This document shows positions 1 to 64,000 of a stretch of 64,000 nt of DNA, piece by piece. Position 1 is the stretch's first letter, and each line of letters opens with the position of its first letter. The notes under the pieces are model-generated. The model worked only from the letters and a program-made list of their open reading frames with translations, was not told the DNA's origin and searched no databases. This DNA is from Chitinophagales bacterium (GTDB taxonomy: Bacteria > Bacteroidota > Bacteroidia > Chitinophagales > UBA2359), in the NCBI GenBank assembly GCA_020628375.1, contig JAHDFD010000014.1:1-64000 (forward strand), in the 5' to 3' direction. The translations under genes and the position numbers were made by a program.

Positions 1-205
1 ATTTATGGGTAAAGGGGAAGTTTTCCCATTTTCTTTATGCAACAACGCCATTTATAAGTGAAAAGTTTAATACAATAATTGTATAAGTAATTGTCAATCT
101 AATCGATTTTGAACAACAAAGCTATATTTATTTTGGTTTCTGCGTTGGTTTAAAATGATCGAATTAAGTAATTCAGTATGTTAATTAACTACAGTTAAAA
201 TAAAT

Positions 206-343
206 TCTAACTGTAATGGACAATCAACTTATGGACATTTTATTGTTGGTCAGGCGACCAACAAAGGTCTGTACCTCAGTTGGTCGCCTGACCAACTGAA
301 TTTCTTTAAAGTATACACAAGTTAGTTGCCTATTACATCTAAC
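206..343 (-). mobile_element. MITE-like element, 126-bp family, copy 1, with target duplication
   Basis: The element spans 212-337 and is flanked on both sides by TCTAAC (206-211 and 338-343), a plausible 6-bp target duplication. Its ends are imperfect inverted repeats beginning TGTAAT. Inside are two palindromes, TTGGTCAGGCGACCAA and TTGGTCGCCTGACCAA, which also pair with each other, so the whole element folds back on itself. It is inverted relative to the copies at 11571 and 53474. It has no coding capacity, so movement would need a transposase encoded elsewhere. Calling it mobile is an inference from the ends and the duplication. Confidence 0.75.
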
Positions 344-390
344 AATTAGCATTGCTATACATTAAATACATGGTCATATTTATTCGTCAT

Positions 391-498
391 TTTTGAATCA
401 GGCTATTTTTTTATTATGCAAGGCAAAAATTCTCTGTATAGCGACGCTACGGAGATAATTTTTAACGCAACAGAATGGAAAAATAGGCATTCACAAAA
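391..498. repeat. Long imperfect palindrome, TAGC-NNN-GCTA family, copy 1
   Basis: The two arms pair around a centre at about 444 (TAGC GAC GCTA). CTATTTTT at 403-410 mirrors AAAAATAG at 479-486, and the pairing continues to about 391 and 498. Related copies with the same centre layout lie at about 4085-4185 and 61095-61185. All three lie between genes. Function is unknown. Confidence 0.6.
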
Positions 499-614
499 TG
501 TGTCGAATAATTTTGTTCAGGTACTTATAACCATAATTAATAAAATCTTATAAGGGCTTCAACAATTTCGAATATAATAATATAGCTTTGAAGAAAATTA
601 AAGCTAGCCCTAAA

Positions 615-1145
615 ATGACGGTAGAAGAACGAATTAAAACAAGTATTCGTGATGTACACGATTTTCCCAAAAAAGGAATCGTTTTTAAAGATATTACACC
701 TATTTTGATGGATAATGATCTGACATTAGAATTGGTAAGATCAATGGCAGAAAAAGTAAAGATCTGGAATCCGGATAAAGTTGTGGGAATAGAAAGCAGA
801 GGTTTTCTGTTTGGAATGATGTTGGCGAATGAATTATCTATCCCTTTTGTACCAATTCGGAAAAAAGGTAAATTACCTTACGATACTGTTAGCATAGATT
901 ATGAGCTGGAGTATGGTACTGCTTCGATAGAAATGCATGCCGATGCTATCAGTGCAGAAGAGCGCATTTTGATTCACGACGATCTGCTGGCAACCGGTGG
1001 AACAGCAGATGCTGCTGCACAACTCATAAAAGGAGAAAATGCTGAAGTCGCCGGATTTTGTTTCGTTATCAATCTGAGCTTTTTGAATGGTATTGAGCTT
1101 TTGAATAAATACTCTCTGAATAATATTTCTTTAGCAACCTATTAA
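615..1145 (+). CDS. apt: Adenine phosphoribosyltransferase
   Basis: This enzyme makes AMP from adenine and PRPP in the cytoplasmic purine salvage pathway. The 176-residue protein has the family's usual length. It starts with the typical VHDFPKKGIVFKDITP segment and carries the type I phosphoribosyltransferase PRPP loop IHDDLLATGGTA at about residues 120-131. I chose the ATG at 615 rather than the in-frame TTG at 588 because family homology begins near the ATG. The LD-carboxypeptidase gene starts 1 bp after its stop, so the two are probably co-transcribed. A palindromic repeat and a MITE-like element lie upstream. Confidence 0.93.
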   Translation: MTVEERIKTSIRDVHDFPKKGIVFKDITPILMDNDLTLELVRSMAEKVKIWNPDKVVGIESRGFLFGMMLANELSIPFVPIRKKGKLPYDTVSIDYELEYGTASIEMHADAISAEERILIHDDLLATGGTADAAAQLIKGENAEVAGFCFVINLSFLNGIELLNKYSLNNISLATY

Positions 1146-1146
1146 A

Positions 1147-2013
1147 ATGGCAATAAAAAAAATAGGGATTGTGGCGACTGCCCGCGCTTATTATCCCGAA
1201 AAATTGGCAATAGCCATTCAGGATTTGAAAGCTTGGGGCTTTGAAGTCCTTATAGGTAAAAGTATAGGCGCTGTTGACCATCAGTTTGCCGGAAGTGATG
1301 AATTGCGCGCTTCCGATCTTGAAGCAATGCTTAAAAATCCGGATATAGATGCTGTTTTATGTGCCAAAGGAGGTTATGGTACAGCGCGAATATTAGATTT
1401 GATCGATTGGAATAACTGTACAGAAAAACCAATACTTGGCTTTAGCGATATTACAGCACTTCATTGTCATGTACATAATTTAGGATGGAAGAGCGCGCAT
1501 ACCATAATGGGTTCAACCTGGAAAAATGCGACAAACGAAACCCTTTCAAGTGTAAAACAATATTTATGTAACGAAAGCATAGAATACGAATTTTCAGGGC
1601 ATTCTTTCAATAGAAAAGGGACAACAAAAGCTACTGTGATCGGTGGTAATTTATCGGTAATTTATAGTATTATGGGCTCTGCTTCTGAAGTAGATCTCGA
1701 TGGAAAAATTCTGTTTATTGAAGATTTGGATGAATACCTTTATCATACCGACCGCATGATGTTATGCTTGAAACGAGCAGGAAAATTTGATAATCTTGCA
1801 GGTTTATTAGTTGGTGGATTTACAAAAATGCACGACAATGATATTCCCTTTGGAAAGAGTGCTTATAGCATAATCCAAAGCCATGTAAAAACGTTTGATT
1901 ATCCAATGGCATTTGGCATACCTTGTGGTCATCAAAAAGATAATCGTACTTTGGTTTTTGGTACCCAAGCTGAATTAATCGTTGATGCTGCAAATATTGT
2001 GCTGAAGTTTTAA
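1147..2013 (+). CDS. LD-carboxypeptidase, peptidase family S66
   Basis: S66 LD-carboxypeptidases remove the terminal D-alanine from murein tetrapeptides during cell-wall recycling. The 288-residue protein shows the family features: KGGYGTAR at about 74-81, and candidates for the Ser-Glu-His triad in GFSD (Ser100), FIEDLDE (Glu192) and CGHQKDN (His262). There is no signal peptide, which fits a cytoplasmic recycling enzyme. The 1-bp spacing after apt suggests one transcript, although the pathways are not obviously linked. S66 also contains microcin-immunity MccF-like proteins; the murein recycling role is the more usual assignment. Confidence 0.88.
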   Translation: MAIKKIGIVATARAYYPEKLAIAIQDLKAWGFEVLIGKSIGAVDHQFAGSDELRASDLEAMLKNPDIDAVLCAKGGYGTARILDLIDWNNCTEKPILGFSDITALHCHVHNLGWKSAHTIMGSTWKNATNETLSSVKQYLCNESIEYEFSGHSFNRKGTTKATVIGGNLSVIYSIMGSASEVDLDGKILFIEDLDEYLYHTDRMMLCLKRAGKFDNLAGLLVGGFTKMHDNDIPFGKSAYSIIQSHVKTFDYPMAFGIPCGHQKDNRTLVFGTQAELIVDAANIVLKF

Positions 2014-2077
2014 GCTTTGTTTATGTATATATGATTTTCACGTTGATTTTATAAATACATAATCTATGTAGCTAAAA

Positions 2078-2108
2078 TTGACAAGCATACCAAAAATTGG
2101 TAAATTTG
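2078..2108 (+). promoter_or_regulatory. Bacteroidota-type promoter with palindromic operator, upstream of parDE
   Basis: TTG at 2078-2080 is separated by exactly 20 bases from TAAATTTG at 2101-2108, matching the Bacteroidota pattern TTG-N19/20-TAnnTTTG. The perfect palindrome ACCAAAAATTGGT (2089-2101) overlaps the spacer and the first base of the -7 box. That is where an autorepressing antitoxin would be expected to bind. Confidence 0.6.
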
Positions 2109-2124
2109 ATTAAACAAGAAATAA

Positions 2125-2373
2125 ATGAAAAATACATCTATATCACTTGGTAACTATTTCGACCAATTTGTGCAAAGTCAAATATCTACTGGTCGTTATA
2201 AAAATGTTAGTGAAGTTATTAGAGCAGGACTTAGGCTTTTAGAGAATGAGGAAAGTAAAGCACTTGCATTAAGAAATGCCATTCAAGACGGTTTAAATAG
2301 TCCATTAGTGGAAGGTTTTGATTTTGAAGAGAATCTAAAACAATTAAAAACCAACAAACTTAAGAATGACTAA
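2125..2373 (+). CDS. parD: ParD-like antitoxin (ribbon-helix-helix)
   Basis: This 82-residue protein resembles ParD/CC2985-type antitoxins. Its N-terminus (MKNTSISLGNYFDQFV) and the GRYKNVSEVIRAGLRLLE segment fit the DNA-binding ribbon-helix-helix. The charged C-terminal half would wrap the toxin. It should neutralise the downstream ParE-like toxin and repress its own promoter. It overlaps the toxin gene by 8 bp (ATGACTAA), a typical toxin-antitoxin arrangement. The palindrome at 2089-2101 is a likely operator. Confidence 0.9.
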   Translation: MKNTSISLGNYFDQFVQSQISTGRYKNVSEVIRAGLRLLENEESKALALRNAIQDGLNSPLVEGFDFEENLKQLKTNKLKND

Positions 2374-2665
2374 AGTAATATTCAGACAAAAAGCAATTGA
2401 TGATTTGAATAATATTTGGAATTATACTTTTGAAAAATGGTCTGAAAATCAAGCTGATAAATATTATAACGATATTATGCGAGCCTGCGGTATGATTAAA
2501 GATAATTTTGAAATAGGAAAGAAATATGATCATATTAATACAAACCTTTTGGGGTTTAAGATTGGCAAACACATAGTTTTCTACCATATAGTATCTGATG
2601 AAATAGTTGAAGTTATAAGAATATTACACGAGAGAATGGACTTAAAAAATAGAATTGTAGAATAA
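2366..2665 (+). CDS. parE: ParE-like toxin, RelE/ParE superfamily
   Basis: This is a 99-residue RelE/ParE-fold protein. Recognisable parts are the N-terminal helix region AIDDLNNIWNYTFEKWSENQ, the central LLGFKIGKHIVFYHI strand region and the C-terminal VIRILHERMDLKNRI. ParE toxins generally act on DNA gyrase, whereas RelE proteins cleave mRNA; sequence alone does not settle which applies here. It is translationally coupled to the antitoxin by the 8-bp overlap. The reading frame appears intact. Confidence 0.9.
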   Translation: MTKVIFRQKAIDDLNNIWNYTFEKWSENQADKYYNDIMRACGMIKDNFEIGKKYDHINTNLLGFKIGKHIVFYHIVSDEIVEVIRILHERMDLKNRIVE

Positions 2666-2674
2666 AACTGACAG

Positions 2675-2706
2675 ACTCATAAACTCATAAACTCATTAAC
2701 TCATTA
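2675..2706. repeat. Four tandem 8-bp units
   Basis: ACTCATAA occurs twice and ACTCATTA twice, head to tail, at 2675-2706. The array lies between the ParE-like stop and the 5' end of the ABC permease, whose start codon is unclear. Octamer arrays like this can change in copy number by slippage. Confidence 0.8.
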
Positions 2707-2748
2707 ACTAAAAGAATCCATTTACCAAGTTACATAGCAAAACGATAT

Positions 2749-3918
2749 TTGTTCTCAAAGAAAAGCACAAATGCCATTAACATCATTTCGGGTGTTTCGG
2801 GCATTGGTATTGCTTTCGGAACAATGGCATTAATATTAGTGCTATCTGTATTTAATGGACTTGAAGGTTTGGTTATCGGCTTATATGACACTTTTAATCC
2901 GGATTTGAAGGTAAGTCCGACAACTGGTAAAGTATTTCAGGCAGATGAACAAATTATTGCTGAATTAGAAAAAATTGAAGGTATTGTTGCTGTTTCTAAA
3001 GTTTTAGAAGAAGTAGCTGCTTTAAAATATGATGATAGAAATGCCATTTGTAAACTGAAAGGCGTAGATGAAAATTTTGAATTTGTAAGTAATATGGATA
3101 CTTCTATTGTCCGTGGCAAGTTCAATGTTAAAAATCAGAATGCCGTTTTGGGCTTAGGTATAGAATTAGATTTAGGCGCAAATGTGTACAGCGAATTTGA
3201 TTTACTGGAAGTATATATGCCCAAGCGAACCGGCAAGGTTTCATTAAATCCTGAAAAAGCATTTAAAAAAGGCGGTTTACGTGCAAGAGGTACTTTTTCT
3301 ATTCAGGAAAGTTTTGACAGAGAGTATGTGATAGCCCCACTCCGCTTTGTGCAAAACCTTATGGATTACGACAAAGAGTTAAGCCATCTGGAAATAGCAA
3401 TACAAGCCAATGCCAATCTTGAAGCCGTTCAGCGAAATGTACAACAGTTATTAGGTAATGACTTTAAAGTACAAAATCGCTTCGAACAGAACGAGTTTTT
3501 ATACAAAGTAATGCAAACCGAAAAATGGGCTGTATTTCTGATATTAAGCCTGATTCTTGTGGTGGCTTCTTTCAATATTATTGGTTCATTATCTATGTTA
3601 GTGATAGAAAAAAAGGATGATATTAAAGTATTGAAAGCTCTGGGCGCTGATAGTAGTATGGTTAAGAAAATATTTTTATCTGAAGGAATATTACTCGCTT
3701 TAACCGGTGGTTTGATCGGAATGGGTCTGGCATTCGTAATTTGTCTGGCTCAACAGTGGTTTGGTTTGGTGAAAATTCAGGGACAAGGGTTACTTCTTGA
3801 AAGCTATCCTGTAAAAATGCAGCTCTTCGATTTTATATTGGTTTTTATTACTGTGGCAACAATTGCCTTTCTTGCCTCGCTTTGGCCAGCAATGAGGGCG
3901 GCAAAAGAAGTAAGATAA
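2749..3918 (+). CDS. ABC transporter permease, FtsX/LolE-like (5' end uncertain)
   Basis: This inner-membrane permease belongs to the FtsX/MacB/LolCE group, which in Gram-negatives includes the machinery that releases lipoproteins from the inner membrane. One membrane segment is near the N-terminus (GIAFGTMALILVLSVFNG), followed by a large periplasmic domain, then three segments in the last 130 residues (near AVFLILSLILVVASFNIIG, GILLALTGGLIGMGLAFVI and FILVFITVATIAFLA). The coordinate used is the TTG at 2749. However, the codons directly upstream (2722-2748) read L-P-S-Y-I-A-K-R-Y, which matches the family's usual N-terminus, so the true protein probably starts further upstream. No ATG, GTG or TTG exists between the in-frame stop at 2680 and 2749. 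No ATPase gene is adjacent. Confidence 0.85.
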   Translation: MFSKKSTNAINIISGVSGIGIAFGTMALILVLSVFNGLEGLVIGLYDTFNPDLKVSPTTGKVFQADEQIIAELEKIEGIVAVSKVLEEVAALKYDDRNAICKLKGVDENFEFVSNMDTSIVRGKFNVKNQNAVLGLGIELDLGANVYSEFDLLEVYMPKRTGKVSLNPEKAFKKGGLRARGTFSIQESFDREYVIAPLRFVQNLMDYDKELSHLEIAIQANANLEAVQRNVQQLLGNDFKVQNRFEQNEFLYKVMQTEKWAVFLILSLILVVASFNIIGSLSMLVIEKKDDIKVLKALGADSSMVKKIFLSEGILLALTGGLIGMGLAFVICLAQQWFGLVKIQGQGLLLESYPVKMQLFDFILVFITVATIAFLASLWPAMRAAKEVR

Positions 3919-3992
3919 AATCAGTACTATCAGGGTAAATTTATGACTTGAACCCTGACAGTTAGGCTATTCAATATGTAGTAAAAGCTTTG

Positions 3993-4284
3993 GTCATTCT
4001 GAACGAAACGAAGCTTTGCGTAGTTGAAGTGAAGAATCTATAAGTTATAAGTACCAACTCACAATTACTTGTAAGTTTGAAATGTTCTATTTTCTCGTTC
4101 AATTTCGTTAAAAATACTCAACTTAGCCCTGCTATGCTTCCGTTTTTTGCCCGCTTCGGCGGTCCGATCATTGACCAAAAAAATAATTCCATTTCCAAGT
4201 TTAAACTAATTATGTGTCGGTACTTAGGAGGTATTAGATTCTTCATTCCAAATTTCGCTTTGCTTATTTTTCAATCAGAATGAC
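3993..4284. repeat. Composite palindromic element: two inverted 47-bp repeats around a palindrome
   Basis: Two copies of the interspersed repeat that ends GAAGAATCT face each other, at 3993-4040 (plus) and about 4236-4284 (minus). Between them, a second pair of inverted arms (CACAATTACTTG near 4060 and the matching CAAGTTTAAACTAATTATGTG region near 4195-4215) surrounds copy 2 of the long-palindrome family, with its TAGC CCT GCTA centre near 4129. Nearly the whole gap between the ABC permease and gltX is therefore one large imperfect fold-back. A short frame at 4077-4283 lies inside it and looks spurious. Confidence 0.6.
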
Positions 4285-4383
4285 AGTAAAAAAGTCATAC
4301 GTCAATATTAACTTGAAAGACTACTTAGTCGAGGTAAATCGCTTCGTACAGCCTACCTGACAACGTTGATTTGCTCATAAGAA

Positions 4384-5910
4384 TTAAGCCTGCGTATTCA
4401 TCTCCTCGAATCGGTCAAAAGCAATGTCCATTCTGTTCAGACATTCAGTTTTACCCAATATTTCAGCTATATCGAAAACAGAAGGTCCGCCTTTTACACC
4501 TGTTAGCATTAATCGGAAAGGAAGCAGTATGTCGCCAAATGAGTAAGCGTTATCTTCTATATAAGCTTTAACCACACGTTCTACTTCTACTGAAGAAAAA
4601 GTATCGATTGCAGCAATAGCCGACTTCAATACCTTCAAGCGATCTTTATTATCATCTTTCCATTTCTTCTTTACTGTTTTACGATCATAAGTATCTGGTA
4701 CGGTAAAGAAATATTCAGCTTGCTCCCAGAACTCCGGTAAAAGCACTGTACGCTCTTTGAGCATTCCTGCGATCTTAGTTAGCTTATCAAAATCAACATC
4801 TTGCTTGTCGGCAGGAGCAAATGCTAAAACAGCTTTGGCTAAATCAGCATCACTCATATTCATAATATACTGCTGATTGAACCACTTTGCTTTATCAAAA
4901 TCGAATTGCGCCCCTGATTTGCTTGCATTATCAATAGAAAAAGCATCGATCAAACCTTGCATATCAAAAATCTCCTGCTCGGTACCCGGATTCCACCCAA
5001 GAAAAGCCAGAAAATTAACAAAAGCATCTGGTAAAAAACCCATTTCTCTGTAGCCATTCGAGCTAGTATCTTCTGTTGGATGTTCCCATGCGAGCGGAAA
5101 TACCGGAAATCCTAATTTATCACCACTACGTTTACTCAACTTCCCTTTACCTCCCGGGTTCAATAATAAGGGAAGATGTGCAAATTCAGGCATAGTATCT
5201 TCCCATCCCAAAGCACGATACAAAAGCACATGTAAAGGAGTCGAAGGAAGCCATTCTTCACCACGTATAACATGACTTACCTGCATAAAATGATCATCAA
5301 CAACATTCGCCAAATGATAGGTTGGCATACCATCCCCTTTTAAGATCACTTTATCATCGAGTTCTTCAGAGGCAAATGTTACATGCCCACGTACTCTGTC
5401 TTTTACCAATATGGTTTCTCCTGCAGGAATTTTCAAACGAATAACATAGTTTTCTCCTGAAGCTAATTTTTGCTTTACTTCATCATCAGATAAAGTGAGT
5501 GAATTATTCAAGCCCTTACGATTTTTAATTCCGTATTTGAAATTAGCATCCTGCTCGCGTAGTACCGCCATTTCTCCAGGTGTATCGAAAGCGTAATAAG
5601 CTGTACCGTTCTCAAGCATTTGTTCAGCAAATTGGCGATACATATCTTTTCGCTCCGATTGACGATACGGACCAAAATCGCCGCCAACATGCGTGCCTTC
5701 ATCACATTTAATTCCCAACCATTCTAACGATTCAGTTATATATTCTTCAGCGCCTTCAACAAATCTTGAACGATCGGTATCTTCTATACGAAGAATAAGG
5801 TCGCCATTATTCTGTTTAGCAAATAAATAGGCATACAGTGCAGTACGAATACCGCCTATATGTTGGAATCCGGTTGGACTCGGTGCGTAACGTGTACGTA
5901 CTTTAGACAT
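4384..5910 (-). CDS. gltX: Glutamyl-tRNA synthetase
   Basis: This enzyme charges tRNA-Glu with glutamate in the cytoplasm. The 508-residue class I synthetase has the HIGH-type signature in APSPTGFQHIGGIRTAL (about 9-25), the RIEDTDRSR segment (41-49) and the KMSKS-type loop KLSKRSGD (257-264). The C-terminal anticodon-binding region follows. The ATG start gives the canonical N-terminus MSKVRTRYAPSPTG. It lies downstream of rpoD on the same strand, but a terminator at 5980-6007 and a candidate promoter at 5942-5974 suggest separate transcription. Confidence 0.96.
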   Translation of the reverse strand: MSKVRTRYAPSPTGFQHIGGIRTALYAYLFAKQNNGDLILRIEDTDRSRFVEGAEEYITESLEWLGIKCDEGTHVGGDFGPYRQSERKDMYRQFAEQMLENGTAYYAFDTPGEMAVLREQDANFKYGIKNRKGLNNSLTLSDDEVKQKLASGENYVIRLKIPAGETILVKDRVRGHVTFASEELDDKVILKGDGMPTYHLANVVDDHFMQVSHVIRGEEWLPSTPLHVLLYRALGWEDTMPEFAHLPLLLNPGGKGKLSKRSGDKLGFPVFPLAWEHPTEDTSSNGYREMGFLPDAFVNFLAFLGWNPGTEQEIFDMQGLIDAFSIDNASKSGAQFDFDKAKWFNQQYIMNMSDADLAKAVLAFAPADKQDVDFDKLTKIAGMLKERTVLLPEFWEQAEYFFTVPDTYDRKTVKKKWKDDNKDRLKVLKSAIAAIDTFSSVEVERVVKAYIEDNAYSFGDILLPFRLMLTGVKGGPSVFDIAEILGKTECLNRMDIAFDRFEEMNTQA

Positions 5911-5941
5911 GGTTTTTCTAATTAAATTTTAAAAAGCGTTG

Positions 5942-5974
5942 CAAATGTAGGTAGAACCTACAAAAACAGACAAA
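5942..5974 (-). promoter_or_regulatory. Candidate gltX promoter
   Basis: On the minus strand, TTTG (complement of 5971-5974) and TACATTTG (complement of 5942-5949) are separated by 21 bases, close to the Bacteroidota promoter pattern. It lies between the rpoD terminator and the gltX start. Confidence 0.45.
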
Positions 5975-5979
5975 TAAAA

Positions 5980-6007
5980 AAGGCTGCCTTTTGAATAAGA
6001 CAGCCTT
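5980..6007 (-). terminator. Rho-independent terminator after rpoD
   Basis: On the minus strand, a stem formed by AAGGCTGTC and the matching GGCAGCCTT is followed directly by a run of T. It lies 23 bp past the rpoD stop. Confidence 0.8.
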
Positions 6008-6029
6008 TGAAAATATTAATGTAAAAATC

Positions 6030-6902
6030 TTATTTTCCACCTAAGTATGGTTTCAAGCCTTTACTTCTTGAAACGGAACGAAGACGCAAGATTGCCTTAT
6101 CCTTAATTTGACGTACACGTTCTCGTGTTAAACCAAATTGATCACCTATATCTTCTAATGACATTGGGTGCGATACACCAATACCAAAGAATAATTTAAT
6201 AACATCTGCTTCACGATCTGATAGTGTGCCTAATACACGCTCAATATCAACACGTAAAGAATCTTGGAATGACATATTAGCATCGGCACGAGCAATTTTA
6301 TCATCTGCCAATACATCTATCAATGAATTACTATCGCTCTCTGCAAAAGGAGCATCTACTGAAACATGACGCGTTGATAAACTTAACGATGTTGCAATTT
6401 CATCGGCAGTCAGATCAACAATTTCAGAAATTTCCTGTGCAGAAGGTTCGCGTTCGAATTTTTGCTCTAATTCAGAAAGTGCCTTTCTAATCTTGGTAAG
6501 AGACCCAACCTTATTCAATGGCAAACGAACTAAGCGCGATTGCTCAGCTAATGCCTGAATAATTGACTGGCGAATCCACCAAACAGCGTAAGAGATAAAT
6601 TTAAAACCACGTGTTTCATCGAAACGTTGTGCGGCTTTCACCAAGCCCAGATTACCCTCATTGATTAAATCACTTAGAGAAAGATTCTGATTTTGATATT
6701 TTTTTGCAACTGATACAACGAAGCGTAAATTAGCGTTTACTAGTGTTTCCAAGGCTTCTTGATCGCCCTGCTTTATTTTTTGTGCTAATTCAACTTCTTG
6801 TTCTGCTGTTAATAGATCAATCTTTCCGATCTCTTGTAAGTACTTTTCAATGGATGCGCTTTCGCGATTGGTAATCGACTTGGAGATTTTAAGTTGTCTC
6901 AT
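6030..6902 (-). CDS. rpoD: Primary sigma factor RpoD/SigA
   Basis: This is the housekeeping sigma-70 factor that directs RNA polymerase to most promoters. The 290-residue protein has the short form typical of Bacteroidota, lacking the long N-terminal region 1.1. Region 1.2 ([16 protein letters not shown], 17-32) is followed by region 2 ([29 protein letters not shown] and the -10 recognition helix [15 protein letters not shown]), region 3 (EPSAQEISE) and region 4 ([14 protein letters not shown] to [14 protein letters not shown]). The start [15 protein letters not shown] is the usual one in this phylum. It is transcribed alone, with a clear terminator. Confidence 0.95.
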
Positions 6903-7271
6903 TTACAGAATTTTAGAGGAGTTTCGCAATATAACGAACACAAATATTTTTTTTTCTATGTACTTTGTCAAGTTTTGGTTAACACTTTTTTAACAAGAAG
7001 TTCAAAAAAGTCACTTTTAGCATGTAAAAGATACCCACAAAATCAAAAAATGTCTATTTTTTTATTATAGGAACATAAAATTCAGATTTTCAATAGAATA
7101 TAGAATGAACAAAATATCAATCATTTTACTCAAAATAACTTTCTAAACAATAGAGTTTAATAAGTTCTATATAAGAAAAACGCTGTCAGTGTTGTAACAT
7201 GAAACCACCTGACAGCGCTATAAAGTAAAAGATTTTTAGATCGTACTACAATTTTCTTTTCAGCAGATTGA
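6903..7271. other. Non-coding stretch between rpoD and the moxR-like gene
   Basis: This AT-rich leader region of rpoD has no convincing gene. A stem-loop at about 7182-7219 (CGCTGTCAG pairing with CTGACAGCG) lies downstream of the MoxR-like gene and may act as its terminator, although I see only a short T run. A weak TTG/TATTTG promoter-like pair sits upstream of rpoD near 6940-6975. Confidence 0.5.
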
Positions 7272-8282
7272 TCATGGTACTTCTACTGCATTCAAAATTT
7301 CTTTAATAATATCTTCTGAAGTAATATTTTCGGCTTCAGCTTCATAAGTAATACCAATACGATGGCGCATAACATCTGTACAGATAGCTCTAATATCTTC
7401 CGGAATTACAAAGCCACGCTTTTTAAGGAAAGCATAAGATTTTGCTGCCATTGCTAAATTGATCGAAGCACGTGGCGAACCGCCATAGCTGATCATATTC
7501 TTCATCGAATCTATTTTATACTTTTCAGGATAACGAGATGCAAAAACAATATCTAAAATATAGTTTTCGATCTTTTCATCCATATATACCTGACGAACAA
7601 CTTCACGCGCTTTTAATATAGAGCGAGGTTGTAAAACAGATTCAATTTTCTGAAAACTCTTATTCACGTTATTACGCATAATCAATTTCTCATCTTCTTT
7701 CTCAGGATAAGAAATAACTGCTTTCAGCATAAAACGGTCTAACTGGGCTTCCGGTAAAGGATACGTTCCTTCTTGCTCTAATGGGTTTTGTGTAGCCAGC
7801 ACCAAAAAGGGCTCATCTAGTTTATAAGTATTTTCTCCAATTGTTATCTGGCGTTCCTGCATTGCTTCTAATAAAGCACTTTGCACTTTAGAAGGCGCAC
7901 GGTTAATTTCATCGGCTAATACAAAGTTGGCAAATATGGGTCCTTTCTTTACTGCAAAATCATTTTCTTTCTGATTGTAAATAAGCGTACCTATTACATC
8001 GGCAGGTAAAAGATCGGGCGTAAACTGAATACGACTGAACTTTGCATCTATCGCTTTTGACAATGAATTGATCGCCAATGTTTTTGCCAAGCCCGGAACA
8101 CCTTCTAAAAGGATATGCCCATTACTGAGTAATGCAAGTAATAAACGTTCGATCATATATTCCTGACCAATAATAGCCTTTCCCATTTCGTTATTCAATA
8201 CATCAACGAATCCACTTTCGCGGGCAATCAATTCATTTAACTGAACAATATCAGCCTGCATATTCACAGCACCAGTTTCCAT
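7272..8282 (-). CDS. MoxR-family AAA+ ATPase
   Basis: MoxR ATPases act as chaperones that help activate or assemble target proteins, often ones with von Willebrand A domains. The 336-residue protein shows Walker A GVPGLAKT (61-68), Walker B VLADEINRAP (121-130) and the family block ATQNPLEQEGTYPLPEAQ, followed by the C-terminal lid. The DUF58 and VWA (Bat) genes that usually follow moxR in Bacteroidota are not adjacent; the only VWA protein in the window is 28 kb away (35947-38049). A second possible start is Met8. It is transcribed divergently from uvrA. Confidence 0.92.
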   Translation of the reverse strand: METGAVNMQADIVQLNELIARESGFVDVLNNEMGKAIIGQEYMIERLLLALLSNGHILLEGVPGLAKTLAINSLSKAIDAKFSRIQFTPDLLPADVIGTLIYNQKENDFAVKKGPIFANFVLADEINRAPSKVQSALLEAMQERQITIGENTYKLDEPFLVLATQNPLEQEGTYPLPEAQLDRFMLKAVISYPEKEDEKLIMRNNVNKSFQKIESVLQPRSILKAREVVRQVYMDEKIENYILDIVFASRYPEKYKIDSMKNMISYGGSPRASINLAMAAKSYAFLKKRGFVIPEDIRAICTDVMRHRIGITYEAEAENITSEDIIKEILNAVEVP

Positions 8283-8512
8283 AAAAATAATTATTTGACC
8301 ACAAAATTAACTAAGTCTGTAAAAATGAGCAATGTCTGAGGGATTTACAAAAGGTATTTAAAGAATTTTAATGCTATTCGATGCCTTCAGCTTAATACTA
8401 ATTTTATTTCCTCCTATAAAATATCAAATATTATAAACAAAAAAAGCTGAAAAAACATTAATTCTTAGTTCCAATAACTCCTCAACTCTTTAATTGAATC
8501 GTACATTCCATC

Positions 8513-8520
8513 TAAATTTG
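8513..8520 (+). promoter_or_regulatory. Candidate -7 box directly upstream of uvrA
   Basis: TAAATTTG matches the Bacteroidota -7 box and ends 4 bp before the uvrA ATG, which would give a leaderless or nearly leaderless mRNA. The matching upstream TTG (8494-8496) is only 16 bp away, shorter than usual. Confidence 0.3.
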
Positions 8521-8524
8521 CAAT

Positions 8525-11395
8525 ATGAAAAATGCCGAAACGACGAATGATAATTTACCTGCCATTAGTGATTATGAAATTGAAAATATTGAAGTTTACG
8601 GTGCAAGAGAACATAATTTAAAAGATATAAGCATTGAAATTCCACGAAATAAAATGGTTGTAATTACCGGTGTTTCGGGAAGTGGTAAATCTTCGTTGGC
8701 ATTTGATACGATTTACGCCGAAGGACAACGCAGATATATGGATAGTTTTTCGGCTTATGCCCGACAATTCATGGGTGGCTTTGAACGACCTGACGTTGAG
8801 AAAATAGATGGCTTGAGTCCGGTTATTTCCATTGAACAAAAAACGACTAGCCGCAACCCACGTTCAACCGTTGGTACTGTTACTGAGATTTACGATTTTA
8901 TACGTTTGTTATATGCTCGTATTGGAGAAGCTTATTCTTATAATACTGGTAAAAGAATGGTTCGTTTTACCGAATCAGAGATCATTGAGTTATTGTTTGA
9001 AAAATACGCCGACCAAAAGATCAGCCTTCTGGCTCCGGTAGTTAAAGGAAGAAAGGGACATTATCGTGAGTTATTTACTCAAATTCAGAAACAAGGTTAT
9101 ACAAGTGTTCGGGTTGATGGAAAGATTCAGCAGATAATGCCAAAAATGCAATTGGATCGCTATAAAATCCACGATATAGAAATTGTTGTTGATCGACTGA
9201 AAGTGAATGATAAATTCAAATCGAGGCTTACTCAATCGATCGGAACCGCATTCAAAGCCGGAAAGGGATTGTTAATGGTTCATTTGCAAGAAAACGATGA
9301 AATCCATACTTTCTCTAAAAAGTTAATGTGCATAGAAACAGGGATTGCTTACGATGAGCCTTCACCTAATACTTTTTCTTTTAACTCCCCTTATGGTTAT
9401 TGTACAACTTGTAAAGGGTTAGGCTTCGAGTATGCTGTTGATATGGATTTAGTTCGCCCCGATGATAATTTGAGTATAGAAAAGGGTGGTTTAGCTCCTT
9501 TGGGTGAAGTGCGCGATAATTATACTTATAAAATAGTGGGTAAAATTGCTAAGGAATATAAATTCTCACTTAAAACGCCTATCAAAGAAATTCCTGAAAA
9601 AGCGCTGGATGTTTTATTGAATGGTTCGGGCGGTAAGAAATATCGTGTTAAGGCTTCAGAAAACACTGGAAAAAAGTATTGGGAATTTGCTTATGAAGGC
9701 ATAGTTCCTAATATCGTTCGTTTCTTTAATGATACCGATTCAGATCATGTGAGGCGCTGGGCAGAGCAATTTATGAGTAAAAAGGTTTGTGAATCGTGTT
9801 GTGGAACTCGTTTGAAAAAAGAAAGTCTCCACTTTAAATTGGATGAAAAGAATATTTCAGAAATTGCTCAGTATGATATTAATGACCTTTACGCTTGGTT
9901 TGTACAATTAGATCAAAAATTGAATGATCGACAGAATACAATTGCCAAGGATCTTTTAAAAGAAATACGTGATCGTATTCAGTTTTTAGTTGATGTTGGT
10001 TTAACTTATTTGTCGCTTGATCGTCCTGCAAAAACCTTATCGGGTGGCGAATCACAACGTATTCGTTTAGCCACTCAAATAGGTTCTCAGCTTGTGGGCA
10101 TTACTTATATTTTAGATGAGCCAAGCATAGGATTGCATCAGCGCGATAATCATCGTTTGATTCAGTCGTTAAGAAAATTAAGTGATGCTGGTAATACTGT
10201 ATTGGTGGTTGAACACGATAAAGACATTATGCTTGCTTCTGATTTTATCATCGACCTAGGTCCGGGAGCAGGTAATTTAGGTGGTGAGGTGGTTGCTGCC
10301 GAAAAGCCCGAAGATTTTAAACTGCTCGACACAGAAACAGCTTCTTTTCTATCGAATAAAAAAATGATAGAAGTACCTGAGAAACGTCGCAAAGGCAATG
10401 GTGAATTTTTAAAATTGAAAGGAGCCAGTGGCAATAATCTTAAAAAGATAAATGTTGATTTCCCATTAGGAATGCTGATTTGTGTAACGGGTGTTTCGGG
10501 AAGTGGTAAATCTACTTTAGTGAATGAAACCTTGTATCCTATTCTACGACAGCATTTTTATAAGTCGAAGCAAAAGCCTTTAGCGTATAAAAGTATAGAG
10601 GGTTTAGAGCATTTAGATAAGGTTATAGAAATTGACCAAAGTCCGATAGGCAGAACACCACGCTCAAATCCTGCTACTTATATTAAGTTATTCGATGAAA
10701 TAAGAAAGCTTTATACGCAGATCCCAGAGGCGCAAATTCGTGGTTATAAGGCCGGACGGTTTTCGTTCAATGTAAGCGGTGGGCGTTGTGAAGAATGTAA
10801 GGGTGGCGGAATGAAAGTGATTGAAATGAATTTTCTGCCGAATGTTCATGTGCAATGCGAGACTTGTATGGGTAAGCGTTATAATCGGGAAACATTGGAG
10901 GTACGTTATAAAGGCAAGTCGATCGCCGATGTGTTGGATATGACCGTTGATGAGGCTTGTGTGTTTTTTGAAGCTATTCCTAAGATTTACAGAAAGATAA
11001 AAACGCTTCAGGATGTTGGCTTGGGTTATATTACGCTTGGTCAGCAGGCGACCACACTTTCGGGAGGGGAAGCTCAGCGTGTTAAATTGTCTTCGGAATT
11101 GAGTAAGCGTGCTACAGGTAAGACTTTTTATATTTTAGATGAGCCAACGACTGGTTTGCATTTCAAGGATATTAAGATGTTGCTCGAAGTAATTCAGAAG
11201 TTGGTTGATAAAGGGAATACGGTTTTAATCATCGAACATAATTTAGATGTTGTAAAGGTCGCAGATCATATTATTGATATTGGACCTGAAGGCGGTGCCG
11301 GAGGTGGAACTATCGTAGCGAAGGGAACGCCTGAAAAGGTGGTTAAATCGAAGAAAAGCCATACCGCCAGGTTTTTGAAGGAGGAGTTATTATAG
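8525..11395 (+). CDS. uvrA: UvrABC excinuclease subunit A
   Basis: UvrA recognises DNA damage as a dimer and loads UvrB in nucleotide excision repair. The 956-residue protein has two ABC ATPase modules, each with a Walker A of sequence GVSGSGKS (about 49-56 and 662-669) and an LSGGE signature (in KTLSGGESQRIRLA and TTLSGGEAQRVKL). Zinc modules are visible as CTTCKG with CESCCG, and CEECKG with CETCMGKRYN. A 10-residue N-terminal extension (MKNAETTNDN) precedes the conserved start. Composition matches the neighbouring genes and the gene looks intact. It probably forms its own transcription unit. Confidence 0.96.
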   Translation: MKNAETTNDNLPAISDYEIENIEVYGAREHNLKDISIEIPRNKMVVITGVSGSGKSSLAFDTIYAEGQRRYMDSFSAYARQFMGGFERPDVEKIDGLSPVISIEQKTTSRNPRSTVGTVTEIYDFIRLLYARIGEAYSYNTGKRMVRFTESEIIELLFEKYADQKISLLAPVVKGRKGHYRELFTQIQKQGYTSVRVDGKIQQIMPKMQLDRYKIHDIEIVVDRLKVNDKFKSRLTQSIGTAFKAGKGLLMVHLQENDEIHTFSKKLMCIETGIAYDEPSPNTFSFNSPYGYCTTCKGLGFEYAVDMDLVRPDDNLSIEKGGLAPLGEVRDNYTYKIVGKIAKEYKFSLKTPIKEIPEKALDVLLNGSGGKKYRVKASENTGKKYWEFAYEGIVPNIVRFFNDTDSDHVRRWAEQFMSKKVCESCCGTRLKKESLHFKLDEKNISEIAQYDINDLYAWFVQLDQKLNDRQNTIAKDLLKEIRDRIQFLVDVGLTYLSLDRPAKTLSGGESQRIRLATQIGSQLVGITYILDEPSIGLHQRDNHRLIQSLRKLSDAGNTVLVVEHDKDIMLASDFIIDLGPGAGNLGGEVVAAEKPEDFKLLDTETASFLSNKKMIEVPEKRRKGNGEFLKLKGASGNNLKKINVDFPLGMLICVTGVSGSGKSTLVNETLYPILRQHFYKSKQKPLAYKSIEGLEHLDKVIEIDQSPIGRTPRSNPATYIKLFDEIRKLYTQIPEAQIRGYKAGRFSFNVSGGRCEECKGGGMKVIEMNFLPNVHVQCETCMGKRYNRETLEVRYKGKSIADVLDMTVDEACVFFEAIPKIYRKIKTLQDVGLGYITLGQQATTLSGGEAQRVKLSSELSKRATGKTFYILDEPTTGLHFKDIKMLLEVIQKLVDKGNTVLIIEHNLDVVKVADHIIDIGPEGGAGGGTIVAKGTPEKVVKSKKSHTARFLKEELL

Positions 11396-11421
11396 TTGAC
11401 CGGATAACAACCCTAATTTCC

Positions 11422-11468
11422 AGATTCTTCACTTCAACTACGCAATGCTTCGTTTCGTTCTGAATGAC
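11422..11468 (-). repeat. Interspersed 47-bp repeat ending GAAGAATCT, copy 2
   Basis: This is the inverse of the repeat at 3993-4040 and 49332-49378. On the minus strand it runs from GTCATTCAGAACGAAACGAA to GAAGTGAAGAATCT. It lies just after the uvrA stop. Similar sequences are frequent between genes in many Bacteroidota. Confidence 0.75.
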
Positions 11469-11564
11469 GAGTATTCTGTCATTTTTATCCGTTAGGATTT
11501 TTCCAAAATCTGGGTTCTCATTATAACAATAGATTGGTTTGACATATTCTTTCTTTCGATAGAC

Positions 11565-11702
11565 GTTATGTGTAATGGGGAACTAACTTGTGGATACTTT
11601 AAAGAAATTCAGTTGGTCAGGAGACCAACTGAGGTTCAGACCTTTGTTGGTCTCCTGACCAACAATAAAATTTCCATAAGCTGATTGCCCATTACAGTTA
11701 TG
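11565..11702 (+). mobile_element. MITE-like element, 126-bp family, copy 2, with target duplication
   Basis: The element at 11571-11696 is exactly 126 bp, like copy 1, and is flanked by GTTATG on both sides (11565-11570 and 11697-11702). Its ends TGTAATGGG and CCCATTACA are inverted repeats. The internal palindromes are TTGGTCAGGAGACCAA and TTGGTCTCCTGACCAA. It lies between uvrA and a serine hydrolase gene, 54 bp past the latter's stop. Confidence 0.8.
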
Positions 11703-11750
11703 ATATAATGCCTCCACTTTGATTTTAGGTTTTATTTATCTAGCCACTTT

Positions 11751-12860
11751 TTACAACTGATCGGCTATTTGTCGGAATACATCCCACCAGTTGACTAAAC
11801 TTGCTTTCATTTTTGATTCTTTGTTGTTCAGTAGAACGAAGATCAATTGCTTTTCTGGGTTTATGTAGATGTGCTGTTTATACTTTCCATTCGCCATAAA
11901 ATCGCCGTATTCTTTTAAACCAATATGCCAGCAGTAATTATAGTTATAGCTACTGCCATTTAAGGTGTCTCGTCGTATTGCTTTGTTATACCATGTTTCA
12001 CTGAAAATCTGCCGTTCGTTCCATTTACCTTTGTTCAAATATAGCCTTCCTAATTTCGCATAATCGTAGGCAGTTGCTCCTAAACAACAATAGGTTTTTT
12101 CTAACTTGTTTTCTTCATCGACAGACCATATTGCATCGGAACACATTTGTATGGGTTGCCAGATCTTTTCTTCTAAATATTGTGTTGGTGTTTTTTGGGT
12201 TGCTCTTTGTAAAATTATTCCCAATAGTTGTACACTCATATTGGAATAAGCTTGCTTGGTTCCGGGATCTGCTTCAAATTTCAATTGATCGAAGGCTTTA
12301 TATATATCTTTTCCGTAGTAAATAATAGCATCGAGGCTCAGATTATTCTTAATTCCCGATGTATGATTCAAGAGATGTTCGATGCTTAGTATTTCACTCT
12401 CTTTATGTTTTGCTAATTCTGGTAAATAGTTCTTTGCTAATGTTTGAACATTGGGTATTTTTCCTTCATCTATGGCAATTCCTATGAGTGTGGACATAAA
12501 TGATTTTGCAATTGAATAAGATGAATGTAAATCGTCTGTTTCGTTTTGCCAATTGGTATATTCAAACAAGATCGAATCACTTTTAATCAATAGAAAACTT
12601 CTTACACTGTGTGATTTCATCAATGTTTCCAGATCAACAAAAACGGGCAGATCTGATGTCCAGTCATTTACTTTTATATGCTTTGCTAATGTTTTATTTC
12701 CTTCATAAAATTCAAAACACTCCTCACCTGCCCTTACCGTTTTGTACGGAAATCGTTCCATATCTTTCCTGTCGGGTTCTAATAAATATAAGCTTCTAAC
12801 CGGCATGCAAGCATTTATACTTATTGCTAGCATTATTAATAAGAAGTATGTTCCTTTCAT
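11751..12860 (-). CDS. Serine hydrolase lipoprotein, beta-lactamase class C fold
   Basis: This 369-residue protein belongs to the beta-lactamase/penicillin-binding-protein-like serine hydrolases. It has a lipoprotein signal with Cys18 (LAISINAC), so it is probably lipid-anchored in the envelope. The catalytic motif SxxK is S116-I-A-K119 and the second motif YxN is Y205-S-N207. The substrate cannot be told from sequence; relatives include esterases, peptidases and beta-lactamases. I do not call it an antibiotic-resistance gene. It stands alone between repeat-containing gaps. Confidence 0.85.
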   Translation of the reverse strand: MKGTYFLLIMLAISINACMPVRSLYLLEPDRKDMERFPYKTVRAGEECFEFYEGNKTLAKHIKVNDWTSDLPVFVDLETLMKSHSVRSFLLIKSDSILFEYTNWQNETDDLHSSYSIAKSFMSTLIGIAIDEGKIPNVQTLAKNYLPELAKHKESEILSIEHLLNHTSGIKNNLSLDAIIYYGKDIYKAFDQLKFEADPGTKQAYSNMSVQLLGIILQRATQKTPTQYLEEKIWQPIQMCSDAIWSVDEENKLEKTYCCLGATAYDYAKLGRLYLNKGKWNERQIFSETWYNKAIRRDTLNGSSYNYNYCWHIGLKEYGDFMANGKYKQHIYINPEKQLIFVLLNNKESKMKASLVNWWDVFRQIADQL

Positions 12861-12987
12861 GTTTTAAAGGTATGCTTTTTGGGGAAAGGGATGTTGAAAT
12901 GTGGAGGAGATCCTGACATATGGAGGAGATCCTGAAATGAATTCAGGATAAATTCAGGATGATTGGAGGATGACTGAAGGATAAAAA

Positions 12988-13020
12988 AACCCTGACAACT
13001 TTTGAAAAGCTGTCAGGGGA
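12988..13020 (-). terminator. Rho-independent terminator after the BNR-repeat gene
   Basis: On the minus strand, CCCTGACAGCTTTT pairs with AAAAGTTGTCAGGG and is followed by seven T residues. It lies 27 bp past the stop of the 1033-residue secreted protein gene. Confidence 0.85.
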
Positions 13021-13046
13021 ATTATAATATTATCAGGTTCTAAGAA

Positions 13047-16000
13047 TTACGAATCTGATTTCAGAAATTCTTCTTTAGTTTTTAGTTTGATCGGATCTAT
13101 TCCTAAACCCTGAAGAACTGTTTGTATTTTATCGAAGCTTTTGCCGATAACAGTAAAGTCTTCCATTGCTTTCATTAACTTACCCGATAATAATTTCAGG
13201 TTTGCCATTTGTGCATTGGTTGGCTTGCCCTGATAACCTGCAACTTCTCCATACAATGAAGCTATTTTTTCTCTTAATTCCGGTTCTGCTGCCCCTACAT
13301 AGTTATCGCCGGTTGTTACGATATAGGCTGCTTTCGTTTCTTCAACTTTGTTATTAAATGAATCTATCTGACTTAATATATCAGCGGCAATATCTTTTCC
13401 CTCTATGGCGCTTTTCAGTCCATCGGTCATTGTATTTACTTTGTCAATTTCGTATGCCAGATCCTCATTCATATTATACAGTTTCATTGCTGTTTTATGT
13501 TGAGCAGCTCTTTCAGCATCACTATGAATTGAGTTTGGATCAGCAATAAGGTTTATTTCAGACTCAAACTTTTCCTTTCCTTTAGTCAATACCACTTTAT
13601 ATTTTCCCGGAGGAACAGTTGGTGTTGTAAATCCACCGAAAGTAAAGGTTTTTGCTTTGGCAATTTTAGGCATTACATAACGGTAATTCCATTGTACCAT
13701 ATTTATTCCCTTTGCTTTCCCCGGATCGAGGTCTGCTACTTCATTTCCTTCCGGATCGAATATTTTAAGGGTCATTTTACCAAAGGTATGACGGCTTTTC
13801 AGGTAGTAAACTATTTTGGCTGAAGTAGAAGGGTTTTGCCCTACAAAATCGCCGTTCTGTGAATTACCACCAAAGCTTGGAGATTCTTTGATTATCTGTT
13901 CTCCCTGATCGAAGAAATGTACTTTTTGCTCAGCAACTTCTGGTGTTAAGGCTCTCAAAGGTGTTATATCATCGATGATGATGATACCTCTACCGTGTGT
14001 TCCTAAAACCAAAGCATCATCACGTTTGTGTAAAGTAACATGGTGCACTGCAACTGAAGGCATATTATTGGTAAACTTCGACCAGTTTTTTCCGCCATCG
14101 ACTGTTATATACAAACCAAATTCAGTTCCTAAATAAAGTAAGTCAGGGTTTTTAAAATCTTCCTGAATTGAACGGGCAAAACCATATATATCATCTGAAA
14201 CAATCGATTTCCATGTTTTACCTGCATCCGATGTTTTGTAAACGTAAGTGTTTTTATCGTTCAGCATGTGTCCGTCGAAAACGGCATAGGCTGTTTTCTT
14301 ATCGAAGCTCGAAGGTTCAATATGATAAACGTAAAGCCCTTCCGGTACACCTTCAATGTTCTGATTTACTTTCGTCCAGTTCTTACCACCATCGTTGGTT
14401 AATTGAATATTTCCATCATCGGTTCCAACCCAAATGGTATTGGCATCTAGTGGCGATTCAGCAATTGTAAAGATCGTACAGTGGTTTTCTGCTCCTGAAT
14501 TATCCATACTCAATCCCCCACTCTCTTCTTGCTTTTGTTTTTCCGGGTTATTGGTTGTCAGATCGGGCGAAATTTTAGTCCATGTTTCTCCCATATCTTC
14601 TGACTTGTGTACATATTGGCTTCCGATATATAAACGATCGCCTTTGTGCTCACTTGTTGTAATTGGTGCATTCCAGTTGAAACGCAATTTAGGATCTCCT
14701 TCTTCAGCATAAGGCTTTATTGTTTTCGACTGTCGTTTGTCAATATCTACTCTCCAAACGCCTTCTGCTCCCTGCATTTCTGAATAGCAAATATTCGATT
14801 TTTCTGGATGCGGATATACTCTGAAGCCATCACCATAACCTACAGATTGCCAATCGCTTTCTTCTATACCACCTGCTTTTGCAGATACGCCTACCCATGA
14901 GCCATTATCCTGTAAGCCACAGAATACACGGAATGGTTCAGCGTTGTCGGTTGTTACGTGATATAATTGTGAAAGCGGTAAGCCTTTTACCATATCGAAA
15001 GAAGTTCCTGCATCCCATGATCGGTAAACACCCCCATCACAGCCTAAATACATTCTGTCTTTATTATTTTTATCGAATAAGAAATCGTGAACATCGGCAT
15101 GTACTCCACTTCCTATGCTTTTAAATGTTTTCCCGCCATCTTTACTGATCGAACCTCTCAAACCTGCTTTGCATAACATTTCGGGATTATGTGGATTTAC
15201 CACTATTCTTGAAAAATAGAAAGGACGAACTGTTAACTCAAAATCTTTATTCAGGTGTTCCCAAGATTTACCTGCGTCGTTAGAGCGGTATAAACCATTT
15301 TTACTTTTTTCTTCTGTTTCTATTACTGAATATAAGATTTCGGGGTTTGATGGTGCAAGTGCTACTGCTATTCTTCCTAGTTTACCATCTGGATAACCTT
15401 TATGGATTTTTTTCCATTTTTTTCCTCCATCTGTACTTTTATATAATGCTGAATTTTCCCCACCGGAATTAAAAGACCAAGGTGTTCTTCTGAATTCCCA
15501 GAATGCTGCATATAGTATGTTCGGATCGTTGGGATCCATTACTAAATCGTTGCAACCTGTGGTTTCATTGATATAGTATATTTTTTCCCAGTTTTCCCCT
15601 CCATCTGTGGTTTTATAAATTCCTCTTTCTTCACTATCGCCCCAAAGTGAACCTAAAACACCTACATAAATTTCATCGGTATTATTCGGGTTGATCTGTA
15701 TGCTGCTTATTCTTTCTGATTGGTCGAAACCCGGTACTTTTTTCCAGTTCTTTCCTCCATCTTCTGAGCGATACATTCCATCGCCAATTGAGGTACTGTT
15801 ACGTGTCCATATTTCTCCTGTTCCTACCCAAACAATTTCGGGATTTTTCGGATCTACAGCAATTGCTCCAATCGATTGGCAATAATCATCGAATACTGAA
15901 AAGAAGTTGATTCCACCGTTGGTGGATTTCCAAACACCTCCACCGGCTGCTCCTACATAAATAGTGTTGGGATCGGTTGGGTGCCCTGCTAAATCGGTAA

Positions 16001-16148
16001 CTCGACCGCTCATAAGTGCCGGTCCGATATGTCTGGCTCTGATAGAACCGAATAAGGCATCACCTTTTAAATCTATTGTTTTTTCCTGCGCTTCCATATC
16101 GATAAAAGCAAAGGCTAGAAACAAGAAGAGTAAATTAAGTTTTTTCAT
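13047..16148 (-). CDS. Secreted BNR/sortilin-like beta-propeller protein
   Basis: A 1033-residue exported protein with a signal peptide (MKKLNLLFLFLAFAFIDMEAQ). The first roughly 700 residues carry many BNR-type blades of the form S-x-D-x-G-x-x-W, for example YRSEDGGKNW, YKTTDGGENW, YKSTDGGKKW and YRSNDAGKSW, which indicate a VPS10/sortilin-like beta-propeller. A C-terminal region with FdnIII-like and helical segments follows. Such proteins are common in Bacteroidota and are often annotated as glycosyl hydrolases, but I see no glycosidase active site, so no enzymatic activity is claimed. No type IX sorting domain is obvious at the C-terminus. It is transcribed alone. Confidence 0.85.
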   Translation of the reverse strand: MKKLNLLFLFLAFAFIDMEAQEKTIDLKGDALFGSIRARHIGPALMSGRVTDLAGHPTDPNTIYVGAAGGGVWKSTNGGINFFSVFDDYCQSIGAIAVDPKNPEIVWVGTGEIWTRNSTSIGDGMYRSEDGGKNWKKVPGFDQSERISSIQINPNNTDEIYVGVLGSLWGDSEERGIYKTTDGGENWEKIYYINETTGCNDLVMDPNDPNILYAAFWEFRRTPWSFNSGGENSALYKSTDGGKKWKKIHKGYPDGKLGRIAVALAPSNPEILYSVIETEEKSKNGLYRSNDAGKSWEHLNKDFELTVRPFYFSRIVVNPHNPEMLCKAGLRGSISKDGGKTFKSIGSGVHADVHDFLFDKNNKDRMYLGCDGGVYRSWDAGTSFDMVKGLPLSQLYHVTTDNAEPFRVFCGLQDNGSWVGVSAKAGGIEESDWQSVGYGDGFRVYPHPEKSNICYSEMQGAEGVWRVDIDKRQSKTIKPYAEEGDPKLRFNWNAPITTSEHKGDRLYIGSQYVHKSEDMGETWTKISPDLTTNNPEKQKQEESGGLSMDNSGAENHCTIFTIAESPLDANTIWVGTDDGNIQLTNDGGKNWTKVNQNIEGVPEGLYVYHIEPSSFDKKTAYAVFDGHMLNDKNTYVYKTSDAGKTWKSIVSDDIYGFARSIQEDFKNPDLLYLGTEFGLYITVDGGKNWSKFTNNMPSVAVHHVTLHKRDDALVLGTHGRGIIIIDDITPLRALTPEVAEQKVHFFDQGEQIIKESPSFGGNSQNGDFVGQNPSTSAKIVYYLKSRHTFGKMTLKIFDPEGNEVADLDPGKAKGINMVQWNYRYVMPKIAKAKTFTFGGFTTPTVPPGKYKVVLTKGKEKFESEINLIADPNSIHSDAERAAQHKTAMKLYNMNEDLAYEIDKVNTMTDGLKSAIEGKDIAADILSQIDSFNNKVEETKAAYIVTTGDNYVGAAEPELREKIASLYGEVAGYQGKPTNAQMANLKLLSGKLMKAMEDFTVIGKSFDKIQTVLQGLGIDPIKLKTKEEFLKSDS

Positions 16149-16469
16149 AAATCTTTGGATTAGGTAAATGTTAAATTTGATGTCTTTATTATTAGCTCAT
16201 ATCTGATAGGGTTAAGGCTACAAATCCGTATGTCGAGTTCGGTGCATAAAAATACCTATTTCTAAGGAAATTTAGATTTTTATTTACTCACCCTGACATA
16301 CTCTTTTTCCATCTTATCACTCCAAATTGGGGATGAGCCTTATTATTTTATTAAAAACGGGAACTAAATGGCGATGATGCTCACTTAATTCCCGTTATAT
16401 TTTATTCTTCAGACAAAGAATTAATTGTTACAATTCAAAAACAGGTTTAATTCCTGTTTTCCAGAATGC
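16149..16469. other. Non-coding gap with a terminator
   Basis: No gene is seen. A stem-loop at about 16355-16396 (AACGGGAACTA pairing with TAATTCCCGTT), followed by T residues on the minus strand, looks like a terminator for the LolA-like gene that ends at 16470. A smaller hairpin (AAAAACAGG/CCTGTTTT) lies at 16437-16461. Confidence 0.55.
16355..16396 (-). terminator. Probable terminator after the LolA-like gene
   Basis: The stem AACGGGAATTA / TAGTTCCCGTT on the minus strand has a long loop and is followed by TTTTTAAT. Confidence 0.55.
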
Positions 16470-17345
16470 TTACTTTTTCTTCTTTTTCTTTTTAGATTTT
16501 TTCATTTTTCCTTTCTTCTCTGCTTTTTCTTCTTTCTCCTTATCATCAGAAGCTTTTACAGCTTCCTGTAATTTATCCATTGCAGATTTTTTATCACCCG
16601 GGAAAGTAAATAAGTCATCATTGACTTCAGCTGAATTGATCTCAATAGTTTCAATTACTGAAGAGAACATTGTTTGTCCTTTCGCTTTTTGTGTCATACT
16701 ATGCGCAAAATAAATTCCATCTACTTCTTGATAATCGCTCATATATAACTCTGACTCAACTCCTTTCATTTGACCACTTTTTCCATAGCTACGAACCATT
16801 ATTGGTACATTAGTTTCTTTATCGAAGAAGTAGTAAGAGAAGTTTTCTTCTTCTTCACCGTCAACCATAACTGGTTTTTTGGTTAATTTGATCTTATGGC
16901 AAGCTGTACCATCAATTGTTTCTTCACCTTCCAGACTTACTTTATAGCCTTTGTTAGCGTAATTGTAAAAAGAATCCGGGAAATCCATTTCTCCTTTCAT
17001 CATATCGCTTTGTTCCTGATCCCACTTTTCAGATTCCATAGTCATGAAGTTTACTCCCCAACCAGTTTCCCCATCAAAAGACATTTGTGTCATTGTCTTG
17101 CCCTGGAAAGTCATATCCATACGCTGCTTATTAGGTGCAGCCTGATACATAACCACCGGTAAGTCCATACCTTGTGCCTTTGCTTTCATGGTCATTTTGA
17201 CATTCTTGACAGCTCCCATTTTTTCTGCTCCACCGATAGTTTCAATGTATGACTCTACAATTTCTTCAGCAGTTTGAGCTTGTGTGGTGGTTTGAAATGC
17301 GAATACCAGTAGTAGTGCTGGTAAAAAGGATAACAATTTTTTCAT
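16470..17345 (-). CDS. LolA-like outer-membrane lipoprotein-sorting family protein with basic tail
   Basis: A 291-residue exported protein with a signal peptide ending near TTTQAQ (residue 24). The body resembles the LolA/LolB-like fold used by Bacteroidota proteins annotated as outer-membrane lipoprotein-sorting proteins: VESYIETIGGAEKMGAVKNV near the start, then alternating beta segments such as MSFDGETGWGVNF and YYFFDKETNVPIMV. Family members bind lipids or lipoprotein acyl chains, but no substrate can be assigned. The last 40 residues are strongly charged and end in a lysine run (KKSKKKKKKK), which is unusual for the family and has no obvious role. Confidence 0.75.
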   Translation of the reverse strand: MKKLLSFLPALLLVFAFQTTTQAQTAEEIVESYIETIGGAEKMGAVKNVKMTMKAKAQGMDLPVVMYQAAPNKQRMDMTFQGKTMTQMSFDGETGWGVNFMTMESEKWDQEQSDMMKGEMDFPDSFYNYANKGYKVSLEGEETIDGTACHKIKLTKKPVMVDGEEEENFSYYFFDKETNVPIMVRSYGKSGQMKGVESELYMSDYQEVDGIYFAHSMTQKAKGQTMFSSVIETIEINSAEVNDDLFTFPGDKKSAMDKLQEAVKASDDKEKEEKAEKKGKMKKSKKKKKKK

Positions 17346-17647
17346 TTAAAATTTGATTTAGATTAATAATGTTTTATAGATTGAAAGTTATTTACTTGTT
17401 TTATGTTGTTTGAATGAATTTAGGCTAGAAAAAGTTCAATTTTCAGTATTTTAAGTGTTCAAAGCTAGAAAAAAGGTATTGATATTTAAAGGTTTTTGCA
17501 AATTTTAAGTTTTAGCTTTTATGACCAAATGACTTGTGGTAATCTCTTTTTAGCCCTGACAGGGTTCAAAACTCTGTCAGGGCTATAATTTAAAAATTTT
17601 GATGTTTATGACAGGTCATTACATTTAGCTTCTATGACTTTTTAATC
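17346..17647. other. Non-coding gap with a strong hairpin
   Basis: No gene is seen. At 17550-17586, TAGCCCTGACAG pairs with CTGTCAGGGCTA in a long stem. There is no clear T run on either side, so its identity as a terminator for the DUF1761 gene (ending at 17648) is uncertain. Confidence 0.5.
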
Positions 17648-18067
17648 CTAACTAATTGCATCTACGATTCCGCCCATTAGCATTAGCGATATTAACCAAT
17701 AGAAGAAATGTATTGCTATGTATTTGAATCCTCTACGCTCAAAAAGTGCGTTAATTATTAAAGGTGGAGTAGCCATGAATATGGTCATTAACATTCCGTG
17801 GAACATTCCGTGTCCGAAAGTATTGGTTGGTTCACGATGAAAAACATTGAGTAATACCCACATAAAAAATGCTAATAAAAAGGATAGCACCAATGTTACT
17901 CCGAAGATTACTGCCATGTTTGCACCTTCTAAGTCTTTTTGCTCAAAACCATTTGCTTTCATCCAGGCGCCGCCCACTACTTTGGGGTGATACCATACAA
18001 ATCCGACGAGCATTGGAGCGATTGCACCAATTGCAATAGCTAACCAGTTAATGTTTAGTTCTTCCAT
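17648..18067 (-). CDS. DUF1761 family membrane protein
   Basis: A 139-residue membrane protein with four predicted helices (around 8-25, 52-75, 91-110 and 118-137). The N-terminal block NWLAIAIGAIAPMLVGFVWY followed by the WMKANG motif is typical of DUF1761. The family has no established biochemical role. The gene is alone, between gaps rich in hairpins. Confidence 0.82.
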   Translation of the reverse strand: MEELNINWLAIAIGAIAPMLVGFVWYHPKVVGGAWMKANGFEQKDLEGANMAVIFGVTLVLSFLLAFFMWVLLNVFHREPTNTFGHGMFHGMLMTIFMATPPLIINALFERRGFKYIAIHFFYWLISLMLMGGIVDAIS

Positions 18068-18194
18068 TGATCTTATATTTTTTATGGAAGATAAATACTT
18101 TCATATTTAATTTTTACTATTTTGAATTGAAGTTATTAACAGTTGCTTGTAGATGTTATACAAAATGGCTTTAAAAGAATGCTTTATAAAAAAA

Positions 18195-18221
18195 TAGCGA
18201 CGAGATATTACCTCGTCGCTA
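18195..18221 (-). terminator. Rho-independent terminator downstream of htpG
   Basis: AGCGACGAG (18196-18204) pairs with CTCGTCGCT (18212-18220). On the minus strand the stem is followed by a run of T. It is about 290 bp past the htpG stop, with the duplicated htpG tail in between. Confidence 0.75.
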
Positions 18222-18317
18222 ATTTACAAATTGTATTTGATGAAGAGTGGATTGATGTTATATATAACATCTCCACAATCAGTCTTTCTTCACTTTTCTT
18301 GAATTTTGCTGTTTTGA

Positions 18318-18540
18318 GACTTCGGCTACGTTCAGCCTTCTTCACTTATAATTAAACTTTCAAAGTTCTTTATTTATCCCATTTTGGATTATACCAAATT
18401 AACACTTCTTTTGATGAAGTTTTTGTTTTGGCTTCGGCTACGCTCAGCCTTCTTCTTTAACAATTAAACTTTCAAAGTTCTTTATTTATTATATCCCATT
18501 TTGGATTATACCAAATTTACACTTCTTTTAATGAAGTTGG
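18318..18540. repeat. Tandem duplication of the htpG 3' end (about 113 bp, two units)
   Basis: Unit 18318-18422 repeats unit 18431-18540. The inner unit contains the true end of htpG; the outer one contains a second copy of its last ten codons (NFIKRSVNLV, then stop) plus the downstream sequence up to a CTTCGGCTACG motif. The two coding tails differ only at synonymous positions that I could identify (ATT/ATC and GTA/GTT). The gap 18068-18505 holds no other gene. Confidence 0.8.
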
Positions 18541-20380
18541 TAAGTTCAGAACCTTTAAGCATGTTTTGCGATAGTAATGCCAGGTCATGTAACTGTTTTA
18601 CCATTGCCGATTGTGTTGTTTCATCTGCTTCTTCTAAAAGCTTTGCAGAAATCGGATGGTTTGAATTTACGATCAGATTGTACATTTCCGGCATGGTGTC
18701 CATACCCATTCCGTTGTACGCACTCATATCTCTATAACGACGCATTAATTCTGGCTTAGTTATCTGAACAGGCATATCTTCTGGAGAAAGCGCCTTTGTT
18801 TCTACAGTAACAGTTGAATTTTCACCCATAAGTTGTCCAAATAGGTTTTTCAGAGACTTTTCCTGATCTTCAGTTAATACTGAAGTTTGCTGCTCATCTT
18901 TCTCTACCAGATTATCTACAATATCGGCATCTACTCTTTTCAAAGTGATATTTTCGTTGTTCTGATCGAGCCATCCTACGAAATGAGGATCGATAATTGT
19001 ATTCAGCTTTATAACCTCGTAGCCTTTTGCTAAACAATTCTGAATGTATCCATCTTGTTCATCGGTATGTGTTGTATAAAGGATAACCGTTTTACCTTCT
19101 TTATCGGTTTGTGTATCTTTTACTTTTTCCGTTAGTTCTTCTAATGTGTGGAATTTATCATCCATTGTTTGTAGCAAACAGAATTTCTTTGCTTTATCAG
19201 CAAACTTTTCATTGCTTAGTATTCCATATTTAAGAAACACGCCTATGTCCTGCCATTTCTCTTCGAAGTTTTCACGATCTTTTTTGAACATTTCTTCGAG
19301 CTTACTAGCTACTTTTTTAGTAATATGTGAGCTAATACGTTTTACATTCTGATCGCCTTGTAAGTAAGAACGTGAAACATTCAATGGAATATCGGGTGAA
19401 TCGATCACACCATGTAGCAAGCCTAAGAACTCCGGGATGATCTCTTCTACATTATCGGTTACAAAAACCTGATTACAGTATAAACCGATTTTGTCTTTTT
19501 TAACCTCTACATTGTTTTTCAATTTAGGAAAATATAAAATTCCTGTTAGATTGAAAGGATAATCGACATTCAGGTGGATCCAGAATAATGGCTCGTCGAA
19601 ACTGTAAGGATATAGTTCGCGATAGAAGTTCTTATAATCTTCATCGCTCAGATCAGACGGTTTTTTAGTCCATGCCGGCGATGGGTTGTTTATAATTTTA
19701 GGTGTTGTAAATACTTCTTCTGTTTCGTTACCGTCGTCATCGGTTGTGGTTTGTTTGTTTTCTTCTTCTCCGAACTGAATTTCAACAGGTAAGAACTTAC
19801 AATATTTTTTCAGTAATTGTTCGATGCGGTGGTCTTCTAAATATTCTGTCGCATCTTCTGAAATGTGTAAGGTAATTTCTGTACCTCTTGTTGTGCGATC
19901 TCCTTCGCCTAGTTTATATTTCGGATCGCCTTCGCATTCCCATTTTACTGGTGCTGCTCCTTCCTGATGTGAAAGTGTATGAATCTCTACTTTATCGGCA
20001 ACCATAAATGCTGAGTAAAATCCTAGACCGAAATTTCCGATCACTACGGCTCCATCGTCTTTGTGTTGTTCAAGGAAATTCTGCGCTGAAGAAAAAGCAA
20101 CCTGATTAATATACTCTTCCACTTCTTCTTTAGTCATTCCGATTCCTTTATCGGAAATGGTTAAGGTTTTTGCATCTTTGTCGATGCTTACTTCAACTCG
20201 CAGATCGTCGCCTAAATCGCCTTTTACCAAACCTTTTCCTGAAAGTGTTTTTAATTTGCTTGTTGCATCAACGGCGTTAGCTACTAACTCACGTAAAAAT
20301 ATTTCCTGATCGGAGTACAGGAATTTTTTGATGATGGGAAAGATGTTTTCGACATCTGTACGTATTTGTCCTTGTTGCAT
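18506..20380 (-). CDS. htpG: Chaperone HtpG (Hsp90)
   Basis: HtpG is the bacterial Hsp90, an ATP-dependent dimeric chaperone in the cytoplasm. The 624-residue protein has the GHKL ATPase domain with ELVANAVDA (31-39), DKGIGM and GNFGLGFYSAFMVADKV, then the middle domain (SDEDYKNFYRELYP, PLFWIHLNVDYPF, FVTDN) and the C-terminal dimerisation region. The C-terminus lacks the eukaryotic MEEVD tail, as expected. The start MQQGQIRTDVENIFPIIKKFLYSDQEIFLREL is standard. Its 3' end is duplicated downstream. Confidence 0.95.
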   Translation of the reverse strand: MQQGQIRTDVENIFPIIKKFLYSDQEIFLRELVANAVDATSKLKTLSGKGLVKGDLGDDLRVEVSIDKDAKTLTISDKGIGMTKEEVEEYINQVAFSSAQNFLEQHKDDGAVVIGNFGLGFYSAFMVADKVEIHTLSHQEGAAPVKWECEGDPKYKLGEGDRTTRGTEITLHISEDATEYLEDHRIEQLLKKYCKFLPVEIQFGEEENKQTTTDDDGNETEEVFTTPKIINNPSPAWTKKPSDLSDEDYKNFYRELYPYSFDEPLFWIHLNVDYPFNLTGILYFPKLKNNVEVKKDKIGLYCNQVFVTDNVEEIIPEFLGLLHGVIDSPDIPLNVSRSYLQGDQNVKRISSHITKKVASKLEEMFKKDRENFEEKWQDIGVFLKYGILSNEKFADKAKKFCLLQTMDDKFHTLEELTEKVKDTQTDKEGKTVILYTTHTDEQDGYIQNCLAKGYEVIKLNTIIDPHFVGWLDQNNENITLKRVDADIVDNLVEKDEQQTSVLTEDQEKSLKNLFGQLMGENSTVTVETKALSPEDMPVQITKPELMRRYRDMSAYNGMGMDTMPEMYNLIVNSNHPISAKLLEEADETTQSAMVKQLHDLALLSQNMLKGSELTNFIKRSVNLV

Positions 20381-20851
20381 ATTTCAGATTTTTTATCTTT
20401 TGGTTTTATCTTATCAATCGCTGTTCCAAGTGCTTTTTGCTGACAGAATGTCTTTTTGTGGTTTCGTTGTTATGACAAGGTTTCATAGGTATGATGTGGT
20501 TATTGACATGTGGGTTCCCAATTTGGGCTGGCTTAAATTATAAAGACATTCTTACACCTTTGAAGATATTGACATTCGTTAGTATGACTTTTGTTTTGTG
20601 GGAGATGCTGACATTCGTCAGTATGACTTTAGGTTTGTTTAGTGTTTATTTAGCTGATAAGGGATTGGCTTTTTACTATAAGTATTTGTTTGTCAACAAA
20701 ATACACATTTATGATGGAATAATCTCTTTAAAATATTTAGGAAAATAGAAAAAAGTGAAGTTTTATGTTTTGTTATTTCACTTCAACTTTGGAGTGTAAT
20801 TTAATTACACACTTATAATATTTTTTAACTTTACAGCATAAACCTTTTATT
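20381..20851. other. Non-coding gap upstream of htpG with two hairpin-array units
   Basis: No convincing gene is seen; a short frame at 20491-20748 is probably chance. At 20564-20630 two units of the hairpin repeat that forms the array at 23072-23484 are present. Confidence 0.5.
20564..20630 (+). repeat. Two isolated units of the 37-bp hairpin repeat
   Basis: The units contain TTGACATTCGTTAGTATGAC and CTGACATTCGTCAGTATGAC, separated by about 40 bp. They match the unit of the array 2.5 kb away. Confidence 0.75.
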
Positions 20852-21535
20852 ATGAAATTCAATTTTTTAAGCTCTTTTGCTATTTTTCTTTTTTTACTGA
20901 TTTCTTTTACTGCTTGTGAGAAGGAAGCTTTGGTTAATGAGGTTGAGGGGAACGGTGGATTAAATGTTATCGGATTCAATTCTTCTGTGAATAGAATGGA
21001 TAATGAATACTGCGAAATTCCAGATGATGTCCCTGCTTCTATAGATTTGAAAGTTACAGATGTTACTGATAACTTAATTACTTATACGCTTTATTATACA
21101 CCTAATGATAATTATAGTGGAATTGAGGATGTTTTAAATCCTGTTTCGGTTGATGCGCTAGTTAATATTAGTCATTTTATTGAAATTAGAGGTTTTAGTG
21201 ATTGCTTACCATTTGTTCACAATAATCTTGGTTCACAATCCATTTCAGGTTGTTTGGATTTTTTTGTAATTAGAAATGATTGTGATTCTTTTTTTGTTGA
21301 TATTTCTGCTTCTGTTAATTATGGTTCATCACAATATGTTTACGATTTTTCTTTTAATACTGAAGAATCATTGATTCCGATGGGTAATGGTTATGCTGTT
21401 GACAGTGATGATGTTTCTTCAGAAAATTCGTCAATTATTAGTTGCAATACTGGAATTTTTTGTCATCCTGATTTAGGGTATTCTACTACTGGCGGGCCTG
21501 GTAATGGTCATTCATTACTTTCAATGTATCCTTAA
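20852..21535 (+). CDS. Hypothetical lipoprotein
   Basis: I do not recognise this 227-residue protein. It starts with a lipoprotein signal (LISFTACEKE, Cys near residue 23) and so is probably anchored in the envelope. The mature part is acidic and has several cysteines (CEIPDD, SDCLPF, SGCLDF, RNDC, SCNTGIFC), which could form disulfides in the periplasm or outside. The ending (GGPGNGHSLLSMYP) is glycine-rich. It faces the next gene tail to tail with a 4-bp gap. It may be lineage-specific. Confidence 0.65.
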   Translation: MKFNFLSSFAIFLFLLISFTACEKEALVNEVEGNGGLNVIGFNSSVNRMDNEYCEIPDDVPASIDLKVTDVTDNLITYTLYYTPNDNYSGIEDVLNPVSVDALVNISHFIEIRGFSDCLPFVHNNLGSQSISGCLDFFVIRNDCDSFFVDISASVNYGSSQYVYDFSFNTEESLIPMGNGYAVDSDDVSSENSSIISCNTGIFCHPDLGYSTTGGPGNGHSLLSMYP

Positions 21536-21539
21536 TCCT

Positions 21540-22991
21540 TTATAATCTACTCCCCTTTTCGTATTCATTTATTTTTTCAAAAAGCCATGATTTATATACA
21601 ATCTCATTTTCCTTTTCTATTTCTTTTTTGATTAATTTTATTTTATGACTACCATTTTTATACTTTATATCATATAGCTTATTAATATATTTAATGAAGT
21701 TATTAAACGATTTTCTGCTTTTATCAGAAATCTCTTTGTTCCTTAATAAAAAAAGTCTAAATGATTTAGTTTTATTTATGAACATTACCTCATAATTATC
21801 TAACTCAAAATATGATATTAATAATAAAGTTCTCGATATTAATTGATCTGTTATATATTGAAACTTTACTTGAGCTAGGTTTTGTAGTACTTTTTCATAT
21901 TTTTTTTCTCTCATATATATAGAGGATTTAGCAATTGATACTACATCTTCTTTGTATTCGGTTTTTAAATATTTTTTATAATTATCTACGAACGATATTG
22001 CCCATTCTGTTTTTCCCACTGCACATGCAATGTTCACAATACTATGAAAATTAGGAATTTCAATTGTGTAGTTTTTTCCTATTAATATTTTTTTTTCAGC
22101 CATGAATTTATTTAATTCATGGATTTCATTTAATGCTTCTAAATTCCCATTGTTATAATGTTTTAATAAACAAATTAATAAGATGTTACTTACATCTATT
22201 TTTTCACTATTCGATAAACTTTGATAATAATTTTTGTATGTTATTATTTTTGACTTTAATTTTTTTATTTCAAACTTTTCTTTTACTGATTCCTCATATA
22301 CTTCATAATAATACTTTAGGAACCCATCTTTACATATCTCTTTTTGATCTACCAGTTCTATTAATTTATCTATGTCAATTATTCTTCTTACTACTTGTTT
22401 ATCAATAATTTGTTCTTTTGTTATAACTGTACCTGCATTCATTATAAATCTACTGGATAAATAATGTTTTTCTAAATCACGTTCGGCTTTTCTTAATTCA
22501 TCTACATTTTTCTTTTCTTTAAAATTTGAGTGAGTTAGTTTACCCATTTTCAATTTATACAAATTCAAATAATTTTCCGCACCATCTTTTATATTCTCTG
22601 TCCATTCTTTTTCTAGTTCATCTGCTTTTTTAAAGAAGTATTTATCTAGCTTTCTATACTTTAACGCATCTAATAAAAAGAGTTCTTTTTGGCGTGGTTG
22701 GTTTTCGATCTCTTTCATTACTAAATAGTTTTCGAGTATGCTCCAAAACTTGTAAATGAGGTTATCGATTTTTTTTACTCCATTCTTTTCTTCGGGATAT
22801 AATTTTTCAGCTATTAATTCTTTTTCGATCTTGGCTTCTTCAAATTTGGGGTACTGCTTTTGTAAGTATTCGAAGAACAGCATAGTGCTTTCTACGTTCT
22901 TTGTTGAATTGGCTTCGATGTATTTTCCCCACTCTCTCATTTCAGTTGAAGACAGGGTTTTTAAAAAAACAATGAGTTTACTGTTTTTCAT
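21540..22991 (-). CDS. Hypothetical helical protein
   Basis: A 483-residue protein with no signal peptide and no membrane segment, predicted to be almost entirely alpha-helical and lysine/glutamate rich. The spacing of aromatic and small residues would fit helical repeats of the TPR type, but I cannot point to a clear consensus. Codon use is more AT-rich than in the housekeeping genes nearby. The start is followed by MKNSKLIVFLKTLSSTEMREWGKYIEA. Its promoter region is the edge of the hairpin array. No function is proposed. Confidence 0.6.
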   Translation of the reverse strand: MKNSKLIVFLKTLSSTEMREWGKYIEANSTKNVESTMLFFEYLQKQYPKFEEAKIEKELIAEKLYPEEKNGVKKIDNLIYKFWSILENYLVMKEIENQPRQKELFLLDALKYRKLDKYFFKKADELEKEWTENIKDGAENYLNLYKLKMGKLTHSNFKEKKNVDELRKAERDLEKHYLSSRFIMNAGTVITKEQIIDKQVVRRIIDIDKLIELVDQKEICKDGFLKYYYEVYEESVKEKFEIKKLKSKIITYKNYYQSLSNSEKIDVSNILLICLLKHYNNGNLEALNEIHELNKFMAEKKILIGKNYTIEIPNFHSIVNIACAVGKTEWAISFVDNYKKYLKTEYKEDVVSIAKSSIYMREKKYEKVLQNLAQVKFQYITDQLISRTLLLISYFELDNYEVMFINKTKSFRLFLLRNKEISDKSRKSFNNFIKYINKLYDIKYKNGSHKIKLIKKEIEKENEIVYKSWLFEKINEYEKGSRL

Positions 22992-23071
22992 TTCTTATAA
23001 TAAATGGGTTACTACAATTTTAAGAGGCTTGCACAAATGTAGTTTGTTTTGGGGGTTTGTTGCAAATTCGA

Positions 23072-23484
23072 GGGGATACTGACATGCGCTAGTATGACTC
23101 GCTGGTTGTAGGAGATACTGGCATGCGCCGGTATGACTCTCGTTGGTTTGTGGGAGATACTGACATTCGTCAGTATGACTCGTGGTTGTGGGGATACTGA
23201 CATGCGTCAGTATGACTCGCGGTTGTGGGGATACTGGCATTCGTCAGTATAACTCGTGGTTGTGGGGATACTGACATGCGTCAGTATGACTCGTGGTTGT
23301 GGGGATACTGGCATTCGTCAGTATAACTCGTGGTTGTGGGGATACTGACATGCGTCAGTATGACTCGTGGTTGTGGGGATACTGGCATTCTTCGGTATGA
23401 CACTTGTTGGTTGTAGGAGATACTGACATGCGTCAGTATAACTCGCGGGTTGTAGGGGATACTGACATTCGTCGGTATGACTTG
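23072..23484 (+). repeat. Tandem array of about 11 hairpin units, period about 37 bp
   Basis: Each unit contains ATACTGAC-ATGC-GTCAGTAT or a close variant, followed by GACTCGTGGTTGTGGGG. Four consecutive units form an exact two-unit duplication (74 bp). Variants keep the ability to pair, for example ATACTGGC with GCCGGTAT using a G-T pair. The array lies between the start of the hypothetical gene at 22991 and the stop of the PorP/SprF gene at 23499. The apparent short reading frames in it are by-products of the repeat. Confidence 0.9.
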
Positions 23485-23498
23485 GAGAATCTATGGTA

Positions 23499-24584
23499 TT
23501 ATAGCCTTGGGCAGTAAACTGGTGGTCCTCCTTTGCGTTGCATGTTTTGACGGTAATTGATATTATAGCTTAATGCTATTTCAAATGCTCCATTTCTGTC
23601 TGTTGCTACTTTCAGATCTGACATGTTTATATCATAAGCTACTGAGGCTGTTATTCTTTCTACTTCAATACTTGCTTGTAAAATGAATGCGTCTGTTTTT
23701 GATATTCCAGTGTCTTTTGCAGTGTTTCTATTAAATCTTATTCCTGCTGATAGTAAAACGGCATTTAATATTTGTGATCTGTTATTTTCTAAAAAGACAT
23801 AACGCATTCCTGCCAATAGGTCTGTTTTCAAATAATTACCTTCTCTGAAAAAATATGCTCTTGGTACCACATCTATTAAGTTTGCTACTTTAATACTTGC
23901 TCCTGCTTGTATTCCGATTCTTAATGGAATACTCGATTGATCTACACTTTCAACTCTATTTTGTCGCACTCCTTGTATCCTTCCTAAAGACGCTCCACCA
24001 AAAATGTAATTGCGCATATCTGTTATTCTGTAATACATTCCACCTATTGAATACAATAAACCCCAATTTGAATTGGCATCTATTACTTCAGAAAGATTAC
24101 TTGCATTGAAAACTCCATCGTTATATTGTTCATCGAATTGAGCATTACTCAAATCTAATTTTTGCTGATTCAACCCTCCTTGAATTCCCAGGGATATAAA
24201 GTGTTTTCCTTCCCCAAAAATATTCAGATTATAACCTGCCGTTAATAACACTGCATTATTTGATATGCTTACTGTTCCAGCTTTATCATTGTAAAAACTC
24301 AATCCGCCACTGATCCAATCGCCCTGACTTAAGCCTTGTACAATTTTTGCATCTGCAGATACGGATACCGTTTTAAAGTTATTGTTCGTGATACTTGACC
24401 ATTGTGATCTGTATATTCCCCCTACTCTAACATCACCACTAAATAAACCCGTATAAGCTGGATTGGTTAATAAAGGAACCATTGAGTTCTGACTGAAATG
24501 CAGGCTTTGAGCTTTAGTTTCTTCTTTTGATAAGATCACTAAATTCAATATTATTAGAATGGCTGTTAAATATACTTTCTTCAT
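23499..24584 (-). CDS. PorP/SprF family type IX secretion-associated outer-membrane protein
   Basis: A 361-residue outer-membrane protein of the PorP/SprF family. It has a signal peptide (about 1-25) and the family opening LHFSQNSMVPLLTNPAYTGLF, then repeated beta-strand segments such as GDWISGGLSFYNDKAGT. SprF-type proteins work with the type IX secretion system to place a partner adhesin on the cell surface. The partner is probably the upstream gene, which encodes a protein with a type B sorting domain and starts 33 bp away on the same strand. The array of hairpins follows the stop. Confidence 0.9.
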   Translation of the reverse strand: MKKVYLTAILIILNLVILSKEETKAQSLHFSQNSMVPLLTNPAYTGLFSGDVRVGGIYRSQWSSITNNNFKTVSVSADAKIVQGLSQGDWISGGLSFYNDKAGTVSISNNAVLLTAGYNLNIFGEGKHFISLGIQGGLNQQKLDLSNAQFDEQYNDGVFNASNLSEVIDANSNWGLLYSIGGMYYRITDMRNYIFGGASLGRIQGVRQNRVESVDQSSIPLRIGIQAGASIKVANLIDVVPRAYFFREGNYLKTDLLAGMRYVFLENNRSQILNAVLLSAGIRFNRNTAKDTGISKTDAFILQASIEVERITASVAYDINMSDLKVATDRNGAFEIALSYNINYRQNMQRKGGPPVYCPRL

Positions 24585-24617
24585 CTCCTTTTTTATCTCT
24601 TTTGCGATTGGCTATTT

Positions 24618-25769
24618 TTATCTTATCAGATTTATATCTCCTTTCTTTAATTGCTCTGCTCCTTCTTCTTCCGTTTTATATAATAGTTGATAGAAATAGA
24701 TTCCTGCATTCAGTTTTTGTCCTTTGCCATCATATCCGTCCCAGCCAGTATTCTGATCTTCCGTTTCAAATACCTTTGCTCCCCATCTGTCAAATATTTT
24801 AAAATTCAAACTGAATAAAGAGTCAGCTCTTACATATACGATATCGTTCAATTGATCTTCATTAGGCGTGAATACATTTGGTATGAAGATATTAGTAAAT
24901 GCAATATTACCTGTATCAGGCGGTAGGATTAACGGTGGTTCTGCTATTACAAAGGTTTCAGGTTCAGCTTCACATCCATTCGGATCATTATATCCAATAC
25001 TTATGTTTGTTCCTGCAGTTAGGGTTGAAACATCTATTGTGTCATTTGTTAATTGTGTTCCGTTAAGGAAGAAATCTCCTCCTGCTGGATCTGCCTCTAA
25101 TACATACGCTAATTGATCTGTAAATAATGTATCTTCTGTATTATTTATTTGTGGCGTTTCGTTTACGTTCACAAATACAGTATCTGATGTAACACATCCA
25201 AATCCATATATATACACAATTGTATCCGTAGTTCCATTATTTACACTTGGATCATAAACTGGTGGTATTGTGTTATCCCCGTTTATTGAGACTATTGGTG
25301 TTACTGTTTGACTTACTCCATTTACATCTATAGTTACAGTCGGTACTGTTATACCAAATGCACTTTCTTCTTCACAATAACTTGAGTTTAGATTTATTGT
25401 ATTTAGATCTAATTCTGGGCTTTGTGGTATTACACTTAACGTTAAATTATAAATACAAGAAGTACCATTTATATTCATTTCATATTCAACATTAAATCCT
25501 ATTCCTCCAATTGGGGCTTGTGAGGGATCGAAAACATTTCCGATTAACGCTGTTGCCATTGCAGGGTCATTTGATGTAAATGTTCCTATTGGAAATCCAT
25601 TTTGTATAAATTGTTCTAGATTCGTAATTCCCTCATTCTCACAAAATGACCAACTTGTTGAATTTGTATAAAAATTGAATAAATCATTTTCATCTGGACA
25701 TTGTGCTGCTAAGTTTAATGTTGCTATTAAACTTAACATTGTGCTCAATAATATTTTGGCTACTTTCAT
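24618..25769 (-). CDS. Secreted protein with type IX type B (CHU_C) sorting domain
   Basis: A 383-residue secreted protein. I take the ATG at 25769 as the start because it gives a clean signal peptide (MKVAKILLSTMLSLIATLNLAAQ); two in-frame Met codons upstream would add non-signal residues. The C-terminal domain has the CHU_C pattern: FIPNVFTPNEDQLND, FKIFDRWGAKVFET, WDGYDGKGQKLNAGIYFYQL. The middle part is Thr/Asn/Asp rich and looks like surface beta-domains. It is likely exported through type IX secretion with help from the adjacent PorP/SprF protein, forming a two-gene unit. Confidence 0.9.
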   Translation of the reverse strand: MKVAKILLSTMLSLIATLNLAAQCPDENDLFNFYTNSTSWSFCENEGITNLEQFIQNGFPIGTFTSNDPAMATALIGNVFDPSQAPIGGIGFNVEYEMNINGTSCIYNLTLSVIPQSPELDLNTINLNSSYCEEESAFGITVPTVTIDVNGVSQTVTPIVSINGDNTIPPVYDPSVNNGTTDTIVYIYGFGCVTSDTVFVNVNETPQINNTEDTLFTDQLAYVLEADPAGGDFFLNGTQLTNDTIDVSTLTAGTNISIGYNDPNGCEAEPETFVIAEPPLILPPDTGNIAFTNIFIPNVFTPNEDQLNDIVYVRADSLFSLNFKIFDRWGAKVFETEDQNTGWDGYDGKGQKLNAGIYFYQLLYKTEEEGAEQLKKGDINLIR

Positions 25770-26166
25770 CTCAATTTTTCTTATTCCAAACATTGTTCCT
25801 AATGTCCTTTTTTCCTTCTGCAAATTTAATTTTTAACTTTTGAGTTTTAAGGACTTCTTATAAACAATATTTATACGAGTTCTTAACGTTTCTTAAGTAA
25901 TATTATTTTTTTAGTTATGTTAAAGCCTTTTGTATTCTAAAACGACCTTTTTGTTCTTGTTTTAATATTGTTTCGATATTCTTTTTAATGTTTAAGAAGA
26001 TCTTTGATATAGACGTAGCAATGCTACCTCTGTACATTGTAAAATAATTATATGAAAAAATTCTTTACCAAGTCTATTTCAATATGGAAACTTCAAAATA
26101 CGTTTTGTCCGCTTTTGTATTGGCTTTACTTATTTCTCCTTTAACTTCGTTCCTAAACTTTTTTAT
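25770..26166. other. Non-coding AT-rich gap
   Basis: This is the divergent region between the sorting-domain protein and the DUF4837 lipoprotein gene. Very short frames (30-32 codons) at 26053-26168 overlap the next start and are probably not genes. No clear operator is seen. Confidence 0.45.
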
Positions 26167-27234
26167 ATGCGTTATTCAATAGTATTTTTCTTTTTTCTTA
26201 TTCTTTTATCTTTTTCGGCTTGTAATTCTTCCGATAGTTCAAAGCGTTCTACCAAGCAAAAAAGTCTTCCCGATTCTGCTGGACAAATCGACGAGGTTTT
26301 AGTTGTTATGGATGATAATGAATGGAAAGGAGAATTAGGGAAAGTAATACGTGAAATCCTGGCTGAGGATTATCCTGGTTTGCCACAGATCGAGCCTCGA
26401 TTCGATTTGGTTCATATTCCTTTTAAAGCTTTTAAGAATCTTTTCAGAAGATCGAGTACTATTGTTTTTGTTTCCCCTAGTAATTGTGAAACCGATCTTT
26501 GTAATCACGTGAAAGAAGCATTTTCTCATTATTCAAAGCAAGGAAGCGATTTTCTTATTTCTTTTAAAGATGTTTATGCTCGTCCTCAAAAGGTAATTTA
26601 TTTGAGTGCACCTGATGCAAGTGGTTTAGCAAGTAATATATTAGTGAATAATGACCGTATATTAAAAGCTGTTTCTGAAGTTGAGAATAATAAAGCTTAT
26701 CGTGCTGCTTATGCTTCCAGAACAAATGAAAGTTTTTCAGAAGTTGTAAAAAAATATTTCCACCTTGATTGTCCTATTCCAAAAAGTTACAGAAGAGTTG
26801 TTGATACTGATAGCTTAATTTGGTTCAGACAAGATATTGAAGGCGCTGTTAGCAACTTAGTGTTTCACGTGAAACAATTACCAAGTGGTTATAATGACGA
26901 TTTTGACTTACCTTCTTTTGCGATGCAAGCTCGGAATGAATATGGTAAAGAATATGTATTAAGTGAAACCAAAGGCTCTTATATGGTTATTGATACTGTT
27001 TTTTCTCCTATACAAGAAAAACATAGTATTGACAATAAAGCTGTTTTAGAAAGTCGCGGCTTATGGTATTTGAGCAAGGATTATATGGGAGGTCCTTTTT
27101 TGAACTATGCCTATGTTGATGAAGCCAGACAAAAAGTAATTCTAATGGATGCTTGGGTTTACGCGCCTCAGTTTAAAAAGCGTCCTCAGATAAGACGCTT
27201 AGAAGAAATTATGAATCGCGTTAAGTTTCTATAA
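26167..27234 (+). CDS. DUF4837 family lipoprotein
   Basis: A 355-residue lipoprotein with the signal MRYSIVFFFFLILLSFSAC (Cys19). The mature part matches DUF4837, a Bacteroidota family of unknown role: GQIDEVLVVMDDNEWKGELG, the EPRFDLVHIPFKAFKNLF block and SRGLWYLSKDYMGGPFLNY. The coding sequence contains a perfect parS site at 26861-26876, so part of the sequence is probably constrained for chromosome partition as well as protein. A bidirectional terminator follows. Confidence 0.85.
   Translation: MRYSIVFFFFLILLSFSACNSSDSSKRSTKQKSLPDSAGQIDEVLVVMDDNEWKGELGKVIREILAEDYPGLPQIEPRFDLVHIPFKAFKNLFRRSSTIVFVSPSNCETDLCNHVKEAFSHYSKQGSDFLISFKDVYARPQKVIYLSAPDASGLASNILVNNDRILKAVSEVENNKAYRAAYASRTNESFSEVVKKYFHLDCPIPKSYRRVVDTDSLIWFRQDIEGAVSNLVFHVKQLPSGYNDDFDLPSFAMQARNEYGKEYVLSETKGSYMVIDTVFSPIQEKHSIDNKAVLESRGLWYLSKDYMGGPFLNYAYVDEARQKVILMDAWVYAPQFKKRPQIRRLEEIMNRVKFL
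26861..26876. promoter_or_regulatory. parS site 1 (ParB binding)
   Basis: TGTTTCACGTGAAACA is a perfect 16-bp match to the conserved bacterial parS consensus. It lies inside the DUF4837 coding region. Two identical sites occur within 3.3 kb. Confidence 0.92.
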
Positions 27235-27241
27235 TAAAAAA

Positions 27242-27269
27242 GGGCTGTACTTGAAATTAAGTACAGCCC
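27242..27269. terminator. Bidirectional terminator between the DUF4837 gene and dnaN
   Basis: GGGCTGTACTT pairs perfectly with AAGTACAGCCC. It has A residues on the left and T residues on the right, so it can end transcription from both convergent genes. Confidence 0.92.
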
Positions 27270-27291
27270 TTTTTTATTTCAGATTTAGTTT

Positions 27292-28413
27292 TTAAACATT
27301 AATCATAATTGGCATAATTAACATTAGTAACTCTTCCCCTTCATTGTTTTCACTTGGAACAATTATTCCTGCTCTGTTAGGCGTTGAAAGCAATAAGGTG
27401 ATATCTTCAGTTTCTACTACATTTAAAACATCGATCATAAACTTAGCACTGAATGCAATTCTGATTTCCCCTCCTTCGTAATTACAATCTAATGTTTCTT
27501 CTGCTTCATTTGAATAATCAACATCTTGTGCTTTTATATTCAGCTTATTTTGTTGCAAATCTAAGATTACCTGATAGGTGCTTTTGTCTGAATAAATAGC
27601 TAAACGCTTAAGTGCATTTTGCAGGTCGTTTCTGTTCACAGTTAAAACATTTGGATTTTCCTTTGGAATAACTGCATTATAATCGGGATACCTTGCATCT
27701 ATTAAACGGCAAGTCATTACCATATCAGAAAACTCAAATTTCACATTATTTTCATTAATGCTCATTTTGATCAAGCCATTACCTTCAGCAGCTAATGCTG
27801 TTTTCAATAATGACAAGGCTTTCTTTGGAAGAATAATACCCTGGTATGAACTTCCTGTAGGTTCAAAACATTTGAACTTAACAAGCTTGTGTGCATCTGT
27901 TGCTACAAAGGTTAAGCTGTCTTCTTCAATCTGTAAGAAAACACCTGTCATTGCAGGTCTTAATTCATCGTTGCTAACTGCAAACAATGTTTTATTGATT
28001 GCTGTCTGTAATATGCTCTGATCAAATTCTATTACTTTATCTGCATTTACATTTGGCATTGACGGATATTCATCTGCTTGCTCACCAGCTAACTGATATA
28101 CTCCATTTGCTGAATATAACTTCACTCCATTGTTTTCATCGATATCAATAGTAATTGGTTGATCTGGAAGCGCTTTTAATGTTTCCATTATAATTTTAGC
28201 GGGTATAGCAATAACTCCCTCCCCTTCTACATTTTGAACGGGAATTGATATTTTCACGAAGGTATCATAATCACTTGCTGTTACCATGATACTATCATTC
28301 TTTATTTCAAATAAAAAATCTTCTAAAATTGGAATTACAGCACTTGTTGAAATTGCTCCGCCAATTTTGCTAAGTTCTTTTTGCAAGTCTTTTACAGCTA
28401 TGGTAAACTTCAT
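27292..28413 (-). CDS. dnaN: DNA polymerase III beta subunit (sliding clamp)
   Basis: DnaN forms the ring that holds the replicative polymerase on DNA. The 373-residue protein has the expected three repeated domains, with MKFTIAVKDLQKELSKIGGAI at the start, QLAGEQADEYPSMP near the middle of domain 1/2 and the C-terminal LLMLIMPIMI in place of the usual MPMRL ending. dnaN is often near the chromosomal origin, which agrees with the parS sites on either side. No dnaA or recF is adjacent, so the classical dnaA-dnaN-recF block is broken here. Confidence 0.95.
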   Translation of the reverse strand: MKFTIAVKDLQKELSKIGGAISTSAVIPILEDFLFEIKNDSIMVTASDYDTFVKISIPVQNVEGEGVIAIPAKIIMETLKALPDQPITIDIDENNGVKLYSANGVYQLAGEQADEYPSMPNVNADKVIEFDQSILQTAINKTLFAVSNDELRPAMTGVFLQIEEDSLTFVATDAHKLVKFKCFEPTGSSYQGIILPKKALSLLKTALAAEGNGLIKMSINENNVKFEFSDMVMTCRLIDARYPDYNAVIPKENPNVLTVNRNDLQNALKRLAIYSDKSTYQVILDLQQNKLNIKAQDVDYSNEAEETLDCNYEGGEIRIAFSAKFMIDVLNVVETEDITLLLSTPNRAGIIVPSENNEGEELLMLIMPIMINV

Positions 28414-28462
28414 TAATACTATTTTTATTTTTTGGATTTAAGTGGTTCTTTCTTCTAAAGTA

Positions 28463-28494
28463 CAAAGATACTTTATCCTATTCCTACAATACAA
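28463..28494 (-). promoter_or_regulatory. Candidate dnaN promoter
   Basis: On the minus strand, TTG (complement of 28492-28494) and TATCTTTG (complement of 28463-28470) are 21 bp apart, close to the Bacteroidota promoter pattern. They lie about 50-80 bp upstream of the ATG. Confidence 0.5.
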
Positions 28495-28512
28495 TTCTTA
28501 TACCGTTTCTTC

Positions 28513-30141
28513 TTACCATTCTAAATTTACTGATGTATCCCAATTAGATTTAATTTCAATCCCTTTAAACAGATATGTTTTTTCAGGTTGTTTTTTTGCA
28601 AACCAATTACCCTTATCCCACTTACCGTTTTCGTTTGTGTCGTCTATTAATATCAAACTATACTTTTCCGCTTTTAAGTTTTCAAACTTTAAATTACCGG
28701 TTAGTTTATTTTTTTCTATTAGTTTGTTACTTTTTTCAATTCTAAATTCATAAACAAAACTTCCTTCATTTACGATACTATCACCAACAATAATCAATGC
28801 ACTACCGTATTTTTCTGGTCCTTGTACTTGTACTTCCTGAACAATTGTATCTATCGATTTAGTATTATTAATACCAATTAGTCCTTCATCGTAGATAGAA
28901 ACCTTATACAATTCGCCTCCATTCCATAGTCCATCAAATTTCATTTTGCCATTTTCTATATTGAACATTCTTTCTTTTTCAATATAATTACTATCAATTA
29001 ACTGTTCGAACCTTATTCTATCTTCACTTATTTCCTTAATAGGTATTAGCATTTCTAATTGATAACTTTCGAAAAATGGTAAAGATATTTTTTCTTGAAA
29101 ATTTTCTTTTGGGAGTATATTTTGCTCATACAAGCTTGTATCTTTCTTTATCCATATTGTATCAATTACTGAACTAATATTGTTTTCTACATTAAGTAAT
29201 TCTATTTCAATAGAATCTTTTATCTGATGATAAATAACTAACGAGTCAATATCTTTCAATTCACTCATCCACAACTTATCGCCTTCGTTCTTTTGTAGTA
29301 TATTATAATCTAGCGCTTCAATAAAATTATTAAATCTCACTTTATATGTTTCACGTGAAACATATTCCTCAGAAGCCACTTCTTGATTTTTTTCTTTGTT
29401 TTCAAATAGGTATAACTTCAGATTCTCGATCTGACTTGAGTCTGTTACATTTATTGTTTCTGAATAAAAAGCTAAAGCTTCATTAGCTTCATAATATTCA
29501 TCTTTATTTTCATCCTTAAAAGCTATCATTAAATAATCATTTGGTGCTACAGAAGAAAACAAGAACCTTCCGGTTGTTTCATTTACATTACTTACGTATA
29601 AAGGTTTCTTTTTAAATATGAGCGAATCTGTATCGATTTCATCTTCTATTGCATATAAGCCCGCAATTATTTCTTTTGGCAATTTATGATCAAAAGCATT
29701 TCGCACCAATCCTTTTACATAAGCCGTATCCAATTTTTCTTTAGCTGTAAATGCTAAACGCAAATTATTTGCAGCATTATTTTCGGTATAATCTTTAATA
29801 GCATCTCCAAAATCAATTGAATACGTTAAGTCTTTATTAAGACTTTCAGGAAGTTCGACAATTAGTTTTTTACCTCTGACTTTATATTCTGGAGCAATAT
29901 CTGTTCTTGGTGAAAACTTTATTTTAGTTGGATCTGATAACTGTATAAATTCATCGAACTCTAAAATAATTTTATCATCATTGAAGTTTGTTGCTGGAAA
30001 ATTTCTTGAATAGCTCGAAACCTTTGGCGCGATTTCATCTTCTTCCCCACCAGTTGGGCTTACAATTTTCGCGCAGGCACTTGCTAATAAAGCAGCTATA
30101 AGGGCAGTAAGAATTACTTTAAGGTTCAGTTTAAAGATCAT
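28513..30141 (-). CDS. Ig-like (SbsA type) domain lipoprotein
   Basis: A 542-residue lipoprotein with the signal LIAALLASAC (Cys23). The segment IAPKVSSYSRNFPATNFNDDKIILEFDEFIQL followed by LTYSIDFGDAIKDYTENN fits the bacterial Ig-like Big_5/SbsA domain found in a widespread Bacteroidota lipoprotein family. The rest is beta-rich with FDENKDEYYEANEALAFY-like Asp/Glu-rich segments that resemble calcium-binding or transthyretin-like modules. Its function is unknown. It carries one parS site in the coding region and another immediately upstream of its start. Confidence 0.75.
   Translation of the reverse strand: MIFKLNLKVILTALIAALLASACAKIVSPTGGEEDEIAPKVSSYSRNFPATNFNDDKIILEFDEFIQLSDPTKIKFSPRTDIAPEYKVRGKKLIVELPESLNKDLTYSIDFGDAIKDYTENNAANNLRLAFTAKEKLDTAYVKGLVRNAFDHKLPKEIIAGLYAIEDEIDTDSLIFKKKPLYVSNVNETTGRFLFSSVAPNDYLMIAFKDENKDEYYEANEALAFYSETINVTDSSQIENLKLYLFENKEKNQEVASEEYVSRETYKVRFNNFIEALDYNILQKNEGDKLWMSELKDIDSLVIYHQIKDSIEIELLNVENNISSVIDTIWIKKDTSLYEQNILPKENFQEKISLPFFESYQLEMLIPIKEISEDRIRFEQLIDSNYIEKERMFNIENGKMKFDGLWNGGELYKVSIYDEGLIGINNTKSIDTIVQEVQVQGPEKYGSALIIVGDSIVNEGSFVYEFRIEKSNKLIEKNKLTGNLKFENLKAEKYSLILIDDTNENGKWDKGNWFAKKQPEKTYLFKGIEIKSNWDTSVNLEW
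29347..29362. promoter_or_regulatory. parS site 2 (ParB binding)
   Basis: A perfect TGTTTCACGTGAAACA inside the coding region of the Ig-like lipoprotein gene. Confidence 0.92.
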
Positions 30142-30152
30142 TTATTAATTAG

Positions 30153-30168
30153 TGTTTCACGTGAAACA
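30153..30168. promoter_or_regulatory. parS site 3 (ParB binding), intergenic
   Basis: A perfect TGTTTCACGTGAAACA that lies in the 27-bp gap between two genes: it starts 12 bp from one start codon and directly touches the stop codon of the acetyltransferase gene. Binding here could also influence transcription of the lipoprotein gene. Confidence 0.92.
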
Positions 30169-30723
30169 TTATTGTAAATCAGCCCAGTCCTTTCTTTTTA
30201 TTCGATAGACGAGCATCGGATTCAATCCGGTATCAACAGCAATGTCGGGATGGTCAAAAGTACCAATTTTTTTCATTCCAATCTTAATCATCACCCTTTC
30301 AGAAGGAACATTATTATGTGTAGTATAAGCAACTATCTCATTCAAACCCAAATTTGTAAAACCAAATTCGAGACATCTATTAGCTGCTTCTGTGGCTAAA
30401 CCTTTATTCCATTGACTATCTACTAAACGCCAACCTATTTCGACAGAAGGAGTGAAAAATGCATCAACAGCAATATTGACCAATCCTGTGAATCCCAAAA
30501 ACTCACCTGTTTCCAAAAGCTCTATCGCATAGAAAACAAACCCCTGTTCATCATAAACATCAATTAATCGATTAAGAAACTTTTGTGTTTGCTCATGATC
30601 TAAGGTTTTGGGAAAATACTTCATAACCTTTTCAGAAGAACATAATTTGAACAAGCTGTCAAAATCATCTAAACACCATTTACGAAAACCAATCCTTTCA
30701 GATGTAAATAAATATTTATTCAT
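30169..30723 (-). CDS. GNAT-family N-acetyltransferase (RimJ/RimL-like)
   Basis: A 184-residue acetyltransferase. The pattern LFTSERIGFRKWCLDDFDSLF, FLGFTGLVNI, EIGWRLVDSQWNKGLATEAA (acetyl-CoA loop) and TTHNNVPSERVMIKIGM is typical of RimJ/RimL-type GNAT enzymes, some of which acetylate ribosomal protein N-termini. The substrate is unknown. It follows mnmG on the same strand with a 39-bp gap and may share its transcript. Confidence 0.85.
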   Translation of the reverse strand: MNKYLFTSERIGFRKWCLDDFDSLFKLCSSEKVMKYFPKTLDHEQTQKFLNRLIDVYDEQGFVFYAIELLETGEFLGFTGLVNIAVDAFFTPSVEIGWRLVDSQWNKGLATEAANRCLEFGFTNLGLNEIVAYTTHNNVPSERVMIKIGMKKIGTFDHPDIAVDTGLNPMLVYRIKRKDWADLQ

Positions 30724-30762
30724 AAGTAGAAGCCTATAAAATTCATTATATAAGACAAATTA

Positions 30763-32622
30763 TTATCTACCAAGATGAACCATCAAAATAGAAATATCTG
30801 AAGGAGAAACGCCACTAATTCGACTTGCTTGCCCCAAAGTAGATGGTTTAACCTTTGTTAGCTTTTCACGTGCTTCAGAAGACAAAGAAGTAATACTGTT
30901 ATAATCAAAAGTCTCATACAGCTTAATGTCTTCCAAACGATTCATTTTATCAGCAGTCTCTTTTTCTTTTTCGATATACCCTGCATACTTTAAAAGTATT
31001 TCAGCTTGTTGAACAACCTCATCTTCTAATACACTACAGTAATCATTAATAGCCGGCTCAGTCATTAAATCACTTAAAGATAATTGCGGTCGGGTAATAA
31101 CAGTAACCGCCTTAACCTTTTGCTTCAATAAAGCAGTTCCCCTTTCTCCAAGAACAGGATTCATCACGTCGGGATTGAGGCTCTGTTTTTTCAAAAACCG
31201 AATAAGCTCATTTGTCCCCTCTTCTTTCTTAAGCATTTTTTGATATCGATCTTCTGAAACAGTACCAAGCTCATATCCTTTTTTAGTTAATCTTAAATCG
31301 GCATTATCCTGACGTAAAAGTATCCTGAACTCAGCACGCGAGGTGAACATCCGGTAAGGTTCGTTAGTCCCCTTATTTATTAGATCATCGATCAAAACAC
31401 CGATATATGCCTCATCTCGCTTCAAAACAAAAGGTGCTTTTTCATTGATCTTATTATGAGCATTTATACCAGCCATCATGCCCTGACAAGCAGCTTCTTC
31501 ATAACCTGTGGTACCATTAATCTGACCTGCAAAAAATAGATTTTCAACCAAATGGGTTTCTAAGCTGATCTTTAATTGAGTAGGTGGGAAATAATCATAT
31601 TCGATAGCATAACCTGGTCGGAACATTTTACAGTTTTCAAATCCAGGAACCATCTGTATCGCCTTCATCTGAACATCTTCAGGAAGGGAAGAAGAAAAAC
31701 CATTTACATAGATCTCGACAGTATCCCAACCTTCTGGCTCAACAAATAACTGATGTCTTTCTCTATCGGCAAAACGATTGATCTTGTCTTCAATAGAAGG
31801 ACAATAACGAGGCCCTAAACCTCTGATACGACCATTGAACATAGGAGATTTTTCAAAGCCAGTTTTTAATATTTCATGAACCTTGGGGTTGGTAAAAGTG
31901 ATATGACAGGGTCTTTGCTTTACAGGAAACTCCTTACTCAAATAAGAAAATCCAGTTATATCTTCATCTCCATGCTGAACCTCCATTGCATTATAATTCA
32001 AAGACCTCCCATCAATCCTGGGTGGAGTTCCTGTTTTCATTCTCCCAGCCTCAAACCCCAATTCAATTAATTGAGCCGTAATGCCAACTGCAGCACGCTC
32101 CCCCATTCTACCACCACCGAACTGTTTTTCACCAATATGAATAAGACCATTTAAAAAAGTACCATTTGTTAAAACAACTGCCTTTGATCTAATTTCAATT
32201 CCTATCTGAGTCTTAACTCCTTTAACTACACCATCTTCAACTAATAAACCCATTACCATTTCCTGCCAAAAGTCAATATTAGGTGTTTGCTCAAGCATCA
32301 TACGCCATTCATTTGCAAATACCATTCTATCATTTTGAGTTCGCGGACTCCACATAGCAGGACCTTTAGACATATTCAACATTCTGAATTGAATCATAGA
32401 CTTGTCACTTACAATTCCTGAATATCCACCTAAAGCATCTATCTCACGAACTATCTGCCCTTTTGCAACCCCACCCATTGCTGGATTACAACTCATTTGA
32501 CCAATAGTTTGCATATTCATAGTTACAAGCAAAACCTTAGAACCCATATTTGCAGCGCTGACTGCGGCCTCGCAACCAGCATGACCAGCACCAACAACAA
32601 TCACATCATATTCCTGAAACAT
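30763..32622 (-). CDS. mnmG: tRNA uridine-5-carboxymethylaminomethyl modification enzyme MnmG (GidA)
   Basis: MnmG works with MnmE to modify the wobble uridine of several tRNAs, using FAD and methylene-tetrahydrofolate. The 619-residue protein starts with the FAD-binding GxGxxG ([12 protein letters not shown], 10-21) and has the family signatures [12 protein letters not shown] and [16 protein letters not shown], and the C-terminal MnmE-interacting helical domain ([34 protein letters not shown]). mnmG is frequently close to the replication origin. MnmE is not in the window. Confidence 0.96.
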
Positions 32623-33185
32623 AGCGTAAAAATTTATGCAAAAATAAGCCCATTTTTTATGAGAAAAATACTTGTTTTTTAGGGTAAAAAATCACTAATT
32701 TTAAAGGGAAAACACAGTATTCAGACCAATAAAACTAACTAAAATGACCTTACAAAGAAGTAATAATGATCAAATATAGAAAATTAGAGCTGCCCATTAA
32801 TAAAGATTAAAACTCTAAAACCAGGTAGAAAAAAGTAAGTTTTAAGTTAAGAACATGCTTTAATTTATATTAACTGAAACCAATATTTTATGAACCTGAT
32901 TTTGAAAAATCGTATTTATTTAGATCGATAAAAGCATGTAATTTTTCTTATTCAGAACCACAAACTATTGATTTTTAAATTAAAATAATTTTTAAACATA
33001 CTCTACAAACTACTTCACTTTTGAAATAGAAATAAAGTAAAAATAAAAAAGAGCGAATTTCGATATAAAAAATGCTAGCTAAAAGAAAACTTACTTTAAA
33101 TCTGCTCAAGAAGTATTGAATTAAACTCAAAGCAAAGCCCCATTAATTACAATAGAAATAAGATAAAAATATAAAGTCAATTTCA
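32623..33185. other. AT-rich non-coding stretch between mnmG and nadD
   Basis: This 563-bp divergent region is very AT-rich, with long A runs on the plus strand. I find no gene, no TTATCCACA box and no terminator. It probably holds the promoters of mnmG and nadD and may be part of the extended origin region. Confidence 0.5.
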
Positions 33186-33779
33186 ATGAAAAAAAATATA
33201 GGAATATTTTCAGGATCATTCAACCCAATTCATATAGGACACTTAATAGTTGCAGAACAAATAGTTGACTTAACCGAAATTGATGAAATTTGGTTTATGG
33301 TAACTCCACAAAATCCATTCAAAATAAACAAATCTCTATTAAATGAAAAAACTAGATTAAAACTAGTGGAAATTGCGATAGCTGATAATACGAAATTCAG
33401 AGCAAGTGATTTTGAATTTGAATTAGAAAGACCCAACTACACTTACAAAACACTAAATCTTCTGAATAAAAGATATGAAGATCAATATGAATTCAATTTA
33501 ATTATCGGCTGGGACAATTATGTCAATTTTGATAAATGGAAAAATTACAAAGAAATCATATCTAATTATAACATATATGTTTATAAAAGAAAAGTAAAAA
33601 AAACGAATACTAATTTAATTGAGAGTAAAAACATTAAAATATTAGATTCACCTGAAATTGAAGTCTCAAGTACAACAATCAGAGATAAAATTGACAAAAG
33701 TCAATCAATTAAGTATTTAGTCCGCCGAGAAGTAGAAGAATTTATTAAAATAAATGACTTATACAAAAAAACAATTTAA
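33186..33779 (+). CDS. nadD: Nicotinate-nucleotide adenylyltransferase
   Basis: NadD joins nicotinate mononucleotide with ATP in NAD biosynthesis. The 197-residue protein has the nucleotidyltransferase motif GIFSGSFNPIHIGH (6-19) with the catalytic HxGH, the GWDNYVNFDKW segment and the C-terminal SSTTIRDKI motif. Codon use is very AT-rich. It is followed directly by the proposed origin and is not obviously in an operon. Confidence 0.95.
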   Translation: MKKNIGIFSGSFNPIHIGHLIVAEQIVDLTEIDEIWFMVTPQNPFKINKSLLNEKTRLKLVEIAIADNTKFRASDFEFELERPNYTYKTLNLLNKRYEDQYEFNLIIGWDNYVNFDKWKNYKEIISNYNIYVYKRKVKKTNTNLIESKNIKILDSPEIEVSSTTIRDKIDKSQSIKYLVRREVEEFIKINDLYKKTI

Positions 33780-34854
33780 TTAATTACATATCTATAAACA
33801 ACTACTAATCAATTATTTAAAACCAACAGCTTTATCCACAGTTATCCACAAAACGATATAATATACACAATTTATAAGCCATGAGAATTGAATAAAAAAG
33901 ATTGGTGAGGATAAGCATGCAGTTATTCTTGATTTATACACAGGCAATACACACAAAAAACACCAGCAAAGTCCAAAAGAAATAAACAAGGAGTAAAAAG
34001 AACTAAAAATGTCTAAAAGTGGATAAAGTAGTCAAAATAGGCACAAAAGCACGGTTTAGGCAAACCTAAACACACATATCCACAAACTAACATAGTTATC
34101 AACATTAAAGAATTAGATTAAGTAATTACTGAACTAACCTAAATACAACTATACCAATAGATGATTTGACAAATGAGCCAGCTATACCGTAATATAGCTA
34201 CAAAACTACACAGCTATACCTAAATCAAAATTCAGTATAGTTAACTATATTAGCCTTTTTTGTATTGTTAATAGCTGGTGGAAAACGTGGAAAACTGTCA
34301 AAATCAAAATAATTCTAACAAAAAACACCTTTTAAAAAAATATAGCGCTAAAAATGTTGAAAGTTATGGGGAAAAGTGGAGAAAATCGAAAAACCAAACA
34401 AAAGCAAAAATACTTATTCCACATTTCAACAAGACTAATGATGATAACTAGTTTCTTTTTTATAAATAATAATATATTAATAAGTCATTGTTAATGTTTG
34501 AAATTCCAGAAAATAAAATATCTTATAGAAAGAACCAGAGAAATCATTCAGAAAAATGTTAAAATGAAAAATCATGAAATAAAATCTTAGAAAGATCCGA
34601 AAAATGATTTTGACTTTTGAATGGTAGAAAATAATTGTGCCAAATTCTAAATCCAAGAATTTATAAATCAATATTTAATAACTGCATTATTGATAAAGCG
34701 TGTGCGTCAATATGTGTTGAAATGGTCGATGGTTGGTGTCAATTTGTGTTGATTTACAATTAAAGGGGTGTCAATATGTGTTGTTGGATGGGTTTGGTGG
34801 TGTCAATTTGTGTTGATTTAAGGTTTTGGCGTGATTTAAGCCGATATAAGCGAT
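33780..34854. other. Predicted replication origin (oriC) region
   Basis: A 1.07-kb AT-rich stretch without genes. It contains two perfect DnaA boxes in tandem, TTATCCACA at 33832-33840 and 33842-33850, whose starts are 10 bp apart (one helical turn). It also has TTATACACA at 33934-33942 and several one-mismatch boxes: minus-strand AGTGGATAA at 34018-34026, ATATCCACA at 34076-34084 and TTATCAACA at 34096-34104. Further features are AACTATACC/CAGCTATACC direct repeats at 34147, 34179 and 34211, a perfect GTGGAAAAC tandem at 34278-34295 and an almost pure A/T tract at 34450-34490 that could be the unwinding element. The parS cluster, dnaN and mnmG nearby support the call. dnaA itself is not in the window. 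Confidence 0.72.
34706..34833 (+). repeat. Iteron-like array: four copies with exact 32-bp period
   Basis: The core GTCAATWTGTGTTG occurs at 34706, 34738, 34770 and 34802, always exactly 32 bp apart, which is about three helical turns. Copies 1 and 3 have GTCAATATGTGTTG and copies 2 and 4 have GTCAATTTGTGTTGATTTA; the 18-bp sequences between cores differ. Such spacing is typical of iterons or cooperative protein-binding sites. The array lies between the DnaA-box region and the 3' end of an InsA-like gene. Confidence 0.85.
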
Positions 34855-35133
34855 TTAAGCATCAGAATATAGCGAAACCCAGTTTTTGACCGTTTGTCGC
34901 GAAATATCGAAAGTTTTGGCTATCTGACGATAGCTCATCTTTCCTGACTGATATAGTAAGGCAACAGACTTTTTGAAAGCTTCATCATGTACCTTTCTGG
35001 GATTGTCGGAAAAAGAATTGGAACAATCCTTGCACAGGTACCTTTGTTTGCCATTGGGTTGTTTGCCATTACGAACTATATTCTCGCTTTTACATGCGTC
35101 GTTCGTACAGAGTAAAGTGGTTTTAACTTCCAT
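34855..35133 (-). CDS. InsA-like zinc-finger/HTH protein (orphan, IS1-type N-terminal domain)
   Basis: A 92-residue protein resembling InsA, the DNA-binding protein of IS1-type elements. A zinc finger is formed by Cys9, Cys14, Cys34 and Cys37 (CTNDAC ... YLCKDC), and a helix-turn-helix follows at about 62-86 (MSYRQIAKTFDISRQTVKNW). No DDE catalytic domain follows and no IS ends or target duplication are visible. It is therefore either a remnant of an insertion sequence or a domesticated DNA-binding protein. Directly beyond its stop lies the 32-bp array. The gene is divergent from the GrpE-like gene, with 56 bp between the starts. Confidence 0.75.
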   Translation of the reverse strand: MEVKTTLLCTNDACKSENIVRNGKQPNGKQRYLCKDCSNSFSDNPRKVHDEAFKKSVALLYQSGKMSYRQIAKTFDISRQTVKNWVSLYSDA

Positions 35134-35189
35134 ATAACAGGTGAACTTTGAATTAACATAGATTTTTCCACAAGAAAAAATGCCAAGCT

Positions 35190-35804
35190 ATGATTAAAAG
35201 AAATTTAGCAGCAAAGGTAAATGCTGAAAACAATTCTGTTCCACACTTATTGGATCACCTGAAAAGGCTCGAGTCAAAAATGGATGTTCTAGGTGAACAT
35301 TTTGAGAACAAGATCAAATTTGATGAAACCAAAAATGAGCAAATTAAACAATTGCATGAATTAGCACATTCGTTCAGAGGTGATCTGCTGAAAAAAGCAA
35401 TGGAACCCCTGATTAATGAAATCATCGATTTTGTAAGCCAGCTTCAATTTGAAAAAGAAGAATGGGAAAAGCAATTTGAAATTGTGAATATGAATGAGCA
35501 AAATGAAAATGGTCTAAAGGTGAAAGTATTGGAAAAAGTAGCAAGGAATTATTTCAATATAGATAAAGATCTGAATGGAATGCTTAAAAAGTTTGGAATA
35601 AGCCCAATAATATCTGACGAAGGAGATGAGTATAATCCCAACATTCACAAAATAATCGATACTAAAGTTGTAGAAGGAAGAGAGAAAAAATCGGGAAGAA
35701 TATATAAAAGTATTCTTACTGGTTATTTGTGGAATAACAAAATATACAAAGCAGAAGGGGTGATCGTTTACGTTAATGAAAGTCAAATATTAAAGAAAGC
35801 TTAG
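35190..35804 (+). CDS. Divergent GrpE-like protein
   Basis: A 204-residue protein. An N-terminal coiled coil (about 17-110) is followed by a compact domain, with FGISPIISDEGDEYNPNIHKII and SILTGYLWNNKIYKAEGVIVYV resembling the beta-wing part of GrpE nucleotide exchange factors (the FDPNLHEAV and GY-x-x-x-x-VLRPAMVVV motifs). GrpE partners DnaK, but neither dnaK nor dnaJ is nearby. It is probably a specialised or lineage-specific GrpE homologue rather than the housekeeping one. The similarity is recognised by eye and is limited; a general coiled-coil protein is the alternative. Confidence 0.55.
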   Translation: MIKRNLAAKVNAENNSVPHLLDHLKRLESKMDVLGEHFENKIKFDETKNEQIKQLHELAHSFRGDLLKKAMEPLINEIIDFVSQLQFEKEEWEKQFEIVNMNEQNENGLKVKVLEKVARNYFNIDKDLNGMLKKFGISPIISDEGDEYNPNIHKIIDTKVVEGREKKSGRIYKSILTGYLWNNKIYKAEGVIVYVNESQILKKA

Positions 35805-35946
35805 AAATCGTCCTAAAAAATCAAAAAAAACGTAAGAAGTGTTCTTAATGTGGTAAAATTGCAAGCCGAAAATATTTTAACAATATTGATCGCAAGATTG
35901 TTAGACAAGAAATTGACTTTACTGAAGAAAAAAGTCTGAGTAAAAA

Positions 35947-38049
35947 ATGAACATTTCATTAGATTACCCATTGTGGTACCTTTTATTGTGTGTAGCCTTA
36001 GGGTTAGTGTACGCACTTATACTATATTTCAAAGATAATACCTTTAAAGAAGAAAGTGGTTGGAGAAAAAATCTTAACTGGATTTTGTTCCCATTAAGAT
36101 TTGTAACGGCAAGCGGTATAGCAATGCTGCTATTATCACCGTTAACAAAACAAAGGTTTACAGATATCCAAAAGCCATATATACTTATTGCTCAGGATAA
36201 TTCACAATCTATACAAAAAGCTATTGAGGAAGACAAAGGGAATGAGATCGAGAATCAAATAGCAACAATAGAAGAAGAATTAAAAGAAGCTTACGAGGTT
36301 CAGAAATTCATCTTTGATACGAATATTAAAGAGAACGAACAAACAGATTATTCAGGAAAAATAACAAACCTTTCCGGGATGATGAATGATCTGTATGACC
36401 GTTACAGCTATCAAAATGTAGGAGCCGTAGTTTTGGCGAGCGATGGTATTTACAACGAAGGTGTGAATCCAGTGTACAGTAACTTTCAGCTCGATGTTCC
36501 TATATATACAATAGCACTAGGAGATACGGTTGCTAAAAGGGATGTGAAGATAAATCAGGTATTACACAACAGAATAGCCTATGCAGGTGATAAAACAACA
36601 ATAAGAATAGATGTTTCGGCAATAAATGCAAAAGGAACGACCACTACACTAAATGTGTATGCCGGAAAAGGAACGAAAAACAGAGTTTCAACACAAGTAA
36701 TTAAAATAGACAAAGACAAGTTTTTTAACTCAAAAGAAGTCGTTCTGAAACCATCAGGAAAAGGGATTCAAACATATACAATTAGTTTAACGGGAGTTGA
36801 AAATGAGGTTACAAAAGATAATAATTTCAAAAATATTTATATCGATGTTATTGATGGTAAACAGAAAATAAGCATACTGGCAGCAGTTCCGCATCCAGAT
36901 GTTTCTGCATTGAAGCAAGCGATAGAAAATGGTAGGAATTATGAAGTAGATGTACAGTATATAACCGATTTTGATGGAAAGATATCTGGAAAAGACCTAT
37001 TTATAATGCATGGTTTACCTGCCAAAAACCGGTCAATAGATGATATAGCCGGTAAATTAAAAGCAAACAGAATTCCAGCATTGTATGTAATTAGTGGCTC
37101 AACAGATCTGGGAGCATTGAATAATCTGCAAAATGTAATAAAAGCAGCAGGGTTTGGAAGCTCGGTAAATAAAAGTAAAGCAAAGGTAAATGCGAACTTT
37201 AACTTGTTTACCTATGATGCCGTTTTAGCACAGGATATGCAAGCGCTTCCCCCACTCGACTCTCCGTTTGCCGAATGGAGCGCAAGTTCAACGGCTCAAG
37301 TATTAATGTATCAGAAAGTAGGAACTGTTGAAACCAATTATCCGCTTTTAGCATTCGAACAAGCAGGAAATTATAAAACAGGTGTGTTGTGTGGAGAAGG
37401 CTTATGGAAATGGAGGATATTGGATTATACAAAAGATAAAAACTTTGAAACTGTAGATGAGCTAATATCTAAAACAGTTCAATATCTGGCAATTAAAAAT
37501 GATAAAAGACAATTCAGGGTTTCACAAGCTGATAACTTATTCAATGAAAATGAGACAATCAACTTTGGAGCAGAATTATATAATGATAGTTATGAATTGG
37601 TAAACGATCCTGATGCACAAATAACAATTTTATCAGAAAGCGGAGAAGCTTACCCTTTTACATTCAGCAAAAATTTGAATGCTTATGAATTAAATGCGGG
37701 AGTGTTGCCAGTAGGAGATTATTCATATACAGGGCAGGTAAATTATAATGGCAAAGCGCTGAAATCAAATGGGAATTTTACTGTGAAGCCATTACAATTG
37801 GAAGCGTTGAATACTACTGCAAATCATCAATTGCTTAATAGCTTAAGTAAGAAATTTGGTGGAGAAATGGTTTATCCGGCTCAAATAGCTTCATTAGTGA
37901 ATAAAATAAAGGAAAACAAAAATATAAAACCATTGATGTACAGCACTTACAAAACAGAACCAATAATCAACTATAAGTGGTTGTTAGGATTATTAATGTT
38001 ATTGCTGACAATAGAATGGTTTTTCAGAAAGTTTGGAGGTTCGTATTAA
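35947..38049 (+). CDS. Membrane protein with von Willebrand A domain
   Basis: A 700-residue protein with two membrane helices near the N-terminus (10-28 and 44-64) and one at the C-terminus (WLLGLLMLLLTIEWFF). A von Willebrand factor A-like domain starts with the metal-site motif D84-N-S-Q-S88 and continues through VVLASDGIYNEGVNP. The central region resembles a glutamine-amidotransferase-like fold with a sandwich domain, as in a widespread Bacteroidota VWA membrane family. The domain probably faces the periplasm and binds other proteins. Whether it works with the MoxR ATPase 28 kb away is speculative. A 29-codon frame (35850-35939) just upstream ends 7 bp before this start; I do not count it as a gene. 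Confidence 0.8.
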   Translation: MNISLDYPLWYLLLCVALGLVYALILYFKDNTFKEESGWRKNLNWILFPLRFVTASGIAMLLLSPLTKQRFTDIQKPYILIAQDNSQSIQKAIEEDKGNEIENQIATIEEELKEAYEVQKFIFDTNIKENEQTDYSGKITNLSGMMNDLYDRYSYQNVGAVVLASDGIYNEGVNPVYSNFQLDVPIYTIALGDTVAKRDVKINQVLHNRIAYAGDKTTIRIDVSAINAKGTTTTLNVYAGKGTKNRVSTQVIKIDKDKFFNSKEVVLKPSGKGIQTYTISLTGVENEVTKDNNFKNIYIDVIDGKQKISILAAVPHPDVSALKQAIENGRNYEVDVQYITDFDGKISGKDLFIMHGLPAKNRSIDDIAGKLKANRIPALYVISGSTDLGALNNLQNVIKAAGFGSSVNKSKAKVNANFNLFTYDAVLAQDMQALPPLDSPFAEWSASSTAQVLMYQKVGTVETNYPLLAFEQAGNYKTGVLCGEGLWKWRILDYTKDKNFETVDELISKTVQYLAIKNDKRQFRVSQADNLFNENETINFGAELYNDSYELVNDPDAQITILSESGEAYPFTFSKNLNAYELNAGVLPVGDYSYTGQVNYNGKALKSNGNFTVKPLQLEALNTTANHQLLNSLSKKFGGEMVYPAQIASLVNKIKENKNIKPLMYSTYKTEPIINYKWLLGLLMLLLTIEWFFRKFGGSY

Positions 38050-38141
38050 TACAATAAGTGTGGAAGCTTGTGTTTCATATTGAATGATTTAGAAAGAACA
38101 ATGCAAGTCTAAAGGAACAAGAATGGATTCCTGATTTGGTT

Positions 38142-38183
38142 TGGGACGCATAGTCTGGGACGCATAGTCTGGGACGCACAGTC
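38142..38183 (+). repeat. Three tandem 14-bp units
   Basis: TGGGACGCATAGTC at 38142-38155 and 38156-38169, then TGGGACGCACAGTC at 38170-38183. The region between the VWA gene and the coiled-coil gene has no other content apart from a terminator. Confidence 0.9.
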
Positions 38184-38242
38184 GCCCAAACAAATCAACC
38201 ATTTTAACAAACAGCCCAAAAGATAAACTAAATCACAAAAAA

Positions 38243-38270
38243 AAACCGGCTGAAATTATTCAGCCGGTTT
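38243..38270 (-). terminator. Rho-independent terminator after the coiled-coil gene
   Basis: AAACCGGCTGAA pairs with TTCAGCCGGTTT. On the minus strand the stem is followed by a run of T. It lies 25 bp past the stop. Confidence 0.9.
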
Positions 38271-38294
38271 AGACAAAAAATATGTTTTCAGATT

Positions 38295-39383
38295 TTAAGC
38301 ATCAGAATCATCCTTCATAATACCTAACTTGATCAATACTGATTTAGACTTAGCTTTTGAGCCATCCATGCTCTGGAAATGGATTAAACCATCCCAATCG
38401 CCACGAGCAGCAAAAGCAGCTTGTACAGGCCACTCAGTAGGATCGATAATTTGATATTTATCACCATATTTATTTAATATAGCTCGAAGATCATCAAGTG
38501 TTTTTTCTGAAAGGGTTTGCCAGTTACTAATACCATTATCAATTAAAACACCATTCATTACAGGACCTATTCCTTCTATGATCTGTAAATTATCAGTTTT
38601 AAGTTTACCCCATTTTCCAGGACCTGCAACACCCTGAGCCATAAAGCTTGCAAGATTATTCTCAGGTTCAGAAGATTGCTTATCTTCTAATTCTTTAAAT
38701 CTTCTTTCAAGATCAGTATAACGAGATTGTAAAGCATTATGATCGTCCTCAAGAGGGTTTTTCTTATTTCTACAATCATCCAGATCAGCACTTAAACTAG
38801 AATTCTTAGATTTAAGATCATTTAATTCTGCCTCCAGTGGATTGGCAGCATTTTTAAGCTTATTCAATTCAGCCTCTAGTTCAGCGTTTTTTGCTTTCAA
38901 AGCAGCAAATTCATCTTTCAAAGGATTTTTAGCATTTTGTAAAGAAGCAAGATTAGCAGCAATACCCGCTTTTTCAGATTCAAGACCTGTAATTCTATCT
39001 TCAACAGCTAAACGATCTTTACGAGATTGTTCTAATTCAGCTTCTAAACGAACAGATTTATCTTTCCAGGTGTCAACATCTCCTTCTAAAGCAGCGAATC
39101 TACTTTTTGAAGAATTGAAATCACTTTCAAGCAAAGCATATTTGCTATCCCAGGCGCCTAATTTTCCTTCAAGTTCTGAATTCTTATTTTTATAAACGTT
39201 CAAATCGCCCTCTAAACTATTGTGCTTAGATTTCCAGGCAGAAACATCACGTTCTAACTCGTCAGCACGTCTTTTATATCGACTCCAAATAGCCCAGCCT
39301 AAAAGTAAGCCTAATAAAAAAGGAAGTAACCAGGCTAACCACCACCAGTTGCAAAAATCGGTTAATATATTTGAAAATAACAT
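38295..39383 (-). CDS. Membrane-anchored coiled-coil protein with C-terminal H3TH-like domain
   Basis: A 362-residue protein with one membrane helix (about 14-32) after a Trp-rich start. A long coiled coil of about 200 residues follows, built from repeated blocks such as LEGDVDTWKDK and LESDFNSSKSRF. The C-terminal domain, DNLQIIEGIGPVMNGVLIDNGISNWQTLSE, has the helix-hairpin-helix pattern seen in proteins annotated as flap-endonuclease-like H3TH (COG3743), then DPTEWPVQAAFAARGDW. No nuclease catalytic residues are evident. It is 17 bp downstream of the OmpA gene on the same strand, so the two probably form an envelope-linked unit. Confidence 0.75.
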   Translation of the reverse strand: MLFSNILTDFCNWWWLAWLLPFLLGLLLGWAIWSRYKRRADELERDVSAWKSKHNSLEGDLNVYKNKNSELEGKLGAWDSKYALLESDFNSSKSRFAALEGDVDTWKDKSVRLEAELEQSRKDRLAVEDRITGLESEKAGIAANLASLQNAKNPLKDEFAALKAKNAELEAELNKLKNAANPLEAELNDLKSKNSSLSADLDDCRNKKNPLEDDHNALQSRYTDLERRFKELEDKQSSEPENNLASFMAQGVAGPGKWGKLKTDNLQIIEGIGPVMNGVLIDNGISNWQTLSEKTLDDLRAILNKYGDKYQIIDPTEWPVQAAFAARGDWDGLIHFQSMDGSKAKSKSVLIKLGIMKDDSDA

Positions 39384-39400
39384 TGTATTAAAATTTAGAA

Positions 39401-40225
39401 TTATTTAATGATTTGTAGCTCTGCTCTTCGATTATCAGCTCTACCTTTTTCGGTAGCATTATCAGCTATTGGCTGAGCTTCACCTTTAGATTCAGAAATA
39501 ATTTTGGAAGAAGAAATCCCTTTAGAAAGTAAATAGTTTTTAATAGCATCAGCTCTTCCCTGACCCAGACGTAAATTAGCGTCGGGTGATCCAACGTTAT
39601 CAGTATGTCCCAAAATACGAATACGTTCACCGCTTTTTTTAACACGATCAACTACTTCATCTAAATAAGCTTCAACTTCAGCATCACTTAATTTTTGTGT
39701 AGAAGCAAAAGGGAAATAAACAATAGTTCTATCATCGACTTCTTTGATCTTTAAAGTATTGCGTAATGCTCTAAAGGTAATAAGATCATTACGAAGGTTT
39801 TCTTCGCAATCTTTAGTATAATTACCTTCAACAACACGAATTTTATCGTCAGCTAAATTGAAAAACTCACGAACATTTTTGGCGCGAGATAAAGCTAGGT
39901 CTTCTCGCTCATCTTGAAATTGATAACCCTTAATTTGAAGGATTTCATTGTCTTTTAAACTGGTTACTAAAGAATCTAAATATTTATTCCATCGAGCAGA
40001 AAGTTTAGGTTTATCATCATCACAATCAAAACCTACTAAAGTCTCTTTTTCATTAGAAACGACAGCATTTTTGTTGTTATTAGATGAAATCCCGTTATAT
40101 TGGTCGGAACTACTAGCTGCGCCAAGAACAGCTCCTTTGTCAGTATCGACACAGCAGCAATTATTCGCAACATAGTAATAGAATAATCCCAGAAGTAACC
40201 ATAAAATGAATACTAATATTCTCAT
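39401..40225 (-). CDS. OmpA-family protein
   Basis: A 274-residue protein with an N-terminal membrane helix or uncleaved signal (ILVFILWLLLGLFYYYV) and cysteines (NNCCCVD). The C-terminal domain is OmpA-like: VYFPFASTQKLSDAEVEAYL, ILGHTDNVGSPDANLRLGQGRADAIKNYL and the final DNRRAEL, which fits non-covalent peptidoglycan binding. The middle part (LKDNEILQIKGYQFQDEREDLALSRAKNV) looks like a degenerate second OmpA-like domain. It is probably co-transcribed with the coiled-coil protein that follows, suggesting a link between cell wall and inner membrane. Confidence 0.85.
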   Translation of the reverse strand: MRILVFILWLLLGLFYYYVANNCCCVDTDKGAVLGAASSSDQYNGISSNNNKNAVVSNEKETLVGFDCDDDKPKLSARWNKYLDSLVTSLKDNEILQIKGYQFQDEREDLALSRAKNVREFFNLADDKIRVVEGNYTKDCEENLRNDLITFRALRNTLKIKEVDDRTIVYFPFASTQKLSDAEVEAYLDEVVDRVKKSGERIRILGHTDNVGSPDANLRLGQGRADAIKNYLLSKGISSSKIISESKGEAQPIADNATEKGRADNRRAELQIIK

Positions 40226-40481
40226 ATTTTCTGGTTTGAATAATGAAATTTAACATTATTTTGACCATGAATTACGAAAAAAAGTCACTTAAAATTTTGT
40301 TTTGTCAATATTGTTTATTAAGGGTGTGCGATTTTGTAGTTTAGATGAGAAAAAAATATGGTATTCTTACAAGGTTAAAAATAGCATATTAAAATATTCT
40401 ATAAAAAATAATATTAACAAGGAGGAATTAAAACGAAATGGTATTTTTACTTATAAAATTGAAATAAAAGAGAAGATCTAA

Positions 40482-41159
40482 ATGGCAATAATTTCAAAAC
40501 AAAATTTCAGCTTTCTGAAACAAATAGCTGAGAATAATAACAAAATATGGTTCGATACCAATAAAGATAAATATCTTGAAGCGCATCAGAATATAAAAGA
40601 CTTTAATGCTGCTTTATTAGAAATAATGCAACAGTATGATAATATTGAAAAACTAAAACTTTACAGAATTTATAGAGATGTACGCTTTTCAAAAGATAAA
40701 ACACCTTATAAGCATTATTGGCATATAGGCTTAGTCAGAGCAACAGCACAATTAAGAGGAGGATATTTTATGGGCATACAACCAAATGGAGAATCTGTAG
40801 TTGGTGGTGGTTTTTATTCCCCAAATAAAGAAGATCTGAAATTAATAAGAGATAAGATCGTGCAAGATGATGAACCATTCAGGGCAGTATTTGAAGATAA
40901 AAAGTTCAAAAAAGAATTTGGTGTTTTACGAGGAGAGCAACTCAAAACTGCGCCGAAAGGATATGATAAAGAACACCCTGCAATTGACTTATTACGATAC
41001 AAGCAAATGTATGTATTTAAGAAATTTTCTGATAGAGAAGTGCTGAAAGAAACGTTTATAGAACAAGTGGTAACAACCTTCAAAAATGTAAGACCATTCT
41101 TTGATTTGATGAGTGAAGTATTAACAACAGATCTGAACGGAGAACCGCTTTATGAGTAA
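40482..41159 (+). CDS. DUF2461 family protein
   Basis: A 225-residue soluble protein of the DUF2461/TIGR02453 family: FLKQIAENNNKIWFDTNKDKY at the start, then RIYRDVRFSKDKTPYKHYWHIGL and GGGFYSPNKEDLKLIRDKI. The family has no established biochemical role. It is followed 24 bp later by the response regulator on the same strand and may share its transcript. Confidence 0.88.
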   Translation: MAIISKQNFSFLKQIAENNNKIWFDTNKDKYLEAHQNIKDFNAALLEIMQQYDNIEKLKLYRIYRDVRFSKDKTPYKHYWHIGLVRATAQLRGGYFMGIQPNGESVVGGGFYSPNKEDLKLIRDKIVQDDEPFRAVFEDKKFKKEFGVLRGEQLKTAPKGYDKEHPAIDLLRYKQMYVFKKFSDREVLKETFIEQVVTTFKNVRPFFDLMSEVLTTDLNGEPLYE

Positions 41160-41183
41160 TTAGTGATAATTGATGAAAGATAA

Positions 41184-41906
41184 ATGATGATTGATGAAAA
41201 TGAAATACTGAAATGTGTAGTGGTAGATGATGAACCACATGCTGCAGAATTGCTGGAAATGTATATAGCAAAAACACCATTTATAGAATTAATATACAAA
41301 GAAACCGATCCGTGGAAGGCAGTGAAATACTTGAAAGAAAATAAAGTTGATCTGCTATTTCTGGATGTACAAATGGAAGGCTTAACAGGTTTACAAGTAT
41401 TGGATATACTAGAAGACAGACCTCCGGTTATACTAACAACCGCATATCAGGAATATGCACTGAAAGGATATGAATATAAAATCGAAGATTACCTGTTAAA
41501 ACCATATTCCTACGATCGTTTTCTGAAAGCAGTAACAGGCATAAGTAATCGAAAAAAAACGGTAAGAGCAGTCAGTGAACAAACAGAAAAAAACAACGAT
41601 CATATCTTTTTAAAAGGAGATGCAAAAAACAAATTCCACAGAATAAAATACGATGATATATTATATGTCGAAGGGTTGAGAAACTATGTTCAATTTCATT
41701 GTGAAGAAGAAAAAATAATAACACTTCAGAATATGAAAAACCTGCAAGAGTTACTCCCAAATACGCAATTTATCAGAGTACATAAATCCTACATAATAAA
41801 CCTGCAAAAAATAAAATCAGTAGAAGGAAATAGTGTACAATTAGGAAATAAAGATTTACCGATAGGAGCAAGTTATAAAGCTGATTTTTTGGCTAAATTG
41901 AAATGA
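41184..41906 (+). CDS. LytTR-family response regulator
   Basis: A 240-residue two-component regulator. The receiver domain has the acidic pair D15-D16, phosphoacceptor D61 (LLFLDVQME), T85 and K107 (LLKPYSYDRF). The C-terminal LytTR DNA-binding domain (about 137-240) shows IFLKGDAKNKFHRIKYDDILYVEGLRNYVQFH and FIRVHKSYIINLQKI. Its cognate histidine kinase, usually adjacent, is missing. A start codon overlaps this stop (ATGA at 41903), but the frame is cut by a MITE-like element 38 bp on. The second Met (Met2) is an alternative start. Confidence 0.92.
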   Translation: MMIDENEILKCVVVDDEPHAAELLEMYIAKTPFIELIYKETDPWKAVKYLKENKVDLLFLDVQMEGLTGLQVLDILEDRPPVILTTAYQEYALKGYEYKIEDYLLKPYSYDRFLKAVTGISNRKKTVRAVSEQTEKNNDHIFLKGDAKNKFHRIKYDDILYVEGLRNYVQFHCEEEKIITLQNMKNLQELLPNTQFIRVHKSYIINLQKIKSVEGNSVQLGNKDLPIGASYKADFLAKLK

Positions 41907-41943
41907 AAGACGAAATACTTCAAAAAGCAAAAAATATAATTAA
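41903..41943 (+). pseudogene. Possible remnant of a gene following the response regulator
   Basis: The sequence ATGA overlaps the response regulator stop, a typical sign of translational coupling, and encodes MKDEILQKAKNII before running into the 146-bp MITE-like element. Nothing beyond the element looks like the continuation. Too little is left to identify the family. It could also be chance. Confidence 0.3.
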
Positions 41944-42095
41944 CCTAAGTTGCGATAAATCTCAACTGTCAACAGTACAATGGTCCACTGTCCACAAAAA
42001 AAACATTATACTCGTGAAGAGTAAGGTTTTGTGGTCTGATAAACAGTCGTCTATGTACAAAAATGTCATTATACATCGCAACTTGAATTAATTAT
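41938..42095 (+). mobile_element. MITE-like element, 144-146-bp family, copy 1
   Basis: The element spans 41944-42089, with inverted ends containing AAGTTGCGAT and ATCGCAACTT. The flanks AATTAA (41938-41943) and AATTAT (42090-42095) match at five of six positions, a possible decayed target duplication. An internal hairpin pairs CCACAAAA with TTTTGTGG. The second copy at 51866 is about 90 percent identical by eye. It has no coding capacity of its own. Confidence 0.7.
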
Positions 42096-42278
42096 ACAAA
42101 ATTAAAAATTAAAAAACGTACAAATTTTCGTGTCATATTGAGCGCAATGTAATGAAGTCGAAATATAGACACCTCCCTATTTCTCAGGGATAACTCTTAT
42201 ATTGGGCTTAACTTTATAGTAGTTCACGCTCTCATAAATGTACGATATATTAAAGTTAAAATGGTATTACAGCAATAC

Positions 42279-42776
42279 TTATGCACTCAAAGTAAGTTTA
42301 AGATACTCCTTACCCGTTTCACTATCCACAAGAACTTCTTCTTTATCTATTCCCCATTTTTTTAATAAAGCAATTGAGTTTACGTTTTTAGCACTTACAG
42401 TAGCAATAATTCTTCTTTCCCAACTTTTTTGCATTGTTTTTAATAAAGAAAGAACTTCGGTCATTACTCCTTTACGCCTTTCTTCAGGATGAATCATATA
42501 GACTATTTCCAGTTCATTTTCATTCGTATGCTCAGTTTCCTTGAGTTCGAGATGACCACACAATAAATCATCTTTATAAATTCCCCAAAGCCAAAACCAA
42601 CGATCATCGGTACGTTCATATATTTCAAACACTTTCTTAAGTGACGGATTATTATTATTGCCACCCATAAATTGTTGTGAGATTGGATCTAAGGCAGTCT
42701 CGATCGCTCTCTTTTCATCAACTTGTTGATAAGGCTTCAGTGTAAACTGTTTTGATTTTAATATGGGAGGATACAT
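42279..42776 (-). CDS. GNAT-family N-acetyltransferase
   Basis: A 165-residue RimJ/RimL-like acetyltransferase: LKSKQFTLKPYQQVDEKRAIETA at the start, LLCGHLELKE, then LEIVYMIHPEERRKGVMTEVLSLL, which holds the acetyl-CoA-binding RRKGVMTE, and ATVSAKNVNSIALLKKWGI. The substrate is unknown. It stands alone; upstream lies a degenerate hairpin repeat at 42828. Confidence 0.82.
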   Translation of the reverse strand: MYPPILKSKQFTLKPYQQVDEKRAIETALDPISQQFMGGNNNNPSLKKVFEIYERTDDRWFWLWGIYKDDLLCGHLELKETEHTNENELEIVYMIHPEERRKGVMTEVLSLLKTMQKSWERRIIATVSAKNVNSIALLKKWGIDKEEVLVDSETGKEYLKLTLSA

Positions 42777-42827
42777 AAGGCTACAATTATATGACTAGTT
42801 AAATACTACTATTACATTTACTTACCT

Positions 42828-42861
42828 CCGTTGTGTCTCCAGACCAACGGATAACTGAAAA
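42828..42861. repeat. Degenerate hairpin repeat related to the one at 45248
   Basis: CCGTTGTGTCTCCAGACC is followed by CAACGG, forming a nested palindrome (CCGTTG/CAACGG and GTCT-CC-AGAC). The same core with about 85 percent identity recurs at 45248-45288. The wording of the stem resembles the palindromes of the 126-bp MITE-like family. Confidence 0.5.
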
Positions 42862-42992
42862 GAGGAGATTTTTTGTAATAAAAGAAATTTTTTCTAAAGA
42901 AACAAAGAATATGTATAGTAGTGTGGATTAGTAATTAAATTAACACAACAAAATATTTAAGAATAGAATATGAAACAATAAAGCAAAGTGAT

Positions 42993-43856
42993 CTACCAAC
43001 CACCGCTGGCACCACCACCACCAAAGCTTCCGCCTCCAAAACCGCCGAAGCCACCGCCTCCGCCGCCTCCGCCGCCTCCGAAGCCACCACCGCCGGAAGA
43101 GCCACCACCCCACCAGATCGTTCCGCCACCTCTACGTGGACGATATCGTTTTCTTGGTGTATAATGTCTACGTTTCTTTCTGCGTTTTTTAGGATAAGGA
43201 TCAGGATAAGTATCAACTCCTTCATCTGAAATAGTTTGGGCATATTGCGGTGTAGAAAGTAATGAGAAAATAAGCACTGCAAGAAAAACACCCAAAATTA
43301 TTAAAACAGGAAGTGGAATAGAAAAACTATCATCTTCAGCACCATCTCCTTTCGAACGCTGAAACTTACCCGTAAGCATATCGTTCATTGTATTCGTTCC
43401 GTTTTCTATGCCCTTGTAAAACTTACCTTGCTTAAAATGTGGATTAATAACATCTTCAACAATATACTTTGCTCTTGAATCAGAAATATAACCCTCAAGA
43501 CCATAACCAACCTGAATTGCCGTTTGACGTTGCTTTTTAGCAATTAGAATAACAATACCATTATCTTTTCCCTGCTGTCCAACTCCCCAGGCCTCACCAA
43601 TTTGTGCAGCCATCCTATTCACATCAACATTGCCAATATTATCCATAAAAACAACAGCCGTTTGAGTCGATGTCTGATTGTCGTATCTTACTAATTTACG
43701 TTCCAATAAATCTTCCTCAGCATCACTAAGCATATTGGCAAAATCGTGAACTAAGCCCTCTTTTTTATCTGGTTTTGCCGGAATCTGTGCCTGTAATTGT
43801 TGAATACTGAAACCAGTAAGAATCAGTATATAAAGAAAAATATATTTGAATTTCAT
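42993..43856 (-). CDS. TPM-domain (YgcG-type) protein with glycine-rich tail
   Basis: I start it at the ATG at 43856, which gives a signal peptide (MKFKYIFLYILILTGFSIQQLQAQ); a longer frame begins at 43958. The TPM domain follows: GLVHDFANMLSDAEEDLLERKL, VDVNRMAAQIGEAWGVGQQGKDNGIVILIAKK and VGYGLEGYISDSRAKYIVEDVI. A membrane helix (PLPVLIILGVFLAVLIFSLL), a Lys/Arg-rich stretch and a glycine-rich tail complete the 287-residue protein. TPM proteins have been linked to photosystem repair in plants and to stress or phosphatase activity, but the bacterial role is unclear. A LemA gene, often its partner, is not present. Confidence 0.85.
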   Translation of the reverse strand: MKFKYIFLYILILTGFSIQQLQAQIPAKPDKKEGLVHDFANMLSDAEEDLLERKLVRYDNQTSTQTAVVFMDNIGNVDVNRMAAQIGEAWGVGQQGKDNGIVILIAKKQRQTAIQVGYGLEGYISDSRAKYIVEDVINPHFKQGKFYKGIENGTNTMNDMLTGKFQRSKGDGAEDDSFSIPLPVLIILGVFLAVLIFSLLSTPQYAQTISDEGVDTYPDPYPKKRRKKRRHYTPRKRYRPRRGGGTIWWGGGSSGGGGFGGGGGGGGGGFGGFGGGSFGGGGASGGW

Positions 43857-44090
43857 TAGTGTAGTTTTAAAATTGAACATCCAATCAATTTTGGCAAAAT
43901 ACCAATCCACGCTTGAAAAGTGTTTAAAATAATCATGTTGAACACAGTGGCGAACCACCTGAGTAAATCATTTTGCAGAGTATTGGAGCAATGAAGCACC
44001 TAAGTCTGGATAAGAAAATACTTTTAGTAAATATCAACATAATAATACAACCAAAAGTAAAGGTAATTGATTCAATTTCGCGAGAAATCT

Positions 44091-45200
44091 TTATAAAGCT
44101 TCGTAGGAAAGCTCGGTAATTAAGCCATAATGATCGGCATTCCTTTTATTGAACTTATGGAAATTCAATACTTCTAAACGTGGGTCAGCAAAAATATAGT
44201 CGATACGTAGTGCTGGAATCGCACCTGCATAAGTTGCGCCTATACCCAAACCATCTTCTAAAAAAGCATCTTTCAAATATTTCTTCAAAGAGTTATAAGT
44301 AAAAGAAACAGGTGTATCATTAAAGTCGCCGCAGACAACAACCGGATAAGGCGATTTTTCAATAGCTTCAATTAATTTTTTAGTCTGAATGCCACGCTTT
44401 GCATAAGCTCTTTTTAACTTACGCATGATCGATAAAGGCTTAGAAAGCATAGAGGGGGGTTCTTCAGCATATTTTTCATAACTGAAATCGAATTCATCGT
44501 GATTCAGATATATAGATTGAAGATGAACATTGAATAAACGGACAATTTTATTCTCTGGTAATTGAATATCACAAAAAGCAATTTGATTACGGGTATCTTC
44601 AAGTTTGATCTCCCCTTTATTTACAATCGGATACTTGGAAAAAGCAACTACACCAAAATGTCGATCGTGTTTATCACCGGCTTTTATTCTAATATTGAAA
44701 TGATAATTATTGAGTGAAGTAAGATTTTTAAAATGCTCGATATTATTATTTTCTACACCATTTTCATTATGAGAGAAAAACTCCTGGAATAATAAGACAT
44801 CAGGATCGGCATCCATTACATCTTTGAGGATCTTATCGCGGGCATTTTCTCTTTTCTGCCAGGAATAAATATTGAAAACCTCAACGTTTTGGGTCATGAT
44901 TTTAAAACGCTTTTCGGAAAATTTATCAGTAAGAGAAGTTTGAAAAGCAAAAGACTGGCTAACACCTTCCTGAACTAATAATAAGCAAATAACAAATGGA
45001 ATAGTACGAAGCCATTTCATTCTGAAAGCCCAATACATAGAAAAAAGCATACAGATAAAAGTAAGTGGTAAAAAGTTCAGGGAAAGCAAAGCAGGAAAAG
45101 CAAAAATAGATGGATCGATATAAGACGACCAATACGAAAGAAGCCATAGAACAAGCAAAGCAAAGTAGGCTATAAGGCTTATGTTATCGAGTAGTTTCAA
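44091..45200 (-). CDS. Endonuclease/exonuclease/phosphatase family membrane protein
   Basis: A 369-residue protein with three N-terminal membrane helices (about 8-25, 32-57 and 63-80), then a metal-dependent EEP-fold domain. Key motifs are MTQNVEVFN, DVLLFQEFF (metal-binding Glu), VVCGDFNDTP (catalytic Asp/Asn) and the C-terminal ALRIDYIF before NADHYGL (His). Its likely position is membrane-anchored with the catalytic domain outside the cytoplasm. Substrates in this fold range from DNA to phospholipids and phosphoesters; it cannot be assigned. It is a single gene with a short hairpin-repeat gap upstream, in front of the two rhomboids. Confidence 0.9.
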   Translation of the reverse strand: MKLLDNISLIAYFALLVLWLLSYWSSYIDPSIFAFPALLSLNFLPLTFICMLFSMYWAFRMKWLRTIPFVICLLLVQEGVSQSFAFQTSLTDKFSEKRFKIMTQNVEVFNIYSWQKRENARDKILKDVMDADPDVLLFQEFFSHNENGVENNNIEHFKNLTSLNNYHFNIRIKAGDKHDRHFGVVAFSKYPIVNKGEIKLEDTRNQIAFCDIQLPENKIVRLFNVHLQSIYLNHDEFDFSYEKYAEEPPSMLSKPLSIMRKLKRAYAKRGIQTKKLIEAIEKSPYPVVVCGDFNDTPVSFTYNSLKKYLKDAFLEDGLGIGATYAGAIPALRIDYIFADPRLEVLNFHKFNKRNADHYGLITELSYEAL

Positions 45201-45247
45201 TGATATTTCCTAATTTATAAAGAAAAAATACCCACTTAGGTTTGTTC

Positions 45248-45288
45248 ACCTTAGTTGTGTCTCCCGACCTACGGATACTTGAAAAGTA
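45248..45288. repeat. Degenerate hairpin repeat related to the one at 42828
   Basis: AGTTGTGTCTCCCGACC followed by TACGGATACTTGAAAAG aligns with the repeat at 42828-42861. It lies between the EEP protein gene and a rhomboid gene. Confidence 0.5.
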
Positions 45289-45342
45289 TTGGTTTTCAGT
45301 TTATAGAAATTTAAACATACTCCAAAGTGAAATTAGAAAGAA

Positions 45343-46305
45343 TTAAGATTCATTGCTATAAGTAAATAAAAATTCGCGTTCTTCTTTACTTAAATTATCG
45401 TAACCTTTTTCCTTGATCTTATCCAGAATTTCATCAACCTTTTCACGCTTTTCTTCCATGGTCATATTATTCGGGTCAAGAGATGCTTTCTGCTTGCGCT
45501 TAATATTAGCAATAACTGTTTCCTGAAAGCCTTTAGCTTCAGCTTTCACACTTTCTCTGCGACGATAAACAACTCTTGGTTTCGGGTTGCGATTACCGGT
45601 AATTCTATCGAAGAAATTATTAACAGGTGAAATCCAGTCGTTACCATTTTGTAATTGTCGCATCAAGAAAAAACCCATTGCTGCACCACCAAGGTGAGCA
45701 AAATGCCCTCCGGTATTACTTAAGTTAGAAATAGCCAATAAATCGAACAAGATCATTACAAGAGCAATATACTTTATACGTACATCACCAAAAAACAATA
45801 AACGTATAGAATAATCAGGACTTAAAGCAACCGTAGCAAATACAACAGCCATAACACTTGCAGAAGCACCGATCATTGGAAGGTCAACACCTTTGAAAAC
45901 AGGTAAAGTATTGTACAGTAAAACAAATACAAATGCACCGGCTAAACCACCCATTAAGTAGATAGGAAGAATTTTCTTTACATCTAAGAAAACAGTAAAT
46001 ATTCTACCAAACCACCATAACCAAAGCATATTGAACAAAATATGTAATGCTCCTTCATGAACAAACATATAAGTAAAAGGAGTCCAGAAACGCGTAGCTA
46101 AGGTTTTTAATCCTGAAGGTACACTTATAAAAGATTTAACAGGAGCATAAATATTAGGATCACCAGCTAAAAAAACATTACTTACAATACCTAAAATAAT
46201 AAGCACTACCCATACAGCTACATTAACCAATACAAGCTGAGTAAGCACTCCACCGTATCTGAACTGATATTTTAATTCTTCCAATATGCTGTTATTACCG
46301 TACAT
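45343..46305 (-). CDS. Rhomboid-family intramembrane serine protease
   Basis: A 320-residue membrane protease that cleaves transmembrane substrates. It has at least six helices, with HILFNMLWLWWFG (88-100), catalytic Ser148 in GASAS (146-150) and His204 in GGHFAHLGG. A cytosolic C-terminal tail (about 230-320) is rich in Lys and Glu. It starts 3 bp after the stop of another rhomboid gene, so both are in one transcript. Substrates are unknown. Confidence 0.92.
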   Translation of the reverse strand: MYGNNSILEELKYQFRYGGVLTQLVLVNVAVWVVLIILGIVSNVFLAGDPNIYAPVKSFISVPSGLKTLATRFWTPFTYMFVHEGALHILFNMLWLWWFGRIFTVFLDVKKILPIYLMGGLAGAFVFVLLYNTLPVFKGVDLPMIGASASVMAVVFATVALSPDYSIRLLFFGDVRIKYIALVMILFDLLAISNLSNTGGHFAHLGGAAMGFFLMRQLQNGNDWISPVNNFFDRITGNRNPKPRVVYRRRESVKAEAKGFQETVIANIKRKQKASLDPNNMTMEEKREKVDEILDKIKEKGYDNLSKEEREFLFTYSNES

Positions 46306-46308
46306 TAT

Positions 46309-46998
46309 TTAGAATTTGTGCCAAGTTTTAAGAATGATAAAACCAATTAACATGCCACTCAAATGCGCTACATGCCCAATTCCGGTTGCAGAACCTGAAA
46401 TACTCATATATAACTCAAAAGCGATCAAAATCATTACAAGATATTTGGCTTTTAATGCAACAGGCGGAAAAATTAACCTTAAAACCATATTGGGAAAAGT
46501 CATACCAAAGGCCAATAATAAACCATAAACTGCACCCGAAGCACCAACCATACTTTTAAAATAAACATTATTAACAGGACCGAGCGTATTAATTTGTTGC
46601 ACTGTTGGATCGATAGTATTAGCTACATATTGAACAATAGCTGTATCAATTCCCATGGTAAGTAAACCTGCACCGATACCGCATGCCAAATAGTAAAATA
46701 AAAATCGTTTTGCTCCCCAGGTTCTTTCTAAGATAGAACCAAACATCCAAAGGGCATACATATTGAATAAAATATGAAATAATACATAACTGCCACTGGT
46801 TGCATGAGCAAACATGTGTGTTACGATCTGATAAGGAGCAAAGTTTGCCGTGTCCCAATAGTAAATGGCAATCCAATGATTCAGATTAAAACCACCTAAA
46901 ACCTGAGCAGGAATAAACATAGCTGCCAACCAAACCAGTACATTTATAATAACTAGATTTTTAACAACATCAGGGGTATATTTAAACGATCCGAGCAT
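46309..46998 (-). CDS. Rhomboid-family intramembrane serine protease
   Basis: A 229-residue rhomboid with HILFNMYALWMFGSI (75-89), catalytic Ser154 in VGASGAVYG and His212 in GHVAHLSG. It lacks the long C-terminal tail of its neighbour. It shares about 25-30 percent similarity with it by eye, fitting an old tandem duplication with divergence. It is probably the first gene of a two-gene unit. Confidence 0.93.
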   Translation of the reverse strand: MLGSFKYTPDVVKNLVIINVLVWLAAMFIPAQVLGGFNLNHWIAIYYWDTANFAPYQIVTHMFAHATSGSYVLFHILFNMYALWMFGSILERTWGAKRFLFYYLACGIGAGLLTMGIDTAIVQYVANTIDPTVQQINTLGPVNNVYFKSMVGASGAVYGLLLAFGMTFPNMVLRLIFPPVALKAKYLVMILIAFELYMSISGSATGIGHVAHLSGMLIGFIILKTWHKF

Positions 46999-47069
46999 TT
47001 ATATAATATGACTTGTTTTTTTTAAGAGGGTTATTATTAAAGCAGAAGTAAATTTCAAATCGAATAATG

Positions 47070-47702
47070 TTATAGGTTACTTCTTTCTTGTCTGGCACCG
47101 AAATAAGTAAGTAAACGTAAGGTTACCACATTATGACGACCAATTCTGTTACCATTTACTTTTACATTGGGTACTGAAAATGCCCATCGAAAACCAACAC
47201 GAAAGGTGCGATTAATATTATAAGTAGCATCACCAAAAGCACTGATGTCAATATTATTATCTACATTGGGTACGCCAAAAATTTCATCCGACTCATCAAA
47301 ACCATTGCGCTTATAAACATTGCGCATAGAGCGCCCGAAACTTAAACCTGCACCAAAATCCATTCCCTTAATATCGTGGTATTTAACAATCAAAGGTATT
47401 TCCAGATAATCCATAAAATACTCTTCCTGATCATCGTCATCACTATCTAAAGCACTTGGAACGAATCGGCTACCTCGCTGTGAATACAACAATTCCAGAC
47501 CAACCGAAAATTTTTCAGCAATATTTACATCTGCACCAACTCCGGCATGTAAGCCGACTTTTCTAAAACCTTGGAACTGATCTCCGGCAATTTGAGTGCC
47601 ATTGAAACCAATAATAGGACCCGCTTCAAAAAGTTGAGCCGAAACGTTTTGTTCAGCTATAATTCCTGAAAGAAACAGTAAAGAAAATATTAGTTTTTTC
47701 AT
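47070..47702 (-). CDS. Outer-membrane beta-barrel protein (PorT-like)
   Basis: A 210-residue exported barrel. I place the start at the ATG at 47702, which gives a signal peptide MKKLIFSLLFLSGIIAEQNVSAQ. The mature part has alternating strands such as EAGPIIGFNGTQIAGDQF, VGLHAGVGADVNIAEKFSVGLELLYSQRGS and DYLEIPLIVKYHDI, the pattern of the PorT/OMP_b-brl_2 family. PorT is needed for type IX secretion in Porphyromonas, but this family is large and the role here is not certain. Confidence 0.78.
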   Translation of the reverse strand: MKKLIFSLLFLSGIIAEQNVSAQLFEAGPIIGFNGTQIAGDQFQGFRKVGLHAGVGADVNIAEKFSVGLELLYSQRGSRFVPSALDSDDDDQEEYFMDYLEIPLIVKYHDIKGMDFGAGLSFGRSMRNVYKRNGFDESDEIFGVPNVDNNIDISAFGDATYNINRTFRVGFRWAFSVPNVKVNGNRIGRHNVVTLRLLTYFGARQERSNL

Positions 47703-47771
47703 AATCAGATCTTGATAAGACAAGTTGTTTTGAGGGAAAGAATAATTTAAAATATTATTCAGTTAAGAGCA

Positions 47772-48062
47772 CTAGGCTTCTTCATAATCAATATACTCTC
47801 CCAGATCTTTAGAAGGCTTTTTAGAAGTAGATGTTTTTTTATTCGATTGAATAACTGTTTCTCCTTCTTTAGCTTGTTGTTGAAAAGGATTTTGATGATT
47901 AGCAGAACCGCCAAATTGTTGATTGAACATTTCTTGCTGTTTTTGAACTTTTCGCAATAAATATTTTGATAATGCCTGAAATACTAATTTGAAAAAATAA
48001 TAGATCAGTAGTACCCAAAGTATGAATTTGATTAATCCCATTAGAATATAATTAAAGAGCAA
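47772..48062 (-). CDS. DUF4834 family small membrane protein
   Basis: A 96-residue protein with one N-terminal membrane helix (LIKFILWVLLIYYFFKLVF), a basic stretch and a hydrophilic tail ending DLGEYIDYEEA, the hallmark of DUF4834, a small Bacteroidota family of unknown role. Met8 is an alternative start. Confidence 0.8.
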   Translation of the reverse strand: MLFNYILMGLIKFILWVLLIYYFFKLVFQALSKYLLRKVQKQQEMFNQQFGGSANHQNPFQQQAKEGETVIQSNKKTSTSKKPSKDLGEYIDYEEA

Positions 48063-48313
48063 AAATAACGCTATCGTCGTATGCCGACCTATTCAGAACG
48101 TAAAATATAACGACTATGTTCCCTATTTAAGTTTTCTTAAAGAAAGAATATGGATGAAAAATTATTGACTTTTGTCAATTTGAAATACTATATAGCCCAA
48201 AAATCGTTTTAGATTTGTAAAGAATAAACTTGTTTGACTAGTAATTCATGTTGTACAATATACAAAGATTTAATAGTCAACAGGCAAGTACAAAGCAAGG
48301 TAAAATATTAATC

Positions 48314-49273
48314 ATGGTATTTTTAGATTTTGAGCGACCAATTGCTGATTTGTATGAACAGCGAGAAAAAATGGAGTTATTAGGAAAGAAACAAAGAACT
48401 GATGTTTCTGATCAACTATTATTAATAGATGAAAAAATTGCTTCAGAAAGAGCACGTATTTACAGTAACCTGAGTCCCTGGCAACGTGTTCAGATCTCCA
48501 GACATCCACAGCGTCCATATACCTTGTTTTATATTAATGAAATTTGTGATAAATTCATTGAATTACACGGCGATCGTAACATGGGTGATGATAAAGCGAT
48601 TGTTGGTGGTTGGGGACAAATAGATGGTGAAAGTATTATGTTCATCGGTCATCAAAAGGGTTCAGATACCAAAATGCGTCAGTACCGCAACTTTGGAATG
48701 CCTAATCCCGAAGGTTATCGGAAAGCACTTCGCCTAATGAAAATGGCTGAAAAATTCAAGAAACCTGTGGTTACCTTCATCGATACACCAGGGGCTTATC
48801 CGGGGATTGAAGCAGAAGAACGTGGACAAGCACAAGCCATTGCTCAAAACCTGATGGAGATGAGTCAACTTAATGTGCCAATACTGTGTATCATTATTGG
48901 GGAAGGAGCTTCAGGCGGAGCAATAGGTATTGGTTTAGGCGATAGAATTTTAATGTTAGAAAACACTTGGTATTCGGTTATTTCTCCAGAGTCATGTTCT
49001 TCGATCTTATGGCGAAGCTGGGATTTCAAAGAAACAGCAGCAGAGCAATTACGCTTAACTGCAGAAGATATGAAAGGAGCCGGAATCGTTGATTATATTG
49101 TAAAAGAACCCGACTATGGAGCGCATAATAATCCGTCGGAAATGGCTAAAACTTTGAAAATGCACATTCAGAGTCACCTGAAACAACTTAAAGAACTCGA
49201 TACAAACACACTAATCTCTAAACGTATAGATAAATACGCTCAAATTGGGGAATATACTATGGTTGATGAGTGA
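48314..49273 (+). CDS. accA: Acetyl-CoA carboxylase carboxyltransferase subunit alpha
   Basis: AccA, with AccD, transfers the carboxyl group from biotin to acetyl-CoA in the first step of fatty acid synthesis. I choose the ATG at 48314 because homology begins at [16 protein letters not shown]; a frame extends 66 bp further upstream to 48248. The 319-residue protein has the typical blocks [53 protein letters not shown] and [10 protein letters not shown]. accD is not nearby, as is common in Bacteroidota. A TAGATTTG box lies upstream, but I cannot find a good partner element. Confidence 0.95.
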
Positions 49274-49331
49274 TAAATGATGAATGATTTTATAAAAATC
49301 TAACGCATGAAAATGACATTTAGAAAATTGG

Positions 49332-49378
49332 GTCATTCAGAACGAAACGAAGTTTAGCGTAGTTGAAGTGAAGAATCT
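49332..49378 (+). repeat. Interspersed 47-bp repeat ending GAAGAATCT, copy 3
   Basis: From GTCATTCAGAACGAAACGA to GTTGAAGTGAAGAATCT, 59 bp past the accA stop. It matches the copies at 3993 and 11422 (inverted). Confidence 0.75.
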
Positions 49379-49453
49379 GGAAATTAAAGGTGCAATGAGC
49401 TGTTTTATTTCAATCGTAATACAATTTACGCACCGAAGTTGGACGAGTACTAC

Positions 49454-50494
49454 CTAATATCTCACCTTAAAAGGAGGCGCTATTCCTTTGAGCTTATGAC
49501 CGTTCTGTGTTTCAAAAGTAGCAAATGTACCTTTATCAGTATGAAAGTCAGAACCAGTTAATTCCTCTATTTCGAGAACAGGGGTAACACAAGTGTCTTT
49601 TCCTTTAAAAAGTGCTACCCACTCGTCACGTGTTTTCGATTTAAACAAAGCCTCAACTTCAGATTTAGGAAAATTTATATTCATTAGTTCTAACCCATTA
49701 TTGCGTTTCCATTCAGGTTTACCAATAATTTCACATACATTATTCCAGAACTTCAATTCCAAGGCAGCAACAGCTAACCACTTAGCATCTTTACACTCAT
49801 AAGCAGCATAATTTACGGCAGTTTTTCCATTTATAAGGTTGAATTGTCTATAGTCAGTACCTCCCTGATGCAATGCAAAAGGAATTGTCAAAAATGGATT
49901 CATAGCATCAGCAATTGAAATATCGAGAAAACAGGTATCACCTTTAATTAAAGCAGCTTGAATAGCGATAATAGCCATATATGCACCGCTAATATCGGCA
50001 AATTGTGTATCAGAAAAATTCACATTCTCCCCCTTGTCTTTCATTAACGACATAATACCAGAATAGGCAAGGTAATTGGCATCATGTCCGGCTTCGGTAG
50101 CATAGTTGTTTTCCTGACCATAACCGGTTAAAGAAGCATAAACGATTTTAGGGTTGATCTTTTTTACAGCATCAAAACCCAAACCCCATGCCTCCATTGC
50201 TCCAGGCCGAAACTGCTCGATCAATACATCTGCATCCTGAATAAGGGATGCTATTTCTTTCAAACCTTCTTCAGTTGAATAATCGATCAGGCATAATCGT
50301 TTATTATGATTCAGCTGATGAAAAAGAATGCTTGCACTATCGACCTGTGGCCCGATAAAGCGAGCATAATCCATACGTTTCGGACTTTCGACCTTAATAA
50401 CTTCAGCACCCATTTGAGCCATTAAATGGGTAGCAACAGGTCCGGGTAATAAACGGGTGAAATCGATAATCTTAATACCATCTAAAAGCTTCAT
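49454..50494 (-). CDS. CoA-transferase family III (CaiB/BaiF), alpha-methylacyl-CoA racemase-like
   Basis: A 346-residue member of the family III CoA-transferases, which move CoA between carboxylic acids or racemise methyl-branched acyl-CoAs. Diagnostic parts are LLDGIKIIDFTRLLPGPVATHLMAQMGAEVIKVESP, DVLIEQFRPGAMEAWGLG and the catalytic Asp138 in GHDANYLAYSG, which points to the alpha-methylacyl-CoA racemase branch. It is somewhat shorter than typical full-length members. It may act in branched-chain fatty acid metabolism; the exact substrate is unknown. Confidence 0.85.
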   Translation of the reverse strand: MKLLDGIKIIDFTRLLPGPVATHLMAQMGAEVIKVESPKRMDYARFIGPQVDSASILFHQLNHNKRLCLIDYSTEEGLKEIASLIQDADVLIEQFRPGAMEAWGLGFDAVKKINPKIVYASLTGYGQENNYATEAGHDANYLAYSGIMSLMKDKGENVNFSDTQFADISGAYMAIIAIQAALIKGDTCFLDISIADAMNPFLTIPFALHQGGTDYRQFNLINGKTAVNYAAYECKDAKWLAVAALELKFWNNVCEIIGKPEWKRNNGLELMNINFPKSEVEALFKSKTRDEWVALFKGKDTCVTPVLEIEELTGSDFHTDKGTFATFETQNGHKLKGIAPPFKVRY

Positions 50495-50851
50495 TAGAAG
50501 TATGTTTCAATTTAAAAGTTGAAGGTAAAATAAAAAGTGGTAAAACTAAAAACCGAGATAGTATTAAGCGTATGTTTGAAATTTATTGAAGCCAATTGTA
50601 GTGTAACAATAGAAGTAAAGAGCACTTACAGAATTGAGCCATTTCGGTATATGCAGAAATCTCCACCTGCTTGGTTCGTCAAAAAATTAAACGAATAAAA
50701 ACTTTAAATTGGTAGTCTGAAGTTGGTCAGCGACCAACTTAGGTGAATTGGAAATATAACTTTGTACTATATTAGTCATGGTTACAGAAATAGTTATAGT
50801 ATTGTTGTCTTATCATAACTAGCGAAAACAAGTCCTTAATTTAAATTGTTT
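50495..50851. other. Non-coding gap with a hairpin
   Basis: No gene is seen. At 50720-50740 AAGTTGGTC pairs perfectly with GACCAACTT around a 3-base loop; it resembles one arm of the 126-bp MITE-like family. The HxlR promoter is probably further right. Confidence 0.5.
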
Positions 50852-51187
50852 ATGTACGAATTCAATGGTAAAAAATATCCCTGTTGTACCAGTCTGACAA
50901 TGGGATTAATTGGTGGAAAATGGAAAACAGTTATTCTTTATTATCTGATAGAAGAAACACTGCGTTACAATGAACTAAGAAAGAAAATGCCAACGGTAAC
51001 CGAACGTACCTTGAGTCTTCAATTAAAAAAACTGGAAGAAGATGGTTTAATAAAAAGGAAGGTTTATACTTCAAAACCACCGCTGAAAGTTGAATACTCT
51101 TTAACGGAATTTGGTAGAACGGTTGTTCCGTTAATTCAAGCTATAGCCAACTGGGGCGATTATGTTGTGAGCACCTTTGAAAAATAA
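50852..51187 (+). CDS. HxlR-family transcriptional regulator
   Basis: A 111-residue winged-helix regulator. I use the ATG at 50852. It has the family's N-terminal cysteines (YPCCTSL), then GGKWKTVILYYLIEETLRYNELRKKMPTVTERTLSLQLKKLEEDGLIKRKVY and YSLTEFGRTVVPLIQAIANWGDYV. HxlR proteins often sense thiol-reactive or electrophilic compounds and regulate nearby detoxification genes; the quinone-oxidoreductase-like gene 1.9 kb away is a possible target, but this is speculative. Confidence 0.9.
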   Translation: MYEFNGKKYPCCTSLTMGLIGGKWKTVILYYLIEETLRYNELRKKMPTVTERTLSLQLKKLEEDGLIKRKVYTSKPPLKVEYSLTEFGRTVVPLIQAIANWGDYVVSTFEK

Positions 51188-51254
51188 GGAAAAATGAATA
51201 CTTGATAAGGGCTAAAACCTGTTAGAATTAGCAGTAGTAGAACACCAAGCATAC

Positions 51255-51782
51255 TTATTTCAAATTCAATTGCCACGAAACACCGAATCGGTCTTCGACG
51301 AATCCAAATTTCTGACTGAAACCATAATTACCCAGTGGCATCATTACCGTTCCATTTTCAGATAGCTTGGTAAATAATTGATCGATCTCGTTTTCATCGG
51401 TACATTCAACAAAGTTGGAAACTGCTGGTGTAAAACCCCATTCATGTATTGCTGGGCTGTCGCTGCACATAAACAATTTTCCATTCAAAGTGAAACTAGC
51501 GTGCATTATTGTTCCTTCTTTACCCGGACCTTCTGCTCCCCATTGTGTTAAGGAGATTATTTCTGAATTGTCGAATAAACTTATATAAAAGTTCATCGCT
51601 TCTTCAGCGTTTTCCTTTTGAAAGGTGAGGAATGTTGCTATTTGTCCTTTCATTTTGGTTGATTGTTTAGTTTTCTGTTTTTTAGAATTATCGGGTTTTA
51701 TTTCTGTTTGGGCGAGTACCTTAAAATCAGAAAAACCGAAAGTAATGAGCGATAAAAATAACAAATTGGCAATAATTTTCAT
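51255..51782 (-). CDS. VOC/PhnB-like protein with signal peptide
   Basis: A 175-residue protein starting at the ATG at 51782, which gives a likely signal peptide MKIIANLLFLSLITFGFS. The domain (about 45-175) belongs to the PhnB-like branch of the VOC superfamily: ATFLTFQKENAEEAMNFYISLF, HASFTLNGKLFMCSDSPA and FGFVEDRFGVSWQLNL. Such proteins are normally cytoplasmic and without a signal, so an exported version is unusual. The sequence between signal and domain is Lys/Thr-rich. The enzymatic function is unknown. Confidence 0.8.
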   Translation of the reverse strand: MKIIANLLFLSLITFGFSDFKVLAQTEIKPDNSKKQKTKQSTKMKGQIATFLTFQKENAEEAMNFYISLFDNSEIISLTQWGAEGPGKEGTIMHASFTLNGKLFMCSDSPAIHEWGFTPAVSNFVECTDENEIDQLFTKLSENGTVMMPLGNYGFSQKFGFVEDRFGVSWQLNLK

Positions 51783-51859
51783 GTTCAGTTTTTTAGTAAG
51801 TATAAGACTTCTCGAAGATAAAAGACAAATCATTTGTTCTGTAGTAGCTAAACAATATT

Positions 51860-52015
51860 AAGTAACCTAAGTTGTGATAAATCTCAACTGTTAACAGTAC
51901 AATAGTCCACTGTCCACAAAAACCATTATACTCGTGAAGCGTAAGGTTTTGTGGTCTGTTAAACAATCGTCTATGTACAAAAATGTCATTATACATCGCA
52001 ACTTGAATCAAGTAA
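51860..52015 (+). mobile_element. MITE-like element, 144-146-bp family, copy 2, with target duplication
   Basis: The element at 51866-52009 is flanked by AAGTAA on both sides (51860-51865 and 52010-52015). Its ends share AAGTTGTGAT and ATCGCAACTT as near-perfect inverted repeats. It matches the copy at 41944 through most of its length. Confidence 0.78.
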
Positions 52016-52050
52016 TAATAATGAATATTCTTTACATATACTAAATAGAA

Positions 52051-52094
52051 AATGCCCGTTTCATTCTAGTGTTAAAACCAAAACGAAACGGGCA
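52051..52094 (-). terminator. Hairpin after the oxidoreductase gene
   Basis: ATGCCCGTTTC pairs with GAAACGGGCAT, with an 18-20 base loop. On the minus strand the stem is followed by a short T-rich stretch (ATTTTC). It lies 24 bp past the stop of the 52118 gene. Confidence 0.65.
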
Positions 52095-52117
52095 TAAATT
52101 GAATTAGTTGTTAATTA

Positions 52118-53104
52118 TTAGTTTTCGACTACGACTTTTCCCATTCCAGCTCCACTCGATAGCCTTGCATGAGCTTTCTCTACTTCTTCCAGTGAATATC
52201 TGTTTTCATCAAGTACCGGACGCAATTTTCCAGCATCAATAATGTTAGCGACTTCAGTAAGAATTCTGTTATGATCTTCCCTTTTGTAGTTATGCAACAT
52301 AGGTATAAGCATGAATACTACATGTATAGACAAACCTTTGAAGTGTGCTAAGGTCAGATCTAATTCCAATAAAGAAACGGTAGAAACAACATGACCGTTT
52401 AAAGCAGCTGCATTGAAAGAGTTCAGCATATTAGCAGCACCAACTGAGTCATATACAACATCAAAACCAGCTCCACCAGTATATTTCTGAACGTAATCTT
52501 CGACAGTTTCAGTTTTATAATTAATTGGAACAGCACCTAGCTCTTTTATCAATGTAGTTTGTCTGTCTCCTCCACCGGTCGAATAAACTTCAGCGCCAAA
52601 TTCCTTTGCTAATTGTAAAGCTACATGACCAACACCACCTGAACCACCATGCACTAATACTTTTTGTCCTGCTTTTACTCCAGCTCTTTCAAGTCCTTCA
52701 TAAGCAGTAATAGCAACAAGTGGAAGCGCTGCTGCTTCTCTCATACTTATTATTTTTGGTTTGTGAGCAATAAGCTTAACATCAGCAGCGATGTATTCCG
52801 CTAAAGTTCCGGGTAGTGTTGCCAAACCTCCGGCACAACCATAAACTTCATCCCCTACTTTGAAATCAGTTACACCTTCGCCTACAGCTTCAATAGTTCC
52901 GGCAAAATCCATTCCCAGAATAGCAGGTGTGTCGGGTGAAAGTGGCAGATCTTTTCCCATTGAACGAATCATCGTATCTACTGTATTTACACTAGATGCT
53001 GCAATTTTAACCAATACCTCATTTGCTGCTGCTTGTGGTTTTGTTACGTCAGCGATCTCGAATTTGGCATCACTACCATATTCGTTAAGAACCATTGCTT
53101 TCAT
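52118..53104 (-). CDS. MDR-family oxidoreductase, quinone-reductase-like
   Basis: A 328-residue NAD(P)H-dependent oxidoreductase of the medium-chain family. The N-terminal GroES-like domain (VLVKIAASSVNTVDTMIR, ILGMDFAGTIEAVGEGV) is followed by the cofactor-binding Rossmann domain with VLVHGGSGGVGHVALQLAKEFGAEVYSTGG. Structural zinc cysteines are not evident, which fits the zinc-independent quinone-oxidoreductase branch. It probably reduces quinones or alkenals. The VOC and HxlR genes nearby might form a small detoxification patch, but they are not in an operon with it. Confidence 0.9.
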   Translation of the reverse strand: MKAMVLNEYGSDAKFEIADVTKPQAAANEVLVKIAASSVNTVDTMIRSMGKDLPLSPDTPAILGMDFAGTIEAVGEGVTDFKVGDEVYGCAGGLATLPGTLAEYIAADVKLIAHKPKIISMREAAALPLVAITAYEGLERAGVKAGQKVLVHGGSGGVGHVALQLAKEFGAEVYSTGGGDRQTTLIKELGAVPINYKTETVEDYVQKYTGGAGFDVVYDSVGAANMLNSFNAAALNGHVVSTVSLLELDLTLAHFKGLSIHVVFMLIPMLHNYKREDHNRILTEVANIIDAGKLRPVLDENRYSLEEVEKAHARLSSGAGMGKVVVEN

Positions 53105-53708
53105 TAAATTATTTTTTAAGTTACTATAAAATTTATAGTTGCAATGATAATTATTTTTAATAAGCTATACAATAACTGTCAAAATGGATAGTAGGAGATA
53201 AAACAGAGAAATTGATAGTATAACTTACCAGTTTTACAGAAAACGAGCGTCAACCGAAACACTTGATCTTATACCCAAAAGAACAAATGCTATTAACTAT
53301 CTTCTTAAAAATATTGATTGTTGCGGATTCATCTCAACTTAGGTTCTATATAATTATGAATCGTGCGTTTATACATATACATTAGGCTTACTAAACTAGA
53401 TATTCTATATTTACCTTTGGTAGTGTTACTTTACGAGTGATTTTAAAAATTAAAAAGGACATTAGAAATTAGATGTAATAGGCAACTAACTCGTGGATAC
53501 TTTAAAGAAATTCAGTTGGTCAGGAGACCAACTGAGGTACAGACCTTTGTTGGTCTCCTGACCAACAATAAAATGTCCATAAATTGCTTACCCACTAGAT
53601 CTATCGTCTAATATCTTTTTCTGAAAAAGTTAGCTAATAATTTTGATCTAAAATAAAAAAATCACTCAATTAAACCACTATCTTATCTATTAAATACAGC
53701 ATATATAA
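53105..53708. other. Non-coding stretch containing a MITE-like copy
   Basis: No gene is seen. The right part holds copy 3 of the 126-bp family. The left part is AT-rich with no visible signal. Confidence 0.5.
53474..53600 (+). mobile_element. MITE-like element, 126-bp family, copy 3
   Basis: It begins TGTAATAGG and ends CCCACTAGA, with the right end more diverged (CCCATTACA in copy 2). The internal palindromes TTGGTCAGGAGACCAA and TTGGTCTCCTGACCAA are identical to copy 2. It is 127 bp long and I see no clear target duplication, so it is probably older or its edge has decayed. Confidence 0.78.
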
Positions 53709-54230
53709 ATGGAAATTTTAAAGACCCACTATCATCCGGAAATTGAATCTTTAGAAAATAAATCTGTTTTCACTCGATTTGCAACAAGAGCGATTGCCAT
53801 TCAGGGAAATTCCATTTTACTACTATACACTGAGAGGTATGAAGACTACAGCCTTCCGGGTGGAGGTTTGGATCTTGGTGAAGATAAGATCGAAGGCATG
53901 ATACGTGAACTAGTTGAAGAGACAGGAGCTAAAGATATTACCAATATTAAGCCTTTTGGAGTTTATGAAGAATACCGTCCCTGGTATAAGCCTGATTTCG
54001 ATATCCAACACATGATCTCCTATTGTTATACCTGTGAAATCAGTGAAGAGCTTGGCGTTTCAAAGATGGAAACCTATGAAACAAATAACGGAATGAAAGC
54101 AGTATGGGTTAACATTCACGATGCCATCGAACATAATCAAAAAACAATAGCCACAAGTGCTAAAAAAGGCATGTCTATCGAACGTGAAACATTTCTTTTA
54201 AAACTCATTGCCGAAAATATAAAAGTGTGA
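53709..54230 (+). CDS. NUDIX hydrolase
   Basis: A 173-residue hydrolase of nucleoside diphosphate derivatives. The Nudix box is complete: GGLDLGEDKIEGMIRELVEE followed by TGA (52-74), with the REXXEE core RELVEE. An N-terminal region of about 25 residues precedes the fold. The substrate is unknown. It is a single gene facing the DUF4276/AAA pair. The gap to the right (54231-54432) shows no gene that I can support. Confidence 0.9.
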   Translation: MEILKTHYHPEIESLENKSVFTRFATRAIAIQGNSILLLYTERYEDYSLPGGGLDLGEDKIEGMIRELVEETGAKDITNIKPFGVYEEYRPWYKPDFDIQHMISYCYTCEISEELGVSKMETYETNNGMKAVWVNIHDAIEHNQKTIATSAKKGMSIERETFLLKLIAENIKV

Positions 54231-54432
54231 AGGATAAAATTCAAATATTCATTGGTGTTTTCTCCGAAACAATGGCTTTTTGCAAGCCAAGCGCAAAGGA
54301 CATTTGCGTTTCTTGTTAAGCTTATAATTATTTTGGTAGTTTTTGTAGCTGAGGTTAGCTTGTAAGGAATGGTCTTAATGTTCTTTCCACTAATATCCTC
54401 TTCGAGAGACATTACGAGAAAAAATCGCTTTA

Positions 54433-55092
54433 CTATATATTTTCCAATTTCGTTATCCAATTATTAAATCTTGGGGATTTTGCTCTTATTCGTTCCAATC
54501 CAATTGCCTCTGAAATTATATCACCATATACAACCTTATTATACCCATTTATAATTCGCTGTAATCTGTGAGAGGGAGAAGTTTCTCTGTTATTGTTTAT
54601 CAATTCAGGATTTTCAAAATCATTAAAGGTTTTTTCAAGTTCCTCTATCCCAACTAAATCTTCTGGTGGTATTTGACTTTTGAAAACGTCAATATCAATA
54701 AAAAGTAAACCTTCAAATTCATGTAATTGCAGATAGGGTATAAATCTATGCCGAGACTCTGGATCAATACACTGCAACATAAAATGTTCTAAGCGATCCA
54801 TCCGGCTATTCTTATCTATAATTGTGTGTGCTTCATTCCATCCAGGAAATAAGTGTTTCTCGTATACACCGTAGTAATCAATAAAAGTAGTTACAAAAGC
54901 ATCTTTTTCTGCTTTAAGATGGGTTTTTATCTGTTCTTCCAATCTTTGCCACTTTACAATGCCACCCCTTGATGCCTTTATTAATGGAGTGTGTAAAATG
55001 ATATTTCTATCTAAAAAAAGACCTTGCAAATTGGTTTTAGCAAATGTTTGCTCTGTTTGTCCTTCACATATCATGATAATTCTTTTCATCAA
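54433..55092 (-). CDS. DUF4276 family protein (TOPRIM-like), partner of the AAA ATPase
   Basis: A 219-residue protein. IICEGQTEQTF-type sequence at the N-terminus (IMICEGQTEQTF, 6-17) is the EGxTE motif typical of TOPRIM-like nuclease families, followed by FVTTFIDYYGV (about 66-76) and HEFEGLLFIDIDVF. These look like the metal-binding acidic positions of a TOPRIM fold, with IDYYG instead of a classical DxD. The gene begins 6 bp after the ATPase stop. By analogy with two-gene ATPase/TOPRIM systems, it would be the effector nuclease. Its real activity is untested. Confidence 0.85.
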   Translation of the reverse strand: MMKRIIMICEGQTEQTFAKTNLQGLFLDRNIILHTPLIKASRGGIVKWQRLEEQIKTHLKAEKDAFVTTFIDYYGVYEKHLFPGWNEAHTIIDKNSRMDRLEHFMLQCIDPESRHRFIPYLQLHEFEGLLFIDIDVFKSQIPPEDLVGIEELEKTFNDFENPELINNNRETSPSHRLQRIINGYNKVVYGDIISEAIGLERIRAKSPRFNNWITKLENI

Positions 55093-55098
55093 TATTTG

Positions 55099-56169
55099 TT
55101 ATAAGTTTGGTTGACCTGTAGTGATTATATTCCGTTTCCATAAATCATCTATTGTATAATCTTCTAACCAAACTTTTAAATTATCAGAATCTAGCCTTTC
55201 AAAAATACTTTCCCCATTTTTTTGATCTACAGTAATTATATCTTCGGGTTCAAAATGACTTATTAAGTCGGTAGATTGTGTGGCGATAATTACTTGGCTT
55301 TTTTTAGCGGCAACAGACTTTATTAAACCTGCGAGTTTAGAAATGGCTATTGGATGTAAACCTAATTCTGGTTCATCAATTATAATTGTTTCAGGGAGAT
55401 TAGGTTGTAGAAATAAAGTTGCTAAAGCAATAAAACGAATTGTACCATCAGATAAGTCATTAACTCCATATACAGTAGAACTGTATTTACTTTGCCATCT
55501 TAACTTTAAATTTCCATTCTTTTCTGGCTGAAAAAAAAAGTCCATAAAATATGGAGCTATACTTTGAATTGTTTTTACAATAAGATTGAAAACAATAGGT
55601 TTTTCCTTTTGTATATTGTAAAGAAATGCAGCGAGATTATTACCCTTTTCATAAAGATAAAATTTATCATTTTCTACATTTGATTCCATATTGAATGGAG
55701 AGTTTTCACTGGTATCATGAAAGTGATATTTAGCGAGCTTTTTAATATATCTTCTGATATAATCTGCCCTTCTCATAGTCTGAAAACGTAAAGATGATTC
55801 TGGCCCAATAGATGCAATTTCTATAGAATTTTTTTGTAGTGGATTATTGGCATACAACATCCCTTCTTTAGTAAAAATAAAGCCTGTATCTCCTTTCTTA
55901 ATAGTGAATGAATATCCATTTGTATTCCTAAAATATAGTCTTGTTGAAACCTCATCCGTTATTTTACTTCCCTTATGTAAGAAAGTATCAATTCCTTTTA
56001 ATGCAACAAATTCTTGTAAATTGCGATTATAGATATGCTTAAGAAAATCAAAAAAGGATAAAAAGTTACTTTTTCCACTACCATTTGCACCAATAAGAAT
56101 ATTGATAGGTTTAAGATCTATCAGTAATTCTTTAATGGACTTATAGCCACGGATGTTAATTTTATTCAT
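55099..56169 (-). CDS. AAA family ATPase (AAA_21 type), partner of the DUF4276 protein
   Basis: A 356-residue ATPase of the ABC/SMC-like AAA_21 class: Walker A GANGSGKS (28-35) after INIRGYKSIKELLIDLKPINILI, a signature-like NDLSDGTIRFIALA (237-250), Walker B TIIIDEPELGLHP (261-273) and the switch His/Ser motif IATQSTDLI (295-303). The domain order and the adjacent DUF4276 gene fit a defence ATPase that senses a trigger and controls a nuclease. It is the first gene of the pair. It is AT-rich and lies in a region with a MITE-like copy, which suggests an accessory location. Confidence 0.88.
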   Translation of the reverse strand: MNKINIRGYKSIKELLIDLKPINILIGANGSGKSNFLSFFDFLKHIYNRNLQEFVALKGIDTFLHKGSKITDEVSTRLYFRNTNGYSFTIKKGDTGFIFTKEGMLYANNPLQKNSIEIASIGPESSLRFQTMRRADYIRRYIKKLAKYHFHDTSENSPFNMESNVENDKFYLYEKGNNLAAFLYNIQKEKPIVFNLIVKTIQSIAPYFMDFFFQPEKNGNLKLRWQSKYSSTVYGVNDLSDGTIRFIALATLFLQPNLPETIIIDEPELGLHPIAISKLAGLIKSVAAKKSQVIIATQSTDLISHFEPEDIITVDQKNGESIFERLDSDNLKVWLEDYTIDDLWKRNIITTGQPNL

Positions 56170-56221
56170 TTATTCCTATTTATCGGGTCATTAACTCTGT
56201 ATTTTCTAAATGCTTTAAAAC

Positions 56222-58675
56222 CTAAATCTCCCCTCCAACACCTTTCTCTTCTTTCCCTCTATTAACAAACCAAAGTCCGGCGTAAGCCAGAATTCCAAGA
56301 ATGATCAAGAGAGAACAAACCATAGAGATCATACTGCCGGTATAATAAGAACGAGGGAAAAATTTGAACTCAACAGTATGCTGACCTGCCGGAATTTTCA
56401 ATGCACGTAAAACATAATTTGCACGCAAGTGATCTACCGCTTTACCATCAATATATGCCTGCCAGCCCTTTCCTTTACCCGGATTATACCAAACTTCAGA
56501 AAAAACAGCTAATTCATCGCCTGAAGTATTGGTCTGGTAGGTTAAATGATTAGGTTTATAATCACTTAGGCTTATACTACCCTGCCCTGAAGTTTGTAAG
56601 CCCGAAATTTGATCGTCAAACTCAGAATGAACGACTGCCGTAGTTCGCGGATCAAAATCATTAAGGGCATCAATTTCAGCATTAGGACTGCTTACCTTCT
56701 GTATCGAATTAACAAACCAGGCATTACCCAAAGCATTCGGGTTCTGTTGTACTTGTTGTTGAGGCGAAATAAGATATTTCATATTCAGCATATCCATTAC
56801 CTTCTGGTTTCCAGTTCCTAAATGTCGTTCTATCAAATCATTATAACGGCGCAACTTTGCAGGGTGGTATCCACCAATATTCTTATGGTATCTGCCGGGT
56901 ACATTACTGTTAAACGAACTTACACTCATATCGAATACACGATAACTTTTATCACTATCAGATTTAATTTGTGTGTCGGGTTTACGTTCTTCAGTAAATT
57001 GCTTTTCATAGCGCTTTTCAGAAATAAAATTACTTTCGTTCAGATAGCGTTTTCCTAAACCACCTAAATCAAAAACGGTTAATATTGCCAATCCGGCAAA
57101 TAAGAGTTGTCCTTTCCAAGCACCCTGAATTTTTTCATTACTGAATAACCATAATAAAGCAGCGCTTAAGGCGATCAATATAAAAGAGCGCCAGGCATCG
57201 CCTTGTAATAAAGAAACCCTATCGGCATAAAGTGCATCTAAAGAATAACCAGCTTGAGCCAATCTGTCATCATTCATTCCTTCGAAGGTGAATAGGTTTC
57301 CACCCATAACAGCCAATATTAAACACAAGCCACCAACAATTATGGTAGAAAGAAGAATCGCCCTTTGTGCAGCTTTAGCATCTACCTTTTGTGAAATAAT
57401 AGCTGAAACACCAAGGAAACCCAATAAAGGCATGGTGAACTGTGGTATCGTTAATATTGAGCTTACTGCTCGGAATTTTGAATAGAAAGGGAAATAATAG
57501 TAGAATAGATCACTGAACCATTGCAGGTTCTTACCCCAGGCAAGCATGATCGTCAGAATGGTAGTAATCAGTAGCCACCATTTCAGATCTCCTTTAACGG
57601 TAAATAAACCGAGCACGAATAAGAAACAGACTATCGCTCCAAAATAGATCGGGCCACTGGTAAATGGTAACTCTCCCCAATATAAAGGAGCCGACTTAAG
57701 TGCTTCACCACTGGCACCTTTTCTTCGCAGATCTTTATAAGTAGCTGAATTTTTAGAAATATGTTCTTGTGATGCACCACCATAAAAACCGGGAACCAAA
57801 ATGGTAAAGGTCTCAGCAATACCCTGACTCCATTGGAACACATAATCTTTATCGAGACCATTAGCATTATTTTGCTTTTCACTACCTGTTTCGGCAGCTA
57901 AAATAGCAGGACCACGAATCGATTCTTTCATATAATCATAAGTGCTCCATAGCTTGGCAGTATTAGCACCCAAGGCTAGTACTGCAGCAATAAGCAGATA
58001 CAAGCTGGCTTTAACAAATTGTGGTAACTCTCCATTTATAACAGAAAAAATAAGCTTTATCAATACATAAATGCCCAGAGCGATTCCTAAGTAATAAGTC
58101 ATCTGGAAATGCCCTGACCATATTTCAAGACCAAAACCAATAGCGAAGATCAAAGCGCCAAGCAGCTCTTTTTTCCGATAAGCTAATAATGTTCCCGCTG
58201 CTACTAAAGGGAAGTAAATAATAGCGAGGAATTTACTTGCATGTCCAGCTTCATAAATAATAAAATTATAAGAACTTAAACCAAATGCCAAAGCACCGGC
58301 AATACTCAGCCAAGGGTTTACCCCTAATACCAGTAAGAGCAAATAAAAGGAAACAAATGCAACAAAGAAATATGCAGTTGGTCGTGGTAGATTAAGGCTG
58401 ATAACATAGTTGTGCACATGTTTCAGAAAGTTGGAATTATACCTCGCTCCTCCCCATATAATTGTTGGCATTCCACTAAAGGCACTATTAGTCCATAATG
58501 TTGCCTCGCCTGTTTCTTCATAAAAGTCATTAGCTTCATCACCCATACCTCTGTAGTTCTGCATATCGGGTTGTACAACTACTTTCCCCTGAAATGCTTC
58601 AGGAAATAAACCAATTGCAACTGCCAGAAAACTAATTAGGGCGATAATATGTGGTAAAAATTGTTTCCAGTTCAT
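56222..58675 (-). CDS. YfhO-family membrane protein
   Basis: An 817-residue membrane protein with about 12-13 helices over the first 550 residues, in the style of GT-C glycosyltransferases. YfhO proteins in Firmicutes are implicated in glycosylation of teichoic-acid-type polymers. The C-terminal 250 residues form a soluble beta-rich domain (NPGKGKGWQAYIDGKAVDHLRANYVLRALKIPAGQHTVEFKF) ahead of a last helix. The VDYP-like catalytic region cannot be pinned down by eye. It may act in cell-surface polysaccharide synthesis. Confidence 0.85.
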   Translation of the reverse strand: MNWKQFLPHIIALISFLAVAIGLFPEAFQGKVVVQPDMQNYRGMGDEANDFYEETGEATLWTNSAFSGMPTIIWGGARYNSNFLKHVHNYVISLNLPRPTAYFFVAFVSFYLLLLVLGVNPWLSIAGALAFGLSSYNFIIYEAGHASKFLAIIYFPLVAAGTLLAYRKKELLGALIFAIGFGLEIWSGHFQMTYYLGIALGIYVLIKLIFSVINGELPQFVKASLYLLIAAVLALGANTAKLWSTYDYMKESIRGPAILAAETGSEKQNNANGLDKDYVFQWSQGIAETFTILVPGFYGGASQEHISKNSATYKDLRRKGASGEALKSAPLYWGELPFTSGPIYFGAIVCFLFVLGLFTVKGDLKWWLLITTILTIMLAWGKNLQWFSDLFYYYFPFYSKFRAVSSILTIPQFTMPLLGFLGVSAIISQKVDAKAAQRAILLSTIIVGGLCLILAVMGGNLFTFEGMNDDRLAQAGYSLDALYADRVSLLQGDAWRSFILIALSAALLWLFSNEKIQGAWKGQLLFAGLAILTVFDLGGLGKRYLNESNFISEKRYEKQFTEERKPDTQIKSDSDKSYRVFDMSVSSFNSNVPGRYHKNIGGYHPAKLRRYNDLIERHLGTGNQKVMDMLNMKYLISPQQQVQQNPNALGNAWFVNSIQKVSSPNAEIDALNDFDPRTTAVVHSEFDDQISGLQTSGQGSISLSDYKPNHLTYQTNTSGDELAVFSEVWYNPGKGKGWQAYIDGKAVDHLRANYVLRALKIPAGQHTVEFKFFPRSYYTGSMISMVCSLLIILGILAYAGLWFVNRGKEEKGVGGEI

Positions 58676-58811
58676 TGTACTTATAATTGAAATGCTAAGT
58701 TAGGGTTTCTGAGAATACTCTAAAACTTAATTGAAAAGTAGTTTATAAATAGAATGATTCAAATCATATTCATAAATGACACAGTTTTTAAAAAACGCTG
58801 TACACCTATTC

Positions 58812-58819
58812 TAAATTTG
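58812..58819 (+). promoter_or_regulatory. Candidate -7 box upstream of dps
   Basis: TAAATTTG, 20 bp upstream of the Dps-like ATG. The -33 position holds only a T-rich run, so the call is weak. Confidence 0.35.
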
Positions 58820-58839
58820 TTTCAAATCAAAAAATAAAT

Positions 58840-59325
58840 ATGGAATTAGTAACAAAAAGCAGCGTTCGTTTAGGATTTGATGAAAGAGATAGCAAAAATT
58901 TAGTGGAAGCACTAAATAAGTTATTAGCAAATTATCAAATACATTACCATAAACTAAGAAATTTTCACTGGAGTGTGGAAGGAGCTGACTTTTTTGAATT
59001 ACACGAACAATTTGAATTAGAATATAACCGGGTAAAAACTTATATAGACGAAATTGCCGAAAGGATTCGTGTTTTTGGAAAAATGCCTTTCAGAACACTC
59101 GAAGCATATTTACAACATGCAGATATTGTCGAAACACGCGAAAATTTATCTTCTAAGCAAATGGTAGCTGAAATAATAAATGATTTTGAAATACTACTTG
59201 AACACATAATTTCAGTAACTGATCTTGCTAAAGAGATGGGAGACACGGCAAGCTTAGATATGGTTACTAACTATCTGAAAGAGACGGAAAAAAGACTTTG
59301 GATGTTCTCAGCATGGATGAAATAA
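58840..59325 (+). CDS. dps: Dps-family ferritin-like protein
   Basis: A 161-residue ferritin-fold protein. The block NKLLANYQIHYHKLRNFHWSVEGADFFELHEQFELEYNRVKTYIDEIAERI holds the Dps ferroxidase residues: His of HWSVEG, and Asp/Glu of the second helix. Dps proteins form dodecamers that store iron and protect DNA in starvation or oxidative stress. The N-terminus is short, without an obvious Lys-rich DNA-binding tail. It is monocistronic, with a stem-loop after the gene at 59418-59443. Confidence 0.9.
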   Translation: MELVTKSSVRLGFDERDSKNLVEALNKLLANYQIHYHKLRNFHWSVEGADFFELHEQFELEYNRVKTYIDEIAERIRVFGKMPFRTLEAYLQHADIVETRENLSSKQMVAEIINDFEILLEHIISVTDLAKEMGDTASLDMVTNYLKETEKRLWMFSAWMK

Positions 59326-59417
59326 ATAACATGAAACGATCTCTATTCTGCTGTGAATTCTATCCACAATATATACTCCCTTATCATATCCATAGTATAG
59401 TTAGGTAGAAGTTTTGA

Positions 59418-59443
59418 AGAGAGGAGGAATACACCTCCTCTCT
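59418..59443 (+). terminator. Stem-loop after dps
   Basis: AGAGAGGAGG pairs perfectly with CCTCCTCTCT, with a 6-base loop. There is no T run, so it is a weak terminator or a processing signal. Confidence 0.5.
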
Positions 59444-59558
59444 AAAATAATTCGGATTAAAAAAAACTAACAGTAATTCTTTCATTTCGATGATGATGCA
59501 GATAACTACAAAGCCCTCATTCGGACTTATATTTTATAATCATTAAAATTATCGATCC

Positions 59559-59834
59559 ATGAAAAATGACTTAAGAAAATTGGCAGAGAAAACCATTCAT
59601 TTAATTGCTGCTTTAATTAATGAATATCATGCTAAAGGGGAGCAGTTAAGTGGTAAAATAAAATACCAATACCATATTAAATTAGATGAACTTTTATATA
59701 CAAAAGAAATTTTAGATACTGAATATTTAAGGTTGCTAAGTGTAAACGATGGTAAGTTGAATGAAGTGAAAGAAAATTTTGATCACAGTTTACAGATTCT
59801 GAAAAAACAATTGAGGGAGTTATCGAGATATTAG
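59559..59834 (+). CDS. Hypothetical small helical protein
   Basis: A 91-residue protein, basic and probably all-helical (LRKLAEKTIHLIAALINEYHAKGEQLSGKIKYQYHI). I do not recognise the family. The start MKNDLRKLAEK is ATG. Position after dps and before MscS suggests a stress-related setting, but there is no direct evidence. A terminator follows. Confidence 0.6.
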   Translation: MKNDLRKLAEKTIHLIAALINEYHAKGEQLSGKIKYQYHIKLDELLYTKEILDTEYLRLLSVNDGKLNEVKENFDHSLQILKKQLRELSRY

Positions 59835-59871
59835 TCTTTCATTTCATTAACAAAGGGTGTCTCATGGGTGT

Positions 59872-59914
59872 TAGGACCGGGTGTAGTTTTAATTCACTCG
59901 GTTCTTTTTTAATG
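59872..59914 (+). terminator. Probable terminator after the 91-residue gene
   Basis: GGACCGGGTG pairs with CACTCGGTTC (with G-T pairs) around a loop of about 11-15 bases, then TTTTTT. It lies about 40 bp past the stop. Confidence 0.7.
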
Positions 59915-60086
59915 AAGTAGTCGTGTAAAAGCTTCTAAATAATAGAATGTGATTAATTCTAATCTACTTCAAAAAAGGCTTAAATAGCTCGCTATTCTTC
60001 CTGTTTTTTTCATTGATAGCTTAGAATTTCTCTTCATTTTCTATATCAACTTACTTTTTTTCACCTACTTAAAATTACAAATAAAT

Positions 60087-61058
60087 ATGACAGAACAATT
60101 TGAAATATCTTTTAATAATATGATGGAACGATTAGTTGAATGGTTAAATACCATAATAGTTAATTTACCCAACATGATAATTGCCATCTTGGTTTTTGGG
60201 GTAACTTTTTGGCTTGCAGGGGTTACCAAGAAATTAGTATTCCGTTACTTGACCAATGTATTTCAACAAAAGTCAATAAGAGCATTGGTTGCTAATATGG
60301 TTGCCCTGATCATTACTGCATCAGGTTTTTTACTTGCATTAGGAGTACTAAATCTAGATACTTTACTAAAATCACTACTTGCTGGTGCAGGGGTAGCTGG
60401 TTTGGCCATAGGTTTAGCACTTCAGGGCACTTTATCGAACACCTTTTCAGGTATTTCATTGGCATTAAAAAGCTCATTCAATGTAGGTGATTTTGTAGAA
60501 ACATCTAATTTTTCAGGTACAGTTGAAGACATTGCACTTAATTACACGAAGATAAGAACGATTGATAACAATACCGTTATCATTCCTAATAAGCAAATTT
60601 TAGAAAACCCTATTAAGAATTTCAGTCTAACCAAACAGATAAGGGTTATTATCGATTGTGGTATAGACTACACGGCTGATCTGAGTGAAGTAAAATATTT
60701 AACACTTGAAGCACTCAAATTAATAATACCTGCCGAAGACAGGCATACCTTAGAGTTTTACTTTGTTAATTTTGGAGATAGTGCTATCAACTTTCAGGTG
60801 AGATACTTTATAAATGGTGATAAGAATATAAGTGTGTTAGCTGCCAAAAGCGAGGGAATTATGTGTATTAAAAGAACTTTTGATGAACATGGTATCAATA
60901 TTCCATATCCAACACGAACAATACAATTAGGAAAAAATAATCCCGAGGCGCAGAATATTACAAAGGATATACCACCCAATAAAAGGAATCAAAGGAGAAG
61001 ATTAAACGGAAATAGAGCAAAGTCTGTGAGTAAAATCCACAAGCTTGATTCAAAATAA
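60087..61058 (+). CDS. Small-conductance mechanosensitive channel (MscS family)
   Basis: A 323-residue membrane channel that relieves osmotic pressure. Three membrane helices precede the pore block (about 17-115), ending with GAGVAGLAIGLALQGTLSNTFSGISLALKSSFNVGDFVE, the characteristic MscS TM3-beta domain join. The cytosolic beta and alpha/beta domains follow (TVIIPNKQILENPIKNFS, EGIMCIKRTFDEHGINIPYP). The C-terminal 40 residues are Lys/Arg-rich. It is probably monocistronic. Confidence 0.92.
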   Translation: MTEQFEISFNNMMERLVEWLNTIIVNLPNMIIAILVFGVTFWLAGVTKKLVFRYLTNVFQQKSIRALVANMVALIITASGFLLALGVLNLDTLLKSLLAGAGVAGLAIGLALQGTLSNTFSGISLALKSSFNVGDFVETSNFSGTVEDIALNYTKIRTIDNNTVIIPNKQILENPIKNFSLTKQIRVIIDCGIDYTADLSEVKYLTLEALKLIIPAEDRHTLEFYFVNFGDSAINFQVRYFINGDKNISVLAAKSEGIMCIKRTFDEHGINIPYPTRTIQLGKNNPEAQNITKDIPPNKRNQRRRLNGNRAKSVSKIHKLDSK

Positions 61059-61094
61059 GTAGGTAAGCAAAATTATATTGACAACAATGAGTAC

Positions 61095-61185
61095 GAGATA
61101 TTTTTCAACTGTTAAGGCATCAAAACCGCACATAGCCGAGCTACGTAAGGCTTTTGATAACGAAGACAGGTGGAAAATAGATAAC
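61095..61185. repeat. Long imperfect palindrome, TAGC-NNN-GCTA family, copy 3
   Basis: The centre is TAGC CGA GCTA at 61133-61143. The arms include TATTTTTCAACTGTTAAGGC on the left and TAACGAAGACAGGTGGAAAA on the right. Related copies lie at 391-498 and about 4085-4185. Confidence 0.6.
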
Positions 61186-61217
61186 TCATAGTTGTTAAAT
61201 TTAATTTGTTTAACTAC

Positions 61218-61258
61218 TTAAAAGTGGCTAAGCAATTTAAATTCCTCAGCCACTTAAA
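61218..61258 (-). terminator. Probable terminator after efp
   Basis: AAGTGGCT pairs with AGCCACTT around a loop of about 18 bases; on the minus strand it is followed by T residues. It lies about 30 bp past the efp stop and could work in both directions. Confidence 0.65.
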
Positions 61259-61288
61259 ATAACACTATTCAATAGTGTAAAATGTATT

Positions 61289-61858
61289 TTACTTATTCTT
61301 AACACGTTCCATATAAGCACGTGTTTTAGTATCGATACGAATAAGTTCGCCTTCATTAATAAACAAAGGAACATTTACCTGAGCACCTGTTTCAACAGTT
61401 GCCGGTTTGGTTGCATTGGTTGCCGTATCGCCTTTTACACCTGGTTCTGTATAAGTTACAGCCAAGTTTACAGAGCTAGGTAATTCAGCTACTAAAGGAA
61501 GATCTTTTTCAGCGTGGTATAATACTTCCACGTTCTGACCTTCTTTCATTAAATCTGAATTATCAATGAACTTCTCATCTAAAGTAACCTGTTCGTAAGT
61601 TTCGTTGTTCATCATATTGAAGCCCATATCGTCTTTATACAAGAACTGGAATTTACGACGCTCAACACGTACTGCATCGATCTTATGACCTGCAGGGATT
61701 GTTTTATCAATCACTTTACCACTTGTTAAGCTTTTAATTTTAGTTCTAACGAATGCTGCACCTTTACCTGGTTTTACATGTTGAAATTCTACAACTTGCC
61801 ATACATCGTTACCAATCTGCATACAAAATCCATTACGGATATCAGAAGTGTTTGCCAT
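61289..61858 (-). CDS. efp: Elongation factor P
   Basis: EF-P relieves ribosomes stalled at polyproline. The 189-residue protein has the three-domain EF-P pattern. N-terminal domain I includes QVVEFQHVKPGKGAAFVRTKIK, with Lys32 at the loop tip where modification occurs in many species; then the domain II block TFDKTIPAGHKIDAVRVERR-like sequence; and the C-terminal signature VNVPLFINEGELIRIDTKTRAYMERV. Genes for the modification enzymes are not in the window. It is transcribed alone. Confidence 0.95.
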   Translation of the reverse strand: MANTSDIRNGFCMQIGNDVWQVVEFQHVKPGKGAAFVRTKIKSLTSGKVIDKTIPAGHKIDAVRVERRKFQFLYKDDMGFNMMNNETYEQVTLDEKFIDNSDLMKEGQNVEVLYHAEKDLPLVAELPSSVNLAVTYTEPGVKGDTATNATKPATVETGAQVNVPLFINEGELIRIDTKTRAYMERVKNK

Positions 61859-62062
61859 TTTTGAGTTTAATTTTTATATAATTTTCAGAATATCTATTTC
61901 AAAACAGAGTGCAAAAATACGATATACTACAAAAGCTGTGCTGAAATATAAGTTTTGTTTAAAGTCTGCTTCGTAAAATATTATTTTTCAGTTAATAGAA
62001 ATTTAATAGAGCCTTGCTTAAAAAAGTGGTAAAATACAGCAATTCAAGATACATGACCAATG

Positions 62063-63199
62063 TTAGTAAGTATTCAGTTTTTCTGCTTTCATATCGAAAC
62101 TTGCATCCCAGTCTTTCCAAACAACCTCATAACCCGACAGTTCTAACATATCCACAATCTTATCAGCAGGGCGTTCATCACTGGTTTCAAACTGTTCTAA
62201 AGATTCTGCTTCAACTGCATATCCTCCGGGATTCGTTTTTGAACCTGCACTCATACTGGTAATTCCTAATTTAAACGCATGATCCCTGAAAACAGGATGT
62301 TCTCTTGTCGAAAGCGATAATTCAACTTCATCATTCAGTAAACGATAAGCACAGATCAATTGAACCAGCTCTTTGTTATTCATCGGAATCTTAGGATCGA
62401 TCAAACCTTCCGCTGGACGTAGTCTTGGAAACGAAATAGAATATTTACTTTGCCAGTAGGTCTTTTCCAGATAAGCTAAATGAAGGGCAGTGAAAAACGA
62501 ATCAGTACGCCAGTCTTCCAAACCAATAAGCACACCCAAACCAATTTTTTTCATACCGGCTTTTCCTAAACGATCGGGTGTATCAAGTCGGTAATTAAAA
62601 TTGCTTTTTTTCCCTTTGGGGTGGTGCTTTTTATATTCGGCCCTATGGTAAGTTTCCTGATAGACTAAGACAGAACTTACTCCTTCTTCCATTAATAAAA
62701 CATAATCGTTCTGATCCAGAGGTTGTACTTCAATAGCAATATTTGAAAAATGTGGACGGATGTGTTTTAAAGCTTGTTGAAAATAAGCAACTCCAACGGT
62801 TTTATTTGCCTCTCCGGTAACCAATAAAATATGATCAAATGGGTGTTTTTTAATTTGCTGAACCTCTCGATCTATTTGTGCCATACGAAGTGTAGTACGG
62901 GGAATTTTATTGTCCAAACTGAAACCACAATAAGTACAAATATTCTGACATTCATTGCTTAAATACATTGGAACGAATAACTGCATCGTTTTACCAAAAC
63001 GCTGTAAGGTACGCTGCTGACTAAGTTGTGCCATTTGCTCTAGATAAGGTATTGCAGCCGGAGAGATCAAGGCCTTGAAATCCTCTAAGTTCCGATGGGT
63101 GTTTTGTAGTGCAGACTCAACATCATTAGAAGTCTTTGCGTAAATGTCATCGGTAATTTTATCCCAGTCGTATGTGTCGAATAAAGTTTGAAACGTCAT
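62063..63199 (-). CDS. thiH: 2-iminoacetate synthase (thiazole biosynthesis)
   Basis: ThiH is a radical SAM enzyme that makes dehydroglycine from tyrosine for the thiazole part of thiamine. The 378-residue protein has the CX3CX2C motif C84-QNI-C88-TY-C91, binding a 4Fe-4S cluster, and the ThiH-type sections LVTGEANKTVGVAYF, YQETYHRAEYKKHHPKGKKSNFNYRLDTPDRLGKAG and SAGSKTNPGGYAVE. No other thi gene is present, so thiH is isolated from any operon here. The C-terminus ends SFDMKAEKLNTY. Confidence 0.93.
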   Translation of the reverse strand: MTFQTLFDTYDWDKITDDIYAKTSNDVESALQNTHRNLEDFKALISPAAIPYLEQMAQLSQQRTLQRFGKTMQLFVPMYLSNECQNICTYCGFSLDNKIPRTTLRMAQIDREVQQIKKHPFDHILLVTGEANKTVGVAYFQQALKHIRPHFSNIAIEVQPLDQNDYVLLMEEGVSSVLVYQETYHRAEYKKHHPKGKKSNFNYRLDTPDRLGKAGMKKIGLGVLIGLEDWRTDSFFTALHLAYLEKTYWQSKYSISFPRLRPAEGLIDPKIPMNNKELVQLICAYRLLNDEVELSLSTREHPVFRDHAFKLGITSMSAGSKTNPGGYAVEAESLEQFETSDERPADKIVDMLELSGYEVVWKDWDASFDMKAEKLNTY

Positions 63200-63268
63200 T
63201 GTAAAACCTGAAAAAACATCAAAATAATCCCATCAATCATCCCCCATCAATTATCAATCATTTAATAA

Positions 63269-63595
63269 TTATACTGCAAAACTTTCGCCGCAACTACAAG
63301 TTCTGCTTGCATTCGGATTATTGAAATAAAAACCTTTACCATTCAGACCATCTGAAAACTCTAGCGTTGTTCCAAAAAGATACAAAACACTTCTGGCATC
63401 AGTAACCACCTTCAAGCCATTGTCTTCAAAAATCTCATCACTGTCTTTCTGTTCTGTATCGAAATCCATTTTGTAAGTTAGTCCTGAACATCCACCACTG
63501 AGAACCGAAACACGTATAAAACTATTCTTTTCTGCTCCATCGGCAGCCAATATTTCTAAAATTCTTTCCTTTGCTTTATCTGAAACGCTGATCAT
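63269..63595 (-). CDS. HesB/IscA-family iron-sulfur cluster assembly protein
   Basis: A 108-residue A-type carrier for iron-sulfur clusters. The three conserved cysteines are Cys36 (SGGCSGLTYKM) and Cys100/Cys102 (TCSCGESF). Adjacent thiH encodes a 4Fe-4S enzyme on the same strand, 69 bp downstream; the two could be co-transcribed, which would make functional sense. Which IscA/ErpA/SufA subtype it is cannot be decided by eye. Confidence 0.92.
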   Translation of the reverse strand: MISVSDKAKERILEILAADGAEKNSFIRVSVLSGGCSGLTYKMDFDTEQKDSDEIFEDNGLKVVTDARSVLYLFGTTLEFSDGLNGKGFYFNNPNASRTCSCGESFAV

Positions 63596-63747
63596 TATTC
63601 TTCTTTTTCTACAAAATTTGTACTTAGAATATAATAGAAAATAATCATAAAAAGTTCTGATCCTCTATTATCACCTATATTAAGAAACGAACAACAAATT
63701 TATCACCTTTATGCGCCATTTGCACAGCTTGTGTATTTTTGCCATCA

Positions 63748-64000
63748 ATGCTTAATACTTATCTGATAATTTATGGTGCTTCTTTATTGATTGCAATTGG
63801 AGTAAATTACTTTTTATTAAAAAAGTATGCCGAATGGGGCGTTAAAGATCATGAGGAAGAAGGACAAGAAAGATGGGTAAGTATTACGAAACCGGCTGTT
63901 GGTGGTATTGGTTTCTTCATTATGTTTGTGATAGCCTTTGCTTATGTAATATTAACAAAGTCGTTTACGAGCTTTAACCTACCTGTTATCGGATTCATTT
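63748..64000 (+). CDS. WecA/MraY-family undecaprenyl-phosphate sugar-1-phosphate transferase (5' part)
   Basis: The coding frame starts at the ATG at 63748 and is open to the window edge, about 84 codons. The first membrane helix (LIIYGASLLIAIGVNYFLL) is followed by a charged loop with QERWVSITKPAVGGIGFFIM, resembling the PxxGGxxxF motif near the first loop of WecA/MraY-type transferases. A second helix (IMFVIAFAYVIL) follows. This family loads the first sugar phosphate onto the undecaprenyl lipid for cell-wall or surface polysaccharide. The rest of the gene is outside the window. Confidence 0.7.
   Translation, partial: MLNTYLIIYGASLLIAIGVNYFLLKKYAEWGVKDHEEEGQERWVSITKPAVGGIGFFIMFVIAFAYVILTKSFTSFNLPVIGFI

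Follow-up and report, generated by a model that had tools for sequence, protein, structure and literature searches.

A 126-bp MITE-type element from a Chitinophagales bacterium with an inverted pair of REP-type hairpins inside its terminal repeats

Within the window, the 64,000-nucleotide stretch of Chitinophagales DNA analyzed here, three copies of a short repeat form a hairpin in which a change in one arm is matched in the other. The first-pass annotation had reported that copy 1 carries GGCGACC where copies 2 and 3 carry GGAGACC, with the same difference in the opposite arm, and our alignment shows exactly this. It had classed the repeat as a MITE-like family and had taken the matched change as covariation indicating selection on the fold. 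The locus therefore raises two questions, namely, what kind of element this is and why its arms change together. The features in the window are as follows.

206–211, no strand assigned: left target-site duplication TCTAAC of copy 1
212–337, minus strand: copy 1 of the element, 126 bp, TGTAAT...ATTACA, loop haplotype AGGC in both hairpins
245–262, minus strand: REP-type hairpin B of copy 1, GTTGGTC-AGGC-GACCAAC as read on the plus strand
279–296, minus strand: REP-type hairpin A of copy 1, GTTGGTC-GCCT-GACCAAC as read on the plus strand
338–343, no strand assigned: right target-site duplication TCTAAC of copy 1
11565–11570, no strand assigned: left target-site duplication GTTATG of copy 2
11571–11696, plus strand: copy 2 of the element, 126 bp, loop haplotype AGGA/TCCT
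11612–11629, plus strand: REP-type hairpin A of copy 2, GTTGGTC-AGGA-GACCAAC, followed by TGAGG
11646–11663, minus strand: REP-type hairpin B of copy 2, inverted, preceded by CCTTT
11697–11702, no strand assigned: right target-site duplication GTTATG of copy 2
53474–53599, plus strand: copy 3 of the element, 126 bp, right tip degenerate (CACTAGA), without target-site duplication
53515–53532, plus strand: REP-type hairpin A of copy 3
53549–53566, minus strand: REP-type hairpin B of copy 3

Target duplications and empty sites

Copies 1 and 2 are both 126 bp long and lie between perfect 6-bp duplications (TCTAAC and GTTATG, respectively), in line with the earlier description. Copy 2 lies where uvrA and a beta-lactamase-family gene converge, between their 3' ends. 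Copy 3 indeed lacks a duplication, its flanks ATTAGA and TCTATC agreeing at 2 of 6 positions, but it ends at 53599 and measures 126 bp rather than the 127 bp first given. Its left flank resembles that of locus L013 and its right flank those of L018 and L039, which are two different parts of a host intergenic repeat; this suggests that a deletion via recombination between two elements may account for the absent duplication. Folded as single strands, the three window copies gave z scores of -7.2 to -9.8.

In the genome from which the window was taken (G000; 3.3 Mb in 41 contigs, 69% complete), we found 23 full-length copies of the element (E ≤ 2e-32) and about 8 shortened ones, numbers that exclude a chance family. 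Every scored copy lies between genes, whether these are convergent, divergent, or in tandem, and none is spanned by an ORF of at least 90 aa. The element thus has the attributes of a MITE, being short, noncoding, bounded by terminal inverted repeats (TGTARTGGGYAA ends), and present in many dispersed copies. A role as a terminator or UTR was ruled out by the occurrence of copies in all gene arrangements, divergent ones included, and comparison with Rfam returned only sub-threshold miRNA hairpins, which we took as chance.

A perfect 6-bp target-site duplication flanks 18 of 30 scored copies as aligned and 19 of 30 after realignment of L011, which has lost two end bases; re-pairing the flanks gave an expectation of 2.3 of 30. 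The duplication never reaches 7 bp and most imperfect copies match at 5 of 6 positions, so that its length is fixed, as in a MITE. The target reads NNTANN, with a central TA in 29/30 copies and CTA or TAG in 23/30. Against a TA frequency of 0.11 in the flanks, the central TA has a p of about 1e-26, a value to be read with the reservation that sites within the same repeat lack independence. Indeed, a second intergenic repeat hosts many of the copies, and this allowed occupied and empty paralogous sites to be compared. Occupied host repeats read TCTATC-element-TCTATC, whereas empty ones read GTCTAATG-TCTATC-GTCTAAT or close to it, with the target present once (for example, at C2:56235, C11:64032, and C41:23668). 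As the empty paralogous sites bear the target once, the assignment to the MITEs with a 6-bp duplication stands.

The second intergenic repeat is about 200 bp long (...GTCTAATGTCTATCGTCTAATATCTTTTTCTGAAAAAGTTAGATAATA...) and is the landing place that the element favours. We saw it at L061-L067 and in the flanks of L005, L013, L015, L018-L023, L026, L029, L030, and L039. Sequences like GAGTGATTTT lie near both of its ends, so this repeat may itself be transposable.

The sister species of the same genus (G001, 61% complete) contains about eight full-length copies and one short copy with the same plan, and exact 6-bp duplications around the same architecture were found at L031, L036, and L038. Copies with a single hairpin (92 bp) and one without any hairpin (L030, 58 bp) also keep perfect duplications. 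The one-hairpin copies represent at least three different deletions (L024-L027; L028 and L039; L029), judged by the orientation and loop of the retained hairpin, and each deletion is consistent with a loss between direct repeats of a hairpin arm; the sister species contributes a one-hairpin copy of its own (L089). Copies missing a hairpin, or both, are a minority. Since these shortened copies have perfect duplications, the hairpin pair may be dispensable for transposition or may have been lost afterwards.

The element shares with the bacterial MITEs ERIC, NEMIS, RUP, and Nezha its short, noncoding, intergenic nature, its terminal inverted repeats, and its hairpin fold, but differs from them in its sequence and ends, in its 6-bp NNTANN duplication, and in its interior of REP-type hairpins. 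BrickBuilt of Porphyromonas gingivalis (PMC4596501) is likewise a Bacteroidota MITE with another class of repeat inside; there, however, the cargo is a tandem minisatellite, the ends are IS5-like, and the duplications vary in length.

REP-type hairpins and RAYT genes

Each full copy contains two hairpins of the form GTTGGTC-NNNN-GACCAAC, placed face to face in inverted orientation and each followed on its inner side by RAGG. The sequence TTGGTCNNNNGACCAA occurs 60 times exactly in the genome, compared to 0 times for a reversed control. Hairpins A and B, with their tags pointing inward, correspond to the two inverted REP palindromes of a REPIN, and a search for Y1 transposases identified candidate partners. 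The gene at C12:28183-28698 is intact and encodes a RAYT of 171 aa with HUH and YIHNNP motifs; it matches the NCBIfam model of REP-associated tyrosine transposases (NF047646) with an E value of 8.6e-19, a match that falls short of the model's curated cut-off. This gene sits in a cluster of the element's hairpins, which lie on both sides of it with similar tags (GACCAACTAAGG). A second intact RAYT gene, at C4:30268-30780, encodes a protein 66% identical to the first and is flanked by CTGTTGGTC-TGA-GACCAACAG, the same stem with a three-base loop. Both genes are thus flanked by the same hairpins, as a cognate RAYT of a REPIN would be, and from their position both are putatively cognate. From this proximity and co-occurrence, we infer that a RAYT may control these hairpins. 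In characterized group 3 RAYTs, the REP loop is critical for activity (PMC8266576), and by analogy recognition of the hairpin loops by the RAYT is plausible. A PDB sequence search with the RAYT gave only chance matches to viral capsid proteins, and no RAYT was found in the 61% complete genome of the sister species.

We call these hairpins REP-type, and not canonical REPs, because their tag is RAGG or RGGC on the 3' side of the hairpin instead of GTAG or GTGG at its 5' foot. The doublet also differs from that of a REPIN in being enclosed by a shell of terminal repeats and target duplications instead of forming the dispersed unit by itself. Compared with the REPINs and BIMEs described by Bertels and Rainey in 2011 (PMC3116915), the element has in common an inverted palindrome pair, a short tag by each hairpin, intergenic dispersal, and a RAYT gene flanked by the same units, and paired changes were described there as well; unlike them, it carries the doublet within 126 bp bounded by fixed terminal inverted repeats and 6-bp target duplications, and its tag is a 3' RAGG/RGGC, not a 5' GTAG. 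The RAYT itself resembles subclass 2.6 of Bacteroidetes, which has atypical flanking structures (PMC6006769), in its length (171 aa versus a median of 179 aa), in its WQ and YIHNNP motifs, and in flanking hairpins that are repeated elsewhere in the genome; its HUH motif is NHYH instead of NH[LIV]H, the comparison being one of motifs alone.

When a covariance model built on the entire element was run against 299 genomes of the order, only the two genomes of the genus gave full-length matches with a high score. Five others gave weak matches, mostly to the hairpin core alone, and inspection revealed no shell. The hairpins have a wider distribution. G011, from another genus of the family, contains 103 of them and a 41%-identical RAYT flanked by them, and its congeners G009 and G010 contain 1 hairpin each and no RAYT. 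RAYTs of G017 and G019 lie next to hairpins whose stem differs, so the RAYT clade is not defined by the stem alone. A scan of named genomes found the doublet, but not the TGTAAT shell, in Sediminibacterium, Ferruginibacter, Mucilaginibacter, and others, and one contig from Cytophagales contains a fragment of a RAYT whose end is about 34 bases away from the doublet.

In G011 (L092-L106), a hairpin often has behind it tandem repeats of its own right half (GTCATAAGACCAAAAGTAAGC), which is a different way for REPs to grow. Matches to the doublet pattern in Acinetobacter were rejected as the same element, as they represent one conserved, near-identical stretch in many strains, without TGTAAT ends. 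This stretch, with two TTGGTCNNNNGACCAA palindromes, is present in records of Acinetobacter, Alkanindiges, and Moraxellaceae, one of them a plasmid (L118, L121, L122, L124, L127, L133, L134, L137, L139, L142, L144, L151, and L152), and is possibly an operator pair unrelated to the element.

The RAYT genes and their flanks, which bear the same hairpins, raise the possibility that the element is a REPIN moved whole by the RAYT, its outer repeats and 6-bp duplications coming from the RAYT or from its target preference. That the core is the part conserved between species would agree with this. However, the exact duplications abut the TGTAAT/ATTACA ends and not the REPs, they are perfect in copies with one or no hairpin, and naked REP doublets elsewhere have no such ends. 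Moreover, HUH single-strand transposases (IS200/IS605) are not known to produce duplications of their target. We thus judge movement by the RAYT alone to be very unlikely.

Matched changes in the hairpin arms

We then considered whether the matched arms reflect selection for one long hairpin, either as a DNA cruciform or in RNA, in an otherwise plain MITE, as the proposed covariation implied. In every copy tested, the fold of lowest energy is the long hairpin. Across 30 copies, 13 cells are changed on both sides, a number reached by 0/500 shuffles, and slid versions contain no such cells. However, these double changes are confined to three pairs that follow haplotypes, and the number of pairs was reached by 78/500 shuffles. 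In G000, the matched changes affect two sites and define three loop haplotypes (AGGA, AGGC, and AAGA). The tree of the copies is mostly unresolved and too weak to count independent loop changes.

Unpaired arm changes in other copies had been named beforehand as the outcome that would speak against covariation, and they did occur, in 5 of the 23 own copies (L007, L011, L014, L019, and L022) and in 6 of the 7 from the sister species. The claim that the matched change signals selection on the fold was consequently not sustained in the form proposed. Paired cells are about equally frequent under a local-hairpin and a long-hairpin fold (95.0% versus 95.3%). Pairing in the local hairpins continues past the common core, with base pairs that suit only the hairpin in question; in hairpin A, one such pair has changed on both sides between the species, from A-T to G-C. 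In addition, naked REP doublets of other genera have unmatched loops, AGGC with AGGT in L158 and GGGA with AGGA in L159, and the variety of gene arrangements among the copies argues against a consistent role in RNA. For these reasons, we regard selection to maintain one long hairpin, with true base-pair covariation, as unlikely.

Matched changes are in fact expected of these arms, because they are two inverted REP-type hairpins, subject to homogenization or bearing two copies of one recognition motif. On the sequence evidence, the matched haplotypes are best read as two copies of one motif changing together, and quasi-palindrome correction, exchange between copies, or a shared binding protein are possible causes of their likeness. 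It follows that matched arm changes in a repeat need not imply selection for base pairing.

Core, shell, and the spread of the element

The core and the shell have diverged differently between the two species. In a comparison of the species consensus sequences, 0/36 core sites differed, as opposed to 25/75 sites in the rest of the shell (p = 1.5e-5), and the 12 outermost end sites showed no difference. Within each genome, the core is about as diverse as the shell, and a McDonald-Kreitman-style table gave 0 fixed and 19 polymorphic changes for the core versus 16 and 48 for the shell (p = 0.017). These tests involve two species, one of them represented by seven sequences, and the shell is the less certainly aligned part. 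Copies decay freely once inserted, but the spreading lineage has kept its ends and hairpins, which suggests that the hairpins matter for propagation; the constancy of the core also fits a steady refreshing from genomic REPs.

Such refreshing is the basis of another explanation, namely, that an ordinary MITE captured, or was invaded once by, an unrelated REPIN, the passenger core being conserved only through overwriting from genomic REPs. The shell is confined to the genus and REP doublets occur across Bacteroidota, as this predicts, and AGGC loops are found on two right-end backgrounds (L004/L012/L014 and L013), as if the core had been exchanged or converted. Nevertheless, the similar diversity of core and shell in each genome shows no younger core there, and the low proportion of copies that lack one or both hairpins also argues against a mere passenger. 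In our estimation, this explanation is improbable.

We consider it probable that the element is a nonautonomous chimera, in which a shell of terminal inverted repeats and target duplications surrounds a REPIN-like core, a DDE transposase acts in trans, and RAYT-type hairpins lie inside. The shell, with its TGTAAT/ATTACA ends and imperfect subterminal inverted repeats, would be inserted by a DDE-type transposase that duplicates 6 bp of an NNTANN target and may be IS481-like. The interior would be an inverted pair of REP-type hairpins (GTTGGTC-AGGA-GACCAAC, then RAGG) of the kind that accompanies RAYTs; both hairpins would copy one motif and may stay alike through arm-to-arm correction, exchange between copies, or a shared recognition protein. 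The most fitting description is a MITE-type element whose core is of REPIN type, two known kinds in a new combination. No MITE containing a REPIN was found in the open-access literature searched, which is no proof of absence.

An extension of the chimera reading, that the element answers to two signals, with DDE insertion at the terminal repeats and propagation or retention also via a RAYT reading the REP hairpins, is possible but doubtful. If true, it would account for the constancy of the terminal 6 bp and of the hairpin core between the species, in contrast to the divergence of the remaining shell. The spread of REPs and REPINs, some of the most frequent repeats in bacteria, is still poorly understood; REP hairpins within ordinary transposon ends would give REPs a second way to disperse and would provide a natural experiment on the contribution of the hairpins.

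A transposase with matching TGTAAT ends, proposed earlier as a check, was not found. Exact matches to single ends on C2, C19, C29, and C35 and a one-mismatch site on C8 had no paired end in the stretches inspected, and neither of the two genomes of the genus, complete to only 69% and 61%, contained an rve (PF00665) or DDE_Tnp_1 (PF01609) domain. The element resembles the IS481 family, whose target is NCTAGN (PMC2516522, PMC3279416), in its TGT ends and in the duplication of a 6-bp target with a central TA, but no IS481-type gene was found with these ends and the target is NNTANN, not strictly CTAG, the full CTAG not being seen. An IS481 affinity of the mobilizer is thus only a lead.

Several further repeats were observed. 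A second family of REP doublets has the same GGTCNNNNGACC core and other stems, CTGCTGGTC-GGGA-GACGCAGCAGAG and CTGTTTTGGTC-NNNN-GACCAAAAC, followed by CTTCACAGCCTTACATT; it is present at L033 (about 305 on the plus strand), L053, L054, and L058, with half-matches at L043 and L044. In the window, a tandem array of 37- to 39-bp palindromic units (GGGGATACTGACATGCGTCAGTATGACT...), another hairpin repeat, occupies 23071–23482 and also 20561–20628. A 55-bp dispersed repeat (GTCATTCTGAACGAAACGAAG...GAAGTGAAGAATCT) occurs in both orientations, at 3993–4047, 11414–11468, and 49332–49386. Finally, a repeat of about 170 bp with GTTGCGATAAATCTCAACTG...GTCCACTGTCCACAAAAA is found at 41937–42105 and 51859–52025, its copies being roughly 90% identical, and the flanks of L007 resemble it.
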